From: Silvibacterium dinghuense
GTDB taxonomy: Bacteria > Acidobacteriota > Terriglobia > Terriglobales > Acidobacteriaceae
Direction: 5' to 3'
Assembly: GCF_004123295.1 (NCBI RefSeq)
Contig: NZ_SDMK01000003.1
Coordinates: 186,001 to 250,000, forward strand
Length of the DNA: 64,000 bases
Made by a program: the position numbers and the translations under genes
Shown: positions 1-64,000 of the stretch, piece by piece
Layout: every line of letters begins with the position of its first letter
Position numbering within the stretch: the stretch's first letter is position 1
The notes under the pieces: model-generated
Database searches by the model: none
What the model was told of the DNA's origin: nothing
The model's input: the letters and a program-made list of their open reading frames with translations, nothing else

Positions 1-38
1 GCTTCCAGTGACGGCTGCGGGAAACGGCATAACAGGCT

Positions 39-605
39 CTAGATTTGTTCGACCACGGCCTGTGACAGCTTTCGGCTCAGCAGAATGCCTCCAATCATGA
101 AGTAGAGGGCACCGAAGATGGCATAGCCTCCCAGATCCTTCGTGTGCAACTTTCCACCCAGGCCACCGAGCACAAAGGCAATACCCGCTGCAGTGGATTG
201 CGCACCGCTCAGGATCATCGCCCATTGCCCACCCAGCTGCTTACGACGAATGAGCCCGGCGACGAGTTGAAGCACGCCGGCTCCGAATGCCCAGGCACCG
301 AAGATCGCGATGGAGTATGCCGGTTTGCTAAAGATCGTTAAGGCAATCCCAAGAGCAGCAGCAGAGCCCAGGAGTGCATTGACGATCTGCGAAGTGCGTG
401 CGCTTCCGGCAGGGCGTGAAGCCCTCAGATCGTACAGCGTGCAAGCGACGTCCCATAGAGGATACGCGATCAGTAAAACGGAAGCGACCTGTGGCTGCAT
501 ACGTACCGTCGAAAGAACAGCGGCAGCCCATATCACCTGAAATACTGTGCGAACAAAGTAAAGGTTCCGCAGAGAGCGCGCTGATTCCGTGGAGTGGTTT
601 TGCAT
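39..605 (-). CDS. DUF308/HdeD-like integral membrane protein
   Basis: The 188-residue protein is mostly hydrophobic, with about six predicted membrane segments separated by short charged loops (for example RRKQLGG near residue 120). This layout is usual for the small DUF308/HdeD-type membrane proteins, whose biochemical role is not established. The ATG at 605 follows an AGAGGAA ribosome-binding site. Upstream, on the coding strand, a TATAAA -10-like box is followed by a CTA-N5-TAG site resembling the palindrome in front of the next TetR gene. That gene is encoded on the same strand 70 bp upstream. I infer that TetR regulator represses this gene, but the ligand is unknown. The family call rests on hydrophobicity pattern and overall likeness, so it is moderate. 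Confidence 0.6.
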   Translation of the reverse strand: MQNHSTESARSLRNLYFVRTVFQVIWAAAVLSTVRMQPQVASVLLIAYPLWDVACTLYDLRASRPAGSARTSQIVNALLGSAAALGIALTIFSKPAYSIAIFGAWAFGAGVLQLVAGLIRRKQLGGQWAMILSGAQSTAAGIAFVLGGLGGKLHTKDLGGYAIFGALYFMIGGILLSRKLSQAVVEQI

Positions 606-623
606 GAGAAATTCCTCTATCTT

Positions 624-634
624 CTAGTTGGTAG
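624..634. promoter_or_regulatory. Putative TetR operator, CTA-N5-TAG, upstream of the DUF308-like gene
   Basis: CTAGTTGGTAG lies between the gene start at 605 and an AT-rich TATAAA box at about 636-641 read on the minus strand. It shares CTAGT-GGTAG with the palindrome at 1265-1279 upstream of the neighbouring TetR gene. A repressor bound here would sit just downstream of the -10 box. This is inference from sequence similarity only. Confidence 0.4.
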
Positions 635-674
635 GTTTATAAAATAAAGCGAGGCACTGCATGGCCTCTGCTCG

Positions 675-1256
675 TTAGTTCCTTGCTTTATCGAGACGCT
701 TGAGTGCTGCTCCGGTCACAAGCTTGAAGACCTCACAGTCACCGGTGGCGCGGGCGGAGAGCATCGCTCCATGCACGACCGCCATCAGCGTCTGAGCTTC
801 CGTTGCCGCCGAATCGTGCAGCCGGATGTCCCCGGCTTTCACGCCGGCCTTTAACGTTCGCTCCAGCCATTCGCTCAATGCCCGGAAATGCAGGCGCACT
901 TCGACCTGTACTTCCTCCGGCAGGGATGGAAGCTCCGCTCCCATGAGCGCAGCAACGCAGAAGGGGACCGTATGCTTGCGGATACACCCCTCCCAATACT
1001 GAACGTAAGCATGAAGGCGTTTCCGGGGGGCTTCAATCTGCCGGTCGAGCTGCGCAGTGCCTTCGATCGTCTTCTCGCGATGCGCCTTGAGAACCGCTGC
1101 GGCCAGGGCTGCCTTGGTCGGAAAGTGATGATGAATGCTCGGTTTCCTGATTCCGACTGCTTCGGAAATATCGGCATAGCTGAAAGCCGAGTATCCCCTT
1201 TCGATCATCAGGGCTTCCGCCGATTTCATGATGCGTTCTGCCGTTTCTCCCTGCAC
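675..1256 (-). CDS. TetR/AcrR family transcriptional regulator
   Basis: The 193-residue protein begins with a typical TetR DNA-binding domain (about residues 5-50). A helix-turn-helix around DISEAVGIRKPSIHHHFPTK is followed by the KAALAAAVL helix. The remainder is an alpha-helical ligand-binding and dimerisation domain. The start is GTG at 1256, and no earlier in-frame start fits the family. A perfect GACTA-N5-TAGTC palindrome lies 9 bp upstream and a related site precedes the DUF308-like gene downstream. Autoregulation and control of that membrane protein are therefore likely. The effector cannot be told from sequence. Confidence 0.88.
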   Translation of the reverse strand: MQGETAERIMKSAEALMIERGYSAFSYADISEAVGIRKPSIHHHFPTKAALAAAVLKAHREKTIEGTAQLDRQIEAPRKRLHAYVQYWEGCIRKHTVPFCVAALMGAELPSLPEEVQVEVRLHFRALSEWLERTLKAGVKAGDIRLHDSAATEAQTLMAVVHGAMLSARATGDCEVFKLVTGAALKRLDKARN

Positions 1257-1264
1257 GCCAAGTA

Positions 1265-1279
1265 GACTACCTACTAGTC
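1265..1279. promoter_or_regulatory. Putative TetR operator, GACTA-N5-TAGTC
   Basis: This perfect 5+5 bp palindrome with a 5-bp spacer lies 9-23 bp upstream of the GTG start of the TetR gene at 675-1256. Its size and position are typical for TetR autoregulation. A related CTAGT-GGTAG sequence occurs at 624-634. Confidence 0.5.
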
Positions 1280-1318
1280 GGTTTGGTTACAAAAATCTTT
1301 TTGCGTAGATTTGAAGGG

Positions 1319-1909
1319 TTATTTCCGGGCAGACGAGCGTGCCTTATGTCCGGCAAGAAACTGCTGATAGGTATCCTCGATGAACGCATCATCGATCGCC
1401 CCTGAGCCGAGCAGCAGCCGGTAGTAGAGCGATCCGTATAGCTGATCGATCGCGGTGTCGATGTTGAAGTCGCGGCGTAACGAGCCCTCCGAGATCGCGG
1501 CCTGTATGTTTTGGCGAACCCCTTCCCGCCGGGGATTGAGCCAGCGGTCACGGAAAGCCGAAGCGAGTTCCGGGTCCGACTGGGCTTCGGACACCAGGGA
1601 ACGGATGAGATTGCCACGCGCGCTACGGAAGAAAGCAGCCTGCAGATGGAGCTGCCGCCGGAGGCTTTCGAGCGCGCTGCCGGCTTTGGGAAAAGCTGTT
1701 TCATTCCCGATCAGCTCCAGCAAGGAATCCATCACGACCGCTGCCTTGTTTGGCCAGTGCCGGTAAATCGTCATCTTTCCTACGCCGGCCTCGGCGGCAA
1801 TTTCATTCACACTCACAGCACGGAAGCCGCTCCGGGTGATCAAGCGGAGAGTGGCCTTAAGAATTGCATCATGAGCTGCCTGACTCCTCGGCCGGCCTAT
1901 GGTCCTCAT
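1319..1909 (-). CDS. TetR/AcrR family transcriptional regulator
   Basis: The 196-residue TetR protein has an N-terminal helix-turn-helix (EIAAEAGVGKMTIYRHWPNK, about residues 35-54) preceded by GRPRSQAAHDAIL, a common TetR amino terminus. The C-terminal part resembles the TetR_C domains of AcrR-like regulators. The start is ATG at 1909 with GAGG upstream. It is divergent from a short-chain dehydrogenase at 2006, and the 96-bp gap holds two GATAC-N5-GTATC palindromes 30 bp apart. This is the classic arrangement of a regulator repressing itself and the divergent enzyme. Ligand unknown; possibly the dehydrogenase substrate. Confidence 0.9.
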   Translation of the reverse strand: MRTIGRPRSQAAHDAILKATLRLITRSGFRAVSVNEIAAEAGVGKMTIYRHWPNKAAVVMDSLLELIGNETAFPKAGSALESLRRQLHLQAAFFRSARGNLIRSLVSEAQSDPELASAFRDRWLNPRREGVRQNIQAAISEGSLRRDFNIDTAIDQLYGSLYYRLLLGSGAIDDAFIEDTYQQFLAGHKARSSARK

Positions 1910-1946
1910 ACTGCCTCACGTTCCGGAAACAAAATGCATCCTTAAC

Positions 1947-1991
1947 GATACCGCGAGTATCTTATTCTCGAGAAACGATACTGGCGGTATC
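1947..1991. promoter_or_regulatory. Tandem palindromic operators between TetR and SDR genes
   Basis: GATAC-CGCGA-GTATC occupies 1947-1961 and GATAC-TGGCG-GTATC occupies 1977-1991. Both are perfect 5-bp inverted repeats with 5-bp spacers. Their centres are 30 bp apart, close to three helical turns, so bound dimers would face the same side of the DNA. The second site extends to CGATAC/GTATCG and ends 14 bp before the SDR start codon. Assignment to the divergent TetR protein is inferred from position. Confidence 0.6.
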
Positions 1992-2005
1992 GATTGGAGG
2001 AGACG

Positions 2006-2848
2006 ATGAACAAGGTTGTCATCATCACCGGCGTAAACAGTGGCCTGGGCAGGGCATTCGCCCATGCACTGCTGGATTCCGGCTTCACCGTCGTGGGAAC
2101 GGTGCGGAAGATGGAAGCCGTGCAAGCATTCGAGCAACTGAAACCGGGAGCCGCGTTTGCACGGGTGCTCGATGTGACGGAAGCTCCTGAACGGCTGGCC
2201 GCGGTCGCCGCAGAAATCGAACGCAATGTCGGCCCGGTTTATGGGCTTATCAATAACGCCGGGTACGGCCATGAAGGCACGCTGGAAGAAAGCTCGATGG
2301 ACGCGTTGCGTCAGCAATTCGAGGTAAACGTTTTTGGCGCTGTGGCCATGATGAAAGCGGTCTTGCCTGCGATGCGCGCCCGGCGCGAAGGACGCATCCT
2401 CAACGTGACTTCGATGGGCGGTCTCATGACGATGCCCGGACTCTCGTACTACCACGGAAGCAAATTTGCATTGGAGGGGATTTCGTCGTCGCTGGCCAAG
2501 GAGGTGCGACCGCTGGGTATTTACGTCACGGCGATCGAACCCGGCATGTTTCGGACAGACTGGGCAGGCCGCTCCATGGTGCGTTCAGAACGGTCGATCT
2601 CCGATTATGACGCGATCTTCGATCCCATCCGTGAAGCGCGTAAAGCAAGAAGCGGACAACAGCCGGGAGATCCGGCCAAGGCCGGCAAGGTTGTTGCGAA
2701 GTTCTTAATGGCAGCAGAGCCGCCTGCTCACCTTCTGCTCGGTCCCGATGCGTTCGATTACGTCCAGAAGGAACTGGAGGCAATTCGGTCCGAATTTACG
2801 GCGTGGGAAGCGGTGACCCGATCAACCAACTTCGAGCAGGAGACCTGA
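2006..2848 (+). CDS. Short-chain dehydrogenase/reductase (SDR), NAD(P)-dependent
   Basis: The 280-residue classical SDR has the Rossmann motif TGVNSGLG (residues 8-15), NNAG (83-86), catalytic Ser136 in the VTS motif, and Tyr149-x3-Lys153. It should oxidise or reduce an alcohol/carbonyl pair with NAD(P)H; the substrate is not evident. The start is ATG 2006 because GGAGGAG lies at 1996-2002. A TTG at 1994 would overlap that ribosome-binding site and is rejected. The gene is divergent from a TetR regulator with two palindromic operators between them. The next gene, ribF, converges on it 14 bp away. This looks like an inducible one-gene enzyme unit. Confidence 0.9.
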   Translation: MNKVVIITGVNSGLGRAFAHALLDSGFTVVGTVRKMEAVQAFEQLKPGAAFARVLDVTEAPERLAAVAAEIERNVGPVYGLINNAGYGHEGTLEESSMDALRQQFEVNVFGAVAMMKAVLPAMRARREGRILNVTSMGGLMTMPGLSYYHGSKFALEGISSSLAKEVRPLGIYVTAIEPGMFRTDWAGRSMVRSERSISDYDAIFDPIREARKARSGQQPGDPAKAGKVVAKFLMAAEPPAHLLLGPDAFDYVQKELEAIRSEFTAWEAVTRSTNFEQET

Positions 2849-2862
2849 GCCCTCGCGCAGAC

Positions 2863-3819
2863 TCAGAACTGCCTGCTCAACGCAAAGAAGCGCTGCGCTT
2901 GTCCCACGTCGCGCAGGATCTGGGCCTTCAGCGCTTCGGGGGTTTCGAACTTCCGCTCGCCGCGCAGCCGCTTGAGGAAGCACAGCTCGAGCGGCGTCTC
3001 CGCGGTCAACGCAATCTCATCCCGATTGGGATCGAAGTCGAGCAGATAGGTCTCAATCGCATAGGAGGGCTCGCCGAATGTCGGACGCACGCCGGCATTC
3101 GTCACTCCGTCGAAGACGCCCTGCCCGCCGATATGCAGCCGCGTCACATACACGCCGTCCGCGGGCAGCAGCTCGTGGTAAGGGGCGAGGTTGATGGTCG
3201 GCACGGTGAGGCGCGAGCCGATGCCGCGTCCGCGCGCCTGCGTAGAGTGGATCGAGAAGGGACGGCCGAGCAGGCGGCGCGCCGTGCTCACATCGCCTGC
3301 GGCCACGCGGCGGCGTATCTCCGAGCTGGAAACGATGAGCCGTCCCACGTGAATGGCGCTGTGCGTGACCACTGCGAATCCGAGCGACTGCCCCAGCTCG
3401 CGCAGCTCGAGGATGCCCGCGCTCGCGTTGTGGCCGAAGCGGAAGTTGTCACCCTCGTGAACTTCGACTGCCTCGAGCAATCCGGCGAGCACTCCCGAGG
3501 CGAAATCCTGCGCGGTGAGCAGCGAAAACTCGGGCGTAAACGGGATCACCACGGTCGCATCGAGCCCTGTCGAGGCCAGGAGTTCCAATCGCACATCGAG
3601 CGGCGTAATCAGCTTCGGAGACTGCCCGGGCCGCAGCAGCCGCACCGGATGCGGATCGAAGGTGAGGGCGACGGACTTTGCGCCCAATGCCTGCGCGCGC
3701 TCCCGGACGCTGGCGATGATGGCGCGATGGCCGCGGTGCACGCCGTCAAAATTGCCGACGGCGACGACCGTGGGGCCGAAACCCGCCGGAATCTCCTCGA
3801 GACTGCGAAAGACCTGCAT
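2863..3819 (-). CDS. ribF: Bifunctional riboflavin kinase/FAD synthetase
   Basis: RibF phosphorylates riboflavin to FMN and adenylylates FMN to FAD. At 318 residues the protein has the usual length for the bifunctional bacterial enzyme. The N-terminal FAD synthetase domain carries GNFDGVHRGH (residues 22-31), the nucleotidyltransferase motif, and RFGHNASAG further on. The C-terminal flavokinase domain (about 180-305) has RGRGIGSRLTVPTINL, matching the PTxN flavin/ATP-binding signature. It is the last gene of a leftward operon ygfZ - DUF1844 - MBL hydrolase - ribF, only 2 bp after the preceding stop codon. Confidence 0.96.
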   Translation of the reverse strand: MQVFRSLEEIPAGFGPTVVAVGNFDGVHRGHRAIIASVRERAQALGAKSVALTFDPHPVRLLRPGQSPKLITPLDVRLELLASTGLDATVVIPFTPEFSLLTAQDFASGVLAGLLEAVEVHEGDNFRFGHNASAGILELRELGQSLGFAVVTHSAIHVGRLIVSSSEIRRRVAAGDVSTARRLLGRPFSIHSTQARGRGIGSRLTVPTINLAPYHELLPADGVYVTRLHIGGQGVFDGVTNAGVRPTFGEPSYAIETYLLDFDPNRDEIALTAETPLELCFLKRLRGERKFETPEALKAQILRDVGQAQRFFALSRQF

Positions 3820-3821
3820 GG

Positions 3822-4646
3822 CTAAGATCGTTCTCCTGCCGAGGTCTCTGCCTGCAGCGTGATGGGAATCCTCAGGCCGTCATAGGCCATGCGGATATGC
3901 GGCGGCAGCGCGGCTTCCGTGGGCGCATGGTCGAGCTCGTGCGCGATGTGCGTGAACCAGGCCTGGCGCGGCCTGACCCGCTCCACCCAGCCGAGCGCCT
4001 CATCCACATTCGCATGGCTCGGATGCGGCTCCCAGCGCAGCGCGTCGAGAATCATCACGTCGAGGTCTTCGAGCAGCGGCAGGCTTTCCTCCGGGATGCG
4101 GTTCATGTCGGTGAGATAGGCCACGTTGCCGAAGCGATAGCCGCCGACGGCGAGCCGTCCGTGCATCAATGGAATACGCTGAAAACGGACTCCGGCAATC
4201 TGCGCGGACTCCTGCCCGTTCATCGGCTCGAGCCGCACCCGCGCCCGTGTCGGATACTTTGCATCCGGAGCAAAGGTGTAGGAGAAGACCGTGCGCAGCA
4301 CCGCTGCCGTCGCGTCGTCGGCATACAGCGGCATGCTGTCATGATGGCGGAAGCTCAGCGGCCGCAGGTCATCGAGGCCGAGGATGTGATCGGCGTGGGG
4401 ATGCGTGTAGAGGACCGCATCGACGTGCGTGATCTTCTCACGCAGAGCCTGTTCGCGGAAATCCTGCCCGGTATCGATCACCACCCGGTGATCGCCCCAC
4501 TCGACGGCAATGGAGGGCCGGCTGCGCCGGTTGCGCGGATCCGTAGACGTGCATACTGCGCACCCGCAGCCGAGCGTCGGCACACCCATGGACGTGCCGC
4601 TGCCCAGCACCACGATCTCCGCCTGAATCGAATCCCCTGCCTGCAT
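3822..4646 (-). CDS. MBL-fold metallo-hydrolase, PhnP-like
   Basis: This 274-residue metallo-beta-lactamase-fold protein has the zinc motif THPHADH (about residues 81-87) and a downstream histidine in LMHGR. A C-terminal WFTHIAHELDH is the arrangement seen in PhnP/RNase Z-like phosphodiesterases. An early CGCAVC segment adds a possible structural zinc site, as in PhnP. The substrate is unknown; cyclic phosphodiesters are the family precedent. ATG 4646 is preferred to the TTG immediately before it, although no clear ribosome-binding site is visible. It sits between the DUF1844 gene (13-bp gap) and ribF (2-bp gap), so co-transcription is very likely. Confidence 0.85.
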   Translation of the reverse strand: MQAGDSIQAEIVVLGSGTSMGVPTLGCGCAVCTSTDPRNRRSRPSIAVEWGDHRVVIDTGQDFREQALREKITHVDAVLYTHPHADHILGLDDLRPLSFRHHDSMPLYADDATAAVLRTVFSYTFAPDAKYPTRARVRLEPMNGQESAQIAGVRFQRIPLMHGRLAVGGYRFGNVAYLTDMNRIPEESLPLLEDLDVMILDALRWEPHPSHANVDEALGWVERVRPRQAWFTHIAHELDHAPTEAALPPHIRMAYDGLRIPITLQAETSAGERS

Positions 4647-4659
4647 CAAACCGCGCGGC

Positions 4660-5523
4660 CTAGAACTTGCCCGGAGGCGGGGTGTGCGCCTGCTGCACGA
4701 TGGCGTTGGTGATCTCGAGGAACATCATGCGCAGCTCGAAGAGCAGGCTCTGCAGCAGACGCTGCTGCGCCTCGGTCAGATTGCCCTTGGTCTTCTCTTC
4801 GAGCGCGGTCAGCATGTCGATGCTCTGCCGCGCGCCGAGAATATCGATCCGCGGCTTCTGGCCGGGCTCGGCCGCCGCACCCATGGCGACCACCGCCGAG
4901 AGGTAGATCGACTGGAAGACATGCTCGATGCCGACCGGCCCAAGGTCCTTCATTCCCGGATTCTGCTGCCGCAACAGCTCATCCAACTGCAGGGTGGTCT
5001 CCTGATAGGCGGCATGCTGCTCGGCGGCCTCCGCAGCGGAAGGCTCTTCGAAACTTCCCTGCCCCTCGCCCTCGAGTGGTGCCTCGGCTACCGGCTCAGG
5101 CACCACCACAGGAGCTGGAGCCGGCGGTGGAGGCGGCGCAGGAGCAGCAGGGCGCGAAGGCATGGTCACGACGCGCGCGCCGGCAACTGGAGCCGTCTCC
5201 GCTGCGGCGGCGAACTGGCCGGGGGCGGGGTGAACCGCTTCGGCAATATCCGCGGTGAACTGGCCAGGAGCAGGATGCACGGCATCGGCCACATTCGCAG
5301 TGAATTGCCCGGGCGCCGGATGCACGGCTTCGGCCACATCCGCGGCGAACTGGCCAGGGGCGGGATGGACAGCCTCGGCCGCGTGCGCGGCGAAGTCGAT
5401 GGGCGCAGCAGCAGGCGCGGCAGGAGCAGCCGGGGCGGGGCTCTCGGCAGGATTGCGCAGATCGCCATCCTCGGTGAACTTGCGGCGATCGGTCACGGTA
5501 AATGCGGGCGGTTTCTCTGCCAT
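4660..5523 (-). CDS. DUF1844 protein with four 15-residue HPAPGQF repeats
   Basis: The C-terminal part (about residues 190-287) matches DUF1844: a conserved helical segment around IYLSAVVAMGA, then LTEAQQRLLQSLLFELRMMFLE. The amino terminus FTVTDRRKFTEDG is the start I recall for acidobacterial members. Between them is a low-complexity Ala/Pro region holding four tandem copies of a 15-residue unit with HPAPGQF at residues 53, 68, 83 and 98 (DNA about 5200-5379). A further Pro-rich stretch follows. The start is ATG 5523, preceded by GAGGA; an upstream TTG or GTG would add 13 unrelated residues. Function is unknown. It lies in the ygfZ-ribF operon. Confidence 0.8.
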   Translation of the reverse strand: MAEKPPAFTVTDRRKFTEDGDLRNPAESPAPAAPAAPAAAPIDFAAHAAEAVHPAPGQFAADVAEAVHPAPGQFTANVADAVHPAPGQFTADIAEAVHPAPGQFAAAAETAPVAGARVVTMPSRPAAPAPPPPPAPAPVVVPEPVAEAPLEGEGQGSFEEPSAAEAAEQHAAYQETTLQLDELLRQQNPGMKDLGPVGIEHVFQSIYLSAVVAMGAAAEPGQKPRIDILGARQSIDMLTALEEKTKGNLTEAQQRLLQSLLFELRMMFLEITNAIVQQAHTPPPGKF

Positions 5524-5573
5524 ATGTCTATCCTCGAAACTAAATTCTACCTGCCACGGCAAACGCTCCGCGT

Positions 5574-6713
5574 TTAAAGCCCGGCGATTTCCGGCCTGCG
5601 CTCCGCGATGGTCACCTTGACGCCCGATGCGCTGAGCGGCAGGCCGCGCTCCGCTGCCTCATTGCGAAGAAAGCCCAGCGCCAGTGTTCCCTGAAAGACC
5701 GGCAGATCGAAGGCCGCGATGCTGCTCAGCTCACCAGCTGGATTCTGCGCCGCGCCCTCAGCCTCGATGGGCAGCGTCGCACCCGCTTCAAGCGGGCCGA
5801 GACCGGCTGCCAGCTGAAATTGACGGAATCCGCGATGCACCGCAGCCCGCGAGCGGATACGCTCGACAATCTCCTGCCCGAGATAGCATCCCTTGCTGAA
5901 GTTCAAGGCCTGCGTCTGCGCCGTCTCCTGGGGCAGATGGCGGTCGCGGATATCGACACCATAGAGCGGCGTGCCTTCGAGGATGCGCAGCTTCTCGATC
6001 GCCTCCGCGCCACACGGCTCGGCGCCGGCGGCCGTCAGCGCCTGCCACAATGCCACTACGGCTCCGGACGGAACCAGCAACGCAAAACGCGGAACGAGCG
6101 GAGAAGCCTCATGGATCACCAGGATTTCATGCTCCTGCCAGCGCGCGGCAACGAAGCTCAATGCCTCGGTCGATTCTGCGGCGGGAGCGGCCAGTCCCAG
6201 CGATTCGAGCACCGCGACAGCTTTCGGCCCGGCAACGCCGATGGCCGTCAGCCCGTCCGCGGGATGCAGCTCGACGTCATCCATGATGATGAAGTGATCT
6301 AAATGCGCCAGGATTGCCACCTGCTGGGAGCGGTCGGTCTCCAGCAGCAGGTGATCGGAAGAGCGATAGATATTCGCATCGCCCTGGATACGGCCCTGCG
6401 CGTTGAGCAGGAAGCTGTAGTTTCCGTGCCCCTCGGTAAGCCCGACGATGGTGTTGCTGACCATCCCGTTGAGCCAGCGCACCTGATCTTCGCCGGTGAT
6501 GCGGACAAAGGCCCGGTAGCCGAGGTCATAGCAGCCGGCGGCAGCGGTCAGCGCGGCCAGCTCGGGGTTCGCTCCGGCAAAGGCCAGCACGGTTTCAGCA
6601 CCCCGATACGCGGTGAGGGCAAGGCCCGGGGAGCCGGCGGTCAGCGCGGCGGCCAGAGGCGTCGGCTCCAGCACAGAAGAGGCGGCAACTCCCGTCGATA
6701 CAACATCACTCAT
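5574..6713 (-). CDS. ygfZ: YgfZ/GcvT-like folate-binding protein
   Basis: The 379-residue protein belongs to the GcvT/YgfZ family. It carries the diagnostic KGCYLGQE at residues 274-281, whose Cys is the YgfZ signature. YgfZ (human IBA57) assists maturation or repair of Fe-S clusters in a folate-dependent manner and has no aminomethyltransferase activity. The N-terminal part has the expected GNYSFLLNAQGRIQGD. It is the first gene of the leftward operon leading to ribF. A TATAAT -10 box sits 17 bp upstream of the ATG at 6713. Confidence 0.92.
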   Translation of the reverse strand: MSDVVSTGVAASSVLEPTPLAAALTAGSPGLALTAYRGAETVLAFAGANPELAALTAAAGCYDLGYRAFVRITGEDQVRWLNGMVSNTIVGLTEGHGNYSFLLNAQGRIQGDANIYRSSDHLLLETDRSQQVAILAHLDHFIIMDDVELHPADGLTAIGVAGPKAVAVLESLGLAAPAAESTEALSFVAARWQEHEILVIHEASPLVPRFALLVPSGAVVALWQALTAAGAEPCGAEAIEKLRILEGTPLYGVDIRDRHLPQETAQTQALNFSKGCYLGQEIVERIRSRAAVHRGFRQFQLAAGLGPLEAGATLPIEAEGAAQNPAGELSSIAAFDLPVFQGTLALGFLRNEAAERGLPLSASGVKVTIAERRPEIAGL

Positions 6714-6730
6714 AGTCTTAACCTGTTCAA

Positions 6731-6736
6731 ATTATA
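6731..6736 (-). promoter_or_regulatory. -10 box (TATAAT) of the ygfZ operon
   Basis: A consensus TATAAT on the minus strand lies 17 bp upstream of the ygfZ start codon. The corresponding -35 region has no good match to TTGACA. Only the -10 element is claimed. Confidence 0.4.
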
Positions 6737-6803
6737 GTCACCGCGTCCCTCTCCCTGCCCCGCCCGCTCGTCCAACAGGCGGCACTCACGATATGGTTCA
6801 GAC

Positions 6804-8351
6804 ATGGTGATGAACGCTGCTTCGCGGGCCCCTTACCTTCTTTCCCTGGCGCTGGCCGCCGCTACCCTGTGCGGACCATCGCCGCTGGCCGCACAGACCT
6901 CCGCGAATCCGCCGGCGCAGGATGCCAAGCCCGAGACGCACATCACCCCCGAACAGGCCAAGCAGCTCTTCTCCTCGGTCGATACCATCCTCCAGTTCGC
7001 CTCCAGCGACACGAAGCTCGCCATCAAGAGCAAGGTGAAGCGCCGCCTGACCACGCGCGACGAGGTTGAGAAGTATCTGGTCGACAAGATGAAGGACGAC
7101 AAGGATGCCAAGCGCATGGAGCGCTCCGAGATCGTGCTCAAGAAGTTCGGGCTGCTCGACGAGAGCTTCCACCTGCAGCCGTTCCTGGTGAGCCTGCTCA
7201 AGGAGCAGATTGCCGGCTACTACGACGCGAAGACGAAGACTGTGAACCTGCTGGACTGGATCGATCCCGAGCAGCAGAAGCCGGTTCTGGCTCACGAACT
7301 GACGCATGCACTGCAGGACCAGCGGCTCAATCTCGACAAGTGGGAGGATTCCGGCACCGAAGAGGACATCTCCCGCAACGTGGCCGAGGATAACCACTTC
7401 ATCGAGCTCGACGAACAGGACACGGCGCGCGAAGCGGTGCTCGAAGGCCAGGCCATGGCCGTGCTCATCGACTACAGCCTTAAGCCTGCCGGGCAAAGCA
7501 TTCTCACCAATCCCGACCTCATCAAGCAGCGGGCCGATGAGCAGGGCGCAGACTCCGATTCTCCGGTCCTCAGCCGCGCGCCGCTGCTGCTGCAGGAATC
7601 GCTGCTCTTCCCCTACCGCGAGGGCCTCAAGTTCGAGGTGGATATGCTCACCGACAAGGGGCCGGAAGGCGCCTTCGCCGGCGTGCTCGACCATCCGCCG
7701 TCCTCGAGCTACGAAATCATGAATCCCCGCGCCTACGAGCGCAACGTCACGGTACCGGTGCTCAAGATACCGGACATTCATCCGCTGCTCGATGCCGACT
7801 ATGCACCCTATGACATCGGCGTGATGGGACAAATCGACGTCCGCATCCTCTCCGAGCTCTTTGGAGGGCAGGAAATGGCAGCGGCGCTCGCGCCGGCATG
7901 GGACGGCGGCATCTATTACGCAGCGCAGAAGAAAAAGGCAGCCGACAAGAATTCGACCGCATCCATCGGCCTGCTCTATCTCTCGCAGTGGAAGTCAGAG
8001 AGAGCCGCGCAGGCCTTCGCCAAGATGTATGCCGAAGAGCTCGACAAGCAGTTTTCGGGAGTCTCCCGCGACTCCTCGCAGGAATCCGATACCACCGAGC
8101 AGGTCTATCAAACGAATGAAGGCCCGGTGCTGATCACAACGGCAGGACGCATGGTCTTCGTCAGCGAGAGCTTCGATCTGCAACTGGCGCGCAAGCTCGA
8201 ACTCCTGATGACGAACGTCCAGAAGGGGAATACTGCCGGACAGGTCATCGCGGCTCTTCCCGCCTCCGGCGAGCGAGACAGCCTGACCGCGCCACTGACG
8301 CACTTTCTGGCGGAAAGCGGCATGATGCGGGCAGCGCTGCCCTCGCGGTAA
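6804..8351 (+). CDS. Secreted putative zinc-metalloprotease-like protein (HELTH motif)
   Basis: The 515-residue protein has a signal peptide (hydrophobic residues 10-30, likely cleavage after AAA/AQT). A long helical region carries HELTHALQDQ at residues 164-173. HExxH with a following glutamate-rich segment suggests a gluzincin-type metal site. A second-shell glutamate may come from the EEDIS or EAVLEGQA helices (the latter near residue 214), which have the E-x3-A-x2 spacing seen in family M1/M61-type folds. I do not recognise a named family. The start could be ATG 6804 or ATG 6810; neither has a clear ribosome-binding site. It is divergent from ygfZ by 90 bp. Activity is inferred from the motif only. 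Confidence 0.7.
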   Translation: MVMNAASRAPYLLSLALAAATLCGPSPLAAQTSANPPAQDAKPETHITPEQAKQLFSSVDTILQFASSDTKLAIKSKVKRRLTTRDEVEKYLVDKMKDDKDAKRMERSEIVLKKFGLLDESFHLQPFLVSLLKEQIAGYYDAKTKTVNLLDWIDPEQQKPVLAHELTHALQDQRLNLDKWEDSGTEEDISRNVAEDNHFIELDEQDTAREAVLEGQAMAVLIDYSLKPAGQSILTNPDLIKQRADEQGADSDSPVLSRAPLLLQESLLFPYREGLKFEVDMLTDKGPEGAFAGVLDHPPSSSYEIMNPRAYERNVTVPVLKIPDIHPLLDADYAPYDIGVMGQIDVRILSELFGGQEMAAALAPAWDGGIYYAAQKKKAADKNSTASIGLLYLSQWKSERAAQAFAKMYAEELDKQFSGVSRDSSQESDTTEQVYQTNEGPVLITTAGRMVFVSESFDLQLARKLELLMTNVQKGNTAGQVIAALPASGERDSLTAPLTHFLAESGMMRAALPSR

Positions 8352-8360
8352 ACGAGACGA

Positions 8361-8526
8361 GTTGGCCATATTTCCATATGGCCAGCTCAAAATAAATGAC
8401 TTCCTTTTGCGATTGTCGTTCCGACCGGAGCGAGCCGAAGGCGAGCGCAGCGCAGGACGATAAAACTGTCCTGCTCCGGTCGAAATGACAGCTGTTTGCT
8501 GTTGCTCGATGTGAATACAGCTTTAG
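8361..8526. repeat. MITE-like palindromic repeat, diverged copy A
   Basis: This intergenic element has an inner inverted repeat: TTGTCGTTCCGACCGGAGCG (from 8413) pairs with CTGCTCCGGTCGAAATGACA (ending 8490). The left arm (TATTTCCATATGG, then CTCAAAATAAATGACTTCC) aligns with the left arm of the full copy at 37626. The right end GAATACAGCTTTAG includes the TAA stop of the leftward glycine-rich gene. An 8-bp perfect hairpin GGCCATAT-TTCC-ATATGGCC (8365-8384) lies in the left arm and could act as a terminator for the upstream rightward gene. Confidence 0.7.
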
Positions 8527-9455
8527 AACTTCATGTGCAGCGCCAGGCCGAGTCCAGGGCCACCGCCGCCGTGGCCGCCACCGCCCGGGCCACCCATGCC
8601 ACTGCCACCATTGCTGCCGAACATGTTCTGACCGCCTGAGCCGCCGCCCTGGCCTCCACCCTGCGCCATTCCGCCGCCCCAGAGCCCTTGCAGCGAGCCG
8701 GAAAGGTTCAGGTTCAGGCCGCCCGCCTTCATCGACGTCGACATGCCCGGACCAGCCAGGCTCGATCCGCGGGAGAGCATGCTGAAGGACTCGCCGAGCG
8801 CTCCGCCGGTGGAGTCGGCCAGCGAGCGGAGCGCGTTATTGCCTAAGCTGAACATATTCATGCGGCCCATACCGCTCTGTCCTCCGCCTCCGGGCGCTCC
8901 GCCCATACCTCCGCCAGCTCCGCCGCCCGAGCCGCTGCTCAGCCCTCCGGCTCCTGCGCCGCCTGAGAATCCGCCGCTCTGCATACCTCCCATGCCTGAG
9001 CTGCCCATGGTGTCTGCGTCCATGCCACTGCCCGTCTCCTGTGCCAGGCCGGGAGCAGTGCCGAAGTTGCCCCCTGCGCCGGCGCGCGGCAGGGCCGAGC
9101 GCACCGTGCTCTGCATCATGCTGGAGAAGAAGCGCGACCAGTCGACGGTGTTGGAAGTACTGCGCGAACTGCCAGGAGGATGCGGACCACCTCCGCCTGG
9201 ACCCTCGGCATGGGCATTCCCAGCATCTGAAGGGCGCGGCCCGGAGGAAGCGTCACCATGCTGAAACGGCTGTCTGGACATAGACGGCGTGTCTACAGCC
9301 GGGGTATCCGCAGCGGCTGAATCATCCGCCGCATTATTCGACGAAAAACTCTGGCCCATCAGGCAGGGTGCGCCGCAGACCACAAAAACTGCACTCAGAA
9401 GCGCTCCGCGAACGATCGCTCTTCTCCATTCCCAGCACGCAGCTCGCTCCGTCAA
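8523..9455 (-). CDS. Exported glycine/serine-rich hypothetical protein
   Basis: The 310-residue protein has an amino-terminal hydrophobic segment (about residues 15-34, ending GAPCLMGQS) consistent with a signal peptide. Most of the mature protein is low-complexity Gly/Ser/Met/Gln sequence with many GGxGG runs and a short C-terminal GLGLALHMKF. The final hydrophobic-aromatic residues resemble the end of an outer-membrane strand but are too short to assign. The start is TTG 9455; no ATG precedes the signal peptide in frame, so the start is uncertain. Its TAA stop lies inside the repeat element at 8361-8526. Function unknown. Confidence 0.6.
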   Translation of the reverse strand: MTERAACWEWRRAIVRGALLSAVFVVCGAPCLMGQSFSSNNAADDSAAADTPAVDTPSMSRQPFQHGDASSGPRPSDAGNAHAEGPGGGGPHPPGSSRSTSNTVDWSRFFSSMMQSTVRSALPRAGAGGNFGTAPGLAQETGSGMDADTMGSSGMGGMQSGGFSGGAGAGGLSSGSGGGAGGGMGGAPGGGGQSGMGRMNMFSLGNNALRSLADSTGGALGESFSMLSRGSSLAGPGMSTSMKAGGLNLNLSGSLQGLWGGGMAQGGGQGGGSGGQNMFGSNGGSGMGGPGGGGHGGGGPGLGLALHMKF

Positions 9456-9710
9456 ATAGCACCCTCGCCTATCGATCTTTGAAGTATGGCCGCAATCCGG
9501 AGGGCTGCAGCCGTACGGATTGCCACCCAGGTATGACGTCCGGATTTGCTCACATGCTCACAACACCACATTGCTTTTGCCCTTCTTTTCCTGGCTCGAA
9601 GACAGGCAAGCGCTGACAGTGCCTCTGCCGACCCGCTCCATCCCGGGATTTATACTGAGGTTTCGTATTTTTTCCTCAAACCCTAACGTCCGCGCCCCGC
9701 GCGGTGGAGC
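9456..9710. other. Intergenic region upstream of mtnP
   Basis: This 255-bp gap separates the divergent glycine-rich gene and mtnP. It contains no recognisable RNA gene. A TTTATACTGAGG segment at about 9649-9660 could provide a -10 box (TATACT) for mtnP. No matching -35 box or riboswitch fold was seen. Confidence 0.3.
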
Positions 9711-10595
9711 ATGCATTTGCAACAGGCAGAGATTGGAATCATCGGCGGCAGCGGCCTCTACGCCATGCCCGGCTTGACGGAAGTGCGCGAAGTCCGCGTG
9801 GAAACCCCCTTCGGCGATCCGAGTGACGCCTTCATCCTGGGCAATCTCGAAGGCCGCAAGGTGGCCTTCCTCGCCCGCCATGGACGCGGCCACCGCATCC
9901 TGCCCTCGGAGCTGAACTTCCGCGCCAACATCTACGCGATGAAGGCCCTGGGCGTCGAGCGCATCCTTTCGGTCTCGGCCGTGGGCTCACTCAAGGAAGA
10001 GCACAAGCCCACCGACTTCGTAATCCCCGACCAGTTCATCGACCGCACCTTCCACCGCGTCTCGACCTTCTTTGGCGAAGGCATCGTGGGGCACGTGGCC
10101 TTCGGCGATCCGGTCTGCGCGACCGTCGCGAAGACCGCGGCCGAGGCCTGCGCCGCGCAGAACGTGGTCGGCAAGCAGGGCGGCACGTATGTGTGCATGG
10201 AAGGCCCGCAGTTCTCGACGCGCGCCGAGTCGAACCTGTATCGCAGCTGGGGCGCGGACGTGATCGGCATGACCAACCTGCAGGAGGCCAAGCTGGCCCG
10301 CGAGGCCGAGATCTGCTACGCGACCATCGCCATGGTCACCGACTACGACTGCTGGCATGAAGGACACGACGACGTGACTGTGGATCAGATTGTCGCCGTG
10401 CTGCACCAAAACGCGACCAACGCCGCGCTGGTGGTGAAGTCCGCCGTCGCCGCCATGCCTGCGGAGCGCAACTGCGCCTGCGCCTCTGCCCTGAAATACG
10501 CCATCCTCACCGATCGCGCCGCGATCCCTGCCGAAACAAAGAAGAAGCTGGACCTGATTTTCGGCAAATATCTGAACGAAGGCGCGAAGGCATAA
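9711..10595 (+). CDS. mtnP: S-methyl-5'-thioadenosine phosphorylase
   Basis: MtnP cleaves 5'-methylthioadenosine with phosphate to adenine and 5-methylthioribose-1-phosphate in methionine salvage. The 294-residue protein starts IGIIGGSGLYAMPGL and contains FLARHGRGHRILPSELNFRAN, MEGPQFSTRAES and GMTNLQEAKLAREAEICYA. These are the conserved substrate and phosphate-binding segments of the PNP/MTAP family, and the MTAP-like substrate pocket favours MtnP over PNP. It is followed 3 bp later by a PfkB-family kinase, so the two probably share a message. The start at 9711 has GGTGGAG very close upstream. Confidence 0.93.
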   Translation: MHLQQAEIGIIGGSGLYAMPGLTEVREVRVETPFGDPSDAFILGNLEGRKVAFLARHGRGHRILPSELNFRANIYAMKALGVERILSVSAVGSLKEEHKPTDFVIPDQFIDRTFHRVSTFFGEGIVGHVAFGDPVCATVAKTAAEACAAQNVVGKQGGTYVCMEGPQFSTRAESNLYRSWGADVIGMTNLQEAKLAREAEICYATIAMVTDYDCWHEGHDDVTVDQIVAVLHQNATNAALVVKSAVAAMPAERNCACASALKYAILTDRAAIPAETKKKLDLIFGKYLNEGAKA

Positions 10596-10598
10596 ATC

Positions 10599-11534
10599 AT
10601 GGCGATTCTGGTCGTAGGCAGTGTGGCATTTGACGGTATCGAGACGCCGTCAGGCAAGGTAGAACGCGTTCTCGGCGGAGCAGCAACCTATTTCGCTCTT
10701 TCCGCCAGCTATTTCACGGATGTGCGTGTGATCGGCGTGGTCGGCGAGGATTTCACCGCCGAAAACGAAGCGGTGCTCACGCGCCGCGGCATCGACACGC
10801 GCGGCATCGAGCATGTTGAGGGCAAGAGCTTCTTCTGGTCGGGCTCGTACATGGGCAATCTGAACGAGGCACACACGCTCAAGACAGAGCTCAATGTCTT
10901 CCAGAGCTTCAGCCCGAAGATTCCGGTCGCATACGAGGACAGCGAGTATCTCTTCCTCGCCAATATCGATCCTGTGCTGCAGGCCGACGTGCGCGCCAAG
11001 ATGCCGCGCGTAAAGCTGGTGTGCGGCGACACGATGAATTACTGGATCAACGATCACCGCTCCAATCTCGAGAAGGTGCTCAAGGGACTCGACGGCCTGC
11101 TGATCAACGACACCGAGGCGAAGCTGCTGGCAAACGACGGCAACCTGGTCCGCGCAGCGAAGGAGATCCTCGCGCTCGGGCCGAAGAGCCTGGTGGTGAA
11201 GCACGGAGAGTATGGCGCGACGGCCTTCTTCAGCGAGCGCACCTTCCCGAACGAGCCACGGCAGGTTTTCCTGCCCTTCCGCGCGCCGGCTCTGCCGCTG
11301 GCCGAGGTCGTCGATCCCACAGGCGCGGGCGATTCGTTTGCCGGAGGATTTTTCGGCTACCTTGCGTCGCAGCCGGAGTTCACTCCGTCCACCTTTAAGA
11401 AGGCGATGTTCTACGGTGGCGTGATGGGTTCTTTCGCCGTGGAGAAGTTCGGCACGGAACGTCTTCAGCAGCTCGACCGAAAGGAAATCGAGGAGCGCTT
11501 TGCGCTTTTCCGCGAACTCTCGCACCTTGAGTAA
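10599..11534 (+). CDS. PfkB-family sugar/nucleoside kinase
   Basis: This 311-residue ribokinase-fold kinase has the N-terminal GGAATYFALSASYF substrate segment and the C-terminal PfkB signature DPTGAGDSFAGGF containing the catalytic Asp. A lone PfkB kinase directly after mtnP (3-bp gap) suggests a role in nucleoside or sugar salvage, for example with adenosine or a pentose. The sequence alone does not fix the substrate. The gene end overlaps possible upstream starts of the following membrane protein. Confidence 0.85.
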   Translation: MAILVVGSVAFDGIETPSGKVERVLGGAATYFALSASYFTDVRVIGVVGEDFTAENEAVLTRRGIDTRGIEHVEGKSFFWSGSYMGNLNEAHTLKTELNVFQSFSPKIPVAYEDSEYLFLANIDPVLQADVRAKMPRVKLVCGDTMNYWINDHRSNLEKVLKGLDGLLINDTEAKLLANDGNLVRAAKEILALGPKSLVVKHGEYGATAFFSERTFPNEPRQVFLPFRAPALPLAEVVDPTGAGDSFAGGFFGYLASQPEFTPSTFKKAMFYGGVMGSFAVEKFGTERLQQLDRKEIEERFALFRELSHLE

Positions 11535-11565
11535 ATTAACGCCTAAACCGAAAAAGTCCGTCACC

Positions 11566-13254
11566 GTGAACAACCCGCGGCCGCGCTCACAACGCCGCCG
11601 CGGGATCGACGTCTCTGAACTCAGCCCCGCCGAACAGGAAAAATTCGCCCTCCGCGGCGAGACCTTCGTCGTGGCCTGGAGTACCCTGCTCCTCGCGCTG
11701 CTCGCGCTCTCCTATTGCTATTCGCACCAGCTTCTGCTGCTCTACGGCGACGCGGTCGCGCACATGCACATTGCGCGCCGCATCATCGACTCGATCGAGC
11801 CGGGATTCCGGCAGATGGGCTCGGTATGGCTGCCGCTGCCGCACCTGCTGCTGCTGCCCTTCATCTGGCGCATGGGCTGGTGGCAGACGGGCATTGCCGG
11901 CGCATTCCCTTCGATGGCCGCCTACGTTCTCGGCAGCGCCGGCCTCTATCGCCTGGCGCGGCAGTGGCTCTCGCCGCAGCTTTCGCTGGTCGCTGTGGCG
12001 CTCTTCGCGCTCAACCCCGGCCTGCTCTACATGCAGAGCACGGCGATGAATGAGCCGCTCTTCCTCTGCGAGATGATCTGGGCCGTGCTGCTGCTGGTCG
12101 AGTATCGCCGCGAGCTGGAAGCCGACGACCATGCCCGCGCCTCGCGCCTGCTAACCCTCTGCGGCGTGGTTCTCGTCGGCGCGGTCTTTACCCGCTACGA
12201 CGGATGGATCTTCGCCGCCTTCGCCTGGGTGATTGCCCTGCTGCCCATGCTGCGCCGCGACCGCTGGCAGACCCGCACCGGCGGCGCCTTCGTGCTCTTC
12301 ACCCTCATGCTGGCCGTGGCTCCGCTCCTCTGGATGGGCTACTGCGCGAAGCAGTTCGGCGACCCGCTCGACTTCATGCGCGGACCGTATTCGGCCAAGG
12401 CCATCGATGCCCGCACCTCCAAGCCCGGCGCACCACACTACCCCGGCTGGCACAGCATGCCGGTGGCTGAACTGTACTTTCTCAAAGCCGCCGAGCTCGG
12501 AGCCGTCATTGCGCAGTGTGCCAATCTGCTGCTCGTACTCGCGCTCACCGGCACCGCGGCGGCCGCATGGAAGTGGCGCAAGGCGGGTATTCTGCCGGCG
12601 CTGCTGCTGTGGGTTCCGGCTCCCTTTTACGCCTACTCGATCGCTTACGGCTATGTGCCGATCTTCATTCCGCTGTGGTGGCCGCACTCGTTCTACAACG
12701 TGCGCTACGGCATGGAGATGCTGCCGGTCTTCGCGCTGGCGCTGGCCTTCTTCGTAGCGTGGCTCGCAGGCGTGGTGAAAAAGCGCTGGCCTGTCGTTGC
12801 GCCGTATCTGCCGTGGGCTTTCATCGCGCTGCTCATCGCGAGCAACATCACGCTGGCGAAGAAAACGCCGCTGGTTCTGGGCGAAGCGATTGCCAACTCG
12901 CGCAGCCGCGTACCCTATGAGGCAGCCTATGCGCGCGGGCTGGCCGTGCTACCGGCGAACGCGACCATCCTGGCTTATACTTCCGAGCATCCCGGGGCCT
13001 ATCAGCAGGCCGGAATTCCGCTGAAGCACACCATCAACGAGTCGGACTACTACGAGTGGACGCCGGCACTGAAAAATCCCGCTGCCGCGGCCGACTACGT
13101 CATCACGACCGACAACGATCCGGTAGCGAAGGCCGTTGCGGCGCATCCGCAGGGACTCACGCTGATGAACATCGTGTGCTCGACTGATCAACCCTGCGTG
13201 CGCATTTACCAGTCCAATCGCCACGCCGCGGGTGGTAGCATCACGCAGAAATGA
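11566..13254 (+). CDS. GT-C type membrane glycosyltransferase-like protein
   Basis: This large polytopic protein (about 562 residues from GTG 11566) has a basic cytoplasmic start (NNPRPRSQRRRG) and about ten membrane helices. A periplasmic loop after the first helix carries the acidic GDAVAHMHIARR, like the catalytic D/E loop of dolichyl-phosphate-mannose mannosyltransferase (GT39/GT83) proteins. The C-terminal soluble part is probably periplasmic. The donor is presumably a polyprenyl-phosphate sugar. Start is uncertain: TTG 11500 (AGGAG nearby, overlapping the kinase gene) and TTG 11527 are alternatives. Its stop overlaps the next start by ATGA. Confidence 0.7.
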   Translation: MNNPRPRSQRRRGIDVSELSPAEQEKFALRGETFVVAWSTLLLALLALSYCYSHQLLLLYGDAVAHMHIARRIIDSIEPGFRQMGSVWLPLPHLLLLPFIWRMGWWQTGIAGAFPSMAAYVLGSAGLYRLARQWLSPQLSLVAVALFALNPGLLYMQSTAMNEPLFLCEMIWAVLLLVEYRRELEADDHARASRLLTLCGVVLVGAVFTRYDGWIFAAFAWVIALLPMLRRDRWQTRTGGAFVLFTLMLAVAPLLWMGYCAKQFGDPLDFMRGPYSAKAIDARTSKPGAPHYPGWHSMPVAELYFLKAAELGAVIAQCANLLLVLALTGTAAAAWKWRKAGILPALLLWVPAPFYAYSIAYGYVPIFIPLWWPHSFYNVRYGMEMLPVFALALAFFVAWLAGVVKKRWPVVAPYLPWAFIALLIASNITLAKKTPLVLGEAIANSRSRVPYEAAYARGLAVLPANATILAYTSEHPGAYQQAGIPLKHTINESDYYEWTPALKNPAAAADYVITTDNDPVAKAVAAHPQGLTLMNIVCSTDQPCVRIYQSNRHAAGGSITQK

Positions 13255-14009
13255 AGTTTTTTTCGACATCGCCGCTCGCCGCCCTGGCTGCACTGCAGGA
13301 GCCGGGGCACATGCTCAGCTTCAGCCATCCGCAGCAATGGCACCTGACGGGCGGCGTTGTTGGGCGTCTGCTGCTGGCCGCGGCGCTGGGCGGGGCAATC
13401 GGCATCGACCGCGAAGTGCATCATAAGCCCTCCGGCGTGCGCACGAATCTGCTCATCTGCTTCGGCGCGGCGCTGTTCACCTTCCTCTCCGCAATCGTTG
13501 CAGGAGACAACAGCACCAACAAGGGCCAGATCGCCTCGAATGTCGTACAGGGCGTCGGTTTTCTCGGGGCGGGACTGATTCTCCACAACCGCGACCGGGT
13601 CAGCGGCCTGACCAGCGCGGCCACGGTGTGGGCCGTCGCATCGATTGGCATGGCATGCGGCGCGGGGCTCTATGCGCCGGCCGTGCTCTCGGCTGTACTC
13701 GTCATCCTCACGCTTGAGGTGGTCGGCATTCTCGAACGCAACGGTAACCTTAAGTCTTACACGGTCATCTACGAGACGCGCGGCAGCGATGACCAGGGCA
13801 TGCGGCTCGCCATCCTCCATGCTATGGACCAGGTGCAGCGGCGCCTCAACGAAATTTCCGATGATTCGCTTGGCGAAGTGCGGCGGCTCTCGTTCGAGGT
13901 GGCCACCACCTATCGCATCCAGCGCCGCATCCTCGCTTTGCTCAAGGACTCGCCTGCCATCGAAAGTGTTCACACCTTCCACAGCCAGGAAGACGATGGC
14001 TATTCATGA
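13251..14009 (+). CDS. MgtC/SapB family membrane protein
   Basis: The 252-residue protein contains the MgtC core: GALGGAIGIDRE, then KPSGVRTNLLICFGAALF, NVVQGVGFLGAG and GLTSAATVWAVASIG, with about four to five membrane helices. A soluble C-terminal domain of roughly 90 residues follows. MgtC proteins inhibit F-type ATP synthase or act in magnesium/phosphate homeostasis in some pathogens; in environmental bacteria the role is unclear. The ATG at 13251 overlaps the preceding stop (ATGA), and its own stop overlaps an upstream in-frame dapF ATG the same way, suggesting translational coupling. Confidence 0.85.
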   Translation: MKFFSTSPLAALAALQEPGHMLSFSHPQQWHLTGGVVGRLLLAAALGGAIGIDREVHHKPSGVRTNLLICFGAALFTFLSAIVAGDNSTNKGQIASNVVQGVGFLGAGLILHNRDRVSGLTSAATVWAVASIGMACGAGLYAPAVLSAVLVILTLEVVGILERNGNLKSYTVIYETRGSDDQGMRLAILHAMDQVQRRLNEISDDSLGEVRRLSFEVATTYRIQRRILALLKDSPAIESVHTFHSQEDDGYS

Positions 14010-14035
14010 ACCATCCCAACAGGAAAGAAACTGGA

Positions 14036-14860
14036 ATGACTTTTTTCGCCAAGGCGCATGCCTGCGGCAATGATTTTCTCGTCGTAGAAGGGGCCTGCAA
14101 TACCGCTCTCGCCGTGCATCTTTGCAATCGCCATACGAGCGTCGGCGCCGACGGGGTTGAATTCCTGGAGTGGACCGACGAACGCTCCGGCCGTATCCGC
14201 CTGGCCAATGCCGACGGCTCCATCGCCGAGATCTCAGGCAACGGCACGCGCTGCGTCGCCGCATGGATGGCGCACCAGATCGCGCAGAAGGGCGCGCCGC
14301 TCGCATCCGGCGCCACGCTCGAGATCGATACCGATGCAGGGCTCCGCACCTGCACGCTGGTCAAGGCCGAAGGCCATCGCTACGAGTTCGCAGCCCCCAT
14401 GGGCGTGCCACAGGTTGCAAAGCGCAGCGTGAGGCTCGCGGATGGAACATCTGTTGAAGGCGTCGTGGTGCATACCGGCAATCCGCACTTCGTCATTTTC
14501 GTCGAGGACGAGAACTTCACCGCGTATCAGCGCACCTGGGAAGAGCTTGGCCGCGAGATCTGCTTCCACGCCGACTTTCCTGAACAGACCAACGTCGAGT
14601 TTGTGCACATCCTCGCGCCCGGCCACATTGCCATCCGCATCTTCGAGCGGGGCGTCGGGCCGACTACCTCTTCCGGCACCGGTACCTGCGCCACGGCCTC
14701 GGCGACGATCGCTACGCGCAACGGTGAGTCCACGCTGCGCGTGGTCGCGCCCGGCGGCGAGCAGCGCATTGACTGGCCCAGCCCTGACGCCGAAATTCTT
14801 CTCATCGGCCCGGCCGAACTCATCTGCACAGGAGAAGCGTGGAGGGGAGAAGCGTGGTGA
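14036..14860 (+). CDS. dapF: Diaminopimelate epimerase
   Basis: DapF interconverts LL- and meso-diaminopimelate, supplying lysine and the murein cross-link residue. The protein begins MTFFAKAHACGNDFLVVEG, matching the usual DapF amino terminus. It has one catalytic cysteine in SGNGTRCVAA and the second in SSGTGTCATA. ATG 14036 gives the family start; ATG 14006, overlapping the mgtC-like stop, would add ten residues and cannot be excluded. The last codons carry a small duplication (GEAWRGEAW) created by a repeated GGAGAAGCGTGG, which also forms the ribosome-binding region of the next gene. Confidence 0.94.
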   Translation: MTFFAKAHACGNDFLVVEGACNTALAVHLCNRHTSVGADGVEFLEWTDERSGRIRLANADGSIAEISGNGTRCVAAWMAHQIAQKGAPLASGATLEIDTDAGLRTCTLVKAEGHRYEFAAPMGVPQVAKRSVRLADGTSVEGVVVHTGNPHFVIFVEDENFTAYQRTWEELGREICFHADFPEQTNVEFVHILAPGHIAIRIFERGVGPTTSSGTGTCATASATIATRNGESTLRVVAPGGEQRIDWPSPDAEILLIGPAELICTGEAWRGEAW

Positions 14861-15804
14861 TGCACCAACCGCTCAAGCCTGCGGCCATCGCTCCGGGAGC
14901 GAAGGTTGCGGTGGTTGCGCCCGCCAGCAATGCGAAGGCGGAGCGCATCGAGGGCGGCATCGCTGCGCTGGCCCGCCATGGCTACCGGCCGATCCTGTAT
15001 CCGCATGCGGCCGGCCGTGAAGCTCCCTATTTTTCCGGTACCGTCGAAGACCGTCTCTCCGATCTTCACGAAGCCTTCACCGATCCGGATATCGAAGCCG
15101 TATTTTGTACCCGTGGCGGTTACGGATCGAACTATCTGCTCGAGGATCTCGATGTAGACCTCATCGCCGAGAACCCCAAGCCGTTCTTCGGCTACAGCGA
15201 TCTCACCATCATCCAGAGCTATCTGCTCGATCAGACCGGGCTCATCGGCTTCCACGGCCCCATGGTGGCAGCCGACCTCTATCGCAACGACGGCGTGGAT
15301 GAAGCCAGCTTCTCGGATGCACTCACCGGCGGCAAAGTGCTGGCCGGCGAAGCCCAGGGGTTGCGCATTCTCAAGCCCGGACGCGCGCAGGGCACCGTGC
15401 GTGGCGGCTGCCTGAGCATGCTGGTCTCGACGCTGGGCACGCCCTTCGCCCCGCAGACCGAGAACAGCGTGCTCTTTCTCGAAGATATCGGAGCCAAACC
15501 CTACCAGGTCGACCGCATGCTGCGGCAGATGGTGCTGGCCGGCAAGTTCGACGGCGTCACCGGCTTCGTCTTTGGAGAGATGCTCGATTGCATCTCGCCC
15601 GGAGCCAATCCCGGCCTGCTTGACGATGTCATTCTCCGCGTTCTGGACTGGTTCGAGGGCCCGATCGCGGTCGGCCTGCGCTCCGGCCACGTCTCGCGCG
15701 GCAACGTGACCCTGCCGCTCGGCATCGCTGCCGAACTCCATGTCCCCGAACCCGATGCGGGAGAGCAGCCGGTACTGCAATACCTCGAAGCCGCGGTTGA
15801 ATAG
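14860..15804 (+). CDS. ldcA: LD-carboxypeptidase (murein tetrapeptide carboxypeptidase)
   Basis: This S66-family peptidase of about 314 residues removes the terminal D-Ala from L,D-linked murein tetrapeptides in the cytoplasm. It has VAVVAPAS near the start, TRGGYGSNYLLED with the nucleophilic serine, a FGYSDLT segment and the C-terminal GHVSRGNVTLPLG region. ATG 14860 overlaps the dapF stop as TGATG and follows GGAGGGGAG (14841-14849). Upstream GTGs at 14839, 14854 and 14857 are possible. Between dapF and mpl, it fits a murein-peptide recycling role. Confidence 0.88.
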   Translation: MHQPLKPAAIAPGAKVAVVAPASNAKAERIEGGIAALARHGYRPILYPHAAGREAPYFSGTVEDRLSDLHEAFTDPDIEAVFCTRGGYGSNYLLEDLDVDLIAENPKPFFGYSDLTIIQSYLLDQTGLIGFHGPMVAADLYRNDGVDEASFSDALTGGKVLAGEAQGLRILKPGRAQGTVRGGCLSMLVSTLGTPFAPQTENSVLFLEDIGAKPYQVDRMLRQMVLAGKFDGVTGFVFGEMLDCISPGANPGLLDDVILRVLDWFEGPIAVGLRSGHVSRGNVTLPLGIAAELHVPEPDAGEQPVLQYLEAAVE

Positions 15805-15840
15805 ACGCGTTCCCCTCAGGACTTATCTGTAACCAGGATT

Positions 15841-17286
15841 GTGACAAACATGCAGGACAGCAAACACATTCATCTTATTGGGATTTGCGGCACCGCCATG
15901 GCCTCCATTGCCGGCCTGCTGCAGCTCAAGGGTCATCGCGTCACCGGCTCGGACCAGGCGGCTTATCCCCCCATGTCGGATCTGCTCGCGCATCTGCAGA
16001 TTCCTGTCTCCGAGCCCTTTGCCGAAGCCAATCTCCAGCCGCATCCGGATCTCGTTATCGTCGGCAATGCCATTTCGCGCGGCAACGTGGAGCTCGAGTA
16101 CGTTCTCGATCAGCACATTCCCTTCACATCGATGGCTGCGGTCATCCATGACGAGTTCCTGCGCGGGCGTGAATCGCTGGTGGTCGCCGGCACACACGGT
16201 AAAACCACGACGACGAGCATGCTGGCGTGGATTTATGCGGTCGCCGCGCGCAAACATCCCGAGCTCGCACCTTCATTCCTCATCGGCGGCGTTGCCGAGA
16301 ATTTTGCCACCAGCTTTCAGCTTCAGGATGGCAAGCCGTTCCTCCTCGAAGGCGATGAGTATGACACGGCCTTCTTCGATAAAGGGCCGAAGTTCATGCA
16401 CTACTTCCCCGACGCTCTGATCCTCACGCACGTCGAGTTCGACCATGCCGACATCTACAAGGATCTGGATGCGGTGAAGACGGCGTTCAAGCGCCTGGTG
16501 AACCTGGTGCCGCGCCGTGGCCGCATCGTCGCTTTCGATGGCGCGCCGAATGTCACCGAATGCCTGAGCCGCGCCTTCTGTAACGTCGAGCGTTACGGAT
16601 TCGAGTCCGGCTCGATGTGGCAGATCGTTGGCCTTACGCACAGCGGCAACCAGTCAGAATGGAAGGTGCTCCGCGCAGGGCAGCCATGGGCAGAATTGAT
16701 GCTTCCGGTGGCCGGCGCGCACAACGTGCTCAACGCCACCGCAGCCGCTGCCCTGGCGGCCGGGCAGGGTGTTCCGCTCGATTGCATCATCGAAGCGTTA
16801 TCCACCTTCCGCAGCGTGAAGCGCCGCCTCGAAGTAAAAGCAGTCATCGACGGCATCACGATCATCGACGACTTCGCGCATCACCCCACGGCCATCCGCG
16901 AGACGCTGCGCGCGCTGCGCGAGGCCAACCCCGGAGCCCGCCTGTGGGCCGTGCTTGAGCCGCGCTCGAACACTCTGCGCCGCAATGTCTTCGAGCAGGA
17001 GCTGATCGATTCGCTCGCCACTGCCGATGAGGTTGTGCTGGCCGGCGTCTTCAAGATGGAAAATATCCCCGAGGCCGAACGGCTGCACCCCGAGTCTGTC
17101 GTCCGCGGCCTCAATGTGCGCGGCATCCCCGCGGAATTGCACACGCATGCCGACGAGATCGTTGCCAGCATCGCTCCGCGCCTGCGCTCGGGCGACGTTG
17201 TGGCGATTCTCTCGAACGGCGGCTTCGACGGCATCTACGAGAAGCTTCCGCAGCAGTTGCGTGCCCGGGTCACGGTCAAGGCGTAA
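15841..17286 (+). CDS. mpl: UDP-N-acetylmuramate:L-alanyl-gamma-D-glutamyl-meso-diaminopimelate ligase
   Basis: Mpl joins recycled murein tripeptide to UDP-MurNAc, returning it to cell-wall synthesis. The 481-residue Mur-ligase-family protein has the N-terminal IHLIGICGTAMASIAGLL Rossmann loop, the P-loop VAGTHGKTTTTSML near residue 118, and LEGDEYDTAFFDKGPKF, typical of Mpl rather than MurC. DDFAHHPTAIRETL precedes the C-terminal domain. The start is GTG 15841 or ATG 15850. Placement after the LD-carboxypeptidase gene links tripeptide production and reuse. Confidence 0.95.
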   Translation: MTNMQDSKHIHLIGICGTAMASIAGLLQLKGHRVTGSDQAAYPPMSDLLAHLQIPVSEPFAEANLQPHPDLVIVGNAISRGNVELEYVLDQHIPFTSMAAVIHDEFLRGRESLVVAGTHGKTTTTSMLAWIYAVAARKHPELAPSFLIGGVAENFATSFQLQDGKPFLLEGDEYDTAFFDKGPKFMHYFPDALILTHVEFDHADIYKDLDAVKTAFKRLVNLVPRRGRIVAFDGAPNVTECLSRAFCNVERYGFESGSMWQIVGLTHSGNQSEWKVLRAGQPWAELMLPVAGAHNVLNATAAAALAAGQGVPLDCIIEALSTFRSVKRRLEVKAVIDGITIIDDFAHHPTAIRETLRALREANPGARLWAVLEPRSNTLRRNVFEQELIDSLATADEVVLAGVFKMENIPEAERLHPESVVRGLNVRGIPAELHTHADEIVASIAPRLRSGDVVAILSNGGFDGIYEKLPQQLRARVTVKA

Positions 17287-17292
17287 TCTGCC

Positions 17293-18018
17293 ATGCTGCC
17301 CGCACTCACTATCTTCGTTGTCTATGCGATGCTGACGATCCCTGCGGCGATCGTCGGCATCCCCTGGACGCTGCTCACCGGCGATATCTCACTGGTCTAT
17401 GGCTGGGCCATGCGCATCATGCGGCTCGGCACGCGGGCAGCCGGTATCCGCATTGAAGCCGAACGGCGCACGCCGCTCGATCCCGCGCAGCGCTACCTTT
17501 TTCTCTCGAATCACATCTCGAACCTCGACCCGCCGATCCTGCTGCCGCTGCTGCCGGGACGCGTCTCGGTCTTCATCAAGCGCTCGCTTACGAGGCTGCC
17601 CATCCTCGGCTATGGGATGAAGCTGGCGAACTTTATCCCTGTGGACCGCGATGGCCGCGTGGAAAGCGCGAAGGCCAGCGTAGAAGCTGCCGCACAGGTC
17701 ATGGCCTCGGGTGTGGATGTATTGTCGTTCGTCGAAGGCACGCGCTCTCGCAACGGGCGTCTGCTGCCCTTCAAGAAGGGCCCGTTCTATCTGGCCATGG
17801 AGACAGGCGTTCCGGTGGTTCCTGTCTCGATCTCGGGAACCGAATCAATGATGAAGAAGGGCAGCGTGCGGCTCTATCCGGGAACGGCGCGCATCGTCTT
17901 CCATGCGCCGGTTTATCCAGGGGATTACGCCACGCGCGAAGAGCTGATGGAGGCGGTGCGAAGCGCCATCGCCTCCGGACTGCCGAAGTGGATGCGCGGC
18001 GAAGACACTCCGCAGTAA
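17293..18018 (+). CDS. plsC: 1-acyl-sn-glycerol-3-phosphate acyltransferase
   Basis: The 241-residue protein has an N-terminal membrane helix (residues 3-27) and the PlsC acyltransferase motifs: NHISNLD with His74 and Asp79 (H-x4-D), PVDRDGR and FVEGTRSRNG. It should acylate lysophosphatidic acid to phosphatidic acid at the inner membrane. It starts 6 bp after mpl and is the last gene of the rightward run from mtnP. It converges on the SPOR-domain gene with only 5 bp between the stops. Confidence 0.9.
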   Translation: MLPALTIFVVYAMLTIPAAIVGIPWTLLTGDISLVYGWAMRIMRLGTRAAGIRIEAERRTPLDPAQRYLFLSNHISNLDPPILLPLLPGRVSVFIKRSLTRLPILGYGMKLANFIPVDRDGRVESAKASVEAAAQVMASGVDVLSFVEGTRSRNGRLLPFKKGPFYLAMETGVPVVPVSISGTESMMKKGSVRLYPGTARIVFHAPVYPGDYATREELMEAVRSAIASGLPKWMRGEDTPQ

Positions 18019-18023
18019 GGCTC

Positions 18024-18806
18024 TTACTTCAGGATCGCGTTGTAGCCGTCGGCCATGAGCCGCGCCTTCATGGCGCGGGCCTCGTCGCGAGTCGCAAAGG
18101 GTCCGACCTGCACATGCACCAGCTGATCGCGCGGATCGGTGCGCATGGTCGCGCTATATCCATGTTTTTTGAGTGCGCCGACGAGAATGCCGGCGTCTTC
18201 GGTGCGCGATACGGCGGCGATCTGCACCATAATCAAACCGGTACCGGACGCAGGCGCTGATGCCGCTGCTGGAACGGTCGTGGTCAATGCCGCAGGCTGC
18301 GCATGCGGTTGCGCAGGAGGCGGAGCGGGAGCCGGCACACTCTGCAGAACCGTCTGCTGCACTTCCGCCGAAGGCTTTGCAGCAGCTAAGGGCTTTGCGG
18401 CAACCGGAGGCGCGCCTGCAGGGCGCCGCGCCGGGCCGGCCGGGGTGGGCACATAGTCATACGCAGGCGAGCTCGTATTCGCCGAAGCAGCCTGCTGAGC
18501 CGGTACGCTTTCCGTACTGGAAGAGGTGCTGTTGCCAGTAGAGGCGGCCGTCCCGCTTCCCGATCCGTTCTCATCCTCGCCCGTCACGCTCTCTTTGAGA
18601 GCGGGCGCGGGAGCCGCTGCGGCAGCAGTAGAGGCAGCCTGTGTTCCATGCGCATTGCCCCGCCCCATCGAATACCCGAAGCCAAAGAACACTCCGCACA
18701 CCAATACGGAGCCGAAGAACACACCGAGCAGCGACTTCATGCCCAGGGTGATCTCGGTATCCGAGTGTCGGGTCTCTTCTTCTTCGTCTTCGATGAGCGT
18801 TCGCAT
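18024..18806 (-). CDS. SPOR-domain membrane protein
   Basis: The 260-residue protein has a short acidic cytoplasmic start (EDEEEETRHSDTEITLG) and one membrane helix (about 25-47). A long Ala/Pro/Ser-rich linker leads to a C-terminal SPOR domain (about 187-260, starting GLIMVQIAAVSRTEDAG and ending with GPFATRDEARAM). SPOR domains bind denuded glycan strands at the division septum, so a division- or wall-associated role is likely. AGGAAAC precedes the ATG. It is the last gene of a leftward group behind the slipin gene (17-bp gap). Confidence 0.88.
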   Translation of the reverse strand: MRTLIEDEEEETRHSDTEITLGMKSLLGVFFGSVLVCGVFFGFGYSMGRGNAHGTQAASTAAAAAPAPALKESVTGEDENGSGSGTAASTGNSTSSSTESVPAQQAASANTSSPAYDYVPTPAGPARRPAGAPPVAAKPLAAAKPSAEVQQTVLQSVPAPAPPPAQPHAQPAALTTTVPAAASAPASGTGLIMVQIAAVSRTEDAGILVGALKKHGYSATMRTDPRDQLVHVQVGPFATRDEARAMKARLMADGYNAILK

Positions 18807-18823
18807 ACGGTTTCCTTACTCTT

Positions 18824-19615
18824 TCAGCTTTGTTCCCCGGGATTCTTCGGTTCCACAACCGCCGGGCCGGCCAGTTTATTTAACAGGGACAGTAATTCCA
18901 TGGGCAGGGGGAAGATCACCGTGGTGTTCTTCTCTGTGCCGATATCGGTCAATGTCTGCAGGTACTTGAGCTGCAGCGTGATGGGCTGGGCTGCCAGCAG
19001 ATTGCCGGCCTCCACCAGCTTCTGCGCCGCGGCGTATTCGCCTTCGGCGTTGATAATCTTCGAGCGCTTCTCACGTTCCGCCTCGGCCTGCTTGGCCATG
19101 GCCCGCAGCATGGATTCGGGCAGATCGACCTGCTTCACCTCGACGCTGACCACCTTCACGCCCCACGGCTCGGTGCGCTGATCGATGATGCTCTGAATGC
19201 GCTGGTTCAACTGTTCGCGATGCGAGAGCAATCCATCGAGCTCGACCTCGCCCAGCACCGAGCGCAGCGTGGTCTGCGCGAACTGCGAGGTCTGGTAGAC
19301 GTAGTTCGAGACCTCGATCACGGCCTTCGCCGGATCGAGCACACGCAGCGTGATGACGGCATTCACCTTGATGGTGACGTTGTCGCGGGTAATCACATCC
19401 TGCGGCGGCACTTCGAGCACTTCCTGACGCAGAGAGACGCGCACAATCTGATCGAGCGGCCGAAAGACCAGGATCACACCCGGCCCTTTGGGCTGCGGCA
19501 GCGCACGGCCCAGGCGGAAGATCACGCCGCGCTCGTACTCGCGCAGAATCTTGATGGAGCTGATGAGGTAAAACCCGACGGCAAAAATCAGGATCAGAAT
19601 CGGAACGTTGAACAT
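18824..19615 (-). CDS. Slipin (SPFH/stomatin-like membrane protein)
   Basis: The 263-residue SPFH-domain protein has a single N-terminal membrane segment (residues 4-21) and [11 protein letters not shown]. The PHB core runs through [18 protein letters not shown] to [12 protein letters not shown], followed by the charged helix [18 protein letters not shown]. Slipins form membrane scaffolds and are commonly encoded next to an NfeD-family protein, as here (50 bp downstream of nfeD). The partner NfeD protease is known to cleave the C-terminal tail of the slipin in archaeal examples. Confidence 0.93.
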
Positions 19616-19665
19616 CTCACCTCACCCGCCTGCGATTGTATCCCAGCATTTCCGCACACATCGCT

Positions 19666-21048
19666 TCATTCCGCCCTGGAAAGAGGGCCAGGAACCCGCT
19701 CCACCAACAGCAGCAGGCCGCGCACGGCAAGGACGCGCACCGATTCACGGTGCTGGACCATTCCTCCGCCTGCAACCGCTTCGGCAAGCCACAGTTCGCC
19801 ATGAATGAGAATCTGCCCGCGCTGCGCAGCTTCGCCAAACGGCGTAAAGTTCTCCTGCGCGAGGCCGATCGAGCCGATCATCGCCTCAGGGCCGGTTATC
19901 ACCTTGTTCCGCCGCGCACGGATCGCAATGCGCACCAGCACGGTGGTGATAAAACCAAAGGCTGCGCCGCAGGAAAGCGCTGTCGCAAGATGAACTTCCA
20001 GCTCCGGAATCGGGGCCGAGACCAGAGTCAGAGTACCGAAGATCAGTGCCACTATTCCCACCACGGCCAGAACGCCATGGCTGGGGAACTTGGCCTCGAG
20101 CAGCATCAGCACGAAGGACGCCAACAACAGCATCACCGCCGTGTAGTGGACCGGCAGCAGGTTGAGCGCAAAGAGCGCGGTCAGCAGCAGAAGCGTCCCC
20201 ATCGCACCGGGGATGATCGTCCCCGGCGCATTGAACTCGATGTAAATCAGCAAACCGCCCAGGACCAGGATGAGCACGGCCAGGTTCGGGTCCATCAGAC
20301 GATCGAGAATGGCCTCGCGCAGCGTCGGCTGTATGTTCCTGACCTCGGCATTCGCCGTGTGCAGCACCACCGTTTGACCGTTGAAGCGCGTCACCGTGCG
20401 CCCATCGAGCGTTTGCAGCAGCGCAGAGAGATCGGGAGCGACGCGATCGATCAGGTGCAGGTCCAGAGCCTCATGCTCGGTATAGGACTTCGAATGCAGC
20501 ACCGCGTCCTGCGCGGCGTCAACATTGCGCCCACGCTTTGTGACAAAGGACCGCAGGAAGGCCGTCGTGTCGTTCTCGAGCTTCTCCTTCATCAGCGGAT
20601 CGAGCGTGCCACTTTCGATGACTGGATGCGAAGCCCCGGCGTTGGTGCCCGGCGCCATCGCCGCCACATCCGCGGCTTCGAGCAGGAAAAATCCTGCCGA
20701 GCCGGCGCGGCTCCCTGTCGGCGCAACGTAGACGACCACAGGCACCGGCGATGCCAGCAGCCTGCCCACCAGCGAGCGTGTCGTATCGAGAAGCCCGCCC
20801 GGCGTGTTCAGCTCCACGATCAGAGCCTCGGCATGCCAGGCGCTCGCCTGCGCGATCCCGCGCGCGACAAAGTCCTCGCTGATCGGCTGGATGGTGTCAT
20901 CCAGGTTGAGCACAGTCACCACCGGACGCCCGCTCTGCGCCGATGCCGTCACACTGCCCTTCCCCGCGAGCACACACACGAGCAGGCATGCCAGGGCGAA
21001 GCCCACGAGCGCTGCCCATTGCCCCGCTCTTCGGTGCGCAGTCATCAT
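19666..21048 (-). CDS. nfeD: NfeD-family membrane serine protease (long form)
   Basis: The 460-residue protein has an N-terminal signal or anchor (residues 12-30). A ClpP-like domain carries ELNTPGGLLDTTRSLV and APTGSRAGSAGFFLLEAADVAAMAPGTNAGASHPV with the putative catalytic serine. A multi-helix membrane block (about 270-400) and a C-terminal OB-fold NfeD domain follow. Long NfeD proteins work with slipins. The ATG overlaps the stop of the upstream TPR gene (ATGA), so coupling is likely. It is followed by the slipin and SPOR genes. Confidence 0.92.
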   Translation of the reverse strand: MMTAHRRAGQWAALVGFALACLLVCVLAGKGSVTASAQSGRPVVTVLNLDDTIQPISEDFVARGIAQASAWHAEALIVELNTPGGLLDTTRSLVGRLLASPVPVVVYVAPTGSRAGSAGFFLLEAADVAAMAPGTNAGASHPVIESGTLDPLMKEKLENDTTAFLRSFVTKRGRNVDAAQDAVLHSKSYTEHEALDLHLIDRVAPDLSALLQTLDGRTVTRFNGQTVVLHTANAEVRNIQPTLREAILDRLMDPNLAVLILVLGGLLIYIEFNAPGTIIPGAMGTLLLLTALFALNLLPVHYTAVMLLLASFVLMLLEAKFPSHGVLAVVGIVALIFGTLTLVSAPIPELEVHLATALSCGAAFGFITTVLVRIAIRARRNKVITGPEAMIGSIGLAQENFTPFGEAAQRGQILIHGELWLAEAVAGGGMVQHRESVRVLAVRGLLLLVERVPGPLSRAE

Positions 21049-22679
21049 GGCACCTGCTGTCCCCGAGCTTCGACGGCCTGCTTCATGCCCCTGGCATTTG
21101 CATTGTTCGGATCAATCTTCAGCGCGGCGCTCACTTCACCGGCTGCGGGAGCAAGCTGATTGCCTGCCAGGTCCAACCGCGCCAGGACAAGATGCGCCGA
21201 CACATTCGGCTGCAGGGAAAGCGACTTCTGCGCCTCCTGCCGCGCGGCGTCTGTATCACGGCTGTGCTCACGCACCTCGGCCAGTCCCGCATGGGCCGCC
21301 GCGGAGTTGGGATCGGCCTTCAGCGCCGACTGGTATTCACGCTCTGCCTCGAGAATCAGGCCGCGGTTCAGGAACTGATCTCCGTCCTTAACCAGCGACG
21401 CCGCCTGCTGCGCCGGAGGCAGAGCAGCGAGCCGCGCAGCCTGCAACTGTTCCATCTCGAAGGCCGCCTGCCGGAATCCTGTCTCGCTGTAGGAGTGCTT
21501 GATCCTCTCAAGCGGCAGGCTGTCATCCACAATGGCCTTGCCCGGGTCCGGGTTTACCTTGATCGAGCCCGGGTCCTTGAGCTGCGTGGCAAATGCCTGA
21601 GCCTCGGTGTCCTGCGGGCGCAGCTTCAACGCCTCATCGATCTCGCGAATCGCGCCGGGAACATCGTTGCGCCTGCGCAGCGCCACGGACAGGTTGAAGT
21701 GATAGTCCTCGTCGCGCGGATCGGCGGCAATGGCCTGCTGGAATTGCGGCGCGGCATCGCGGCCACGGCGGCTCGCAGCCACACCCTGGTTATTCACCAC
21801 CTCGGGCAGCGGCAGACGCAGGCTCACGAAGGCAAATGCATCCTCCGCCTTCATGTAATTCGCGGTATAGAAAAACGACAGCCCACGATAGAAATCCGCT
21901 TCGAGCGCATTCGGATCGTCTTTCGAGAGATGCCCGAGGGTCTCGGCGGCATCTTCATAATCCTGATTGGCGAAGTAGGCCCGTCCCAGCGCCAGCCATG
22001 CCGGCATAAAGCTCGGGCTCAACCGCACCGCCTCGCGCATATGCACAACACGGTTAGCCGGCGACTCTTCGATGACGCCGCGGATATAGGCCTCGAAGGC
22101 ATCCACACGCAGCGGCGCATCGGCGGCCAGAAAGGTCTGTGCGGCCACGGCATATCCCGGGTCCATGCTGTGCGCCTCATCCCAGGCAAGCCGATTGAGC
22201 GTGTCCATCATGCTCTTTAACTCAGCCTGCTCGGTGAGCGGCGGGCTCAGTGTCAGGGTGCCCAGGTCCAGAATCTGCGCCTTCATGCTGAGCTGCCCAT
22301 TCGCCAGCGTGTACGAGCCGACGATCACATCGTCGGCATCCAGGTTCTCTGCAATGCGGATCGTTGTCGCCCGCGAAGGCTCGATATTCAGCGGCAGCCC
22401 CAGGCGATCGAGTGCATACAGGCGATCGCCGCGGCCGATGCTGAGAAAGCCCGCCGAGTTGAGCCGGCGGTTCAGGATATCCGCCGCCGCCTCGCCGATC
22501 CAATCCAGATTCTGCTGCCCGGTCTGGTTGCTGAAGGGAAGCACCAGGAGCAAACGTCCCTGCTTCTCCTCCGTATGAGTGGCTGATGCGCTTGCCTCCT
22601 GCGCAAAAGCATGCGGCCATGCCGCGGAAAAGGCGAACAGGACGACGATCGGGAGAAGAAAAGAAGACTTGAGCCGCAC
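21045..22679 (-). CDS. Exported TPR-repeat protein
   Basis: From GTG 22679 the protein is about 544 residues, with a signal peptide (residues 6-27, ending HAFAQE). An N-terminal domain of about 170 residues resembles the FlgO/TolB-like fold seen in adenylate-cyclase-associated proteins (LLVLPFSNQTGQQNLDWIG). It is followed by several TPR units to the end. GTG 22679 is favoured over the longer reading frame because TATAAT ends 6 nt before it, as in a leaderless message, and the signal peptide starts there. Its stop overlaps nfeD. Its substrate or partner is unknown; an assembly or scaffold role at the envelope is plausible. Confidence 0.8.
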   Translation of the reverse strand: MRLKSSFLLPIVVLFAFSAAWPHAFAQEASASATHTEEKQGRLLLVLPFSNQTGQQNLDWIGEAAADILNRRLNSAGFLSIGRGDRLYALDRLGLPLNIEPSRATTIRIAENLDADDVIVGSYTLANGQLSMKAQILDLGTLTLSPPLTEQAELKSMMDTLNRLAWDEAHSMDPGYAVAAQTFLAADAPLRVDAFEAYIRGVIEESPANRVVHMREAVRLSPSFMPAWLALGRAYFANQDYEDAAETLGHLSKDDPNALEADFYRGLSFFYTANYMKAEDAFAFVSLRLPLPEVVNNQGVAASRRGRDAAPQFQQAIAADPRDEDYHFNLSVALRRRNDVPGAIREIDEALKLRPQDTEAQAFATQLKDPGSIKVNPDPGKAIVDDSLPLERIKHSYSETGFRQAAFEMEQLQAARLAALPPAQQAASLVKDGDQFLNRGLILEAEREYQSALKADPNSAAAHAGLAEVREHSRDTDAARQEAQKSLSLQPNVSAHLVLARLDLAGNQLAPAAGEVSAALKIDPNNANARGMKQAVEARGQQVP

Positions 22680-22685
22680 AGCAAG

Positions 22686-22691
22686 ATTATA
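22686..22691 (-). promoter_or_regulatory. -10 box (TATAAT) immediately before the TPR gene
   Basis: Consensus TATAAT on the minus strand ends 6 nt before GTG 22679. Transcription would start at or next to the start codon, suggesting a leaderless message. No strong -35 box was seen. Confidence 0.4.
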
Positions 22692-22746
22692 GGTGTGCGA
22701 TAAGACATAGCGCCCGTATACGCAGCCCCGGCATCCAGCCCTGAAC

Positions 22747-24336
22747 CTACCGTGACACATCCAGCTCCGCATCGATGGCGCGGCGGAAGGTCAGCACCGC
22801 GGCCCACTGCCCTTTTCTCTGCTCCTGCCAGACGATCTGCCCGTCGAGAAGATGTGCCGCCGCCCTCGGGGTGAGATCGATGTGAAAATCAAAGAATCTC
22901 TGGTCCAGCCGCTCATTCGCCGGCCCCAGGCTCAGAGGCAGCCTCGGCGGATCGTATTTCGTCGAGAAGAGGAGCGCCGCCGAATAATCGCCCGGCTCCT
23001 GCTCTGCCGCCTGCAACTGCCCATAGGAGAAGTTGTCGACGGCTTTCACCGGGACCGGCTGCTGCACATAGCCAAGCTCCGGCTTGCTCAGCTCATCGGT
23101 GGCCGGCCACGCCGTCAGGATCACATCGTGCGAGTAGTGCGTCACGATCTGCGCGATGGCGTGCTGGTGCAGCAGGATTACATCCCGGTAGGCGAGGTTA
23201 TCCTCCGGCGCGAAGCGGTAGGGTGGATTCACAAAAAGCCCGGCGACAAACCCCGCCGCGCTCAGCAGCACCAGCGAAGGCCACATCTGCAGCCGCTGCC
23301 GAAAGGTGCTGACACACAGGAGCAGCACCAGCGGATACAGCGGCAGCAGATAGCGGGTCAACAACGCGCCGCCCACGAGGGAAAAAAGCAGCACATTCGT
23401 CGTCAGCACGACGAGAAAGAGAGCCAGGTCCGGAACCGCGATCCGTCTCCGCACAGCTCCATCCTGATCTTCCAACGGAGCCAGCAGCAGGCATGCGGCC
23501 ATCAGCAGAACCGGCACAAACAGATTCATATGCGCGGTGACGTGCAGCAGGCGATGCGCCAGCGCCAGCACGATGCGCAGCGGCTGATGCGTGGTTTCCG
23601 CGTTGTAGCGCAGGTACTCGGGATTGCCGAAGAGAAAGCCCGTCCTGTGATGGTGGTACGCGTACCAGCAAACGAGAGGCAGGATAGGCAGCAGCAGCTT
23701 CGCAGCACGCGCCCAACTCCGTGCCTGATGCTGCAGCCTCGGCTCGCCAAAGGCCGCCCATACAGCAAGTGCCAAAGGCGTCACCACCGCGGTCTCCTTG
23801 CTCAGTGCGGCCACGGAAAAACAAAGTGCCGCGAGCCAGTCCGATTTCCCCGTGCGATCGAGCAGAAGGGCAATGCCCCAGATGGTCCCCGCGGCAGCGA
23901 AGATATCCGCGTGCGCCAGGGAACTCTGCACAAAGACGATCGGATAGAGGGCAGTCAGAAACACCGTTCCCGCGGCAACACCCTTCTGTCCTGAAGCCCG
24001 CAGAGACAGCCGCCAGACGCCGGTGAGCATGAGACTCGCAACCGCGCAGACAGAAACCCGCGTGACCAGCGGAGAAAAGCCGAAGAGCTTCCAGCACCAT
24101 GCAAGATAGAACGACGGCATCGGCGGATGCGCATTGGTCAGCGTGCTGTAGGGGATGAGCGCGCCTGTGCGGAAAAAATCATACGCAGCCGGGATGTAAT
24201 AGCCCGCCTCATCCCAGTAATAAGGCAGATGCAGCAGAGGCCAATGCAGCAGCACCGTGGCCGAAAAGACGGCCAGAAAGATGAGGATGCAGAGAAAGCC
24301 CGGCGGCAGACCGCGCCGCGCATGATCGTGGTTCAA
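22747..24336 (-). CDS. GT39-like polytopic glycosyltransferase
   Basis: The 529-residue protein has about eleven membrane helices. After the first helix, a loop with YYWDEAGYYIPAAYDF carries the acidic pair typical of PMT/ArnT-like GT-C transferases. The rest of the protein, rich in Leu/Ala, ends in a soluble periplasmic domain. It probably transfers a sugar from a polyprenyl-phosphate donor to lipid or protein; the acceptor is unknown. The start is TTG 24336, since no in-frame ATG lies near the amino terminus. It is the first gene in the leftward group with the TPR, NfeD, slipin and SPOR genes. Confidence 0.8.
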   Translation of the reverse strand: MNHDHARRGLPPGFLCILIFLAVFSATVLLHWPLLHLPYYWDEAGYYIPAAYDFFRTGALIPYSTLTNAHPPMPSFYLAWCWKLFGFSPLVTRVSVCAVASLMLTGVWRLSLRASGQKGVAAGTVFLTALYPIVFVQSSLAHADIFAAAGTIWGIALLLDRTGKSDWLAALCFSVAALSKETAVVTPLALAVWAAFGEPRLQHQARSWARAAKLLLPILPLVCWYAYHHHRTGFLFGNPEYLRYNAETTHQPLRIVLALAHRLLHVTAHMNLFVPVLLMAACLLLAPLEDQDGAVRRRIAVPDLALFLVVLTTNVLLFSLVGGALLTRYLLPLYPLVLLLCVSTFRQRLQMWPSLVLLSAAGFVAGLFVNPPYRFAPEDNLAYRDVILLHQHAIAQIVTHYSHDVILTAWPATDELSKPELGYVQQPVPVKAVDNFSYGQLQAAEQEPGDYSAALLFSTKYDPPRLPLSLGPANERLDQRFFDFHIDLTPRAAAHLLDGQIVWQEQRKGQWAAVLTFRRAIDAELDVSR

Positions 24337-24362
24337 GACTGGCCTCGCGTTGGACCAGTCTA

Positions 24363-24474
24363 AAGCATTTCTCCTGATAGGGTGCCATCCCCTGCGGGCG
24401 TGCCATGCCGTTTTCCTTGAGAGAAAAGGGCATTTGCGATCTCGCCTCTTCTGACCGCTTCAGGAGAAATGCTT
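24363..24474. repeat. 112-bp MITE-like element with perfect 15-bp terminal inverted repeats
   Basis: AAGCATTTCTCCTGA (24363-24377) is mirrored exactly by TCAGGAGAAATGCTT (24460-24474). The interior holds a second imperfect inverted repeat, GCCGTTTTC against GAGAAAAGGGC. The element lies between two leftward genes and has no coding capacity. Only one copy is present in the window. Confidence 0.6.
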
Positions 24475-24535
24475 CCAGGCGCTCCACTCACTTCACCCGT
24501 GAAGTAACCAGACGCGGCGCGGCCTCGCCGGCTTC

Positions 24536-25450
24536 TCAATGCGAATACTTTTCTTCTCCCACCGGAAGCGCCACGGCAAGCCTGTTCTGCGGCGGCGGAA
24601 GCGGGCAGGTGGCATAGGGCGTGTAGGCGCAGGGCGGATTCTGCAGCCGGTTGAAATCAAGCGTCAGTGTCCCAGACTGATCCAGTCCGTGATCCGGGAG
24701 ATCGGTGTAAAGGAAGCGCGCCGCGCCGTAACTGGTCTTGCCGCTGGTCGCATCTCTCACGATGAAAAACAGCTTTTTGTCGCTCTCGCCCTCGACCACC
24801 GGCAGCAGCTTCACCGTCTTGCCCTCAACCGTGAAATCCGCCTCACCCGGCACATCCATCTCGTTGATGGTGCCTACGATGGATGGCACACGCAGCGTCT
24901 GGTGCGGATGATAAGGGACCCACCGCGCATGCACGATGTAACGAGGATTCGCCTCGTACCAGTGCAGTCCGTGAAAATTCACCAGCGTCGGCGCCTTTGT
25001 ATCCTTGATCCGTATCGCGTAACGATCGCTGCGATGGATCACGTAAAAGCTGAGGCTGCCGATCGACACCGTTGTCGGATGTTCCGTATGGTCGTCGCTC
25101 AGTATCGTCGCCGTTGCCGGTGCGCCATTGACTTCAAGGTCTGAGGGAAATCCTCCTGCCGGAGGTTTCAGACGAATGGTGCCTCCGTTCAGCTCGATCA
25201 CGCCAAGGTGCGCCGGCGCCGTGCCCGGCAGCTGCAGCTGGTTATCGCCGGCCGCGCCGATCGTGTTCTCTCCCGGCTTCAACCAGTCCAGCCCCACCAG
25301 GGTGAGCCAGCCATTCGGCGAAGCCAGTCCATGCTCGTGCTGCGCGCGCCAGGACAGCAGGTCGCTCTTCCAGGTAGAAGGCGTCTCCGCAACGCCGAGC
25401 AGGGTAATAGCAGAAACAGCGAGAGCAGCAAGCACTCGGGAAACGTTCAT
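24536..25450 (-). CDS. Exported DUF1684 protein
   Basis: From ATG 25450 (preceded by GAGGAA) the protein is 304 residues with a signal peptide (MNVSRVLAALAVSAITLLGVAE). The rest matches DUF1684: WRAQHEHGLASPNGWLTLVGLDWLKPGENTIG near the start, then RYIVHARWVPY. The signature LDFNRLQNPPCAYTPYATCPLPPPQNRL, with paired cysteines, ends the domain. The function of the family is not established. The gene converges on nothing nearby and is divergent from the M61 peptidase. Confidence 0.85.
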   Translation of the reverse strand: MNVSRVLAALAVSAITLLGVAETPSTWKSDLLSWRAQHEHGLASPNGWLTLVGLDWLKPGENTIGAAGDNQLQLPGTAPAHLGVIELNGGTIRLKPPAGGFPSDLEVNGAPATATILSDDHTEHPTTVSIGSLSFYVIHRSDRYAIRIKDTKAPTLVNFHGLHWYEANPRYIVHARWVPYHPHQTLRVPSIVGTINEMDVPGEADFTVEGKTVKLLPVVEGESDKKLFFIVRDATSGKTSYGAARFLYTDLPDHGLDQSGTLTLDFNRLQNPPCAYTPYATCPLPPPQNRLAVALPVGEEKYSH

Positions 25451-25693
25451 GGGATTCCTCACACGGGGGAAAAAGCAGTACAGGGTAGAAACACAGGAGG
25501 GCGCGCTGTTGCTATCGACAACAGGCGTAGAGAGCACAAAGCTGGGCGCAGCGCTCGATCACAGATTCAGCATAACGGGGAGTATTTTTCCCGGTCAATG
25601 CTTTTTGCTCTCATGTATCCATAACCTGCAGCCTCAATACCGGGCGGCACGTATACATTGGAAGTACTTCTGATCCACACCTGGAGTGAATCC

Positions 25694-27634
25694 GTGATCG
25701 ATTCCCGCTCTCGCTGGAGCGCCGCTGCGCTCTCTGCCGGTCTCTCGCTTGGTCTTTTCTCGCATGCCGCCGTCGCACAATCGCAAGGCCCCAAGGCTGT
25801 ACCGCTGCCGCCGCCCATCGTGGCCCCGGTCGATACGCCCTACCCCGGCACGATCGCGCTCCATGTCGATATCACCGACACGGTGCACCGCGTCATCGAC
25901 GTGCACGAGACCATCCCCGTAAAGCCCGGCCAGCTCACGCTTCTCTACCCGCAGTGGATCCCCGGCAATCACTCGCCGACAGGCCCCATCTCGAAGCTCG
26001 CCGGCCTGTTCGTCACCGCGAACGGCAAGCCGCTCACCTGGGTGCGTGATCGCGTCGATGTTTTCGCCTTCCACATCGATGTGCCGCAGGGGGTGTCGGA
26101 GATTGAGGTCAACTTCCAGTACCTCACTCCGATTCGCGGCCGTGAAGGCCGTATCACCTTCTCTTCGAAGCTGATCGATCTCTCCTGGAACACGGTCGCA
26201 CTCTATCCCGCCGGCCACTATTCGCGGCAGATCACCTTCGCCCCCACGCTGAAGCTACCCGAGGGCTGGAAGTACGCCACTGCGCTTGAGACTGCCTCGA
26301 ACGACGGCAACACGGTTCACTTCAAGGACACCACTTTCAACACGCTGGTCGATTCGCCGCTCTATGCGGGCGTGAATTACAAGCGCGTCGACCTCTCGAC
26401 CAGCGCCGAGAACAAGGTCTTCCTCGACGTCTTCGCCGATACGCCAGAGGAGCTGGCCATCTCGCCCGAAGCCCTGCAGGGACATAAGAACCTGGTGGAG
26501 CAGGCGGCCAAGCTCTATGCCTCGCACCACTATGACCACTATGACTTCCTGCTCTCGCTGAGCGACACCATCGGCGGCGAAGGCCTCGAGCACCACCAGT
26601 CGAGCGAGGACGGCACGCGCGGCAACTACTTCACCGAATGGGCCGCGGGCGTCGGTGGACGCGATCTGCTGGGACACGAATACACCCACTCCTGGGACGG
26701 CAAATTCCGCCGTCCGGCCGATCTCTGGACACCGAACTTCAACGTCCCCATGCAGGATGACCTGCTCTGGGTCTACGAGGGCATGACGCAGTACTACGGC
26801 AACGTTCTCACCGCGCGCGCCGGCATGCGCACGCCCGAGCAGACACGCGACTTGTTCGCGGCCGTCGCCGCGGGCTTCGAAATCAGCCCCGGCCGCAAGT
26901 GGCGTCCGCTGGTGGACACCACCAACCAGCCGACGGTCTCGCAGCGCTCGCCTGTGAGCTGGGTCAGCTGGCAGCGTCCCGAGGACTACTACACCGAAGG
27001 CCTGCTGATCTGGCTCGATGCCGACACCAAGATCCGCGAGCTGAGCAACGGCCAGAAGTCGCTCGATGACTTCGCGAAGCTCTTTTACGGCGTCGATAAC
27101 GGCAGCTATGTCACGAAGACCTACACGCTCGAAGACGTCATCGCCGCACTCAACACCGTGCAGCCCTATGACTGGAAGACCTTCCTCCAGACCCGCGTCT
27201 ACGACCTGCATCCCGAGGTGCCGGAGAACGGCTTCACCCAGGGCGGTTACAAGCTGGTCTACAACGACAAGGTGCCCGACTGGCAGAAGCACGGCGACCC
27301 GATGCGCGGCTCCAGCTTCGCAACCTCGCTCGGCCTCAGCGTGATGGGCGACGGCAGCATCGGCAGCGTATGGTGGGATAGCGTGGCCTTCAAGGCCGGT
27401 ATCACGCCCGACATGCAGATCATCGGCGTCAACGGCGACACCTTCTCCGCAGAAAAGCTGAAGGCAGCCGTGCTCGCCGCAGAGAAGTCGAGCGACCCGA
27501 TCAAGCTGGTCCTCAAGTACGACGACAAGCTGCTCGACGTCGCCCTCGACTACCACGGCGGACTGCGCATCCCGCACCTCGAGCGCGTGGACGGCACACC
27601 GGCTCGCCTCGACGACATCCTCGCGGCGAAGTAA
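25694..27634 (+). CDS. Exported M61-family aminopeptidase with PDZ domain
   Basis: From GTG 25694 (TGGAG 8 bp upstream) the protein is about 646 residues, with a signal peptide (MIDSRSRWSAAALSAGLSLG... ending AVAQ). The peptidase core carries the gluzincin motif HEYTHSWDGKFRRP at about residues 328-341, a second zinc ligand Glu362 in WVYEGMTQYYG, and GGEGLEHHQS as in glycyl aminopeptidases of family M61. The C-terminal PDZ domain (about residues 535-630) should bind peptide tails. A 12-bp-stem terminator follows. The TTG at 25658 would create an unrelated 12-residue leader and is rejected. Confidence 0.93.
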   Translation: MIDSRSRWSAAALSAGLSLGLFSHAAVAQSQGPKAVPLPPPIVAPVDTPYPGTIALHVDITDTVHRVIDVHETIPVKPGQLTLLYPQWIPGNHSPTGPISKLAGLFVTANGKPLTWVRDRVDVFAFHIDVPQGVSEIEVNFQYLTPIRGREGRITFSSKLIDLSWNTVALYPAGHYSRQITFAPTLKLPEGWKYATALETASNDGNTVHFKDTTFNTLVDSPLYAGVNYKRVDLSTSAENKVFLDVFADTPEELAISPEALQGHKNLVEQAAKLYASHHYDHYDFLLSLSDTIGGEGLEHHQSSEDGTRGNYFTEWAAGVGGRDLLGHEYTHSWDGKFRRPADLWTPNFNVPMQDDLLWVYEGMTQYYGNVLTARAGMRTPEQTRDLFAAVAAGFEISPGRKWRPLVDTTNQPTVSQRSPVSWVSWQRPEDYYTEGLLIWLDADTKIRELSNGQKSLDDFAKLFYGVDNGSYVTKTYTLEDVIAALNTVQPYDWKTFLQTRVYDLHPEVPENGFTQGGYKLVYNDKVPDWQKHGDPMRGSSFATSLGLSVMGDGSIGSVWWDSVAFKAGITPDMQIIGVNGDTFSAEKLKAAVLAAEKSSDPIKLVLKYDDKLLDVALDYHGGLRIPHLERVDGTPARLDDILAAK

Positions 27635-27650
27635 TTTCTCGCACACAACA

Positions 27651-27686
27651 AGAGGCCCGGGAGCTGATCCCGGGCCTCTTTCTTTT
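27651..27686 (+). terminator. Rho-independent terminator after the M61 gene
   Basis: AGAGGCCCGGGA (27651-27662) pairs with TCCCGGGCCTCT (27668-27679) around a 5-nt loop, followed by TTTCTTTT. It lies 16 bp after the M61 stop codon. It also lies between convergent genes, so it may act on both. Confidence 0.85.
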
Positions 27687-27694
27687 GCCTGTGA

Positions 27695-29155
27695 CTACTT
27701 TGCTGCCTGACATTCGCAGGCGGCGTAGCTCTTTGCCGAGCTGTTCTCGATCGAGCAGCGATACTCCGACCAGAAGAGCCCGACGGCGGGAAGCTTTCCA
27801 CCGGCATAGTAATTACGGATGTAAGACTTCGCTGCCTCGGATTGCCCGCGATCATCCCTGGAGAGCGCATCGAGCAGGGGCTCGAGCGCCTCCGGCGTGT
27901 AATCTTTCACATGATAAGTGTCGGCGAAGTCATACTCGTCGGACCAGCGTGTATCGATGCCTGTCGCATTCGAAGCCATCACCACGTGATAGTCCTCAAG
28001 CGTGGCGCTCGAGGCATTCACGCTGACCAGCGTAAATGCCGGCGTATTGCCGTTCACGGGCGAGATGGACGGCACCATTTTAATGGCCACGGGAGTGCCC
28101 GCGGCGCCGCTTTCCGGCCGCAGCAACCGCATCTCGTCCATGTGCGTGTGCGCGAAGACACTCAGCCGCACCACGTCTCCATACCGCTCCAGCACATCCG
28201 TCAATTTGTCATTGAGCCAGTCCGAGAGGAACGTAACGGCCGGTTCGTTGTGACAGACCGCACGAAACCGCATCATCGTCGTGAACACATCCACGCCGGG
28301 CGGAATATGGGCCATGACCCAGACCTTCTCGCCATGCGCGCGGGCATCGGCCAGCTGCGCTTCCAGCCATACCAGCTGCTGCAGGGCCGGATGCGGATCA
28401 CCATTCCGCCGGCAATCCTCATAATTCATGGAAAAGAACAGGTCATCGAGAACCAGGATACGGGTCTTCGGAATCGGCAGATGCGCGACATAATCTCCAT
28501 CCACCGCGATCTGCTTTTCTGCCTGCGCCCGATCGTCTTCGGGCAGACCGGCGCTCAGAATGCGCCCCGCCGCAGCGAGAAAGGCACTGTTCGCATCGAG
28601 CTTGTAGTCGTCGCAAACCGCGTCATTGTTGCCCAGCGCGATGTAGACCGGCACGCCTGGAAACGCCGCGCGGATCTGGTCGCTGACAAAGGTGATGGTC
28701 TTCTCCACGAAGACGTCATAGGCGCCCGGCGTCGCATTGGGCAGGAGAGCGCGATAGCGGCACTTGAAGGCGTGCGAGATGAGATCGCCGCTCACCGTGA
28801 TGAACTTCGGAGCGGGATTCTGCGCCCGCATCGCCTTGAGACTTGAACGGAAAAGCGCATAGGGCGTATCCATGCCCCGTACCGGGCAGTTTTCCTGCAG
28901 GCCGACGGCGTCCTGCGGCTGCGTTGCAGACACTGGCTCGGAAAGGATCGCCGCCCACTGGCTCACGGGAGCGCGGTCCAGCTGCCGCACCCTGGCCGGA
29001 TCCTGAAAAGGGTCAAGGTGCACATCGCTCAGCATCAGCGCAGGCACTGGAGCTTCCGCTTCGCCCGCGGCCAATGCGGGCGAAGCGGAAACAACCAAAA
29101 GGCAGAGCATCGCCGGCCACCACCGGCGGAAGAGCAAGTAAAAAAGACGAACCAA
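27695..29155 (-). CDS. Exported metallophosphoesterase, sphingomyelinase-like
   Basis: The 486-residue protein has a signal peptide (about residues 12-29, ASPALAAGE). Its calcineurin-like dimetal motifs are SDVHLDPF (start), VSGDLISH, ALGNNDAVCDDY, VMAHIPPG and FAHTHMDE. The cysteine-rich spacing and overall layout resemble acid sphingomyelinase-like phosphodiesterases, which cleave phosphocholine or nucleotide substrates outside the cell. The exact substrate is open. The protein starts at 29155, divergent from the DoxX-like gene, and converges on the M61 gene across a terminator. Confidence 0.85.
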   Translation of the reverse strand: MVRLFYLLFRRWWPAMLCLLVVSASPALAAGEAEAPVPALMLSDVHLDPFQDPARVRQLDRAPVSQWAAILSEPVSATQPQDAVGLQENCPVRGMDTPYALFRSSLKAMRAQNPAPKFITVSGDLISHAFKCRYRALLPNATPGAYDVFVEKTITFVSDQIRAAFPGVPVYIALGNNDAVCDDYKLDANSAFLAAAGRILSAGLPEDDRAQAEKQIAVDGDYVAHLPIPKTRILVLDDLFFSMNYEDCRRNGDPHPALQQLVWLEAQLADARAHGEKVWVMAHIPPGVDVFTTMMRFRAVCHNEPAVTFLSDWLNDKLTDVLERYGDVVRLSVFAHTHMDEMRLLRPESGAAGTPVAIKMVPSISPVNGNTPAFTLVSVNASSATLEDYHVVMASNATGIDTRWSDEYDFADTYHVKDYTPEALEPLLDALSRDDRGQSEAAKSYIRNYYAGGKLPAVGLFWSEYRCSIENSSAKSYAACECQAAK

Positions 29156-29281
29156 GCAATGTCCTTCCTGAAAGCGAGCCTCTCAACCTGGCTGCGCGTG
29201 CCTCTATTCATTCTGCTTGACCGCCCGAACGCGCAACGAAAAAATAATCCCGCACGCTCCAATGCCAGTCCGAGGGTCGCC

Positions 29282-30745
29282 GTGGATTCCGCTGAGAACA
29301 CCTCTCCTTCCGCACCTTCCCCTTCTCTCGAGCAAGATTCCACGCATGCGCAACCGGCAGTTCCCGGGCAGGAGACAACCACCGGCAGGGAGCGTATTCC
29401 AGAAGCGCCATGGCATTCTGCCGCACGCATCCTCTTCCGCGTCGCCTTCGTCTATTTTTTCCTGTTCTGCTTCTGCTACGGCAACGGGACCATCTTTTCG
29501 ATCTTCCCCGTCATCGGAAACTTCCTTTACCGCTGGCTTACCTGGCCGTTCAATACACTTGCCGAGTGGACCGGCCAGCATGTTTTTCACCTGACTGGTA
29601 TCGGTTCGCACTGGCACCCGACCGGCTCCGGCGACACGACAATGAACTACCTGGTCGACGGTCTCTTTGTGCTCGCCGCCGTGGCCGGAGGCCTGATCTG
29701 GACGCTCATCTCCGAGTTACGCGGCCGCCGCAGGGAATACCGCACGCTGCATGCCTGGCTGCGCTTCGCGCTGCGGCTCACCTGCGGGTTCTTCATGCTG
29801 AACTACGGGCTGGCCAAGCTCTATCCCATGCAGATGGCGCCTGTCTCCATCGCCATCCTCAATGAGCCGGTCGGCAACATGTCGCCCATGACCATGCTCT
29901 GGGCGCTTATCGGGCTCAATCCGGTCTATGAAATGATCTGCGGCGCCGCGGAGGTGATCGGCGGCATTCTGCTGATGTTCCGCCGCACGGCGCTGGCCGG
30001 CGCGCTGATCTCGGCGTTCGTGATCACGAACGTCCTGCTCTACAACCTGTTCTTCGATGTCCCGGTGAAGCTCTTCGCCGCCAATCTCCTGCTCGCGCTC
30101 GTCTATCTCATCCTGCCTGACGTGCCGCCGCTCTGGAACTTCTTCATCCGCCACAGGCCTTCCGCGCCCCAGGCCGACTGGGCGCCACCGGCCCATACCA
30201 AGGCTGCACGCATCAGCCTGCGCATCACAGAGATCGTCTTCATCCTTACCTTTCTCGTTGTCTTCCCCATTCTTATGGGCATGGGGTTTTTCCAGTCCCG
30301 CAAGGCCGCCGCAGTTCCGACTCCTCTGCTCGGAGCCTGGCATCTCGACGCGGACCATCCAGCATCCGGCGCCTTCATCACCCCGGAGAAGCAACCGGTG
30401 AGCGATCTCTACATCGACAGCGCGGTGCGCGCCTTCATGCGCGGCCCGGATGGCGAGCTCTGGCGCACGCACCTCAACATCGATCCGAAGGCGCACACCG
30501 TGCATATCCGCTGCTACACGAACGGCGAAGTGAACTACGCCTGGTCGGAGCCCGATCCGAACCATCTCGTCCTCACCACCGTTCCCCCACCGGCGCCGAA
30601 GGCTGACAGCAAAAAGAAGGACCAGAAGCCGGCGCCCGCATTCACACCCGAGACACTCACCCTCACCCGTGTACCTGTCCCCGCGCACTATCCGCTGCTC
30701 GAGCGCGGCTTTCACTGGGTGAACCAGTGGGGTCTCGAACGCTAG
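29282..30745 (+). CDS. DoxX-like integral membrane protein
   Basis: From GTG 29282 (preceded by GAGGG) the protein is about 487 residues with a long hydrophilic Ser/Pro-rich start. Seven or so membrane helices follow, including the DoxX-like stretch around LNYGLAKLYPMQMAP, NPVYEMICGAAEVIGGILLMF and FDVPVKLFAANLLL. A soluble C-terminal tail of about 120 residues is predicted. DoxX proteins are small quinol- or redox-associated membrane proteins; this one is longer and its function is not known. ATG 29159 is possible but would leave only 3 bp to the divergent start. Confidence 0.7.
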   Translation: MDSAENTSPSAPSPSLEQDSTHAQPAVPGQETTTGRERIPEAPWHSAARILFRVAFVYFFLFCFCYGNGTIFSIFPVIGNFLYRWLTWPFNTLAEWTGQHVFHLTGIGSHWHPTGSGDTTMNYLVDGLFVLAAVAGGLIWTLISELRGRRREYRTLHAWLRFALRLTCGFFMLNYGLAKLYPMQMAPVSIAILNEPVGNMSPMTMLWALIGLNPVYEMICGAAEVIGGILLMFRRTALAGALISAFVITNVLLYNLFFDVPVKLFAANLLLALVYLILPDVPPLWNFFIRHRPSAPQADWAPPAHTKAARISLRITEIVFILTFLVVFPILMGMGFFQSRKAAAVPTPLLGAWHLDADHPASGAFITPEKQPVSDLYIDSAVRAFMRGPDGELWRTHLNIDPKAHTVHIRCYTNGEVNYAWSEPDPNHLVLTTVPPPAPKADSKKKDQKPAPAFTPETLTLTRVPVPAHYPLLERGFHWVNQWGLER

Positions 30746-30750
30746 CTCTA

Positions 30751-30776
30751 TCCGGCAAGCGTTCCCACTTGCCGGA
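30751..30776 (+). terminator. Hairpin after the DoxX-like gene, possible terminator
   Basis: TCCGGCAAG and CTTGCCGGA form a perfect 9-bp stem with an 8-nt loop, 6 bp after the stop codon. There is no T-run, so it may be only a processing or stability hairpin. Confidence 0.45.
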
Positions 30777-30890
30777 CGGCCCTGTACGGGAGCATGCTGT
30801 TTTTGCGCGTTGTCCGCTGCGACGAGACTTCCCTGCAACCCCGGCGGTGCTCGTCCGTCCTCACTTCCAACCGCATCTCGCGAGGTTCCC

Positions 30891-31745
30891 ATGAACCGCA
30901 GAGACTTCCTCACCGGCGTAGCGGCAGGACTTGGCACGGCCTGCATCTCCACCAACCTCAGCTCCGCGCTCGAAGTGCCTGCTTCTCCGAAGCCGCTCGC
31001 GCATGACCGCGTCACGCTGGGGAAAACCGGCATCGTCACCAGCCGCCTGGCCATGGGCACAGGAACTATCGGCTACGGTGGCGCCTCCAACCAGACGCGC
31101 ACCGGAGTTCTTACCGCCCTGCTGCTCAAGGGCTACGACCGTGGCCTGAACTTCTTCGACACGGCGGACTCCTACGGCAGCCATCCCGAGGTCGCCGCCG
31201 CCCTGCGGCAGATTCCGCGCGACAAAGCCGTGGTGATGACCAAGTGCGATTCGCGCGATCCGGCCGAGGCGAAGGCCGACGTCGACCGCTTCCTCAAAGA
31301 ACTCCACACCGACTACATCGACATTCTGCTCGTGCATTGCGTCACAGAAGAGGATTGGACGACCCGCTATCGCGGCGTGATGGACGTCTTCTCCGAGGCG
31401 AAGGCGCAAGGCAAGATCCGCGCCCACGGCGTCTCCTGCCATTCGATTTCCGCTTTGCGCGCTGCGGCGGCCTCACCCTGGGTCGAAGTCGACCTGGTCC
31501 GCCTGAATCCTATCGGCGCTGTCATGGACGACCATCCGGACACGGTGACGGACGTGGTGCGCGAGATGCGCTCGCAAGGCAAAGGCATCGTCGGCATGAA
31601 GATTCTGGGACAGGGCGCCATGCGTCAGCGGCAGGATGAAGCCATCCGTTACGCCCTGCGGCACGAGGTGCTGGATGCCTTCACCATCGGCGCCGAGAAC
31701 GAGCAGGAGCAGCAGGATTTGATCCAGCGGATTGCCGCGGCGTAG
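30891..31745 (+). CDS. Tat-exported aldo/keto reductase
   Basis: From ATG 30891 (GAGG upstream) the 284-residue protein starts MNRRDFLTGVAAGLGTACIS, a twin-arginine-type signal. The aldo/keto reductase barrel has NFFDTADSYGSHPEV (catalytic Asp and Tyr), HTDYIDILLVH and HGVSCHS. It should reduce carbonyl groups with NAD(P)H, but Tat export would place it outside the cytoplasm. That raises the question of its electron donor. The family contains many such predicted exported members in Acidobacteriota. The substrate is unknown. Confidence 0.85.
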   Translation: MNRRDFLTGVAAGLGTACISTNLSSALEVPASPKPLAHDRVTLGKTGIVTSRLAMGTGTIGYGGASNQTRTGVLTALLLKGYDRGLNFFDTADSYGSHPEVAAALRQIPRDKAVVMTKCDSRDPAEAKADVDRFLKELHTDYIDILLVHCVTEEDWTTRYRGVMDVFSEAKAQGKIRAHGVSCHSISALRAAAASPWVEVDLVRLNPIGAVMDDHPDTVTDVVREMRSQGKGIVGMKILGQGAMRQRQDEAIRYALRHEVLDAFTIGAENEQEQQDLIQRIAAA

Positions 31746-32084
31746 GTCATCTTGCCCGATAGCGATATCGCTCATCCATCTCATCCATATCGGCTCATCC
31801 CTGGCGTTGTTATTTCGACCGGAACAGGACCGCTCCCGCTGGTCGCGAGCCAGAGTGCTGCGGGACCAAGCAAAAACCGCAGGTCCCTCCACTTCGCTCG
31901 CCGTGAGAGAGCACAGAGGACACAGAGGGTTCCGTGCCACGGCTGTCCTCCCTTTCAGCGCAAAGTCCGCCAAGACGCAAAGCCCGCAAAGACACCCCCA
32001 AAATGCCGGCGCGCGACCGGAGGGAGCGGAGGCCGAAGGCGATCCGCACTGCGCGCAGCAGCCCGATGAGACAATGTTTTTGAA
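31746..32084. repeat. Intergenic region with degenerate repeat elements
   Basis: This 339-bp gap before the penicillin acylase gene holds a degenerate MITE-like segment (from TTGTTATTTCGACCGGA at 31807 to about 31915, with an inner GCAGGTCCCTCCACTTCGC block). A direct-repeat-like stretch of GACACAGAGG and AGGACACAG follows. A 40-bp block AGCGGAGGCCGAAGGC...CTGCGCGCAGCAGCC at about 32024-32063 recurs at 37936-37977. No gene or clear promoter was identified. Confidence 0.5.
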
Positions 32085-34535
32085 ATGCCTCTCGGTCGAA
32101 GCATGCCCGTAAGCGAAACGCGCCGGCGTCCTGTCCTGCGCGTGCTGATTGTTTTGCTTTTCCTGCTTGTGGTGCTGGCGGCTGCGGCCGTGCTGGGCGC
32201 CGGGCTCTGGCTGCGCCATGCCATGACGGCTGCCCTGCCGCAGCTCGACGGCTCACTCCCGCTGCCCGGCCTCTCGGCGCCGGTCACCGTCCGCCGCGAT
32301 CAGCATGGCGTGCCGCACATCGAGGCCGCAAACCTCGACGACCTCTTCGAGGCGCAGGGTTATGTCACCGCGCAGGATCGCCTCTGGGAGATGGACATGG
32401 CGCGCCGTCTCTCCGCCGGCGAGGCCGCCGAAATCCTCGGCTCGAAGCTCGTCGAGCATGACCGCGTGCAGCGCGTGCTTCAGATTCGCCCCACCGCCGA
32501 GCGCATGGTTGCCAGCCTCAACGCCCGCGATCGCCGCTATTTCGAAGACTATGCTCGCGGCGTGAATGCCTTCATCACGGCGAACCAGGACCACCTCTCG
32601 CCCGAGTTCCGCCTGCTGATGTACTCGCCCAAACCGTGGAAGCCGGTCGACTCCGTCCTCGTGATGTTGAGCATGATGCAAATGCTCGACCAGCACTGGG
32701 AGTCGAAGCTGGAACGCGAACAGGTGACCGCGCGGCTCGGCCCCACGCTTGCGGCCACACTCTATCCCGATGGCTCATGGCGCGATCATCCACCCACACA
32801 GGTCGAACCCGACCTTACTGCGCCGAATCAGATCATCCCCGATGCCCCGCTCGACGAAACGCAGGTCAAAGCCGAGGATCTGCTGCATCTGAAAACGCTT
32901 CTCGAAGGCCCGCGCGCAGCATGCGCCGGATGCACGCCCGGCTCGAACCAGTGGGTCGTCTCCGGCGCGCTCACGGCTTCCGGCAAGCCGCTGCTCTCAA
33001 ACGACATGCACCTTAACCACCAGATTCCCAATATCTGGTTCGAACTCGATCTCAACGGCCCCGGATTCCACGCTGCCGGCGTCACTGTTCCCGGCATTCC
33101 CTACATCGTTGCCGGACACAACGAACACATCTCCTGGGGATTCACCGCGCTCTATGCGGACATGCAGGATATCTACGTCGAGCAGCTGAACAATCAGGAC
33201 CAGTACCGCAGCATCTCAGCCACCGGCGCCGTCAGCTGGCAACCTGTCGAGCATGACCACGAAACTATCCACGTGCGCGGCGGCAGCGATGTCCCGATCG
33301 ATGTGGAACGCACCGTCCACGGTCCCATCCTTACGCCGCTCATTCCGAACGAAAAACGCGCGCTCGCGTTGCGCTGGAATATCTACGATCCGAAATCCGG
33401 CGGCGATCCGCTCTTCGACCTCAATACCGCCGCCAACTGGGACGACTTCCGCCGCGCCATGAGCGGCTGGTACTCGCCCTCGCAGAATGTCGTCTACTCC
33501 GACGACCAGGGCCACATCGGTTACCAGGCCGTCGGCTACATTCCCCTGCGGCCTGCGGGCATCGCGCCGACGACCATCGCCGACACCAACCACGAGTGGC
33601 AGGGCTTCATCCCCTTCGAGCAGCTTCCCTCTGCCTATGATCCGGCTAACGGCATCCTGGCTACGGCGAACGCCCGCACCACTCCGGATGGCTATCCGTA
33701 TCCGATCACCGACGAGTGGGCCGACCCTTACCGCAATGAGCGCATCTGGAAGTGGCTCGCGGGCCACGCCGGCGCGGGCCAGAAGCTCACCCCGGCCGAC
33801 ATGCTCACGCTCCAGACCGATGTCTACTCCGAGGTCGACCAGGAGCTGGCCCAGCGCTTTGCCTATGCCATCGATCACGCCGGAAAGACCGACAGCCGCC
33901 TGCGCGAGGCCGCCGACCTGCTGCGCAGCTGGGATGGCGTCGTCAGCATCGACTCTGCGCCTGCCGCGATCATCGCCGACGCCAAGAAGGCCTTCTGGCC
34001 CATGCTGCTCAAGCCGCGCATCGGCGACGACTGGAAGCTTTACGAGTGGAGCTCCCAGACCTTTGCCATGGAGGAGTTCATCAACCATCGGCCCGCGGCG
34101 TGGCTGCCCTCGGAATATAAGACCTGGGACGACTTCCTCGCCGATGTGGTGCGTACCGGCATCCGCGAGAAACACGGCGACCTGAAGCACTGGAAATATG
34201 GCGAGCAGCACCCGGTCGACGTCGAACACCCGCTCTACAGCATGCTGCCCTGGTTCAAGCGCTGGACCGGCACAGGCAAGCAGCCGCAGGCTGGTGACAC
34301 GACGACGGTGAAGCAGGCCGGCAGCACCTTCGGCCCCTCGCAGCGCTTCACCATGGACTGGAGCAACCCGGATCAGTCCACCGAGAACATCGTCATGGGC
34401 GAATCGGGCGATCCGCTCAGCCCTTACTATCGCGACCACTGGCCCTACTGGTACAGCGGCAAAACCTTCGCTCTGCCGTTCTCGTCCCAAGCCGTCGCCT
34501 CCCAGACTACGCACACCCTGCGGCTGACACCGTGA
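32085..34535 (+). CDS. Penicillin acylase family Ntn-hydrolase
   Basis: The 816-residue protein has an N-terminal membrane helix (about 17-41), so the enzyme is anchored or exported. The alpha chain is followed by the autocatalytic cleavage site ...PGSNQWVVSG, whose Ser287 becomes the N-terminal nucleophile after processing. Conserved beta-chain segments such as GHNEHISWGFTALYAD and the NDMHL loop are present. Family members hydrolyse amides such as beta-lactam side chains or acyl-homoserine lactones; which applies here is not known. ATG 32085 and 32103 are both possible. The GTGA overlap links it to the next gene. Confidence 0.9.
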   Translation: MPLGRSMPVSETRRRPVLRVLIVLLFLLVVLAAAAVLGAGLWLRHAMTAALPQLDGSLPLPGLSAPVTVRRDQHGVPHIEAANLDDLFEAQGYVTAQDRLWEMDMARRLSAGEAAEILGSKLVEHDRVQRVLQIRPTAERMVASLNARDRRYFEDYARGVNAFITANQDHLSPEFRLLMYSPKPWKPVDSVLVMLSMMQMLDQHWESKLEREQVTARLGPTLAATLYPDGSWRDHPPTQVEPDLTAPNQIIPDAPLDETQVKAEDLLHLKTLLEGPRAACAGCTPGSNQWVVSGALTASGKPLLSNDMHLNHQIPNIWFELDLNGPGFHAAGVTVPGIPYIVAGHNEHISWGFTALYADMQDIYVEQLNNQDQYRSISATGAVSWQPVEHDHETIHVRGGSDVPIDVERTVHGPILTPLIPNEKRALALRWNIYDPKSGGDPLFDLNTAANWDDFRRAMSGWYSPSQNVVYSDDQGHIGYQAVGYIPLRPAGIAPTTIADTNHEWQGFIPFEQLPSAYDPANGILATANARTTPDGYPYPITDEWADPYRNERIWKWLAGHAGAGQKLTPADMLTLQTDVYSEVDQELAQRFAYAIDHAGKTDSRLREAADLLRSWDGVVSIDSAPAAIIADAKKAFWPMLLKPRIGDDWKLYEWSSQTFAMEEFINHRPAAWLPSEYKTWDDFLADVVRTGIREKHGDLKHWKYGEQHPVDVEHPLYSMLPWFKRWTGTGKQPQAGDTTTVKQAGSTFGPSQRFTMDWSNPDQSTENIVMGESGDPLSPYYRDHWPYWYSGKTFALPFSSQAVASQTTHTLRLTP

Positions 34536-36262
34536 AGCTGGCCTTTTCGCTGCGCAGCTTCACGGCCCGCAACGCGGCGCGGAGCCGCAGGTCTTTGATG
34601 CTCGCTTCAGCAGGAATTGCCGTCCTGCCGCTGGCCTGGCATGGCGTTTCCTGCGGACACGACTTCGACTTTCACCTCGAATCGTGGATCGAAACGGTGC
34701 GCCACTGGCACGAGGGCGTGCTCTACCCGCACTGGGCCGCGTCGCCGAATTACGGCGCAGGCGAGCCGCGGTTTGTCTTTTACCCGCCTGTCTCCTGGGC
34801 ACTGGGAGCATTGCTCGGCGCCATCCTGCCATGGACCTGGGTACCGCTTGTCTTCACGCTGATTGCGCTTCTGGCCATGGGCGCTGCCTGCTTCCGCCTG
34901 GCCCGCGAGTGGATGCCCGAGGGCCAGGCGACGCTTGCTGCCTGCCTTTATGTCCTGAATCCGTACACGCTCTTCGTCGCCTACGAGCGCACGGCCTACG
35001 GCGAGCTGCTGGCCGCAACCTTCATCCCGCTCGTCCTGCTCTATGCGCTGCGAACCAGGCCCGCTGTCCCGCAGCTTGCGCTCTCCATCGCCGCGCTGTG
35101 GCTCACCAACGCGCCCGGCGCGGTGATGGGCTGCTATGCCATGGCCCTGCTCGTCGCCTGGACGGCCATCACCGAGCGCCGCTGGACGCTCATCGGGCGC
35201 GCCGCCGGTGGTACTGCGCTGGGCCTCGGCCTAGCCAGCTTTTATCTTCTGCCCGCGCTTGTGGAGCAGCGATGGGTCGAGATCGCGCGCGCCATCGGCT
35301 CCGGCATGCGCGTCGAAGACAGCTTCCTCTTCGGCCACACCGGCGAAGCCTTCCACGACCAGGTGCTGCACACCGCATCCCTGATCGCGGTCTTCCTGCT
35401 CGCCGTTACGGCCATCGCCGCTTTCCTCGCCCGCCGCCGCGATCATCCACGCTTTCGCGGCGGACTCCTGCTGCTGGCCGTCGTGATCGCTGCGCTGCTG
35501 CTGCCCTTCAGCGATCCCGTCTGGCACCACGTTCCGGAGCTCCCGTTCCTGCAATTTCCCTGGCGATGGCTGCTCGTCCTCGGGTTGCTGGCCGCGCTTT
35601 TTGCCGGATTTTCTCTCCGGGCCGAAGCCTGCACGCGCCGCAGCCTCTCGCTGCGCTCCCTCGCCGTCCTGGGCTTTGCCTTTCTGATGGCCGCCGTCTC
35701 CTGGACGCACTATTGGCAGCCCTGCGATGACGAAGACAACGTCCGTGCCCAGCTCGCAACCTTCGCCGCGCAGGGCTTCGAGGGCACCGACGAATACACG
35801 GCTACGGCCGCCGACAACGGCGACATCCAGCAGGACCTGCCCCAGGTTCGCATCCTGTCCCAGGCAACCGCGGATACCGCCGACAGCTCCGTTGCCGAAA
35901 ACCCCGAGTGGCAGGCTCCAGCTTCGTCCGTTATCGCCGGCGTACGCGTAACCCTGTGGCAGAGCGAACACAGGTCTCTTATCATCGACGCCCCTGCACC
36001 GGCCTTTGCCGTGCTGCGCCTGATGGATTACCCCGCCTGGAATGTCCTGCGCAACGGTCAGCCGGTTACCGATCGGCCGCGCCGGGACGACGGTCTGATG
36101 GTCATCCCTATCCCGGCCGGAAGATCCGAAATCGATGTCCGCTACGGACTTACGAAAGACATGTGGGGCGGCCGCAGCCTTTCGCTCATCTCCCTCGTCC
36201 TTTTGTTGGGCGCCTTCATGCTCCGCATGCAGGCGGAACGCGGGCATGAACAGGTAAAATGA
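34532..36262 (+). CDS. Polytopic membrane protein, GT-C/YfhO-like
   Basis: The 576-residue protein has about ten membrane helices. Its N-terminal loop carries GHDFDFHLESWIE and EGVLYPHWAASPNYGAGEPRFVFYPP, a signature also seen in membrane proteins annotated as 6-pyruvoyl-tetrahydropterin-synthase-related; that name does not imply the activity. A C-terminal soluble part follows. The function is probably glycan or lipid modification by analogy, but it is not established. The GTG start overlaps the acylase stop (GTGA), and its own stop overlaps ispA (ATGA), so three consecutive genes appear translationally coupled. Confidence 0.7.
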   Translation: MKLAFSLRSFTARNAARSRRSLMLASAGIAVLPLAWHGVSCGHDFDFHLESWIETVRHWHEGVLYPHWAASPNYGAGEPRFVFYPPVSWALGALLGAILPWTWVPLVFTLIALLAMGAACFRLAREWMPEGQATLAACLYVLNPYTLFVAYERTAYGELLAATFIPLVLLYALRTRPAVPQLALSIAALWLTNAPGAVMGCYAMALLVAWTAITERRWTLIGRAAGGTALGLGLASFYLLPALVEQRWVEIARAIGSGMRVEDSFLFGHTGEAFHDQVLHTASLIAVFLLAVTAIAAFLARRRDHPRFRGGLLLLAVVIAALLLPFSDPVWHHVPELPFLQFPWRWLLVLGLLAALFAGFSLRAEACTRRSLSLRSLAVLGFAFLMAAVSWTHYWQPCDDEDNVRAQLATFAAQGFEGTDEYTATAADNGDIQQDLPQVRILSQATADTADSSVAENPEWQAPASSVIAGVRVTLWQSEHRSLIIDAPAPAFAVLRLMDYPAWNVLRNGQPVTDRPRRDDGLMVIPIPAGRSEIDVRYGLTKDMWGGRSLSLISLVLLLGAFMLRMQAERGHEQVK

Positions 36263-37173
36263 GCAGGATGCAAGTCGAAGTCCAGGTAAAAGACATTCTC
36301 GAATCCGGTGTCGAGCTGACCGATCAGGCGCTTGAGCGCCTGCTGCCCTCCGGCGACACGGTTCCCTCGTCGATCCACCGCGCCATGCGCCACAGCACCT
36401 TTGCCGGCGGCAAGCGCCTGCGCCCGGTGCTGGCGATGGAGGCCGCGCGCATGATCCATAACCGCGGCGGCGCACTGCCGAAGGGCGTCGCAGACCTCGG
36501 CGCGGCCCTCGAGATGCTCCACACCTATTCGCTGATCCACGACGATCTGCCGGCGCTCGACAATGACGATCTGCGCCGCGGCAAGCCCACCTGCCATGTC
36601 GTCTTCGGCGAAGCCATTGCCATTCTCGCGGGTGACGCACTCCAGACGCTGGCCTTCCAGACGCTGGCGCGGCTGGCCTGCCCCGCGCCTGCCACGGTCG
36701 AGATCATCAAGCTGGTCAGCGATGCGGTCGGAACGGTCGACGGCATGATCGGCGGCCAGGTGCTCGATATCGAAGGCGAAGGCACGCAGCCCACCGCTGA
36801 GTCCGTCGACGCCATCCACCGCGCCAAGACCGGCGCACTGATCCGTGTGAGCGTCGTCTCCGGCGGCGTTTACGGCGGCGCGCATGCGGAGGATGTGGCT
36901 CGCCTCACCGAATTCGGCCGCAAGGGCGGACTGGCCTTCCAGATCATCGATGACATTCTCGACGTGACACAGAACTCCGAGCAGCTGGGCAAGACCGCCG
37001 GCAAGGATCTGACCAGCGTGAAGGCGACCTGGCCAGCCGTCTTCGGCCTCGAAGAATCACGCCGTCAGGCCGACAAGCTCATCGCCGAAGCCTTTGCCGC
37101 GCTCGAGCCCTACGGCGCAGCGGCCGACGGACTCAAGGCCGTGGCCCGCTACCTCGTCGAGCGCACCCACTAA
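36259..37173 (+). CDS. ispA: Polyprenyl diphosphate synthase, farnesyl-type
   Basis: The 304-residue trans-prenyltransferase contains the first aspartate-rich motif DDLPALDNDD and the second DDILD, which hold the magnesium-diphosphate substrates. KRLRPVLAMEA and GGQVLDIEGEG are also present. Chain length is probably farnesyl (C15) or geranylgeranyl (C20), judging by the short-chain family pattern, but the fifth residue before the first motif was not analysed in detail. The ATG overlaps the stop of the membrane protein before it. A small repeat hairpin follows the stop. Confidence 0.92.
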   Translation: MSRMQVEVQVKDILESGVELTDQALERLLPSGDTVPSSIHRAMRHSTFAGGKRLRPVLAMEAARMIHNRGGALPKGVADLGAALEMLHTYSLIHDDLPALDNDDLRRGKPTCHVVFGEAIAILAGDALQTLAFQTLARLACPAPATVEIIKLVSDAVGTVDGMIGGQVLDIEGEGTQPTAESVDAIHRAKTGALIRVSVVSGGVYGGAHAEDVARLTEFGRKGGLAFQIIDDILDVTQNSEQLGKTAGKDLTSVKATWPAVFGLEESRRQADKLIAEAFAALEPYGAAADGLKAVARYLVERTH

Positions 37174-37184
37174 ATATCTTTTCG

Positions 37185-37242
37185 TTGTCATCTCTCCACT
37201 GCGCGAGACGATGAAACCGTCTCGCTTCGGTCGGAATGACAA
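37185..37242. repeat. Short palindromic repeat, copy B
   Basis: TTGTCATC at the left and CGGTCGGAATGACAA at the right frame a short copy of the inner repeat, with an inner GCGAGACGATGAAACCGTCTCGC hairpin. It lies between ispA and the SufT-like gene and ends 18-33 bp before its start. Confidence 0.55.
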
Positions 37243-37275
37243 TTTCCGGGGGATGTCGGAATGCAGGCTGGAGCA

Positions 37276-37629
37276 ATGAATCACACGACCTTCACCGCTG
37301 ACGACATCTTCACCGCGCTCTGCGACGTCAACGATCCCGAGGTTCCGCTGAACATTGTGGACCTCGGTCTGATCTATCGCGTGGATGTTTCGCTCGATAA
37401 GGACGCGCCCGGCGCAGGCATTCCCGGCGTCCCACCGCGCTACCGCGCCGAAGTCGACGTGACCATGACCTCGACCGGCTGCCCGGCGCACGAGATGATT
37501 CTCGAAAAAGTGCGCAACCGCCTGGCCGGTATGCCGCAACTCAGCGACATTCGCGTACAGCTTGTCTGGGAACCAGCCTGGACCCCGCAGCGCATCAGCG
37601 AAGCCGGGCGCAAGAAGCTGGGGATCTAG
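37276..37629 (+). CDS. sufT: SufT-like metal-sulfur cluster assembly factor (DUF59/MIP18)
   Basis: The 117-residue protein (from ATG 37276; ATG 37261 is an alternative) matches the DUF59/MIP18 family: CDVNDPEVPLNIVDLGLIYRVDV near the start and MTSTGCPAHEMILEKVRNRL with the reactive cysteine. These proteins help load iron-sulfur clusters onto target proteins. Its TAG stop lies inside the CTAG end of a MITE-like element. It may be the final gene of the penicillin-acylase/ispA run, although a repeat separates them. Confidence 0.88.
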   Translation: MNHTTFTADDIFTALCDVNDPEVPLNIVDLGLIYRVDVSLDKDAPGAGIPGVPPRYRAEVDVTMTSTGCPAHEMILEKVRNRLAGMPQLSDIRVQLVWEPAWTPQRISEAGRKKLGI

Positions 37630-37835
37630 GTTGTATCCACATATAGGTGTCCTGAAACTAAAGAACTTACCCTTATCGTTGTCATCCCGACCGGAGCGGA
37701 GCGCAGTGGAGGGACCTGCGGTGTTGCCGGTACCGGAGAAAACTGCAGGTTTCTCCACTCCGCAGGACGATAAAACTGTCCTGCTCCGGTCGAAATGACA
37801 GCCTTTTACCATCACTATAGGTGGATACGGCCTAG
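37626..37835. repeat. MITE-like palindromic repeat, complete copy C
   Basis: The ends are CTAG (37626-37629 and 37832-37835), followed inward by GTTGTATCCACATATAG and its near-complement CTATAGGTGGATACGGC. An inner inverted repeat TTGTCATCCCGACCGGAGCG / GCTCCGGTCGAAATGACA surrounds a third pairing (GGAGGGACCTGC against GCAGGTTTCTCC). The left CTAG contains the TAG stop codon of the SufT-like gene. The whole sequence could fold as one long hairpin and encodes no protein. Confidence 0.8.
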
Positions 37836-37856
37836 GGCTCAGGCTCAAATAAAAAT

Positions 37857-37883
37857 CCCACGTCTCAACTGCGAGACGTGGGG
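37857..37883. repeat. Short hairpin repeat CCCACGTCTC...GAGACGTGGG
   Basis: CCCACGTCTC pairs exactly with GAGACGTGGG around a 6-nt loop, preceded by AAAAAT. I recognise this hairpin as a frequent intergenic motif in Acidobacteriaceae genomes, but that is from memory. It has no T-run, so terminator function is unproven. Confidence 0.5.
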
Positions 37884-37934
37884 CACCCGGGTTCTTTTCT
37901 CTTTCAAGAGAACAAAATCTCAATCGCGATCAGA

Positions 37935-37977
37935 GGAAGCGGAGGCCGAAGGCGGATCGCCCTGCGCGAAGCAGCCG
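37935..37977. repeat. Second copy of a 40-bp GC-rich repeat
   Basis: GGAAGCGGAGGCCGAAGGC and CTGCGCGAAGCAGCC match the block at 32024-32063. It lies just before the stop codon of the leftward hypothetical gene at 38024. No coding function is evident. Confidence 0.45.
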
Positions 37978-38023
37978 AAGGCGAAAGGCCCCGGACGGCC
38001 AGTCCGCGCCCTGCGCGCAGCAG

Positions 38024-38359
38024 TTAGCGCATCAGTGTTTCGCGGAGCTTTTCGCCCTTCTTTGCCAGGTCTTCCACGAAGCCCTCGGCACGCACCAGGA
38101 AGTCCTGTCCGGCGCGCAGGTAGCCGGGCGTCTTTTCCCATATCTCGCGCACCGTCTCCGGGCTTTCGATCACTGCGGCCGCCGCTCCTGCCGCCGCCAC
38201 GGCCAACGCAGCCTTACGCTTACCGGCGATCAGCAGCCAGGCGCTGGCTACCAGCGACCCGGCCGCGACGGCGCGGCTCCAGGGAAACTCACTCACCACT
38301 TCCGGCACAGCGGCTTCTATCTTCGACGGCAGCTTCATCAGATTCATTCCATTCCCCAT
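38024..38359 (-). CDS. Small hypothetical membrane-associated protein
   Basis: The 111-residue protein has two short hydrophobic segments in its first 65 residues (AVAAGSLVASAWLLIAG and KAALAVAAAGAAAAVI), which look like a hairpin or a single anchor. An amphipathic charged helix follows (REIWEKTPGYLRAGQDFLVRAEGFVEDLAKKGEKLRE). I do not recognise the family. The ATG has AGGA at a long distance. It follows the zinc-ribbon-like gene in the same direction by 55 bp, so the two may be co-transcribed. Confidence 0.65.
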   Translation of the reverse strand: MGNGMNLMKLPSKIEAAVPEVVSEFPWSRAVAAGSLVASAWLLIAGKRKAALAVAAAGAAAAVIESPETVREIWEKTPGYLRAGQDFLVRAEGFVEDLAKKGEKLRETLMR

Positions 38360-38414
38360 AGCAATATGTCCTAGGATGCAGCCGCCGCGCAGGCAGCCTG
38401 CCGAAAGTCAGCGT

Positions 38415-38726
38415 TCAGTCCAGATCGAAATCCCGCAGCGGCTTGCCCGTGTCCGGCGACTCCTTGGCCTTGCGCAGCGCCTCGGCGAATTTCTTCTCCA
38501 GCAGATCGTTGCTGTTCTTCTGCGCCTCCACCGACTGGCGGAAGAGGCTCTCCTTGCGCTCGTTCTGCTCGCGCATGGCCTTGGCCGCGGTCTCAAAGTC
38601 TTCGAAGGTACGCTTGCGCGGAGCCGGCGTGTGGGCGATCACCGCGCCGGTCGCCGTATCGATCTTCATCGTCGAGCCGCACTCCGGGCAGGCTACCTCG
38701 ATCGTCGATTGTTGCTTGCTGCTCAT
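38415..38726 (-). CDS. Small hypothetical protein with CPxCG zinc-ribbon half-site
   Basis: The 103-residue protein begins IEVACPECGSTMKIDTATG, a CPxCG knuckle, followed by a charged helical region rich in Lys/Glu (FEDFETAAKAMREQNERKES to FAEALRKAKES). Only one cysteine pair is present, so a full zinc ribbon would need dimerisation, or the motif binds metal otherwise. The family is not recognised by me. It is divergent from the catalase-like gene across about 310 bp. Confidence 0.65.
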   Translation of the reverse strand: MSSKQQSTIEVACPECGSTMKIDTATGAVIAHTPAPRKRTFEDFETAAKAMREQNERKESLFRQSVEAQKNSNDLLEKKFAEALRKAKESPDTGKPLRDFDLD

Positions 38727-39036
38727 CGCTCGAATGCACTCCTCGAATCTGGTCTCTTGCGCCGTCTCGCTTCTCCCGGCGGATACGTCTCAGTCTATCG
38801 CCGCATGCCGGAAGCTGTCTCGCGCTCCAGACACCATCGCTCCCAGAGCTCTACGGTGCCGGCATCCATGAAGATTCTTCCCAACGCGCGAATGGAATCG
38901 CAATCCCACAAACAAAAATGTCACACTGGCTGCACCGCACCCGGCAGCGCATCCATCCGCTGCACAGCGGGATGCGCTCTTCATTCCCCTATTCCCAACC
39001 AGAAGCCTCAACCTGAGCAAGACAGGAGCACGACCG
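38727..39036. other. 310-bp gap upstream of the catalase-like gene
   Basis: It holds the divergent promoters of the zinc-ribbon-like gene and the catalase gene. AGGAG stands at about 39024-39028 before ATG 39037. A plausible operator for an oxidative-stress regulator was not found. No RNA gene or repeat of the MITE family was seen. Confidence 0.3.
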
Positions 39037-39999
39037 ATGCCACTCCCGAACGACGAAAAACTCCTCGCCCTCAGCAATGACCTCATCCAGCAGTTCGACC
39101 AGATCTTCGGTCTGCACCCCGGCTTCCGTCCCGCCCACGCCAAGGGCATCCTGCTCACCGGCACCTTCGCGCCCGCGCCTGGAGCCTCGGCGCTTACCCG
39201 CGCTCCGCACATCACGCGGCCGTCCACACCTGTCACCGTGCGCTTCTCGAACTCAACCGGCCTGCCGCTCATCCCGGACAACGATCCCAATGCGAACCCG
39301 CGCGGCCTTGCCATCCGCTTCAACCTTGCCGAGCACGTGCACACCGACATCGTGAGCCACACCACCGACGGCTTCCCCACGCACACCGGCGCCGAATTCC
39401 TCGAGTTCCTGCGCGCGGTCGTCGCCAGCGATCCGAAGAACCTCGCCGGCACGCCGCTCGAAGCCTTCCTCGGCCAGCATCCCGAGACGCTCGCCTTCAT
39501 CCAGACGCCCAAGCCCGCACCCGAGAGCTTCGCGACCGATCACTATTTCGGTGTAACCGCGATGGAGTTTTTCAATGCCGAGGGCAAGTCGCGCTTCGGA
39601 CGCTATCGCATCCTGCCGGGCGCAGGGGTGCACCACCTCAGCGACGAGGCAGTAAAGGCGAAATCCGCCAACTACCTCATCGATGAAATCGGCGAGCGCG
39701 TGAAGCAGGGACCAGTGACCTTCAAGATCGTGGTCCAGCTGGCGAACGAGGGCGATGTGACGGACAACGCCACCGTCCACTGGCCTGAGGACCGCGAGAT
39801 CGTCGACTTCGGCACCATCACTCTCGACGCCCTGGTGGCAGACGAGGCGAAGGAGCAGCAGCACATCATCTTCGACCCGATTCCGCGTGTCGACGGCATC
39901 GAGCCCTCGGCCGATCCTCTGCTCGAACTGCGCGCCGCGGTCTACCTCATCAGCGGACGCCGTCGCAGGGCTGCTCCGCCGACCGGCGAAGCGAAGTAG
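39037..39999 (+). CDS. Catalase-family peroxidase (mini-catalase type)
   Basis: The 320-residue haem protein has the catalase core: catalytic His34 in RPAHAKG, Asn72 in VRFSNSTG, and a putative haem-ligand Tyr303 in AAVYLISGRRRR. It lacks the long N-terminal arm and C-terminal domain of full-size catalases. Proteins of this type are often annotated as srpA-like or KatE-like mini-catalases and show peroxidase more than catalase activity. The ATG at 39037 is supported by AGGAG. The stop TAG lies close to the left end of a repeat element. Confidence 0.88.
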   Translation: MPLPNDEKLLALSNDLIQQFDQIFGLHPGFRPAHAKGILLTGTFAPAPGASALTRAPHITRPSTPVTVRFSNSTGLPLIPDNDPNANPRGLAIRFNLAEHVHTDIVSHTTDGFPTHTGAEFLEFLRAVVASDPKNLAGTPLEAFLGQHPETLAFIQTPKPAPESFATDHYFGVTAMEFFNAEGKSRFGRYRILPGAGVHHLSDEAVKAKSANYLIDEIGERVKQGPVTFKIVVQLANEGDVTDNATVHWPEDREIVDFGTITLDALVADEAKEQQHIIFDPIPRVDGIEPSADPLLELRAAVYLISGRRRRAAPPTGEAK

Positions 40000-40027
40000 C
40001 TCCATAGATTTTTCACCTGAAAAAGAC

Positions 40028-40213
40028 TGTCATTCCGACCGAAGCGACCGCAGGGAGCGAAGTAGAGGAACCTGCGGTTCTCTCGATAAGCAAGGACGAA
40101 AGTGCCCCACTCAAGCTCTGCCTGGGTGGGAAGGCACAATCCACGCACCGGCAAGCCTGTGCACTCACGAAAGCGAAGAGCCGCAGGTCCCTCCACTTCG
40201 GTCGGGATGACAA
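40028..40213. repeat. MITE-like palindromic repeat, copy D
   Basis: TGTCATTCCGACCGAAGCG (from 40028) and CTTCGGTCGGGATGACA (ending 40212) form the inner inverted repeat. Inner pairs such as GAGGAACCTGCGG and CCGCAGGTCCCTC resemble those of copies C and E. The outer TATCCAC arms are not recognisable. The element fills the space between the convergent catalase and bshC stop codons. Confidence 0.7.
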
Positions 40214-40240
40214 TGTATTTGCTATTTGTTGCAGTGGCCG

Positions 40241-41845
40241 TTACAGCGAAATCACCCGGTGGCCGGGACACTCCTGCGCGGCGTGCTCCACTAGCTCTGC
40301 AGCCAGCTCCATGCCGTACTTCGCGAGGAACGCCGCCGCACCTACCGCCCGCTCCTGCAGATGCTGATCGGGATAGAGTGCGAGATAGATCGCGTCCACG
40401 TGCTTCCGGAGGCTCGCTTCCTTCTGCAGCTGAAAGTTCGCAGCCATGCGCCGCAGACGGTTCATCTGGTAGCGCATCTTGGAAGCAGCCACGCCGGCTG
40501 AGCGCCCGAGTGAGTCATCGAGCTTCGTCATCCACGCGGTGACCTCGTTGAGCTCCGCATCGAGCGCGTTGCCGGCCGCAGCCAGCTTCTGCTTGCCCTC
40601 GATCGGGATGGCCCGCGCCCCGAGCCGCGCGGCCAGCTCTTCAGGCCGCTGGTGCAGCACATCGTCAACAGACAAGCCATGCTGCTTCATGACCTCCGCA
40701 ATCGCCGGCTCGACCAGCGTCGCGCTCAGGCGCGGCAGGACAGCCGTGGTGCGGCCGAGAATCTTTTCATAGAGCACCTGCGACTGCGCGAAGTAGGCAA
40801 TCTCCGCCGGGCCGCCGATGTAGGCTGCCGTCGGCAGGATGAAGTCCTGGAAGACCGGCCGCAGCAGCGCATTCGGACTCAACCGTTCGGGCTCAGCCTC
40901 GAGAATCGCCAGTAATTCCGCGGTGGTATAGCTCCTTTTGCCCGCCGTCCAGACGTCTCCCTCGCGCCGCTTCAGCGCCAGCCGGATGCCATTCTCCCCA
41001 TGGCCATCCTTATCGATCAGAAAGAGCAGGCTGCTGTTCGGATTCACCAGCACCTGCGCCGCGTAGCCGTCCGCCTCGAGCCGCTTGCCGCGCTCGAGCA
41101 GCGCCGCCTCGAGCTCCGCCGCCCGCTCGATGCCCGCGCGCAGCACCGGCGCACCCAGCGCATGGAAGCCGCGCGACGCCGCATCGATGAGCACCAGTCC
41201 GGTTCCGGCAAAAATCTTTGTCAACAGCTTGCCGAAGGCCTCGGCATAGGTCGCATCCGGCGTGTATGACGCCTCGATCGCATCGAGCACGTCGGAGGGG
41301 CCGAGCAGTCCCGCAGCCTCTTCGAGCACGGCCGCAATGCCCTCACCCAGCTTTACGCCGCCGACCGGCTTGCCGGCAGAACCTTCCACGTGCGCCAGCT
41401 TCAGCTTCAGCAATTCATGCTTTGTCGGAAACGAGACGTGATCGGCCTCTTCGAGGTCGTGGTCCTCGGTCGCCATCCAGAAGATCGGCACCGCATTGGC
41501 CTCGCGCGCCTTGCGAATCGCCGTCGCCGCCTTCAGCAGCGTAAAGAGCGGTCCGCCGAAGAGCGTCACCTGCTGGCCGGTAATGACAGCCGCGGCGCCT
41601 TCGCGCAGCCGGGCAATGTTTGCCAACGTCTCCGCACCGGCACCGAAACCGCGATTCTGTTCTTCCAGCAGATCCGCAATCCCTGCACGCACGGCCGCGT
41701 CGATCGTCACCGGCCTCTTGGCCCAGTCCCGCGACCATGGCGTTGCCGAGTAATACGGAGCCATCGGCTCACGGTGCTCGGCGTAGGCGAGAAAGAGCCG
41801 GCTCAGCCGGGGAAGGATCGAGATTGGATAACACTCGGTGTGCAA
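40241..41845 (-). CDS. bshC: Putative bacillithiol biosynthesis cysteine ligase
   Basis: BshC adds cysteine to GlcN-malate to finish bacillithiol. The 534-residue protein has the family hallmark AAVITGQQVTLFGGPLFTLLKAATAI and MATEDHDLEEADHVSFP. A long C-terminal coiled-coil region is present. The start is TTG 41845, preceded by GGGAGAG. Neither bshA nor bshB is in the window. The DUF2520 oxidoreductase upstream (51-bp gap) is on the same strand. Biochemical function of BshC in Acidobacteriota is by homology. Confidence 0.92.
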   Translation of the reverse strand: MHTECYPISILPRLSRLFLAYAEHREPMAPYYSATPWSRDWAKRPVTIDAAVRAGIADLLEEQNRGFGAGAETLANIARLREGAAAVITGQQVTLFGGPLFTLLKAATAIRKAREANAVPIFWMATEDHDLEEADHVSFPTKHELLKLKLAHVEGSAGKPVGGVKLGEGIAAVLEEAAGLLGPSDVLDAIEASYTPDATYAEAFGKLLTKIFAGTGLVLIDAASRGFHALGAPVLRAGIERAAELEAALLERGKRLEADGYAAQVLVNPNSSLLFLIDKDGHGENGIRLALKRREGDVWTAGKRSYTTAELLAILEAEPERLSPNALLRPVFQDFILPTAAYIGGPAEIAYFAQSQVLYEKILGRTTAVLPRLSATLVEPAIAEVMKQHGLSVDDVLHQRPEELAARLGARAIPIEGKQKLAAAGNALDAELNEVTAWMTKLDDSLGRSAGVAASKMRYQMNRLRRMAANFQLQKEASLRKHVDAIYLALYPDQHLQERAVGAAAFLAKYGMELAAELVEHAAQECPGHRVISL

Positions 41846-41896
41846 AACGGCGGCTCTCCCTCAGAACTTCGGTTGCTGCTTCTCTCTGCTCCTGCG

Positions 41897-42799
41897 TTAT
41901 TGCGCCGGCTTCAGTCTCTCACGAAGGCGCTTCCCCCTCGTCCGCGGCTCCGGTTTCGCGGCTCCGGCCTGCCTGTCCTCCTCCAGCGCTTCTGCCAGCG
42001 CCGGCCGATTCCGTACCGGCAGTGCAGCCAGCGCCTCGCGGGCCAGGGAGCGATATACGGCCGTGAGAATCGGATGCGCCGCAAGCGCCTGAAGATGCAG
42101 ATGTATTGTCTCCGCGTCCCCGCGCGCGAAGGGTCCGCTGAAGCTGTTCTCCGCTCCACGCGCCGCCACGTTGCCGACCGTCGGCACAGCCAGCGCGGCT
42201 ACCCAGGCCTTGGCCGTTTCCTCATCAAGACCCGCCAGGCGTGCCGCGTCCCTTGCTGCCGTCAACGCCGCTACCAGCAGCGGAGAGGCCATGGTTGCCG
42301 CTGCGTGATAGAGCGCCTTCTTCTTTCCATCCACCACGAAGGGCACGCCGCCGAGCCGTTTTACGAGTTTTTCAATCGTGCTCCGCGTGGGTCGATCTGC
42401 GGCTTCGATCCCGAACAGCACGCCTTCGAGCGGCACCGCTTCACGCGCCGGAAAGGTCATCACCGGATGCACCGCGGCCACCCGGGCTCCAGCCTGCCGC
42501 GCTGGCTCCAGAACCACCGAGGACAGCGCCCCGCTCGAGTGCATGACTGTTTGCCCTGACAGGTTGCCACGGCGGCGAACCACTTCCTGCGCCACCCCGG
42601 CAATCGCCCCATCCGGCACACAGAGCCAGATCAGCGGCGCGTCGAGCCGTGCCCGGCTCCAGTTCACCACCCGGCCGCGCACTGCGCGCCGCCCGACCAC
42701 CTCCGCCACCGGCACACCGGCGCGGCGCAGCCCTGCTTCGAGCGAAGTGCCCCAGTTTCCCGGCCCGATGATGGAAATCTCTCGCAACGGCCTTGCCAT
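41897..42799 (-). CDS. DUF2520/Rossmann-fold oxidoreductase-like protein
   Basis: From ATG 42799 the protein is 300 residues. It begins ISIIGPGNWGTSLEAGLRRAG, an NAD(P)-binding Rossmann loop, and contains LIWLCVPDGAI. The C-terminal part, from HPVMTFPAREAVPLEGV onward, matches the DUF2520 helical domain typical of proteins with an F420/NADP-oxidoreductase-like fold. Catalytic activity is not proven for the family. A TACCAT hexamer sits 7 nt before the ATG, so the message could be leaderless. It precedes bshC and is divergent from the NUDIX gene. Confidence 0.82.
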   Translation of the reverse strand: MARPLREISIIGPGNWGTSLEAGLRRAGVPVAEVVGRRAVRGRVVNWSRARLDAPLIWLCVPDGAIAGVAQEVVRRRGNLSGQTVMHSSGALSSVVLEPARQAGARVAAVHPVMTFPAREAVPLEGVLFGIEAADRPTRSTIEKLVKRLGGVPFVVDGKKKALYHAAATMASPLLVAALTAARDAARLAGLDEETAKAWVAALAVPTVGNVAARGAENSFSGPFARGDAETIHLHLQALAAHPILTAVYRSLAREALAALPVRNRPALAEALEEDRQAGAAKPEPRTRGKRLRERLKPAQ

Positions 42800-42852
42800 C
42801 CACAGGATGGTACCGTAAGAGCTGAACTCTAAAGACCTGCAGGAGAGCAAAG

Positions 42853-43494
42853 ATGGCGAAGAAGAACGCAAAGGCAGCCGAGACCGTAACCACCGTAAAG
42901 GGCAGCCTGAAAGTGAACTCTGGCAAGCCCGCCGAGGTCACCTCCTCCGAGATTGCCTATTCCGGCCCGCTCTTCAATGTCCTCAAGGAACAGGTCAAGG
43001 AGCCTGGTCTCGAAACCAGCATCGGCTCGGTCGAGCGCGACATCATCCGCCACAATGGCTCGGTCGTGATCCTCGCCGTCGATGAGTCGAAGTCGAAGAA
43101 AGATCCCTACATCGTGGTGGAGCGCCAGTATCGCCACGCTGCCGGGCAGTTTCTTTATGAGGTTCCTGCCGGCAAGGTGGATGCAGGCGAAGAGCGCCTG
43201 GCCGCGGCCAAGCGTGAACTGATCGAAGAGACCGGCTTCCGTGCCAAGAAATGGACCAAGCTCGCCCGCTACTATGCCAGCCCCGGCTTCCTCGGCGAGT
43301 GGATGCAGGTCTATCTCGCCGAAAACCTCACCCTCGGCGACGCCGCTCCGGAAGCCGACGAGCGCATCCAGCTCTTCCTCGTTCCGCTCTCCGAGCTGCT
43401 CCGTCTCATCGACACCGGCAAGATCCAGGACGGCAAGACCATCATTGCCGTGCTCCTCTATGCCCGCCTGCGGCAGGCGCGCAAAAAGGCATAA
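42853..43494 (+). CDS. NUDIX hydrolase, ADP-ribose pyrophosphatase-like
   Basis: The 213-residue protein has a clear NUDIX box [23 protein letters not shown] (residues 107-129, matching Gx5Ex7REUxEExGU). A beta-rich N-terminal extension and the [17 protein letters not shown] segment typical of ADP-ribose pyrophosphatases are present. It should hydrolyse ADP-sugars or related nucleoside diphosphates. AGGAGA lies 6 bp before the ATG. The N-terminal Lys/Ala-rich stretch is unusual for the family. Confidence 0.9.
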
Positions 43495-43663
43495 CCGCGA
43501 AGAAGCGATCTCACCTGTTTACACAGGGTTACGCGTTTTTCCCATTTTCCTGCGACAATCGCTTGTTTTCAGGGAAAACCAAAGCGCGAAGAGTTGCGTC
43601 TTTATGAAGCAAGCAGGTTGGCACCCCAATCGGCATCTGTTTCTTCAGGAAGGGCAATCGCTC

Positions 43664-43882
43664 GTGGCTCAATATAAGGGTAAGGTCAAGTGGTTCAATA
43701 ACGCGAAGGGATATGGCTTCATAGGACGGGATGACGGCCCTGATGTCTTCGTGCACTACAGTGCAATCCAGATCGACGGCTATAAGAGCCTGAAAGAAGG
43801 CGACGAAGTCGAATTCGATATCGTACAGGGGCAGAAAGGCCCACAGGCGGACCAGGTCACCCGCACCGAACAGATCGCCTGA
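43664..43882 (+). CDS. Cold-shock domain protein (CspA family)
   Basis: The 72-residue protein starts [20 protein letters not shown], containing RNP1 (KGYGFI), with RNP2 in VFVHYSAIQ. It should bind single-stranded nucleic acid and act as an RNA chaperone. GTG 43664 is chosen because AGGAAGGG lies 9 bp before it and gives the family length. ATG 43604 would add 20 unrelated residues. A longer overlapping ORF upstream in this frame is not a gene. The region upstream is U-rich and may serve as the long leader typical of cold-shock genes. Confidence 0.9.
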
Positions 43883-44016
43883 TCCATCCTCCCTTCCGGC
43901 GAATTTCGCGGATACCGCGTGTCCTCGCCAGCAAGGCAGTCCTTCATGCGTACACGGAAGCGATTCTGTCGATAGCGAATCGGCCGGACTACGATCTTCC
44001 CGTCCTCGTTTCTCAG

Positions 44017-44046
44017 AAAAGACCCCGGCTTTGCCCGGGGTCTTTT
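44017..44046 (+). terminator. Rho-independent terminator with 12-bp stem
   Basis: AAAAGACCCCGG (44017-44028) pairs with CCGGGGTCTTTT (44035-44046) around a 6-nt loop, followed by CTTTG. It lies about 134 bp after the cold-shock stop and 99 bp before polX. The A-run in the left arm makes it bidirectional. Confidence 0.85.
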
Positions 44047-44144
44047 CTTTGCCCATAATTTGCCCGTAACCCGTCCACCTCTCCTGGACCCAGGCAGCAG
44101 AGGCAGACGATCTTGCTCGATAATGTCCATGGACTTTACCGCTT

Positions 44145-45887
44145 ATGGATAATCGCTCCATCGCCCAGCTCCTCTCGGAGACCGCCGACCTGCTCGAAAT
44201 CAGCAGCGGCGATCCCTTCCGCATCCGCTCTTACCGCCGCGCCGCCGAGGCGGTCGAATCGACGACCGTGCAGATCAGCGCCATTGCCGGCGATGCAAAG
44301 AAGCTGCAGGAGATCCCCGGCATCGGCAAGGGTATGGCCTCCAACATTCAGGACATCGAGAAGACCGGCAGCCTGCCGCTGCGCGATGAGCTGCTGCAGA
44401 AGTACAAGCCCACCATGCTCGAGCTCCTGAAACTGCCCGGCATGGGACCGAAGTCCGTCGCGCTCTTCTGGGAGGCGCTCCAGGTCGCCTCCGTCGATGA
44501 GTTGGAAGCCGCCATCGCAGCCGGCAGACTCAAGGACCTGCCCCGCTTCGGCGAGAAGCAGATCGAGAAGCTGCGCAAAGGCATCGAGGACTACAAGAAG
44601 AACAGCGGCCGCTTCCTGATCGACACTGGCGAGGAGGCTGCCGAGAAGCTCATCGCCTACCTGCGCGAATTCCCCGGCCTCACCACGATTCAGCCGGCCG
44701 GCTCACTTCGCCGCGGCCGCGAGACGGTCGGCGATCTCGACATCCTCGTCACCGGCCCGGCCTGCGCCGAAGATAAGGTGCAGGCCGCGGTCGATTACAC
44801 CGCCGCCTATCCACCGATTGCGAACCTCATCGCCAAGGGGCAGAACAAGGTCAGCTTCATTCTGCGCAGCGGCCTGCAGGTGGATGTGCGGCTGTTGCCG
44901 GAGGCCTCCTACGGCGCAGCACTGCAGTACTTCACCGGCTCGAAGATGCACAACGTCTCCATCCGCCAGCGCGCGCTCAAGCGTGGCTACACGCTGAGCG
45001 AGTACGCGCTTGCGAAGGTGGACGATGGATCGTTCGTTGCCGGCGCGACCGAGGAAGACATCTACGCCGCGCTCAGCCTGGCATGGATTCCGCCCGAGCT
45101 GCGCGAGAACAACGGCGAGATCGAAGCGGCGGAGAAAGGCACGCTGCCAAAGCTCATCGAGCAGTCCGATATCCGCGGCGATGTGCATATGCACACCAAC
45201 GCCACCGACGGCCGCAACACCATCCGCGAGATGGCCGAGGCGGCGCTGGCGCGGGGCTACGAGTACATCGCCATCACCGACCACTCGAAGAACCTGGCCA
45301 TGACCAACGGCCTCGACGACGCCCGTGCCCTCGAGCACGTGCGCCGTATCCGTGAAGTCGATGCCGAGATGGAAGGCCGTATCCGCGTCTTCCCCGGCAT
45401 CGAGGTCGACATTCTCGGCGACGGCGAGATCGACCTCGCCGATGAAACGCTGGCACAGATGGATGTGGTTGTGGCCAGCGTGCACACGCTCTTCAACCAG
45501 CCGCGCGAACAGATGACCGAGCGCGTGCTGCGCGCCATCGAGAACCCTTATGTGCGCATCCTTGGCCATCCCACCGGACGGCTGCTGCTGCGCCGCGAGC
45601 CCTTCGAGCTCGACCTGCCGACGGTGATGCGCCGCGCCGCCGAGCTGGGCGTCGCCATGGAGCACAATGCCTATCCCGACCGGCTGGACCTGAGCGACCG
45701 CGACCTGCGGCTGGCCAAGGAGCTAGGCTGCAAGATCAGCGTGAACACCGACTCGCACCACACCAGCCACATGGAGAAGATGCGCTACGGCATCCGCCAG
45801 CTCCGCCGCGCATGGCTTACCAAGGAGGACGTCCTCAACACGCTGCCCGCGAAGCAGTTTCTTGCCGCGCTGCGTCCGCGTCCCTAA
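44145..45887 (+). CDS. polX: DNA polymerase/3'-5' exonuclease PolX
   Basis: Family-X polymerase fused to a PHP domain, as in Bacillus PolX, used in base-excision repair. The 580-residue protein has helix-hairpin-helix motifs (IPGIGKGMA, LPGMGPKSV) and the polymerase metal aspartates in GDLDILVTG (Asp197, Asp199) and QVDVRL (Asp247). The C-terminal PHP domain starts DVHMHTNATDG (His348, His350) and continues ITDHSKNLAM and TDSHHTSHM. No strong ribosome-binding site precedes ATG 44145. Confidence 0.95.
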   Translation: MDNRSIAQLLSETADLLEISSGDPFRIRSYRRAAEAVESTTVQISAIAGDAKKLQEIPGIGKGMASNIQDIEKTGSLPLRDELLQKYKPTMLELLKLPGMGPKSVALFWEALQVASVDELEAAIAAGRLKDLPRFGEKQIEKLRKGIEDYKKNSGRFLIDTGEEAAEKLIAYLREFPGLTTIQPAGSLRRGRETVGDLDILVTGPACAEDKVQAAVDYTAAYPPIANLIAKGQNKVSFILRSGLQVDVRLLPEASYGAALQYFTGSKMHNVSIRQRALKRGYTLSEYALAKVDDGSFVAGATEEDIYAALSLAWIPPELRENNGEIEAAEKGTLPKLIEQSDIRGDVHMHTNATDGRNTIREMAEAALARGYEYIAITDHSKNLAMTNGLDDARALEHVRRIREVDAEMEGRIRVFPGIEVDILGDGEIDLADETLAQMDVVVASVHTLFNQPREQMTERVLRAIENPYVRILGHPTGRLLLRREPFELDLPTVMRRAAELGVAMEHNAYPDRLDLSDRDLRLAKELGCKISVNTDSHHTSHMEKMRYGIRQLRRAWLTKEDVLNTLPAKQFLAALRPRP

Positions 45888-45917
45888 CGATCGCATTTAC
45901 GCAGCGATAAGGCAGTT

Positions 45918-46172
45918 CTAGGCAGTATCCACATATGGCTGTATTGGAATAGCGGAGTGAGTCCAAAGTTGTCATTCCGACCGAAGCGTACCAGGGTCCC
46001 CGGCGCGCCTGCATCTGGCGCGCTGGGGTGGGGTAGCGGAGTGGAGGAACCTGCAGTTCTTCGCTGGTACGGGTGGAAACCGCAGGTCCCTCCGCTTCGC
46101 TCACCTTTGGCTCGCTTCGGTCGGGATGACAGTTTGCGTTATGGCTATAAGCTATAAGTGGATACGTTCTAG
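45918..46172. repeat. MITE-like palindromic repeat, complete copy E
   Basis: CTAG bounds both ends (45918-45921 and 46169-46172). Inward are GCAGTATCCACATATGG and its counterpart CTATAAGTGGATACGTT. The inner inverted repeat TTGTCATTCCGACCGAAGCG / CGCTTCGGTCGGGATGACA and a GC-rich insertion GGCGCGCC follow. The right CTAG supplies the TAG stop codon of the leftward membrane-protein gene. Confidence 0.8.
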
Positions 46173-47323
46173 GTGGATGGCCCCGATGCGACAGGGTCCA
46201 CCACCACCTCGGTCCCGCCATCGGCATTGCCTCCGCCATTCCCGCCCGGGTCCGGCCCTGTGCCCCCTGGCTGGCCACCAGCCAGGTCAGGACCGGCGTC
46301 CGGCGTCACCACATTCACCACCGGTCCTGTTACCTGCGGAGCGGCTACGATCGGCGGCGGCTCGGCGCGTGGCGGCCTGTCGCCGGCCAGCCGGATATTG
46401 ATCAGCTTGTTCACCGCATCGAACCAGAATGGCGCACCCAGCGAAACGGCAATGCCGGTGAGTCCCCATCCGGCCAGGTGCAGCACCCAGCTCCAAGCGA
46501 TCTCCAGCCGGTCATCCCATGACCCGCCTTCGAGCGTCTTCCCGGCATATCTCCAGTACTTCGCCGTCTGGTGGTAGCCCACCGGGATGTACCGCTCGAG
46601 ATGACCTGTCATCTCGCTGCGCGCATCCCTGTATCGCTCGTCGGTGCACCCGCCGGCATCCCTGCAGCTATACATCTGCGCGGTCGTGGTCAGCACGGTA
46701 CGCGCGTCTTCCGAGCTCCACAGCTTCTCGGTGATCGAAAACAGATTCGCGTTGCACAGCACGGCCAGCGCGATGCCCAGGTAAAGCAGGATGGTCTGTG
46801 TGTTCTTCTTGTATAGCCCGTTGATGCGGTCCATCGTGTTGTCGTACCACTGCTCGAGCGCCAGCGTGGATGCGCCGGCACGCTGCTCCGTTCCCTCCAG
46901 CACCGCCTGCAGGCGCCGCTTCAGGTCCACATCGTCGACCTTCTCCACCAGGCTGTGGAGCGGGGCTCCGCGCATGTTATGCCGCTCGGCAAGAATTGCG
47001 ATCAGCACGCGGCTGAAAAGTGTGGAGGGGATGTACGACGGCCGCGATGCTGCTGCGCCACCCTCCTGCTTCCGTGGCGATACCTTGCCGTCGTGCAGCG
47101 TCACCGTAACGCGCGGAGCAGAAAAAGAGATGGTCTGAATCAGCGGATGCGCAAAAAACTCCGCGGCCACGCTCTTGCCCAGCATGTTGTCAATGGCGCT
47201 GGCCAGCGAGGCCGCCCGCCGCGAGGTAAACGACGCCCACAGCTCCTGCAGGTGCGAGGCGATGATGCTCAACATCAGGCACACGACCGAGATGCCGATC
47301 GCTACTCCCAGAACCCGTTCCAT
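46169..47323 (-). CDS. Membrane protein paired with a patatin-like lipase
   Basis: The 384-residue protein has three predicted membrane helices: residues 4-24, about 172-196 and about 282-310. A charged domain of roughly 130 residues lies between the first two. The third helix ends GAPFWFDAVNKLINIRL, a motif I recall in uncharacterised bacterial membrane proteins. A flexible Pro/Gly/Asp-rich tail is last. I do not recognise a named family or an enzyme motif. It starts 30 bp after the stop of the patatin-like gene on the same strand, so the two probably form an operon. Its stop codon lies inside copy E of the repeat. Confidence 0.7.
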   Translation of the reverse strand: MERVLGVAIGISVVCLMLSIIASHLQELWASFTSRRAASLASAIDNMLGKSVAAEFFAHPLIQTISFSAPRVTVTLHDGKVSPRKQEGGAAASRPSYIPSTLFSRVLIAILAERHNMRGAPLHSLVEKVDDVDLKRRLQAVLEGTEQRAGASTLALEQWYDNTMDRINGLYKKNTQTILLYLGIALAVLCNANLFSITEKLWSSEDARTVLTTTAQMYSCRDAGGCTDERYRDARSEMTGHLERYIPVGYHQTAKYWRYAGKTLEGGSWDDRLEIAWSWVLHLAGWGLTGIAVSLGAPFWFDAVNKLINIRLAGDRPPRAEPPPIVAAPQVTGPVVNVVTPDAGPDLAGGQPGGTGPDPGGNGGGNADGGTEVVVDPVASGPST

Positions 47324-47353
47324 TCCAGCTCCTTGCTATCGATCTGCTGAGCG

Positions 47354-49156
47354 TTACCCATCCTCGCTCGTGTCCGCCCGCTGCCCCTCCACGTTCGGGG
47401 AGAGCTTCTCCATCAGCAGATTCTCGACTTTGTGCTTCTGAAGCATGGTAGCTGCAGCGATCACCGGCTGCAGCAATGCCGCGCCAGGCACCTCTGCCAG
47501 CAGCGGTCCTTCGATCGCCCGGATACGCGCCATCGCCAGCCCGGCAATCTCGCCCACCTTGTCCCTGCTGATCTGCATCCGCTTCGGCTGATCGATCTCC
47601 GGAGCGGCGGTGCCCACCAGAGGAAGAATCCGCAGCCACTTTACCGCTTTTCCGCCGCCATCGAGGATCTCCGGCGTTCCCAGAGGTGCCCCGCAGCCCG
47701 CGCGCGCCAACACGGCACGTTTGTACTTCCCCGCTCCTGCCAGCCCCGCTGCCATCACCGGATTCGTCTCCGGGAGCCGGAAATAGGTATCGAGAAAGCG
47801 CTGGCAGTTATAGCGCCCCAGCAGAAAATCATGCGCCCGAAAACCGCGCTCCATGAATCCGCCGAAGGCGCTCAGCGTGCCGCACTGCAGCGCATCCTCA
47901 TCTCTCTGGCCGGGATCGGAGGGCGCGATCACGAAGCGGCTGAAGGCGCTCCCGTCGGTCAGCACCGAGAGGGACTCGCCCAGAAACCTCGACTGCGACA
48001 TCATCACCGTAAAGAGCTTTCCCAGCATCCCGAAGACGGTCATCGGCGGAGGGTCAAAAAAGGTCTCGTCAAAGCGGTCGCGGGTAGGAAACGGAGCCAC
48101 GGTGAGCACGGCCGCATTGGCCTCCTGCGGCAGCCGCGGATTGGACCGCACACCATCGATCGTCTCGAAGGCCGGATTCCGCGCCGCCAGGTAGTCATGC
48201 ACCAGCTCGCATGGATCGTTGTCCGTCACCCCGCCGTCGATGTTGAAGGTGTCGATGGTTTTCAGCGGCGGCTTGCCGGGCTTTGGCTGCGGCAGGTCCG
48301 GCGGAGGCAGTGGCACCGGCGCTTTCGCGCCTACCGGATACCACAGCGGCGTCTCATAGTCCGTAACGCGCCGCGTCAGCCGGCGCGGAGCAAGAAACAA
48401 TGGAAAAGCACCGGTGGCCTTGGCCGCCGCCTGTAGAAACTCCCAGTCGGTCTTCGCCTGCGGGTCCTGCACCGGCACGGGATAGGCATCGGACGCGGCA
48501 GGCGCGGCCCCTCCGCGCACCACCTCGAAGCGCACCCGGTCGCCATAGTACGTGGTGTACTCTCCGTCCGTGCCCGTGGCGCTGCTGTAGAGTGGATACG
48601 TCATCCCGCGCACATTCGTCGTGGTCAGAAACAGCGTCAGGTCCTTCGCCACATATGGCCGCTCCACCCTCTGTCCGCGGGGCACCAGCGCATAGGCCGC
48701 AATTTCATCGATGATGGTCGAATCGAGCAGCGAGGCCAGCGGCTGCCCCGGACTGAGGTCGTTCGTCCCCAGCAGCTGGCGGATGTCGATCCGGTTCACC
48801 CATGCCTCGTAGAAGACGTTGCTGGTGCCGGTTTTCGGCTGGTTGCCATCCATCGTGTCGGTGATGTGCTCGAATTCCGAATGCAGCATCACCGAAGCAA
48901 TGGCCGCGCACATGCCTCCGGCGGAAGCGCCGGAAAAACCGTCGATCATCACATCGTGCAGTGGCACCACCCCCTCGAACTCATCCGGCGCATTCTCGTC
49001 GGCCAGGTGCGCCCGGAAGGCATCCTTCTGCGCCTGCCACTGCTCCAGCGCCTCGATGAGAAAATCCAGCACGCCGGCGGTATACGCCCCGGCCGAAACC
49101 GCTCCCGCCATGTTGATACCGAGATGAAATGCCTGGTCCTTCCACGGAACACCCAT
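47354..49156 (-). CDS. Patatin-like phospholipase family protein
   Basis: The 600-residue protein has a patatin-type alpha/beta fold. The usual oxyanion loop is altered to NMAGAVSAGAYTAGV, and the nucleophile lies in GFSGASAGGM (GxSxG). The catalytic Asp is in NIDGGVTDNDP (DGG motif). Patatins hydrolyse phospholipids and other acyl esters; some act as effectors in antiphage systems. No signal peptide is seen, so the enzyme is probably cytoplasmic. The extra 250 or so C-terminal residues match no domain I recognise. ATG 49156 is preceded by GGAGG; GTG 49171 is the less likely alternative. It is followed by the three-helix membrane gene 30 bp later. Confidence 0.85.
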   Translation of the reverse strand: MGVPWKDQAFHLGINMAGAVSAGAYTAGVLDFLIEALEQWQAQKDAFRAHLADENAPDEFEGVVPLHDVMIDGFSGASAGGMCAAIASVMLHSEFEHITDTMDGNQPKTGTSNVFYEAWVNRIDIRQLLGTNDLSPGQPLASLLDSTIIDEIAAYALVPRGQRVERPYVAKDLTLFLTTTNVRGMTYPLYSSATGTDGEYTTYYGDRVRFEVVRGGAAPAASDAYPVPVQDPQAKTDWEFLQAAAKATGAFPLFLAPRRLTRRVTDYETPLWYPVGAKAPVPLPPPDLPQPKPGKPPLKTIDTFNIDGGVTDNDPCELVHDYLAARNPAFETIDGVRSNPRLPQEANAAVLTVAPFPTRDRFDETFFDPPPMTVFGMLGKLFTVMMSQSRFLGESLSVLTDGSAFSRFVIAPSDPGQRDEDALQCGTLSAFGGFMERGFRAHDFLLGRYNCQRFLDTYFRLPETNPVMAAGLAGAGKYKRAVLARAGCGAPLGTPEILDGGGKAVKWLRILPLVGTAAPEIDQPKRMQISRDKVGEIAGLAMARIRAIEGPLLAEVPGAALLQPVIAAATMLQKHKVENLLMEKLSPNVEGQRADTSEDG

Positions 49157-49364
49157 GCAGCCTCCAGCCACGAACAGGAGACAGGGCTCCCGGCCGGGAT
49201 CGGTGAAAGAGAAAATGGGGGAAGTCGGTGGAAGTATCGGCTTCTTTCAACCGGGATGTCGAGTTCTTTTCTCGCCGCAAGGATCGGCGCAGGCCGGTTC
49301 TCCATCACCGAGGTAACCAGTCCGCGCACGGTAAACTCTCTATGTATCCGAAAGGCTCTTTCGC

Positions 49365-49931
49365 ATGGCAGAAGACTCCAGCACCGGCCGTTCCCTGTTC
49401 ATCGTCATTGCCGCATTCGTTCTCGTCTCGCTGGCCATCGGCGCCTACGCATACTTCAACCGCACGGCACCGGCCAGTTCCGGTGAGGTTCTGAGCCTCA
49501 ACCTCTACCCCATCCATCGCGATCTCTCGACGCCCGGCTCGGTGAACGGTCTCGGCGGCCAGGCCGACCTCTACGACGAGATGCTGATCTTCGCCGACGT
49601 CCGCATCCGCAACCTGGCAAAGACCCCTCTCATCCTCGATGACATGTGGGCCACCGTCGACCTCGGCGACAGCGAGCAGCGCAGCACCGCCGTCTCGCAG
49701 TCCGATTTCGACAAGGTTTTTCTTGCCTATCCCGATGCCCACGCCTTCCACAAAGACCCGATGCCCCGCAATCTGAGCCTTGCGCCCGGTGAGCAGCACG
49801 AAGGCCTCATGATTTTTCATTACGAAATCCCGAAAGCGCAGTGGGATGCCCGCAAATCCATGGACCTGCACATCAGCTTCAAGAATCAGAACGATCTGGT
49901 GATCCCGGCACCTGCTCCAACCGCAAAATAA
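49365..49931 (+). CDS. Membrane-anchored hypothetical protein
   Basis: The 188-residue protein has one N-terminal membrane helix (about residues 10-31) and an extracytoplasmic domain of about 150 residues rich in beta strands. The fold could be immunoglobulin-like. I recognise no enzyme motif or family. It is the first of two rightward genes before the terminator at 50891, and lies 81 bp upstream of uppP. The link to uppP is by position only. Confidence 0.65.
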   Translation: MAEDSSTGRSLFIVIAAFVLVSLAIGAYAYFNRTAPASSGEVLSLNLYPIHRDLSTPGSVNGLGGQADLYDEMLIFADVRIRNLAKTPLILDDMWATVDLGDSEQRSTAVSQSDFDKVFLAYPDAHAFHKDPMPRNLSLAPGEQHEGLMIFHYEIPKAQWDARKSMDLHISFKNQNDLVIPAPAPTAK

Positions 49932-50000
49932 CGGCGGCTCCCGCGAGTCAATCCTGACAGGGATGTCATTTCCGTACTTTTTCCTGTCACCGACCCTCGC

Positions 50001-50006
50001 TACAAT
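50001..50006 (+). promoter_or_regulatory. -10-like box (TACAAT) 6 nt before the uppP start
   Basis: TACAAT ends at 50006 and ATG starts at 50013, leaving a 6-nt gap. No ribosome-binding site is visible before this ATG, which fits a leaderless transcript. The corresponding -35 region is not recognisable. Confidence 0.35.
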
Positions 50007-50012
50007 CGGCGC

Positions 50013-50873
50013 ATGCCCATTTTTAAGGTCATCATCCTGGCCATCGTCCAGGGACTCGCCGAACTCCTGCCCGTTTCCAGCTCCGCACACGTCGTGGTCG
50101 CGGAAAAGCTCATGGGCCTCGACCCGTCCTCGCCGCAGATGACCCTGCTGCTGGTCATGCTCCACACCGGCACCATGTTCGCCGTCATCGTCTACTTCTG
50201 GAAGCAGTGGATGCAGGCCTATTTCGATACCGCCGAGCACTTCAAGAAGATTCTCGGCCGGGTCATCGTCGCCACTCTGCTCACCGGCGTCATCGGCGAG
50301 GCCATCATCAAGGTGCTGGAAAAGACCGTCTTCAAGGCCACGCCGCATGCCGAGATCGAAGACCTCTTCAGCCATCTTGAGATCGTCGCCCCGGCCCTGG
50401 CCGCCGCCGGCATCCTGATCCTCATCGCCGGGATCGCCCGCCGCAACAGCTCGCACAGCGCCCTGACCTCGACACCCGAGGTCACGATGGGGCAGGCCGG
50501 CGTCATCGGCGCGGTGCAGGGACTCTGCCTGCCCTTCCGCGGATTCTCCCGCTCCGGCGCTACCATCTCCGCCGGCATGCTCGCAGGCGCAGCCCGCGCC
50601 CGCGCCGAGGTCTTCAGCTTCGCCCTTGCCGTGGTGCTCACCCCGCCTGTGGTTGCCCGTGAGGCGCTGCGCCTCAAGCATGCAGGTGCTGGAGCCATGA
50701 GCGGCTCGCCCGTGGCCATGAGCCTGCTCGGCATGGTCTTCGCCTTCCTCGCCGGACTGGTCGCCCTCAAGTGGCTCAGCCAGTGGCTCGAGAGCGGACG
50801 CTGGTACCTCTTCGGCATCTACTGCCTGGTCGCCTCGGTCGTGGTCTTCCTGCTCCACCAGCACGGCTACTAG
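50013..50873 (+). CDS. uppP: Undecaprenyl-diphosphate phosphatase
   Basis: UppP (BacA) dephosphorylates undecaprenyl diphosphate so the carrier can be reused for wall and polymer synthesis. The 286-residue protein has about eight membrane helices. Its two active-site segments are IVQGLAELLPVSSSAH near the start and PFRGFSRSGATISAGM at about residues 175-190. The latter shows the conserved arginine and the serine-rich motif. It is followed by a strong terminator. Confidence 0.94.
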   Translation: MPIFKVIILAIVQGLAELLPVSSSAHVVVAEKLMGLDPSSPQMTLLLVMLHTGTMFAVIVYFWKQWMQAYFDTAEHFKKILGRVIVATLLTGVIGEAIIKVLEKTVFKATPHAEIEDLFSHLEIVAPALAAAGILILIAGIARRNSSHSALTSTPEVTMGQAGVIGAVQGLCLPFRGFSRSGATISAGMLAGAARARAEVFSFALAVVLTPPVVAREALRLKHAGAGAMSGSPVAMSLLGMVFAFLAGLVALKWLSQWLESGRWYLFGIYCLVASVVVFLLHQHGY

Positions 50874-50890
50874 AACTGAACATGTGAAAG

Positions 50891-50931
50891 AAGCGCAGGG
50901 GCGACGGTGTGACCGTCGCCCCTGCGCTTTT
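50891..50931 (+). terminator. Rho-independent terminator after uppP
   Basis: AAGCGCAGGGGCGACGGT (50891-50908) pairs fully with its complement at 50912-50929 around a 3-nt loop, followed by TT and CCC. The stem is 18 bp. It lies between convergent uppP and the di-haem peroxidase gene. Confidence 0.85.
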
Positions 50932-50958
50932 CCCTCACCCTAAGCACCGACGGAACGT

Positions 50959-52272
50959 TCATTCCCGGCCGCTGTCTGCTCGAATCCGCACTTCGTGGCC
51001 GGCCTTCACCGTCTGCACATCGCTGTCCGTCAGCGTCTTCAGAAACGCGATCACGTCGTCTATTTCCGCGTCCGTCCACACCGGCGCATCGCCCTGTTTG
51101 CGGGTCAGCGGCTCGTCGATGGTATCGATATTGCCACGCAGCCTGGGCGGCAGGTCGTTGAAGACATCGACCGCTCCGCTCGCCGTGCGCGGATACCAAA
51201 GACCTGGGTCGGTGGCGCGGCTCACGTAGAAGCGCAGCGCGTCCTTGAGGGTGTGAAAGCGGCCATTGTGAAAGAACGCCCCGCGTGCAGCCACGTTGCG
51301 TAGCGTCGGCGTCTTGAACAGGCCGCAGAAGGCTGTCTGCGCAGCCTGATCCTTGCGCAGCGGACCGCACAACCCCATGTCGTAATCATCCGGTGCGGCA
51401 TTGGCGCGCAGCTCCGGGTTGCGCGGCACACCGAGGGCCTCGAACTGGTAGTCGGTGAAGATGGGATGCGCGCCGTTCACCCCCTTGCGGTCCAGATGGC
51501 AGGTGGCGCAGTTGCCGCGTTTGGGGTCGTCAAAGAGCGCCAGCCCGCGCTGCTCCTGCGCAGTCAGCGTCGCCTTGCCGTCGAGATAGGCATCGAACCT
51601 GCTGGTATAGGGATGAAAGCTCGGGTCGTCGAGCTGAAACCGCTCCAAAGCCGCCAGCAGCGCGGTAAATGCAGCCTCCGGGTGATCGAAGATTTCTGCG
51701 CCGAAGAGTTTGCGGAAATCTCCGGCATACGCAGCGTGTCGCAGCTTCGCGACCACCTCCTCGCGGCTGCCGTTGGCCATCTCCTGCGGAGCCAGCAGAG
51801 GAAACGCCGCCTGGTCACGCAGCGAGTTGAAGCGGCCATCCCAGCCGAAGCCGCCGGTGGGCGGCTCTTCGCCCTCGCGCAGCCGTTCGGCCACGTCGGC
51901 AATAAACTCCTTGTTCCATCGCGGTGTGCGGTTCAGCGTGTAGCGCAGCGAAGGCACGGCGCGCGGTCCCTGGCGATCGAGTCCCTGGCCGCCCAGCTGC
52001 ACCGCTAGGCCGTTCGGCGGACCATAGGCATGCGCCGGATCATGACAGGTGGCGCAGGCCATGCGGCCCGAGCCGGAAAGCGATGGATCGAAGAAGGCCT
52101 TGCGGCCCAGTGCCGCGAGCGCGGCGGGATTCTGTGCGGCGATGCCGGATGTGGTGTCCGTGGCCGCGCCGGCACGCGCCTTTAGCAGGACCGCGGCTGC
52201 CAGCGCCACGAGAAAGATTGCCGGAAGCTTCCGGGCGTGGGCCTGGAAGCGAAATTTTAAAAGTCGGAACAT
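50959..52272 (-). CDS. Di-haem cytochrome c peroxidase family protein
   Basis: From ATG 52272 the protein is 437 residues with an N-terminal membrane or signal segment (about residues 17-35). Two CxxCH haem motifs are present: CATCH near residue 73 and CATCH in GNCATCHLDRKG. This is the arrangement of bacterial di-haem peroxidases (CCP/MauG), which reduce hydrogen peroxide or oxidise a partner in the periplasm. Longer in-frame sequence upstream is derived from a MITE repeat and is not part of the gene. The electron donor is not encoded nearby. Confidence 0.9.
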   Translation of the reverse strand: MFRLLKFRFQAHARKLPAIFLVALAAAVLLKARAGAATDTTSGIAAQNPAALAALGRKAFFDPSLSGSGRMACATCHDPAHAYGPPNGLAVQLGGQGLDRQGPRAVPSLRYTLNRTPRWNKEFIADVAERLREGEEPPTGGFGWDGRFNSLRDQAAFPLLAPQEMANGSREEVVAKLRHAAYAGDFRKLFGAEIFDHPEAAFTALLAALERFQLDDPSFHPYTSRFDAYLDGKATLTAQEQRGLALFDDPKRGNCATCHLDRKGVNGAHPIFTDYQFEALGVPRNPELRANAAPDDYDMGLCGPLRKDQAAQTAFCGLFKTPTLRNVAARGAFFHNGRFHTLKDALRFYVSRATDPGLWYPRTASGAVDVFNDLPPRLRGNIDTIDEPLTRKQGDAPVWTDAEIDDVIAFLKTLTDSDVQTVKAGHEVRIRADSGRE

Positions 52273-52300
52273 AACCCGTTCAGGCAACACACAAACGAAG

Positions 52301-52453
52301 TTGTCATCCCGACCGGAGCGTAATGGAGGGACCCGCAGTTTCCACCAGCTCCGGCAGGAAACGCAGGTTTCTCCGCTTCGCAGGACGATACTACCGTCCT
52401 GCTCCGGTCGAAATGACAATCGCTTGCATGAGTTCTATATCGATACAGCTTAG
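52301..52453. repeat. MITE-like palindromic repeat, copy F (left end missing)
   Basis: TTGTCATCCCGACCGGAGCG (from 52301) and TGCTCCGGTCGAAATGACA enclose inner repeats GGAGGGACCCGCAG and GCAGGTTTCTCC. The right end ATCGATACAGCTTAG overlaps the TAA stop of the leftward phosphoesterase gene. The left TATCCAC arm is not recognisable, perhaps because the copy is close to the divergent peroxidase start. Confidence 0.7.
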
Positions 52454-53877
52454 AAGGGGAGCTTCACATACGGCGTCTCGCCGTTGTTGCCCGGTTCATG
52501 GCTGCGACCCGTGCCCGCGCCGCTCTCGAAGATGTCTTCATCCTCGCCGATCGTGTCCAGGTGATAGCTGGTCCTGCGATCGTCGGCCGCGTAGCCGATG
52601 TGGTCGAGATGGAAGATGTCTTCGATGCTGCGGAGCATCGAGTAATGGTTATAAGGCGTGTCGGAGGTGCTGCCCGCCTTGATGAAGGGCGAGAGCAGCA
52701 CAGCGCCGATGCGGTCGCCGCCGTAGCCGTTGAACACCAGCTGCTCGAGCAGCGAAGAGGTATCGACCAGCGTCAGCGTCGCAGGACGCACGCCGCTCAG
52801 GTTCGCGCCCGGCTGCTGATCGCAGCAGGTCTGCCCCGTATAGTTGATGGACACCACTTCCTGCCCGCTCGCGTTCTCACTGACGCTCTCTGTGGCGTAG
52901 TTGCTCTCGTCGAAGGTGATCAGCAGCAGGCCGTCCTGCTTGAAGGCCGGTGAGTTGGTGATCTGCGGCACCCAGGTCTTGAGGAAGGCGTCGGCCGAGG
53001 TCAATCCGCCGGGCTGGCCATTGGCGCAGGTGGTGCCCGTCGCGCCGGTGCCGCTGCCGTCGTGGCCGTCATTGCACAGGTTGGGCGTGATGAAGACCAG
53101 GTTCGGCGTGGTGTCCGCGCTCTTGAGGTCGCTGGCCAGCGCGTTCAGGTTGACCACATGCTTGCCGCAGTAGGCCTGATCGTCAATGATCGAATGGAAG
53201 TACATGAAGGGATCGTGCCGGGTGGCGTAGGCGTCGCCGAGCGGCACCGAGCTGCTGGGCGCCACGGCGCTGTTCGTGTTGTCCGTGCCAACGCCAATGG
53301 CCGGATGGCCGCAGGTAGCGCTTTCCCGGGTCGGATCATTGCCCATGTCTTCCATATAACCGCGCCAGCTCAGGCCCGCCTTGTCGAGCTGCCTGGGAAG
53401 ATTCGGCACGTCCTTGGCATAAATGCAGCCGCCCTGCGCCACTACCTGCCCCTGCGCCGCCCAGCCGGTCTGGTCCACGTTGTTGTAATTGCCGATGCTC
53501 GAAGTCAGGTTGGGAATGCAGTCGTCATCGGTGTCCTGCGTAGGCGCCTGGCCGCTGATGAGCGAGATGTAGTTGTCGAGCGAGACATGGCCCGTGCCGT
53601 AATACTGCGTCAGCAGCGCGCCTTCCGGCACCAGCGTGTTCTGCAGATAGGGGTCCTGCGTGCTCGAGCCGAAGGTCACCGCGTAGTTCTTGTTTTCAAG
53701 CACGATGACGAAGACATGCTTCACGCCGGCGGCTGCAGTGGGCACGCGGTGCGAGTCGCCCTGCGCGTCGTGGTTCGAAGATTGGCTGGATTCGGCGGCT
53801 GCAAACTGCGGCGTACCGAATGCCAGCGCCGCGGCGAGACATCCGCAGGCCGCCCGCTCGAGAAAGCTGCGTAACAT
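52450..53877 (-). CDS. Exported phosphoesterase (phospholipase C / acid phosphatase AcpA-like)
   Basis: From ATG 53877 (preceded by GGAGGAA) the protein is 475 residues. A signal peptide (about residues 10-26, ending FAAAES) precedes a PF04185-like phosphoesterase domain, with VIVLENKNYAVTFG and VSLDNYISLISGQAP in the N-terminal half. The C-terminal half has LLLITFDESNY and RIGAVLLSPFIKAG. Such enzymes cleave phosphate monoesters or phospholipid head groups outside the cell; the substrate is uncertain. Its TAA stop lies in the right end of repeat copy F. Confidence 0.88.
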   Translation of the reverse strand: MLRSFLERAACGCLAAALAFGTPQFAAAESSQSSNHDAQGDSHRVPTAAAGVKHVFVIVLENKNYAVTFGSSTQDPYLQNTLVPEGALLTQYYGTGHVSLDNYISLISGQAPTQDTDDDCIPNLTSSIGNYNNVDQTGWAAQGQVVAQGGCIYAKDVPNLPRQLDKAGLSWRGYMEDMGNDPTRESATCGHPAIGVGTDNTNSAVAPSSSVPLGDAYATRHDPFMYFHSIIDDQAYCGKHVVNLNALASDLKSADTTPNLVFITPNLCNDGHDGSGTGATGTTCANGQPGGLTSADAFLKTWVPQITNSPAFKQDGLLLITFDESNYATESVSENASGQEVVSINYTGQTCCDQQPGANLSGVRPATLTLVDTSSLLEQLVFNGYGGDRIGAVLLSPFIKAGSTSDTPYNHYSMLRSIEDIFHLDHIGYAADDRRTSYHLDTIGEDEDIFESGAGTGRSHEPGNNGETPYVKLPF

Positions 53878-54181
53878 TTTCTGTTCCTCCCTGAAAAGAC
53901 AGCAAAATAATTCAGATTGCGTCGCAATCTTTGCAGCGCAGGTACGAGTCATGGGTTACAGCAAGGTGAAAACTTGCCCGTGTCGAAAGCGTTTTCTGGA
54001 ATAAGGAATCTGGAGAGAAAAACGACGCAAACCGAGTGTCTGCATGCGGCGATGGACGAAGAGCAGCCCGCAACTTCCACTCCTGTCATCGTCCTGATCC
54101 CCGTCTGGCATGCTTTTGCCAAACGGTGATCAAAGGATCTGGAGTTCAGGAGCGTTCTTTCTGCTACGAGTTTCTGAGGCC
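53878..54181. other. 304-bp gap upstream of the phosphoesterase gene
   Basis: A perfect palindrome GATTGCG-T-CGCAATC occupies 53915-53929, 38 bp from the phosphoesterase start, and could be an operator. No Pho-box-like repeat was found. The remainder contains only short ORFs without ribosome-binding sites and nothing else I can assign. Confidence 0.35.
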
Positions 54182-55015
54182 CTAATTTGTGCTCACCGGC
54201 ACAGGCGCCGACTTCGGCGTGGAGATGTATCCCCGCACCTGGTTCTTGTCGATGCTGTTCACCACCAGCTCATACAGGTTGTTGTCTTTGCCGGTGTAGA
54301 ACTGGACCGGCTCGTTGAGCCCGCGGTCCTTCTTCTCGATCTTCTTGTCGTCGGCGTAGACCTCGAGCGTGTAGCGGCTGTGCTTGGCGTCGGCCTTCTT
54401 CAGCTCCAGGCTCACCGTCGAGACCGGCTTGCGCTGTCCCTTGTCCAGAGTGAATTCGTAATAGTTCCGGTCACCTTTGTGCTTCAGAATCTCGAGCTCG
54501 TCGTGGTTGGTCGCGATGAGGCCACTCTGCACGCCCATGTCGCCCTTCATGCTCTGCAACTGCGCTTCATCCGACTTGAGCTGCGTCTGCGTATTGCCAA
54601 GATCGGTCTTCACGCCTCCCACATCGGTCTTCACGTTCGAAACATCGCTCGAAACCGAAGAGACAGCCTTCTGCGTCTCCTTCTGCTCCGTCTCGAGCCG
54701 CGCCGCGTCGGACTGCTGACGGCGCAGCAGATCGTCGGCGCGCATCTCCAACTGCTTCTGCGTCAGCCCCAGCGACTTGCCCAGCGTATCGCTGGTCACC
54801 TTCAGCCGTGCGTTGGTCTCGTCCAGCGCGGAACTCAGCTTGTCATTCTGCTGCTGCGCCTGGGAGAGTTTTGCCTCGGCATTCGTCAGCCGTCCGGAAA
54901 GGTAATAGCTCCAGCCCAGGCCGCCGACTGCCGCCAGCACGGCCACAGCCAGAAGGACCAGAAACAGTCCCGAATAGCTCCGCGGTTCTCCGCTCAACGA
55001 TGTTTCTTCACTCAT
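54182..55015 (-). CDS. Membrane-anchored coiled-coil hypothetical protein
   Basis: The 277-residue protein has one N-terminal membrane helix (about 17-41) and a long coiled-coil stretch (about 45-170) rich in Gln, Asp and Ser. A C-terminal beta-rich domain is last. Within the coiled coil, SSVSSDVSNVKTDVGGVKTDLG shows a heptad-like repeat. It might be a periplasmic tether or a partner of an envelope complex. I do not recognise a family. AAGGG lies upstream of ATG 55015. Confidence 0.7.
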   Translation of the reverse strand: MSEETSLSGEPRSYSGLFLVLLAVAVLAAVGGLGWSYYLSGRLTNAEAKLSQAQQQNDKLSSALDETNARLKVTSDTLGKSLGLTQKQLEMRADDLLRRQQSDAARLETEQKETQKAVSSVSSDVSNVKTDVGGVKTDLGNTQTQLKSDEAQLQSMKGDMGVQSGLIATNHDELEILKHKGDRNYYEFTLDKGQRKPVSTVSLELKKADAKHSRYTLEVYADDKKIEKKDRGLNEPVQFYTGKDNNLYELVVNSIDKNQVRGYISTPKSAPVPVSTN

Positions 55016-55189
55016 TGCGTTGCACCCTTTCTCTTACAGACGGACGATCTTCGGCGCGGGTTCCTTGTGCGACGAAACCGCCGGCCGCCAGTCCGGTAAA
55101 GACCGTACCGTGGCCGGCATGCAGTGAGCATAGCCGGTCAGCCTCCACTCCGCCAGAGTCCAAATCGGCGCGTCCCCTGCAGCACGACA

Positions 55190-55195
55190 TACAAT
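55190..55195 (+). promoter_or_regulatory. -10-like box (TACAAT) 7 nt before the thiO start
   Basis: TACAAT ends 7 nt before GTG 55203, which has no ribosome-binding site. The spacing is the same as for the TPR gene and uppP and suggests a leaderless message. No -35 box was identified. Confidence 0.35.
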
Positions 55196-55202
55196 AAGAC
55201 GT

Positions 55203-56285
55203 GTGAACCATACCGAAATTGCCATCGTCGGTGGCGGCATCATCGGCCTCTCCCTTGCACTCGAGCTGGCAACAAACGGCCGCCAGGTCACAATCCTGGA
55301 ACGGGAGAGCGCTGCCTCCGAGGCTTCCTGGGCCGCAGCCGGTATGCTCGCCGACTCGGACCCCGAGAATCCCGCTGCGCTCCAGCCGCTTTCGCGCCTC
55401 AGCCGCAGCCTCTGGACCAGCTTCCGCCAGCAGGTGGAGCAGCTCTCCGGCCACGCCGTCCCGGTCCGCACCCGGCGCACCCTCCAGATTGCGCATCATC
55501 TCCCCGAAGGCTTCACCGAGGCCTCGCGGGAAGAGATCGACGCCGTCGCTCCCGGCCTCACGGCTCCCTGCAAAAGCATCTTTTTCCTGAACGAGGAAAG
55601 CATCAATCCCCGCGATCTCGTTGCCGCACTGCCCGTGGCGGTGCGCGCTGCCGGCGTCACGCTCCTCGAGCAGACTCCGGTCCAGTCCGTGCGCAATCAT
55701 ACCGAAGGCGTCGAAATCGTCACCCCGGACGGCAACTGGCTGGCCGGCCGCATTGTCTACGCCACGGGGGCCTGGGCGGGCAATCTTCCCGGTCTTCCCG
55801 CCACGCCCCGCAAGGGCCAGATGATCCAGGCGGCTCTCGATGCTCCTCTCGACTGCGTTCTGCGCACGCCGGATATCTACATCGTGCCGCGCGGCCATGG
55901 CCGCTTCGTCATCGGCGCAACCGTGGAAGACGCCGGTTTCGACAAGCAGGTCCACGAGAACGATATCCAGGCCCTGCTTCGCCGGGCGGCCGCGCTCTGG
56001 CCCCCTGTCGGCAACGCTGCTGTGGTCGAGACCTGGGCCGGCCTTCGCCCCGGTTCGCCTGACCTGCTCCCCATGCTCGGCCCGCTGGAGGAAGAGCGCG
56101 GCGAGCAGCGCGCCTGGGCCGCAGTCGGACACTATCGGAACGGCATCCTGCTAGCGCCCGGTACCGCGCGCCTGCTCTGTGAAATGCTTGAGAATCGCCG
56201 GCCCAGCATCGATCCCGCGCCTTTCCGGTGCGACCGGTTCGCGCTCTCATCCGTCCAATCACAGTGTGTTCCTGTGCAGGTGTAA
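55203..56285 (+). CDS. thiO: FAD-dependent glycine/D-amino-acid oxidase-like protein
   Basis: The 360-residue DAO-family flavoprotein begins with the dinucleotide-binding loop IVGGGIIGLSLALELA and has the second conserved segment WAAAGMLADSD. VETWAGLRPGSPDLLPMLG is the typical C-terminal flavin-contact region of glycine oxidases. ThiO converts glycine to the iminoglycine needed for the thiazole of thiamine. No other thi genes are in the window, so the ThiO assignment over another DAO is moderate. GTG 55203 is the start. Confidence 0.75.
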   Translation: MNHTEIAIVGGGIIGLSLALELATNGRQVTILERESAASEASWAAAGMLADSDPENPAALQPLSRLSRSLWTSFRQQVEQLSGHAVPVRTRRTLQIAHHLPEGFTEASREEIDAVAPGLTAPCKSIFFLNEESINPRDLVAALPVAVRAAGVTLLEQTPVQSVRNHTEGVEIVTPDGNWLAGRIVYATGAWAGNLPGLPATPRKGQMIQAALDAPLDCVLRTPDIYIVPRGHGRFVIGATVEDAGFDKQVHENDIQALLRRAAALWPPVGNAAVVETWAGLRPGSPDLLPMLGPLEEERGEQRAWAAVGHYRNGILLAPGTARLLCEMLENRRPSIDPAPFRCDRFALSSVQSQCVPVQV

Positions 56286-56312
56286 CAGGCCCCGGCACGC
56301 GGCTCAGGCCGC

Positions 56313-56342
56313 ATGACAATCGTATGCAGACTGCGTTATAAA
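56313..56342 (+). promoter_or_regulatory. Putative promoter of citrate synthase
   Basis: ATGACA (56313-56318) and TATAAA (56337-56342) are separated by 18 bp, a fair sigma-70-like arrangement. It lies about 150 bp upstream of the citrate synthase start. This is pattern matching only. Confidence 0.3.
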
Positions 56343-56493
56343 CGTCTGTTGACTCTCATTTGCCCGCGCACCCTCTTCTCCAGGCGCCGTTGGTTCGATC
56401 TCGGGCAATCCGGCATCAGATAACAGGAGAAACGGCGCGAAAACCGATAAGGATTTCATCCGTAACTTTTCAGCAAGAGGAGCAGAGAATCGT

Positions 56494-57627
56494 ATGGCGA
56501 CTGCGGTGGCAGCGAAGGGACTTGAAGGGATTGTGGCGGCTAATTCCGGCATCTGCTGGATCGACGGCGATGCGGGTGTGCTGGCCTACCGCGGCATCGA
56601 CATTCACGAACTGGCGGAGAAGTCCACCTTCGAGGAAACCACCTACCTCCTCTGGAACGGCAAGCTGCCGACCAAGTCCGAGTTGGCCGACTTCAGCAAG
56701 AAGCTGGCCGAAGCCCGTGAGCTTCCTCCGGCCATCCTCGACCTCATCAAGGCCTTCCCCAAGACTGCGACTCCGATGGAGGTGCTGCGCACCGCCGTCT
56801 CCGCGCTGAGCATGTACGACGCCGACGAAAAGGCCGTCGATCATGACTCCAACATCCGCAAGTGCTTCGCGCTGACCGCCCAGATCCCGATGATCGTCGC
56901 CGCCTTCGATCGCATCCGCAAGGGCAAGGATGTCGTCCCGGCCGACAAGTCGCTCTCCCACGCAGCACACTTCATCTGGCAGCTTACCGGCGAGAAGCCC
57001 TCCGAAACCGCGACCAAGACCTTCGACGTCGCGCTGATCCTGCACGCCGACCACGAGCTGAACGCTTCGACTTTCGCCGCGCGCGTCATCGCCGCGACCC
57101 TCTCCGACGTGCACTCGGCCATCACCGGCGCCATCGGCGCGCTCAAGGGACCCCTGCACGGCGGCGCGAACGAAGCCGTGATGCGCCTGCTCTTCGAAAT
57201 CGACCAGAAGGGCGCGGACCCGGTCGAATACGTGCGCGAGATGCTCGCCGCCAAGAAGAAGATCTCCGGCTTCGGCCACCGCGTCTACCACACCGAGGAC
57301 CCGCGCGCGACGCACCTCCGCCGCATGTCCGAGGCGCTGGGCAAGGCCGACGGCAACCCCAAGTGGTATGAGATGTCCCGCAAGATCGAGCTCTTCGTGA
57401 AGGAAGAGAAGAAGCTCAACGCGAACGTCGATTTCTACTCGGCCTCGACCTACACCACGCTGGGCATCGATCTCGATCTCTTCACGCCGATCTTCGCCAT
57501 CAGCCGCATCTCCGGCTGGGCTGCGCACGTCATCGAGCAGCTCGACGACAACCGCCTCATCCGCCCGCGCGCCGAATATATTGGACCCGAATACCCGGCC
57601 AAGTACATCGCCATCGAAAGCCGCTAA
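56494..57627 (+). CDS. gltA: Citrate synthase
   Basis: Citrate synthase condenses oxaloacetate and acetyl-CoA. The 377-residue protein is the short form common in Gram-positive bacteria and archaea. Conserved elements include GGANEAVMRLL, GFGHRVYHTEDPRA with the catalytic His, and NVDFYSASTYTTLGI with the catalytic Asp. A type I or methylcitrate synthase role cannot be excluded from sequence alone. GAGGAG lies about 11 bp before the ATG. It is followed by an 18-bp-stem terminator. Confidence 0.93.
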   Translation: MATAVAAKGLEGIVAANSGICWIDGDAGVLAYRGIDIHELAEKSTFEETTYLLWNGKLPTKSELADFSKKLAEARELPPAILDLIKAFPKTATPMEVLRTAVSALSMYDADEKAVDHDSNIRKCFALTAQIPMIVAAFDRIRKGKDVVPADKSLSHAAHFIWQLTGEKPSETATKTFDVALILHADHELNASTFAARVIAATLSDVHSAITGAIGALKGPLHGGANEAVMRLLFEIDQKGADPVEYVREMLAAKKKISGFGHRVYHTEDPRATHLRRMSEALGKADGNPKWYEMSRKIELFVKEEKKLNANVDFYSASTYTTLGIDLDLFTPIFAISRISGWAAHVIEQLDDNRLIRPRAEYIGPEYPAKYIAIESR

Positions 57628-57643
57628 ACGAAAACTTCACATC

Positions 57644-57683
57644 GCAACAAGAAGGGCGTCCGCAAGGACGCCCTTCTTGTTGC
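57644..57683 (+). terminator. Rho-independent terminator-like hairpin after citrate synthase
   Basis: An 18-bp perfect stem (57644-57661 and 57666-57683) closes a GCAA tetraloop. The right arm includes CTTCTTGTTGC. It lies 16 bp after the stop codon and is a strong structure, though it lacks a long T-run after the stem. Confidence 0.8.
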
Positions 57684-57772
57684 AACCGTGCAAGCTCGCG
57701 ACCAGCGGGAGCGCCAAAGCCCTTAAATAGCAACGGAATGCGCCGAAGGCGCCTATCGCTGGACGCGCAGTC

Positions 57773-58369
57773 CTACATCGTCGCCCCTGGCCGGCTCGCC
57801 GGCGGAATGATCGCATTCATGCGCAGATATTCGACCATCTGCCCGTAGTGATCCATCGAGTGCGCAGCGGCAAAGGCGGCCATCGAAACCCGCGTCGACT
57901 GGAAGGCCTCCGGCCCTTTCAATGCCAGAAAAGCGTTCTGCGGAGTAATCGAGTTGATCGCCGCGTGCGCATAGACATAGCTGTCCTTGAGCGCCTTGAC
58001 CAGTTCATCCTTGGTCTTCAGGCCTTCGAGCGTCTTTGGATCGATCTCGCCCGCGACGCCCCAACCATGGAAAAACTCATAATTGGCCTGCGCCAGATGC
58101 TTTACCTGTTCACCGAAGGTGCGCACGCCTTTGAAGTCGCCACCCGGAACCGCAGGCGCAAAGTCATACTTGTCGGCCGGCATCGCCTCGGCCGCTCCCA
58201 TCACTTGCTTTTCCATGATAGAGAGCACCGCGTTCAGGCTTGCGCTCGGCGCCAGCGGAGTTCCCTCCACCGCCATCTTCGGTTGAGATTTCTCCTGGGC
58301 CTTGCCCGTCATCGGCAGCAACAGCATGGCGCAGCACGCCGCCGTCATCAGACAACACTTTCTGATCAT
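57773..58369 (-). CDS. Exported DinB-like four-helix protein
   Basis: The 198-residue protein has a signal peptide (about residues 8-24, ending MTGKAQE). A four-helix bundle of the DinB/YfiT type follows, with histidines in EQVKHLAQANYEFFHGW and AAHSMDHYGQMVEYL at positions typical of the metal triad of this superfamily. DinB proteins are thiol-dependent or metal-dependent enzymes in detoxification, usually cytoplasmic, so export is unusual. The ATG has GGGAGGCGGGA before it. Confidence 0.82.
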   Translation of the reverse strand: MIRKCCLMTAACCAMLLLPMTGKAQEKSQPKMAVEGTPLAPSASLNAVLSIMEKQVMGAAEAMPADKYDFAPAVPGGDFKGVRTFGEQVKHLAQANYEFFHGWGVAGEIDPKTLEGLKTKDELVKALKDSYVYAHAAINSITPQNAFLALKGPEAFQSTRVSMAAFAAAHSMDHYGQMVEYLRMNAIIPPASRPGATM

Positions 58370-58432
58370 TCCCGCCTCCCAAACTGCGCAGCAAGCCTAT
58401 CAGAAAGCCGCGTGGCAGGCGTCCAGCAAGCG

Positions 58433-59281
58433 TCAAACGAGCGTCAATTCCACATTCAGCGCGCGGATGCTTTCGGCGGCTGTTTCCGGCAGCTCGCGGT
58501 CGGTAATCACATGATGCAGCGCGGAAATCGGCGCAATGCGGGAGAGGCTGCGCCGCGAGAACTTCGTCGAGTCGCACACCGCCACCACGCGCCGGGCAGC
58601 CGCAATCATCGCCCGGTTCACGCGGGCCTCGAGGAGATTCGGGGTGAAGAGCCCGGACTCCACATCGAAGGCATCCACGCCGAGAAAGAGGATGTCGGCG
58701 TGCATCTCCTTGAGCACATCCTCGGCAATCGGCCCCACCATCGAGAAGGAATTCCGCCGCAGCGAGCCGCCGGTCAGGATGATCTCGAAGTTGGTATTGC
58801 CGAGCTCCGCCGCGATATTGATGCCGTTGGTGATGACCGTCAGCGAGGAGAAGCGCCGCAACCCCTGGGCAATCGCCGCCGTCGTCGTACCTGAATCCAG
58901 CATGACGCAACTGCCGTCGGTCACCAGCTTGACGGCCGCAGCCGCGATGCGCTGTTTCTCCGCCGCCCGCTGCTCCTGCTTCTCCTGCAGCGAGGGGTCG
59001 AAGAGCGCGCTCGACGATGGAGGAAGTGCTCCGCCATGGCTGCGCTGCAACAGGCCCCGCTCCTGCAGGGAGTCCAGATCCTTGCGGATGGTGATCTGCG
59101 AGACGCCGAAGTGTTGCGAGAGATCGCCGACGATCACCCGCCCTTCCGCCTGCAGCATGGCGAGAATGTGTTGGCGCCGCTCCTCGGCCATCAGCGAATC
59201 GCCATCAACAGAAGCAGCACGTCGTTGCGGTTGGGTCATCTTTTTCATGAGAAAGCGCAGCAATGTACCGGTATTCATCAC
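58433..59281 (-). CDS. DeoR-family transcriptional regulator (sugar catabolism type)
   Basis: The protein (up to 282 residues) has an N-terminal DeoR helix-turn-helix (about residues 35-85: EERRQHILAMLQAEGRVIVGDLSQHFGVSQITIRKDLDSLQERGLLQRSHGG). Its C-terminal domain is of the DeoRC type that senses a phosphosugar (VMLDSGTTTAAIAQGL, LTGGSLRRNSFSMVG). The start is unsure: GTG 59281, ATG 59248 or ATG 59191. It closes the agaS operon and probably represses it until a sugar phosphate is present. Confidence 0.9.
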   Translation of the reverse strand: MMNTGTLLRFLMKKMTQPQRRAASVDGDSLMAEERRQHILAMLQAEGRVIVGDLSQHFGVSQITIRKDLDSLQERGLLQRSHGGALPPSSSALFDPSLQEKQEQRAAEKQRIAAAAVKLVTDGSCVMLDSGTTTAAIAQGLRRFSSLTVITNGINIAAELGNTNFEIILTGGSLRRNSFSMVGPIAEDVLKEMHADILFLGVDAFDVESGLFTPNLLEARVNRAMIAAARRVVAVCDSTKFSRRSLSRIAPISALHHVITDRELPETAAESIRALNVELTLV

Positions 59282-59369
59282 CGGACATGAAGGCTATGCT
59301 ACTTGCCGCTGCTATAGGGAGCAAGCCGAGATTGCACGCAAACCCCGGCTTGAGCTCCGGATACTGCCT

Positions 59370-60341
59370 TTACCGGCTGGTTTCGACGGGAAACGGAAAC
59401 GCCCTCTCTTCGAAAAAATGCTTCACCAGCCCGGGATTCCGAAACGCATCCGTGCCCCCGGGCCGCTGGGTCGAAAGCGCTCCGGTGATATTGCCGGCGT
59501 ATGCGCAGCTCTTCAGGTCAAGGCCGCGCAGCCACGCAGCCAGAAAGCCTGCGTTGAAGCTGTCGCCGGCGCCGATGGTATCCACCGGCGTAACCGGCGT
59601 CGCCTCGGCCACAATGCGTCCCTCACGCGTCTGCACCACCGAGCCCCGCGCCCCGCACTTCACGACCACGCAGGAGGCCAGCTTCCCGATCGCCTCCAGC
59701 GCCTCATCGAGGTTCGGCTTGCCGGTGATGCGCAGCAGCTCCTGCTCGTTCGGGAAGAAGAAATCCACCAGCGGCAGCAGCTCCTCGAGCGGCGCGCCCC
59801 ACTGGTCCGCCGGATCGTCGTTGGTATCCAGGGAGAGCGTCACCCCGGCATTCTTCAGCTCGCGGAAGAGCGCGGGCAGCCCCGGCGCCAGAGCCGTCTG
59901 CAGATAGAGCGACGACACGTGCACATGCCGGGCCGATTTCAGATAGTTCAGGTCGAGATCGGCTACTGCCATCTCGGCCATCGTGCCCTGGTAGGTCAGG
60001 ATGTGCCGCTCTTTGCCATGCGGCAGCAGCAGCGTCACGCCCGTCTTGATCCCGCGCCTGGAGTGAAAGCACTGCGAAAGGTCCACGCCGCTCGCCCCCA
60101 GCCGCTCCAGCGCCAGGCGGCCGAAATCATCGCCTCCCGTGCAGGTAATAAAGCCTACCCGGGCCCCCAGCACCGCAAGATTATGCGCGAGGATCGCCGA
60201 CGAACTGCCCAGCGTCACGGCAAAATCATCGCCCAGCAGCTCGCGTTCCAGCGGCATCTCTTCCGGCAGCCCGGCAAGGATCAGGTCCAGATTGATCTCG
60301 CCGGGAACAATCACATCGAATTGCTTCATCGTTTCAGTCAT
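59370..60341 (-). CDS. PfkB-family sugar kinase (tagatose-6-phosphate kinase-like)
   Basis: The 323-residue ribokinase-fold kinase has GEINLDLILAGLP near the start, LGSSSAILAHNLAVLGARVGFI, and the signature DTIGAGDSFNAGF with the catalytic Asp. It lies between the glycosidase and DeoR genes. Since the operon also contains agaS, whose product makes tagatose-6-phosphate from galactosamine-6-phosphate, I infer that this kinase makes tagatose-1,6-bisphosphate. Alternative substrates such as fructose or 2-keto-3-deoxygluconate cannot be ruled out. Confidence 0.85.
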   Translation of the reverse strand: MTETMKQFDVIVPGEINLDLILAGLPEEMPLERELLGDDFAVTLGSSSAILAHNLAVLGARVGFITCTGGDDFGRLALERLGASGVDLSQCFHSRRGIKTGVTLLLPHGKERHILTYQGTMAEMAVADLDLNYLKSARHVHVSSLYLQTALAPGLPALFRELKNAGVTLSLDTNDDPADQWGAPLEELLPLVDFFFPNEQELLRITGKPNLDEALEAIGKLASCVVVKCGARGSVVQTREGRIVAEATPVTPVDTIGAGDSFNAGFLAAWLRGLDLKSCAYAGNITGALSTQRPGGTDAFRNPGLVKHFFEERAFPFPVETSR

Positions 60342-60367
60342 TTCTTTCTGTTTTACTGGCGTGAATC

Positions 60368-62386
60368 TTACGGACGTGGATCGATATTGAGCGTCAGCAC
60401 CTCGAAAGGCTGCAGCGCAAAGGTATGTGCCTCACCCGCGCGCAGCTCGAGCGCCGGTTTGCCGGCATCCGCCTTCCACGGACTCTTCGCCGTGTAGCGC
60501 TGCGCGGCGCCCCTGGGCAGCTCAAAAACCTTCTGCAGGTCGATCGCAATCGACTGCGGCTTGTCGCTCGGGTTGCGCAGCACCAGAATGCCACGCCGCG
60601 GCGACCACGATGCCCATCCATAGGGTTCGAGCCACGCCGGATCGCCGCCGACCCAGTGCGTATCCTTCAGCACATCGGCGTTGGAGCGTGACCACTTCGC
60701 CGCCTCGGCAAGATCGTCCCAGTTCTGCTCCGTCATCAGGGACGGCGTGATGTACATCTCCTGCAGCTGCGTTCCGGTGCCGAAATACGAATGGATCTCG
60801 TTTGGGAAATCGTTCCCCGGATCGTCGTTCAGGTGCTTGCGGCGCGATGCGTAGATCATGCCGTGCAGCATCAGCGAATTCAGCGGATAGAGCGGCCCCG
60901 CCTTCACCACTTCGGCATAGGTGTCCGAGTCACGATACGTAATCCAGCGCTCGCGATAGGTACCCACGCCCTCGAAGCCGTCATCCTCGCCGCCGCGCCA
61001 GATCGAGTCCGCATACAGCAGCCAGAAGGGCGAAGGATACGTGCCCGTCGTCAGGTTGATATAGATATCCGGCTTCACCGCGCGCAGCTCGCCGATCAGG
61101 TGAATCGCCGCGCCAAAATCGCTGTCGAAGCTGCTGCCCGGAAAGACGCTGTCCGCGTTGCCTGTTCCGTCGAACTTGAACTGGTTCACGCCATACTTCT
61201 GGATCATCTCCAGGCACACATCGCGGAAACGGTCGTAATACTTCGGCCCGGAGAGCGCGAAGCCGTTGTCCACGATCTCATAGCCTTCCTTCTTCCCGTA
61301 GGCGATGCGCTCCTTCTTCGGTCCCGCGTAGCCGCCCCACGGCGACATCCACACACCGGGCTCAGCCCCGTACTTCTCCGCGGCTTCACGGATCGGCGTG
61401 AAGCCGTTCGGAAAATCCTTGTTGAAGCTCCAGAGCGTCGTATGGTCATCCCATCCATCGTCGAAGAGATAGGAATCCAGCGTCACGCCGCGCTTCTCGT
61501 GCAGCTCCTGTCCAAAGGCATTCACCCGGTCCAGCGCATCCTTCTCACCGTAGGGAGTGAAATAGCCGATGTCGTACCACGAGTTGTAATGCAGGAATGT
61601 GCGGTATGGATGCGCCCGCTCGCGCTCGATATACGCCAGGAAATCGCGGCGCAGCTGCCCGGTCCGCGCCACGCCCACCACCGATGAATACGTGACCGAC
61701 TGCCCTGCCTTGAGCGGCAGATCGCGGTCGATGGCCGCCGTAGCCCGGCCAGCCGTGACTTTGCTGTCCGAGAGCGGATGCTCAAAGCCGAGATAGAAGT
61801 CGCCATCCACAATCGGCGAGCCTTTCACCGATCCCAGCACCTGCGCCTCGGGCAATGCGGTATCGATCAGACGTACCTGCTCAACCGGTGCGTCCTTTGC
61901 CCCGGCGGTCAGCGTGATGAACTGCCGCAGATATTGCGAGCCATCGCGCAACACCACGCTCCACTTCACCGTGACCGCAGCAGCAGGATCTTCGAAGGTG
62001 GCATCGAACTCCTGCCCTGGAATCCCATCCGAGGCCCGCGATACATGGCTCTCCGCGGCAAGCGCGTGAAAGCCTGCATCGGTCACGGTCAGGTTTGCCG
62101 GGCTCTCGATCTCTCCGGTTTTGAAGCGCAGCGCAAAGGGCGCCGGCAGCGTGAGGCTCGTGTGATGCAGACGATCCTCCACTGTCAGCGCCGAAAGATG
62201 ATGATCGGCAACCGACCAGTGCGCGGCGATCACCTCGTTCCCGAGTGTGTAACTGTCACCGTGATGATTTGCCTCTGCCCTGCCCGCCTGCGCAAAGGCA
62301 GACGAGGCAACGGCCATGGAGAAGGCCAGAGCCATTACTCCGGTTCTGGAGAGGCTACACAAGGGAAACGAGCACCGACGCACCAT
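60368..62386 (-). CDS. Secreted GH36-like alpha-galactosidase/alpha-N-acetylgalactosaminidase
   Basis: The 672-residue protein has a signal peptide (about residues 17-33, ending AFAQA). An N-terminal beta-sandwich, a TIM barrel and a C-terminal beta domain follow. The barrel carries DDGWDD (309-314) and NQFKFDGTG with the likely nucleophile Asp406, as in clan GH-D. The acid/base residue is probably in the GGEDDG or RDSDTY segments. Proteins of this type are sometimes annotated enterotoxin. The ATG overlaps the agaS stop (TAATG), so the two are coupled. The AgaS partner suggests GalNAc or galactoside removal from glycans. Confidence 0.82.
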   Translation of the reverse strand: MVRRCSFPLCSLSRTGVMALAFSMAVASSAFAQAGRAEANHHGDSYTLGNEVIAAHWSVADHHLSALTVEDRLHHTSLTLPAPFALRFKTGEIESPANLTVTDAGFHALAAESHVSRASDGIPGQEFDATFEDPAAAVTVKWSVVLRDGSQYLRQFITLTAGAKDAPVEQVRLIDTALPEAQVLGSVKGSPIVDGDFYLGFEHPLSDSKVTAGRATAAIDRDLPLKAGQSVTYSSVVGVARTGQLRRDFLAYIERERAHPYRTFLHYNSWYDIGYFTPYGEKDALDRVNAFGQELHEKRGVTLDSYLFDDGWDDHTTLWSFNKDFPNGFTPIREAAEKYGAEPGVWMSPWGGYAGPKKERIAYGKKEGYEIVDNGFALSGPKYYDRFRDVCLEMIQKYGVNQFKFDGTGNADSVFPGSSFDSDFGAAIHLIGELRAVKPDIYINLTTGTYPSPFWLLYADSIWRGGEDDGFEGVGTYRERWITYRDSDTYAEVVKAGPLYPLNSLMLHGMIYASRRKHLNDDPGNDFPNEIHSYFGTGTQLQEMYITPSLMTEQNWDDLAEAAKWSRSNADVLKDTHWVGGDPAWLEPYGWASWSPRRGILVLRNPSDKPQSIAIDLQKVFELPRGAAQRYTAKSPWKADAGKPALELRAGEAHTFALQPFEVLTLNIDPRP

Positions 62387-63582
62387 TACCGGCTCCTGAC
62401 CGCAGAGTTGTAAATCTTCACATGAGAAACAACACGGCTGATGGCCCCCGTGCTTGGCGCATCCGGCGGAATCCCGTTGCGGATCGAGAAGAAGAGTCCC
62501 AGCAACTGCCCGGCCAGCACATCCACCGGAGGCCGGAAGGCATCCGGGAAACCGGCTGGGAGCTGCAGGTCGATCACATGCGGTGTCAGTGCCTCAAGCC
62601 GCTCCAGGCGCTGCGGAGTCATGACCAGAATTCCGCCGCCGAGCTGCTTCTCCCGGATCTCTTCGAGCAGATCCAATTCATACTGCTGCCGCAGCTCATC
62701 GCCGGAAAGAAACGCCACGACCAGCGTCTTCTCATCCACAAACGAAAGCGGTCCGTGCCTCAATCCCAGCGCCGACTGCGCAATCGTCGGGATCTTGCCC
62801 GCATTCAGCTCCAGCACCTTCAGGGAAGACTCATCCGCGACCGCCTGCAGGCAGCCCGAGCCGAGGAAGCACATCCGCGAGAAGCCTTGATCTGCCAGGG
62901 TCTCCGACACCGTGGCCACCTGCGGCAACACCCGCGCTCCGGCATCGGCCAGTGCTGCGACATTCCGCGCATAAAGCTCAGTATCGGTGACAAATCCCAG
63001 GAAGATGCCGGCCAGCACCATGTTCGTGAACGAGCTGGTCATAGCCAAGCCACGATCGTTGACCCGCGCATCCAGTTCCACCGTGAAGACGCCGGGGAAC
63101 TTCGCCATTGCCCCCTGCGCATTGCAGGTGATGACCAGATGCCGCACCTGGCGGCCATAGCGCTCGAGCGCCTGCGCCAGCACCGCCACGCCCTCTGAGC
63201 TCTCGCCCGAACGCGAAAACGAAACAAACAGGTACCGCCGCTCCGGCAGCACAAAATCGTCAAAATTGGTCAGCAGCTCTGTGCTCGGAACCGCCTGCAC
63301 TTCGCAGCCCCACCGCTGCCGCAGCACACGGCTCACCGCGCGCCCGATATAGTCCGAGGTTCCGGCGCCGACCAGGATCACCACCGGCGCAGCCGCTCCC
63401 AGCTCCACGCGCAGCACCTCCGTCAGGAAGGCCTCGAGTTCGGACCGGAGGCCGATCAGCCTTTCGGCCGTCTCCCTCCAGGTTTCGGGTTGCTGCGCAA
63501 TTTCTCCGGGGGTATCGCGAAGCCCACGGGCCTCGCGCTCTGCTTCAGGAAGCGCTAAGAGTGCGGAAATAGGGTCCGGCAA
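62386..63582 (-). CDS. agaS: SIS-domain aldose-ketose isomerase AgaS-like
   Basis: The 398-residue double-SIS protein matches AgaS, which deaminates/isomerises galactosamine-6-phosphate to tagatose-6-phosphate. Features are VILVGAGTSDYIGRAVSRVL, SFSRSGESSEGVAVL, and RHGPLSFVDEKTLVVAFLS in the second SIS domain. The start is TTG 63582, because AAGGA lies 8 bp upstream and the nearby ATG is out of frame. It is the first gene of the leftward operon with the GH36-like enzyme, PfkB kinase and DeoR regulator. Genes for GalNAc-6-phosphate deacetylase and a transporter are not in the window. Confidence 0.88.
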   Translation of the reverse strand: MPDPISALLALPEAEREARGLRDTPGEIAQQPETWRETAERLIGLRSELEAFLTEVLRVELGAAAPVVILVGAGTSDYIGRAVSRVLRQRWGCEVQAVPSTELLTNFDDFVLPERRYLFVSFSRSGESSEGVAVLAQALERYGRQVRHLVITCNAQGAMAKFPGVFTVELDARVNDRGLAMTSSFTNMVLAGIFLGFVTDTELYARNVAALADAGARVLPQVATVSETLADQGFSRMCFLGSGCLQAVADESSLKVLELNAGKIPTIAQSALGLRHGPLSFVDEKTLVVAFLSGDELRQQYELDLLEEIREKQLGGGILVMTPQRLERLEALTPHVIDLQLPAGFPDAFRPPVDVLAGQLLGLFFSIRNGIPPDAPSTGAISRVVSHVKIYNSAVRSR

Positions 63583-63639
63583 ATCATTGGTCCTTTCACA
63601 AGGCTTTCACCAGACCCGTTTTACACCCGCTTTCGCATC

Positions 63640-63686
63640 GTAATCAATCGAAATCAAAGGAAATCGGAAAATACTTCTCCGATTTC
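63640..63686. promoter_or_regulatory. Phased GAAATC repeats, probable DeoR operator of the agaS operon
   Basis: GTAATC (63640), GAAATC (63650) and GAAATC (63660) recur exactly every 10 bp on the plus strand. A reverse-complement GATTTC follows at 63681-63686. Repeats spaced by one helical turn fit oligomeric DeoR-type repressors. On the minus strand, TTGATT and TAAAAC with 18-bp spacing lie near this site as a possible promoter for agaS. The same DNA could also form the tex terminator hairpin GAAATCGGA/TCCGATTTC. Confidence 0.5.
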
Positions 63687-63700
63687 ACTAAAATTTCGCC

Positions 63701-64000
63701 TCAGCGCACCTTCCATTTGCTGGAAAGCGCTGCCAGTTTCTCGTTCATGGAGAGCGGTTTCGCCGGTTCGGCCTTCGCCGCCGGCTTGCCGCCACCTTTC
63801 TTCGGTTGCGGAGCCGAGGGCGCCAGCAGGGCTTTGATCGAAAGCGAAATGCGCTTGGTCTTTGCATCCGCGCTCATCACCTTCACCTTGACGATCTGCC
63901 CGGCTTTCACCGCCTCGGATGGCTCCTTGATGAACTTGTTCGAGAGCTCGCTGATGTGCACCAGGCCATCCTGGTGCACACCGATATCGACGAACGCGCC
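63701..64000 (-). CDS. tex: Tex-family RNA-binding protein, C-terminal fragment
   Basis: About 99 residues of the C-terminal end are visible; the gene continues beyond the right edge. The S1 domain is clear: [20 protein letters not shown], then [23 protein letters not shown]. The tail is Lys/Ala/Pro-rich and ends [15 protein letters not shown]. Tex proteins bind RNA and affect transcription and stress tolerance. The identification rests on the S1 domain plus its tail arrangement; another S1 protein with the same ending is possible but less likely. Confidence 0.85.

Follow-up and report, generated by a model that had tools for sequence, protein, structure and literature searches.

A probable IS5-family MITE at stop codons and between convergent genes in Silvibacterium dinghuense

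Overview

We report a family of short elements in Silvibacterium dinghuense that we interpret, with a probability of roughly 0.92, as a non-autonomous miniature inverted-repeat transposable element (MITE) of the IS5 family, which inserts into YTAR targets, is mobilized in trans, and survives at stop codons and in the gaps between convergent genes. The MITE would be moved by an IS5-family DDE transposase (DUF4096 + DDE_Tnp_1, of the transpos_IS5_3 type) via ends that take the form of inverted repeats, GNNGTATCC(A/C)CNTA(T/G)AG, and would enter YTAR sites, above all CTAG, with a putative 4-bp duplication. The duplicated target would retain the stop, such that a gene ending in a TAG or TAA within it still ends there with its protein intact. 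Insertions at stops and between convergent genes would accordingly persist, while those in gene interiors or upstream regions would mostly be lost, presumably by selection. The interior of the element is a palindromic repeat of the lineage, which is also found alone.

Two nested repeat families in the window

The window, i.e., the entire 64,000-nucleotide stretch that was analyzed (C3:186001-250000), belongs to a genome of 5,116,187 bases (~5.1 Mb) in nine contigs. The first-pass annotation of this DNA had named seven places in it as copies of one MITE family. All seven are real repeats, but the single family does not hold, as two things are combined in it, a MITE with CTAG ends and an inner palindrome that also occurs by itself. 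The outer ends were scored, at a cut of 15, with an ungapped profile that had been trained on ends from this genome and left the four target bases out of account. The features are:

8361-8526: copy A; right end recognizable (score 17.7), left outer end not recognizable
31807-31915: degenerate copy; degenerate inner repeat without a detected outer end
37185-37242: short copy; inner palindrome without a detected outer end
37626-37835: copy C, complete MITE; CTAG at 37626-37629, body 37630-37831, CTAG at 37832-37835
37679-37801: inner palindromic repeat of copy C, its arms at 37679-37698 and 37782-37801
40028-40213: copy D; inner palindromic repeat without a detected outer IS5-type end
45918-46172: copy E, complete MITE of 255 bp with a CTAG at either end; the ends score 16.8 and 17.3
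52301-52453: copy F; inner repeat and a weak right outer end (score 14.9, below the cut of 15)
8523-8525, minus strand: TAA stop of a glycine-rich gene, at copy A
37627-37629, plus strand: TAG stop of the SufT-like gene, which spans 37276-37629; the stop is part of the CTAG at the left end of copy C
46169-46171, minus strand: TAG stop of the gene 46169-47323, in the right CTAG of copy E
52450-52452, minus strand: TAA stop of the phosphoesterase gene (52450-53745), at copy F

The inner motif TTGTCATTNCGACCGGAGCG occurs 12 times in the window with up to three mismatches, against 0.05 expected from 100 shuffles. Copies C and E display CTAG plus GNNGTATCCAC at each end, in line with the earlier reading of CTAG followed by complementary inner sequences, and they are the only ones for which the profile scan found both outer ends in the window. 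The ends of copy C score 28.6 and 24.3; it contains no predicted genes (as per a gene caller purpose-written for this analysis) and has full-length relatives elsewhere in its own genome, the best of which is 93% identical. The inner inverted repeat ascribed to all copies applies only loosely to the short and degenerate ones, each of which has one arm (up to three mismatches). Copy D, the short copy, and the degenerate copy have no outer end scoring at least 13 within 350 bp by the ungapped profile, which can miss worn ends; on present evidence we rejected these three as members of the CTAG-ended element. No Rfam model matches the window at gathering score. Two further repeats were observed in the window: one of the CCCACGTCTC..GAGACGTGGGGCACCC type directly adjoins copy C (37836-37976) and is up to 96% identical to copies elsewhere in the genome, and another at 5207-5431 has a 45-nt spacing, with a 90-nt match in four overlapping copies.

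The two components differ in their distribution across genomes. A BLAST search with copy C recovered 64 pieces in its own genome, about 20 of them near full length, and matches in 9 of 41 genomes (its own and 40 relatives, with at most 19 candidates scored per genome). All listed matches from relatives are confined to positions 45-183 of the 210-base query, mostly to about 54-97, and never reach the outer ends. The outer-end pattern YTAGGNNGTATCCNC (up to one mismatch) occurs 134 times in the own genome against 37 in the reversed control, and is at or below control in all eight congeners, while the inner motif numbers 311 in the own genome against 3 in the control and the inner palindromic repeat is present in congeners too. 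In the large stretches up to 42 of 123 inner half-sites are solo, with no outer end within 350 bp, a figure that is an upper bound since some of these sites show worn ends missed by the profile. As judged by its spread across relatives, the inner palindrome is a separate family and is probably older than the outer ends, which by the same counts are a family expanded in S. dinghuense. At one locus (G000:C4:360242-360441), a MITE appears to sit inside the loop of an inner palindrome.

Ends, target and duplication across the genome

The profile was run on 941,852 of the 5,116,187 bases, in merged stretches chosen partly for element matches, and returned 111 ends that combine into 75 elements, 36 of them both-ended; at a cut of 14 the reversed control gave 6 hits against 120 real ones before merging. 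Given that it missed an end found by pattern search at C4:257490, the 75 elements are a lower bound. Both-ended elements span 121-474 bp, with most of the family at 180-320 bp; they are short and multi-copy and lack a transposase gene, as is typical of MITEs. The target retains an intact TA at 79 of the 111 ends, preceded by C (60), T (15), or A (4) and never by G. The tetramers are CTAG (54), TTAG (14), CTAA (5), ATAG (4), TTAA (1), and CTAC (1), and the target is changed or shifted at the remaining 32 ends. Thus, 73 of the 79 intact-TA ends are CTAG, TTAG, or CTAA, and 75 have C or T before the TA. This pattern bears out the proposal, made from the window alone, of insertion into YTAR-like targets by an IS5-type element with CTAG/TTAG ends; YTAR is the conserved duplication motif of IS5 (PMC10359306).

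Sixteen of the 36 both-ended elements have identical tetramers at their two sides (13 CTAG, 2 CTAA, 1 CTGG) and 20 have unlike ones; as CTAG is palindromic, the 13 CTAG pairs are equally compatible with a 4-bp and a 2-bp duplication. All five CTAA ends scoring at least 15 continue with G, like most CTAG ends, which favors a 4-bp YTAR duplication, while unlike pairs such as TTAG/CTAG make a 2-bp TA duplication possible. Two pairs of elements lie back-to-back with one CTAG in common (G000:C2:640599-640602 and C2:269596-269599); in each pair, one element has entered the target that the other had duplicated before it.

A partner IS5-family transposase

The first-pass annotation had suggested looking for an IS5-family transposase with the same ends, and such genes are present, in decayed form in the own genome and also in related genomes. 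A PF01609 search of the own genome yielded three pieces in two places and no intact transposase gene. One of these places is a decayed IS (body L063:1472-2272) located in the right-hand CTAG of a MITE; it is flanked by CTAG on both sides, and its ends, GGCGTATCTACATATT and GTTGTGTCGACATATT, match GTRTCNACATAT without mismatch on either side. Its fragments match PF01609 (DDE_Tnp_1) and PF13340 (DUF4096) above cut-off and reach 81.3 bits against transpos_IS5_3, which is under the whole-protein cut-off.

Relatives of the transposase were recovered in 12 of 60 family genomes, the own genome included, and both ends are of the MITE type in 3 of the 14 loci examined in other genomes (L146, L147, L158), with CTAG at five of their six ends and GTAG at one. 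A scan of public genomes for MITE-type ends gave 38 stretches, all from Acidobacteria records. Among them, an Acidobacteriales MAG (L256, JAATFM010000219.1) contains an IS of ~830 bp with CTAG and the core GTATCCACATATAG, identical to the MITE end core, at both ends; its two overlapping frames score 135.5 and 149.8 bits against the transpos_IS5_3 cut-off of 110. The transposase frames of the matching IS match DUF4096 and DDE_Tnp_1. The MITE and these IS of the IS5 family thus have their terminal inverted repeats in common. In other Acidobacteria all 39 exact matches to the end pattern, which leaves the first target base open, are preceded by C to give CTAG, though these are not independent, many being copies of one IS in few genomes. 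Five stretches (L236, L238, L242, L245, and L255, from Granulicella sp. S156) have IS5-type ends within ~70 bases of the stretch end, as if a multi-copy IS had broken the assembly.

Stop codons in the target

In the window, the four stops that the first-pass annotation had placed in element ends (SufT-like gene, membrane gene, glycine-rich gene, and phosphoesterase) were each located there at the positions listed above. The SufT-like protein matches PF01883 and the phosphoesterase PF04185, while the protein of gene 46169-47323 has no Pfam match at E 0.001. The stop at copy A was counted with a one-base offset, and that at copy F, whose end score is below the cut, is outside the genome-wide count. 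In that count, which rests on 725 genes called by our purpose-written caller, the target contains a stop codon at 42 of the 111 ends, corresponding to 42 of the 75 elements and 25 of the 36 both-ended ones. These stops are 39 TAG and 3 TAA, 39 are at offset 0 and 3 at one base, and 37 of the 42 genes have a gene score of at least 15. At a further 17 ends a stop precedes the element by up to 100 bp, one end has a gene ending within the first 60 bp of the element, and 51 ends have neither. Truncation of genes by insertion was rejected as the main source of the overlap, since insertions in random frames should place gene ends a short way into the element and in the target with similar frequency, and we found one within the 60 bp examined against 42.

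Could the transposase or a host factor steer insertion to stop codons beyond its YTAR preference? Several comparisons point this way. Among the 70 ends that face a gene end within -60 to 200 bp, 39 do so at distance 0 and three at distance 1. Within the large stretches, non-interior CTAG, TTAG, and CTAA sites not close to repeats served as controls; 119/493 of these are at stops (44/168 for CTAG alone), and against them the 42/75 elements are in clear excess (Fisher p=7e-8). The controls were built with genes scoring 8 or more, a cut-off that two of the 42 fall below; the matched figure is 40/75 (p=7e-7), or 37/75 without the offset (p=2e-5) and 17/36 for elements in the large stretches (p=0.005). 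However, elements also tend to lie between convergent genes (37/75, against 77/493 control sites), and in such gaps stops are found at 27/37 elements and at 16/23 ordinary CTAG sites; the corresponding figures are 15/33 and 28/113 in tandem gaps, and 0/5 and 0/32 in divergent ones. Stratified by gene arrangement, the odds ratio against the three tetramers is 2.65 (p=0.0008), falling to 2.34 (p=0.004) with the matched cut-off and 1.94 (p=0.027) without the offset, whereas against CTAG it is 1.94 (p=0.067), 1.70 (p=0.15), and 1.37 (p=0.45), respectively, and 1.5 (p=0.39) in the large stretches. The both-ended elements give the highest values, 4.37 (p=0.0005) against the three tetramers and 3.0 (p=0.024) against CTAG. 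In other Acidobacteria, 8 of 39 ends are on a stop, with 12 having any facing gene end within -90 to 40 bp. Much of the stop excess goes with the location between convergent genes, and the residue is not robust, as it varies with the control set. Most of the effect is explained by target preference, by the absence of elements from gene interiors, and by their avoidance of regions upstream of genes; target preference with purifying selection suffices, and we consider active steering to stops improbable. The earlier proposal of stop codons as a safe niche fits the 42 elements in this position, but the excess stems largely from the availability of sites outside gene interiors and from the convergent location.

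Another explanation with comparably low odds is that the hairpin acts at the 3'-end of genes, as a terminator or mRNA stabilizer, and that the stop position was selected for this function. Copy C indeed folds over almost its whole length (-107.5 kcal/mol, z -10.8, with none of 200 shuffles as stable), and the convergent location noted above would be in keeping with such a role; yet a long hairpin follows from the terminal and inner inverted repeats in any case, promoter avoidance would yield the same orientation bias, and no conservation was seen, the outer ends not exceeding control in the eight congeners. Less probable still is the notion that these are REP/REPIN-type elements moved by a RAYT (Y1_Tnp). 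They are palindromic, intergenic, and present in many copies, and the termini of one REP class, the GTAG REPs, have been reported to provide TAG stops (PMC3733652). Nevertheless, the sole Y1_Tnp match of the genome is flanked by a different, GGCACGGCTTCAGCCGTGCC-like palindrome, a search of its 3,324-bp locus allowing up to four mismatches did not reveal the inner motif, and the outer ends match IS5-family IS. We rejected a RAYT/REPIN origin of the outer element, as the RAYT gene lacks the same flanking repeat. The Y1_Tnp match (L064, G000:C1:2075683-2076006) is a single RAYT-like gene with its own GGCACGGCTTCAGCCGTGCC-like palindromes.

Orthologous loci in congeners

The first-pass annotation had proposed a comparison with empty sites in related strains. 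Four congeners (G001, G006, G007, G008) do lack an intact element at sufT, but they are too distant for the exact pre-insertion tetramer to be read. Their SufT orthologs end one codon later; in G001, G007, and G008 the stops are TAA, TAG, and TAG, respectively, with no element, and once the element is removed, the S. dinghuense flanks form an alignment with G001 that spans the junction (127 columns, 73% identity). The G006 sufT ends inside CTAGGCGGTATCCC, which resembles a worn element end at the same place and is the sole one of 15 G006 matches with the full CTAGGNNGTATCC; it would represent either a shared old insertion or an independent hit on the same stop. This worn MITE-like end is at G006:C1:405241-405255 (L161), and G006 is otherwise not enriched in such ends.

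Of 43 stop-sited genes queried against syntenic stretches (400 kb of G006, 160 kb of G001), sufT alone had a clear ortholog, the other matches (27-46% identical) being taken as probable paralogs. The trpD orthologs whose ends were read, those of G006, G008, G005, and G002, end within four residues of the own protein, and no element occurs in the 107 bases after the stop in these four genomes. Among 25 junction-spanning matches, there was no exact one-tetramer empty site: two are sufT in G001 (overlapping loci), one is the neighbor of the element itself, one is another repeat, and the remaining 21 are the inner repeat around one nested element.

Other cargo and wider significance

Elements with the same kind of ends around other interiors were also recovered, namely one of 179 bp with a different TGTCAT repeat (L228) and one of 185 bp with a CCCAGGTCTC..GAGACCTGGG palindrome (L247). 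These two cases suggest that IS5-type ends may repeatedly have taken up host palindromes. A palindrome like that of the 185-bp element adjoins copy C. More speculatively, and in our estimation doubtful, the IS5-type ends of Acidobacteriaceae might repeatedly take species-specific extragenic palindromes of the lineage as cargo, dock at stops, and spread host hairpins as ready-made gene 3'-ends; if true, one transposase would be spreading host hairpins as the 3'-ends of genes.

The family offers a countable case, with a matching IS and dozens of copies, of a transposon whose target motif renders insertion at stop codons harmless, and one in which genuine seeking of stop codons is told apart from target availability and selection. 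A further caution is that palindromic repeats of Acidobacteriaceae can be nested families that are easily merged. Among the literature matches listed, most subscription journals being outside their scope, none described this family, nor any IS5 MITE positioned at a stop codon.

Comparison with known systems

Correia elements, which are bacterial MITEs, differ in their ends from the present family, which has IS5-type ends around a separate lineage palindrome. The likeness to Correia elements lies in their being short, non-coding, and multi-copy, with terminal inverted repeats (PMC10969869). With IS5-family IS the family has in common CTAG-flanked ends, a partner IS with frames at the transpos_IS5_3 level, and the YTAR target described for IS5 (PMC10359306), but the window elements are without a transposase and the matching IS of the own genome is decayed. 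GTAG REPs are alike in that their termini often supply the TAG stop to flanking ORFs, and differ in being 20-40 bp long and associated with a tyrosine transposase, without IS5-type ends (Di Nocera et al., 2013; PMC3733652). The principle of supplying a stop is thus already in print for another element, and the S. dinghuense family is an ordinary, unusually clear instance of a type of element that is already known.
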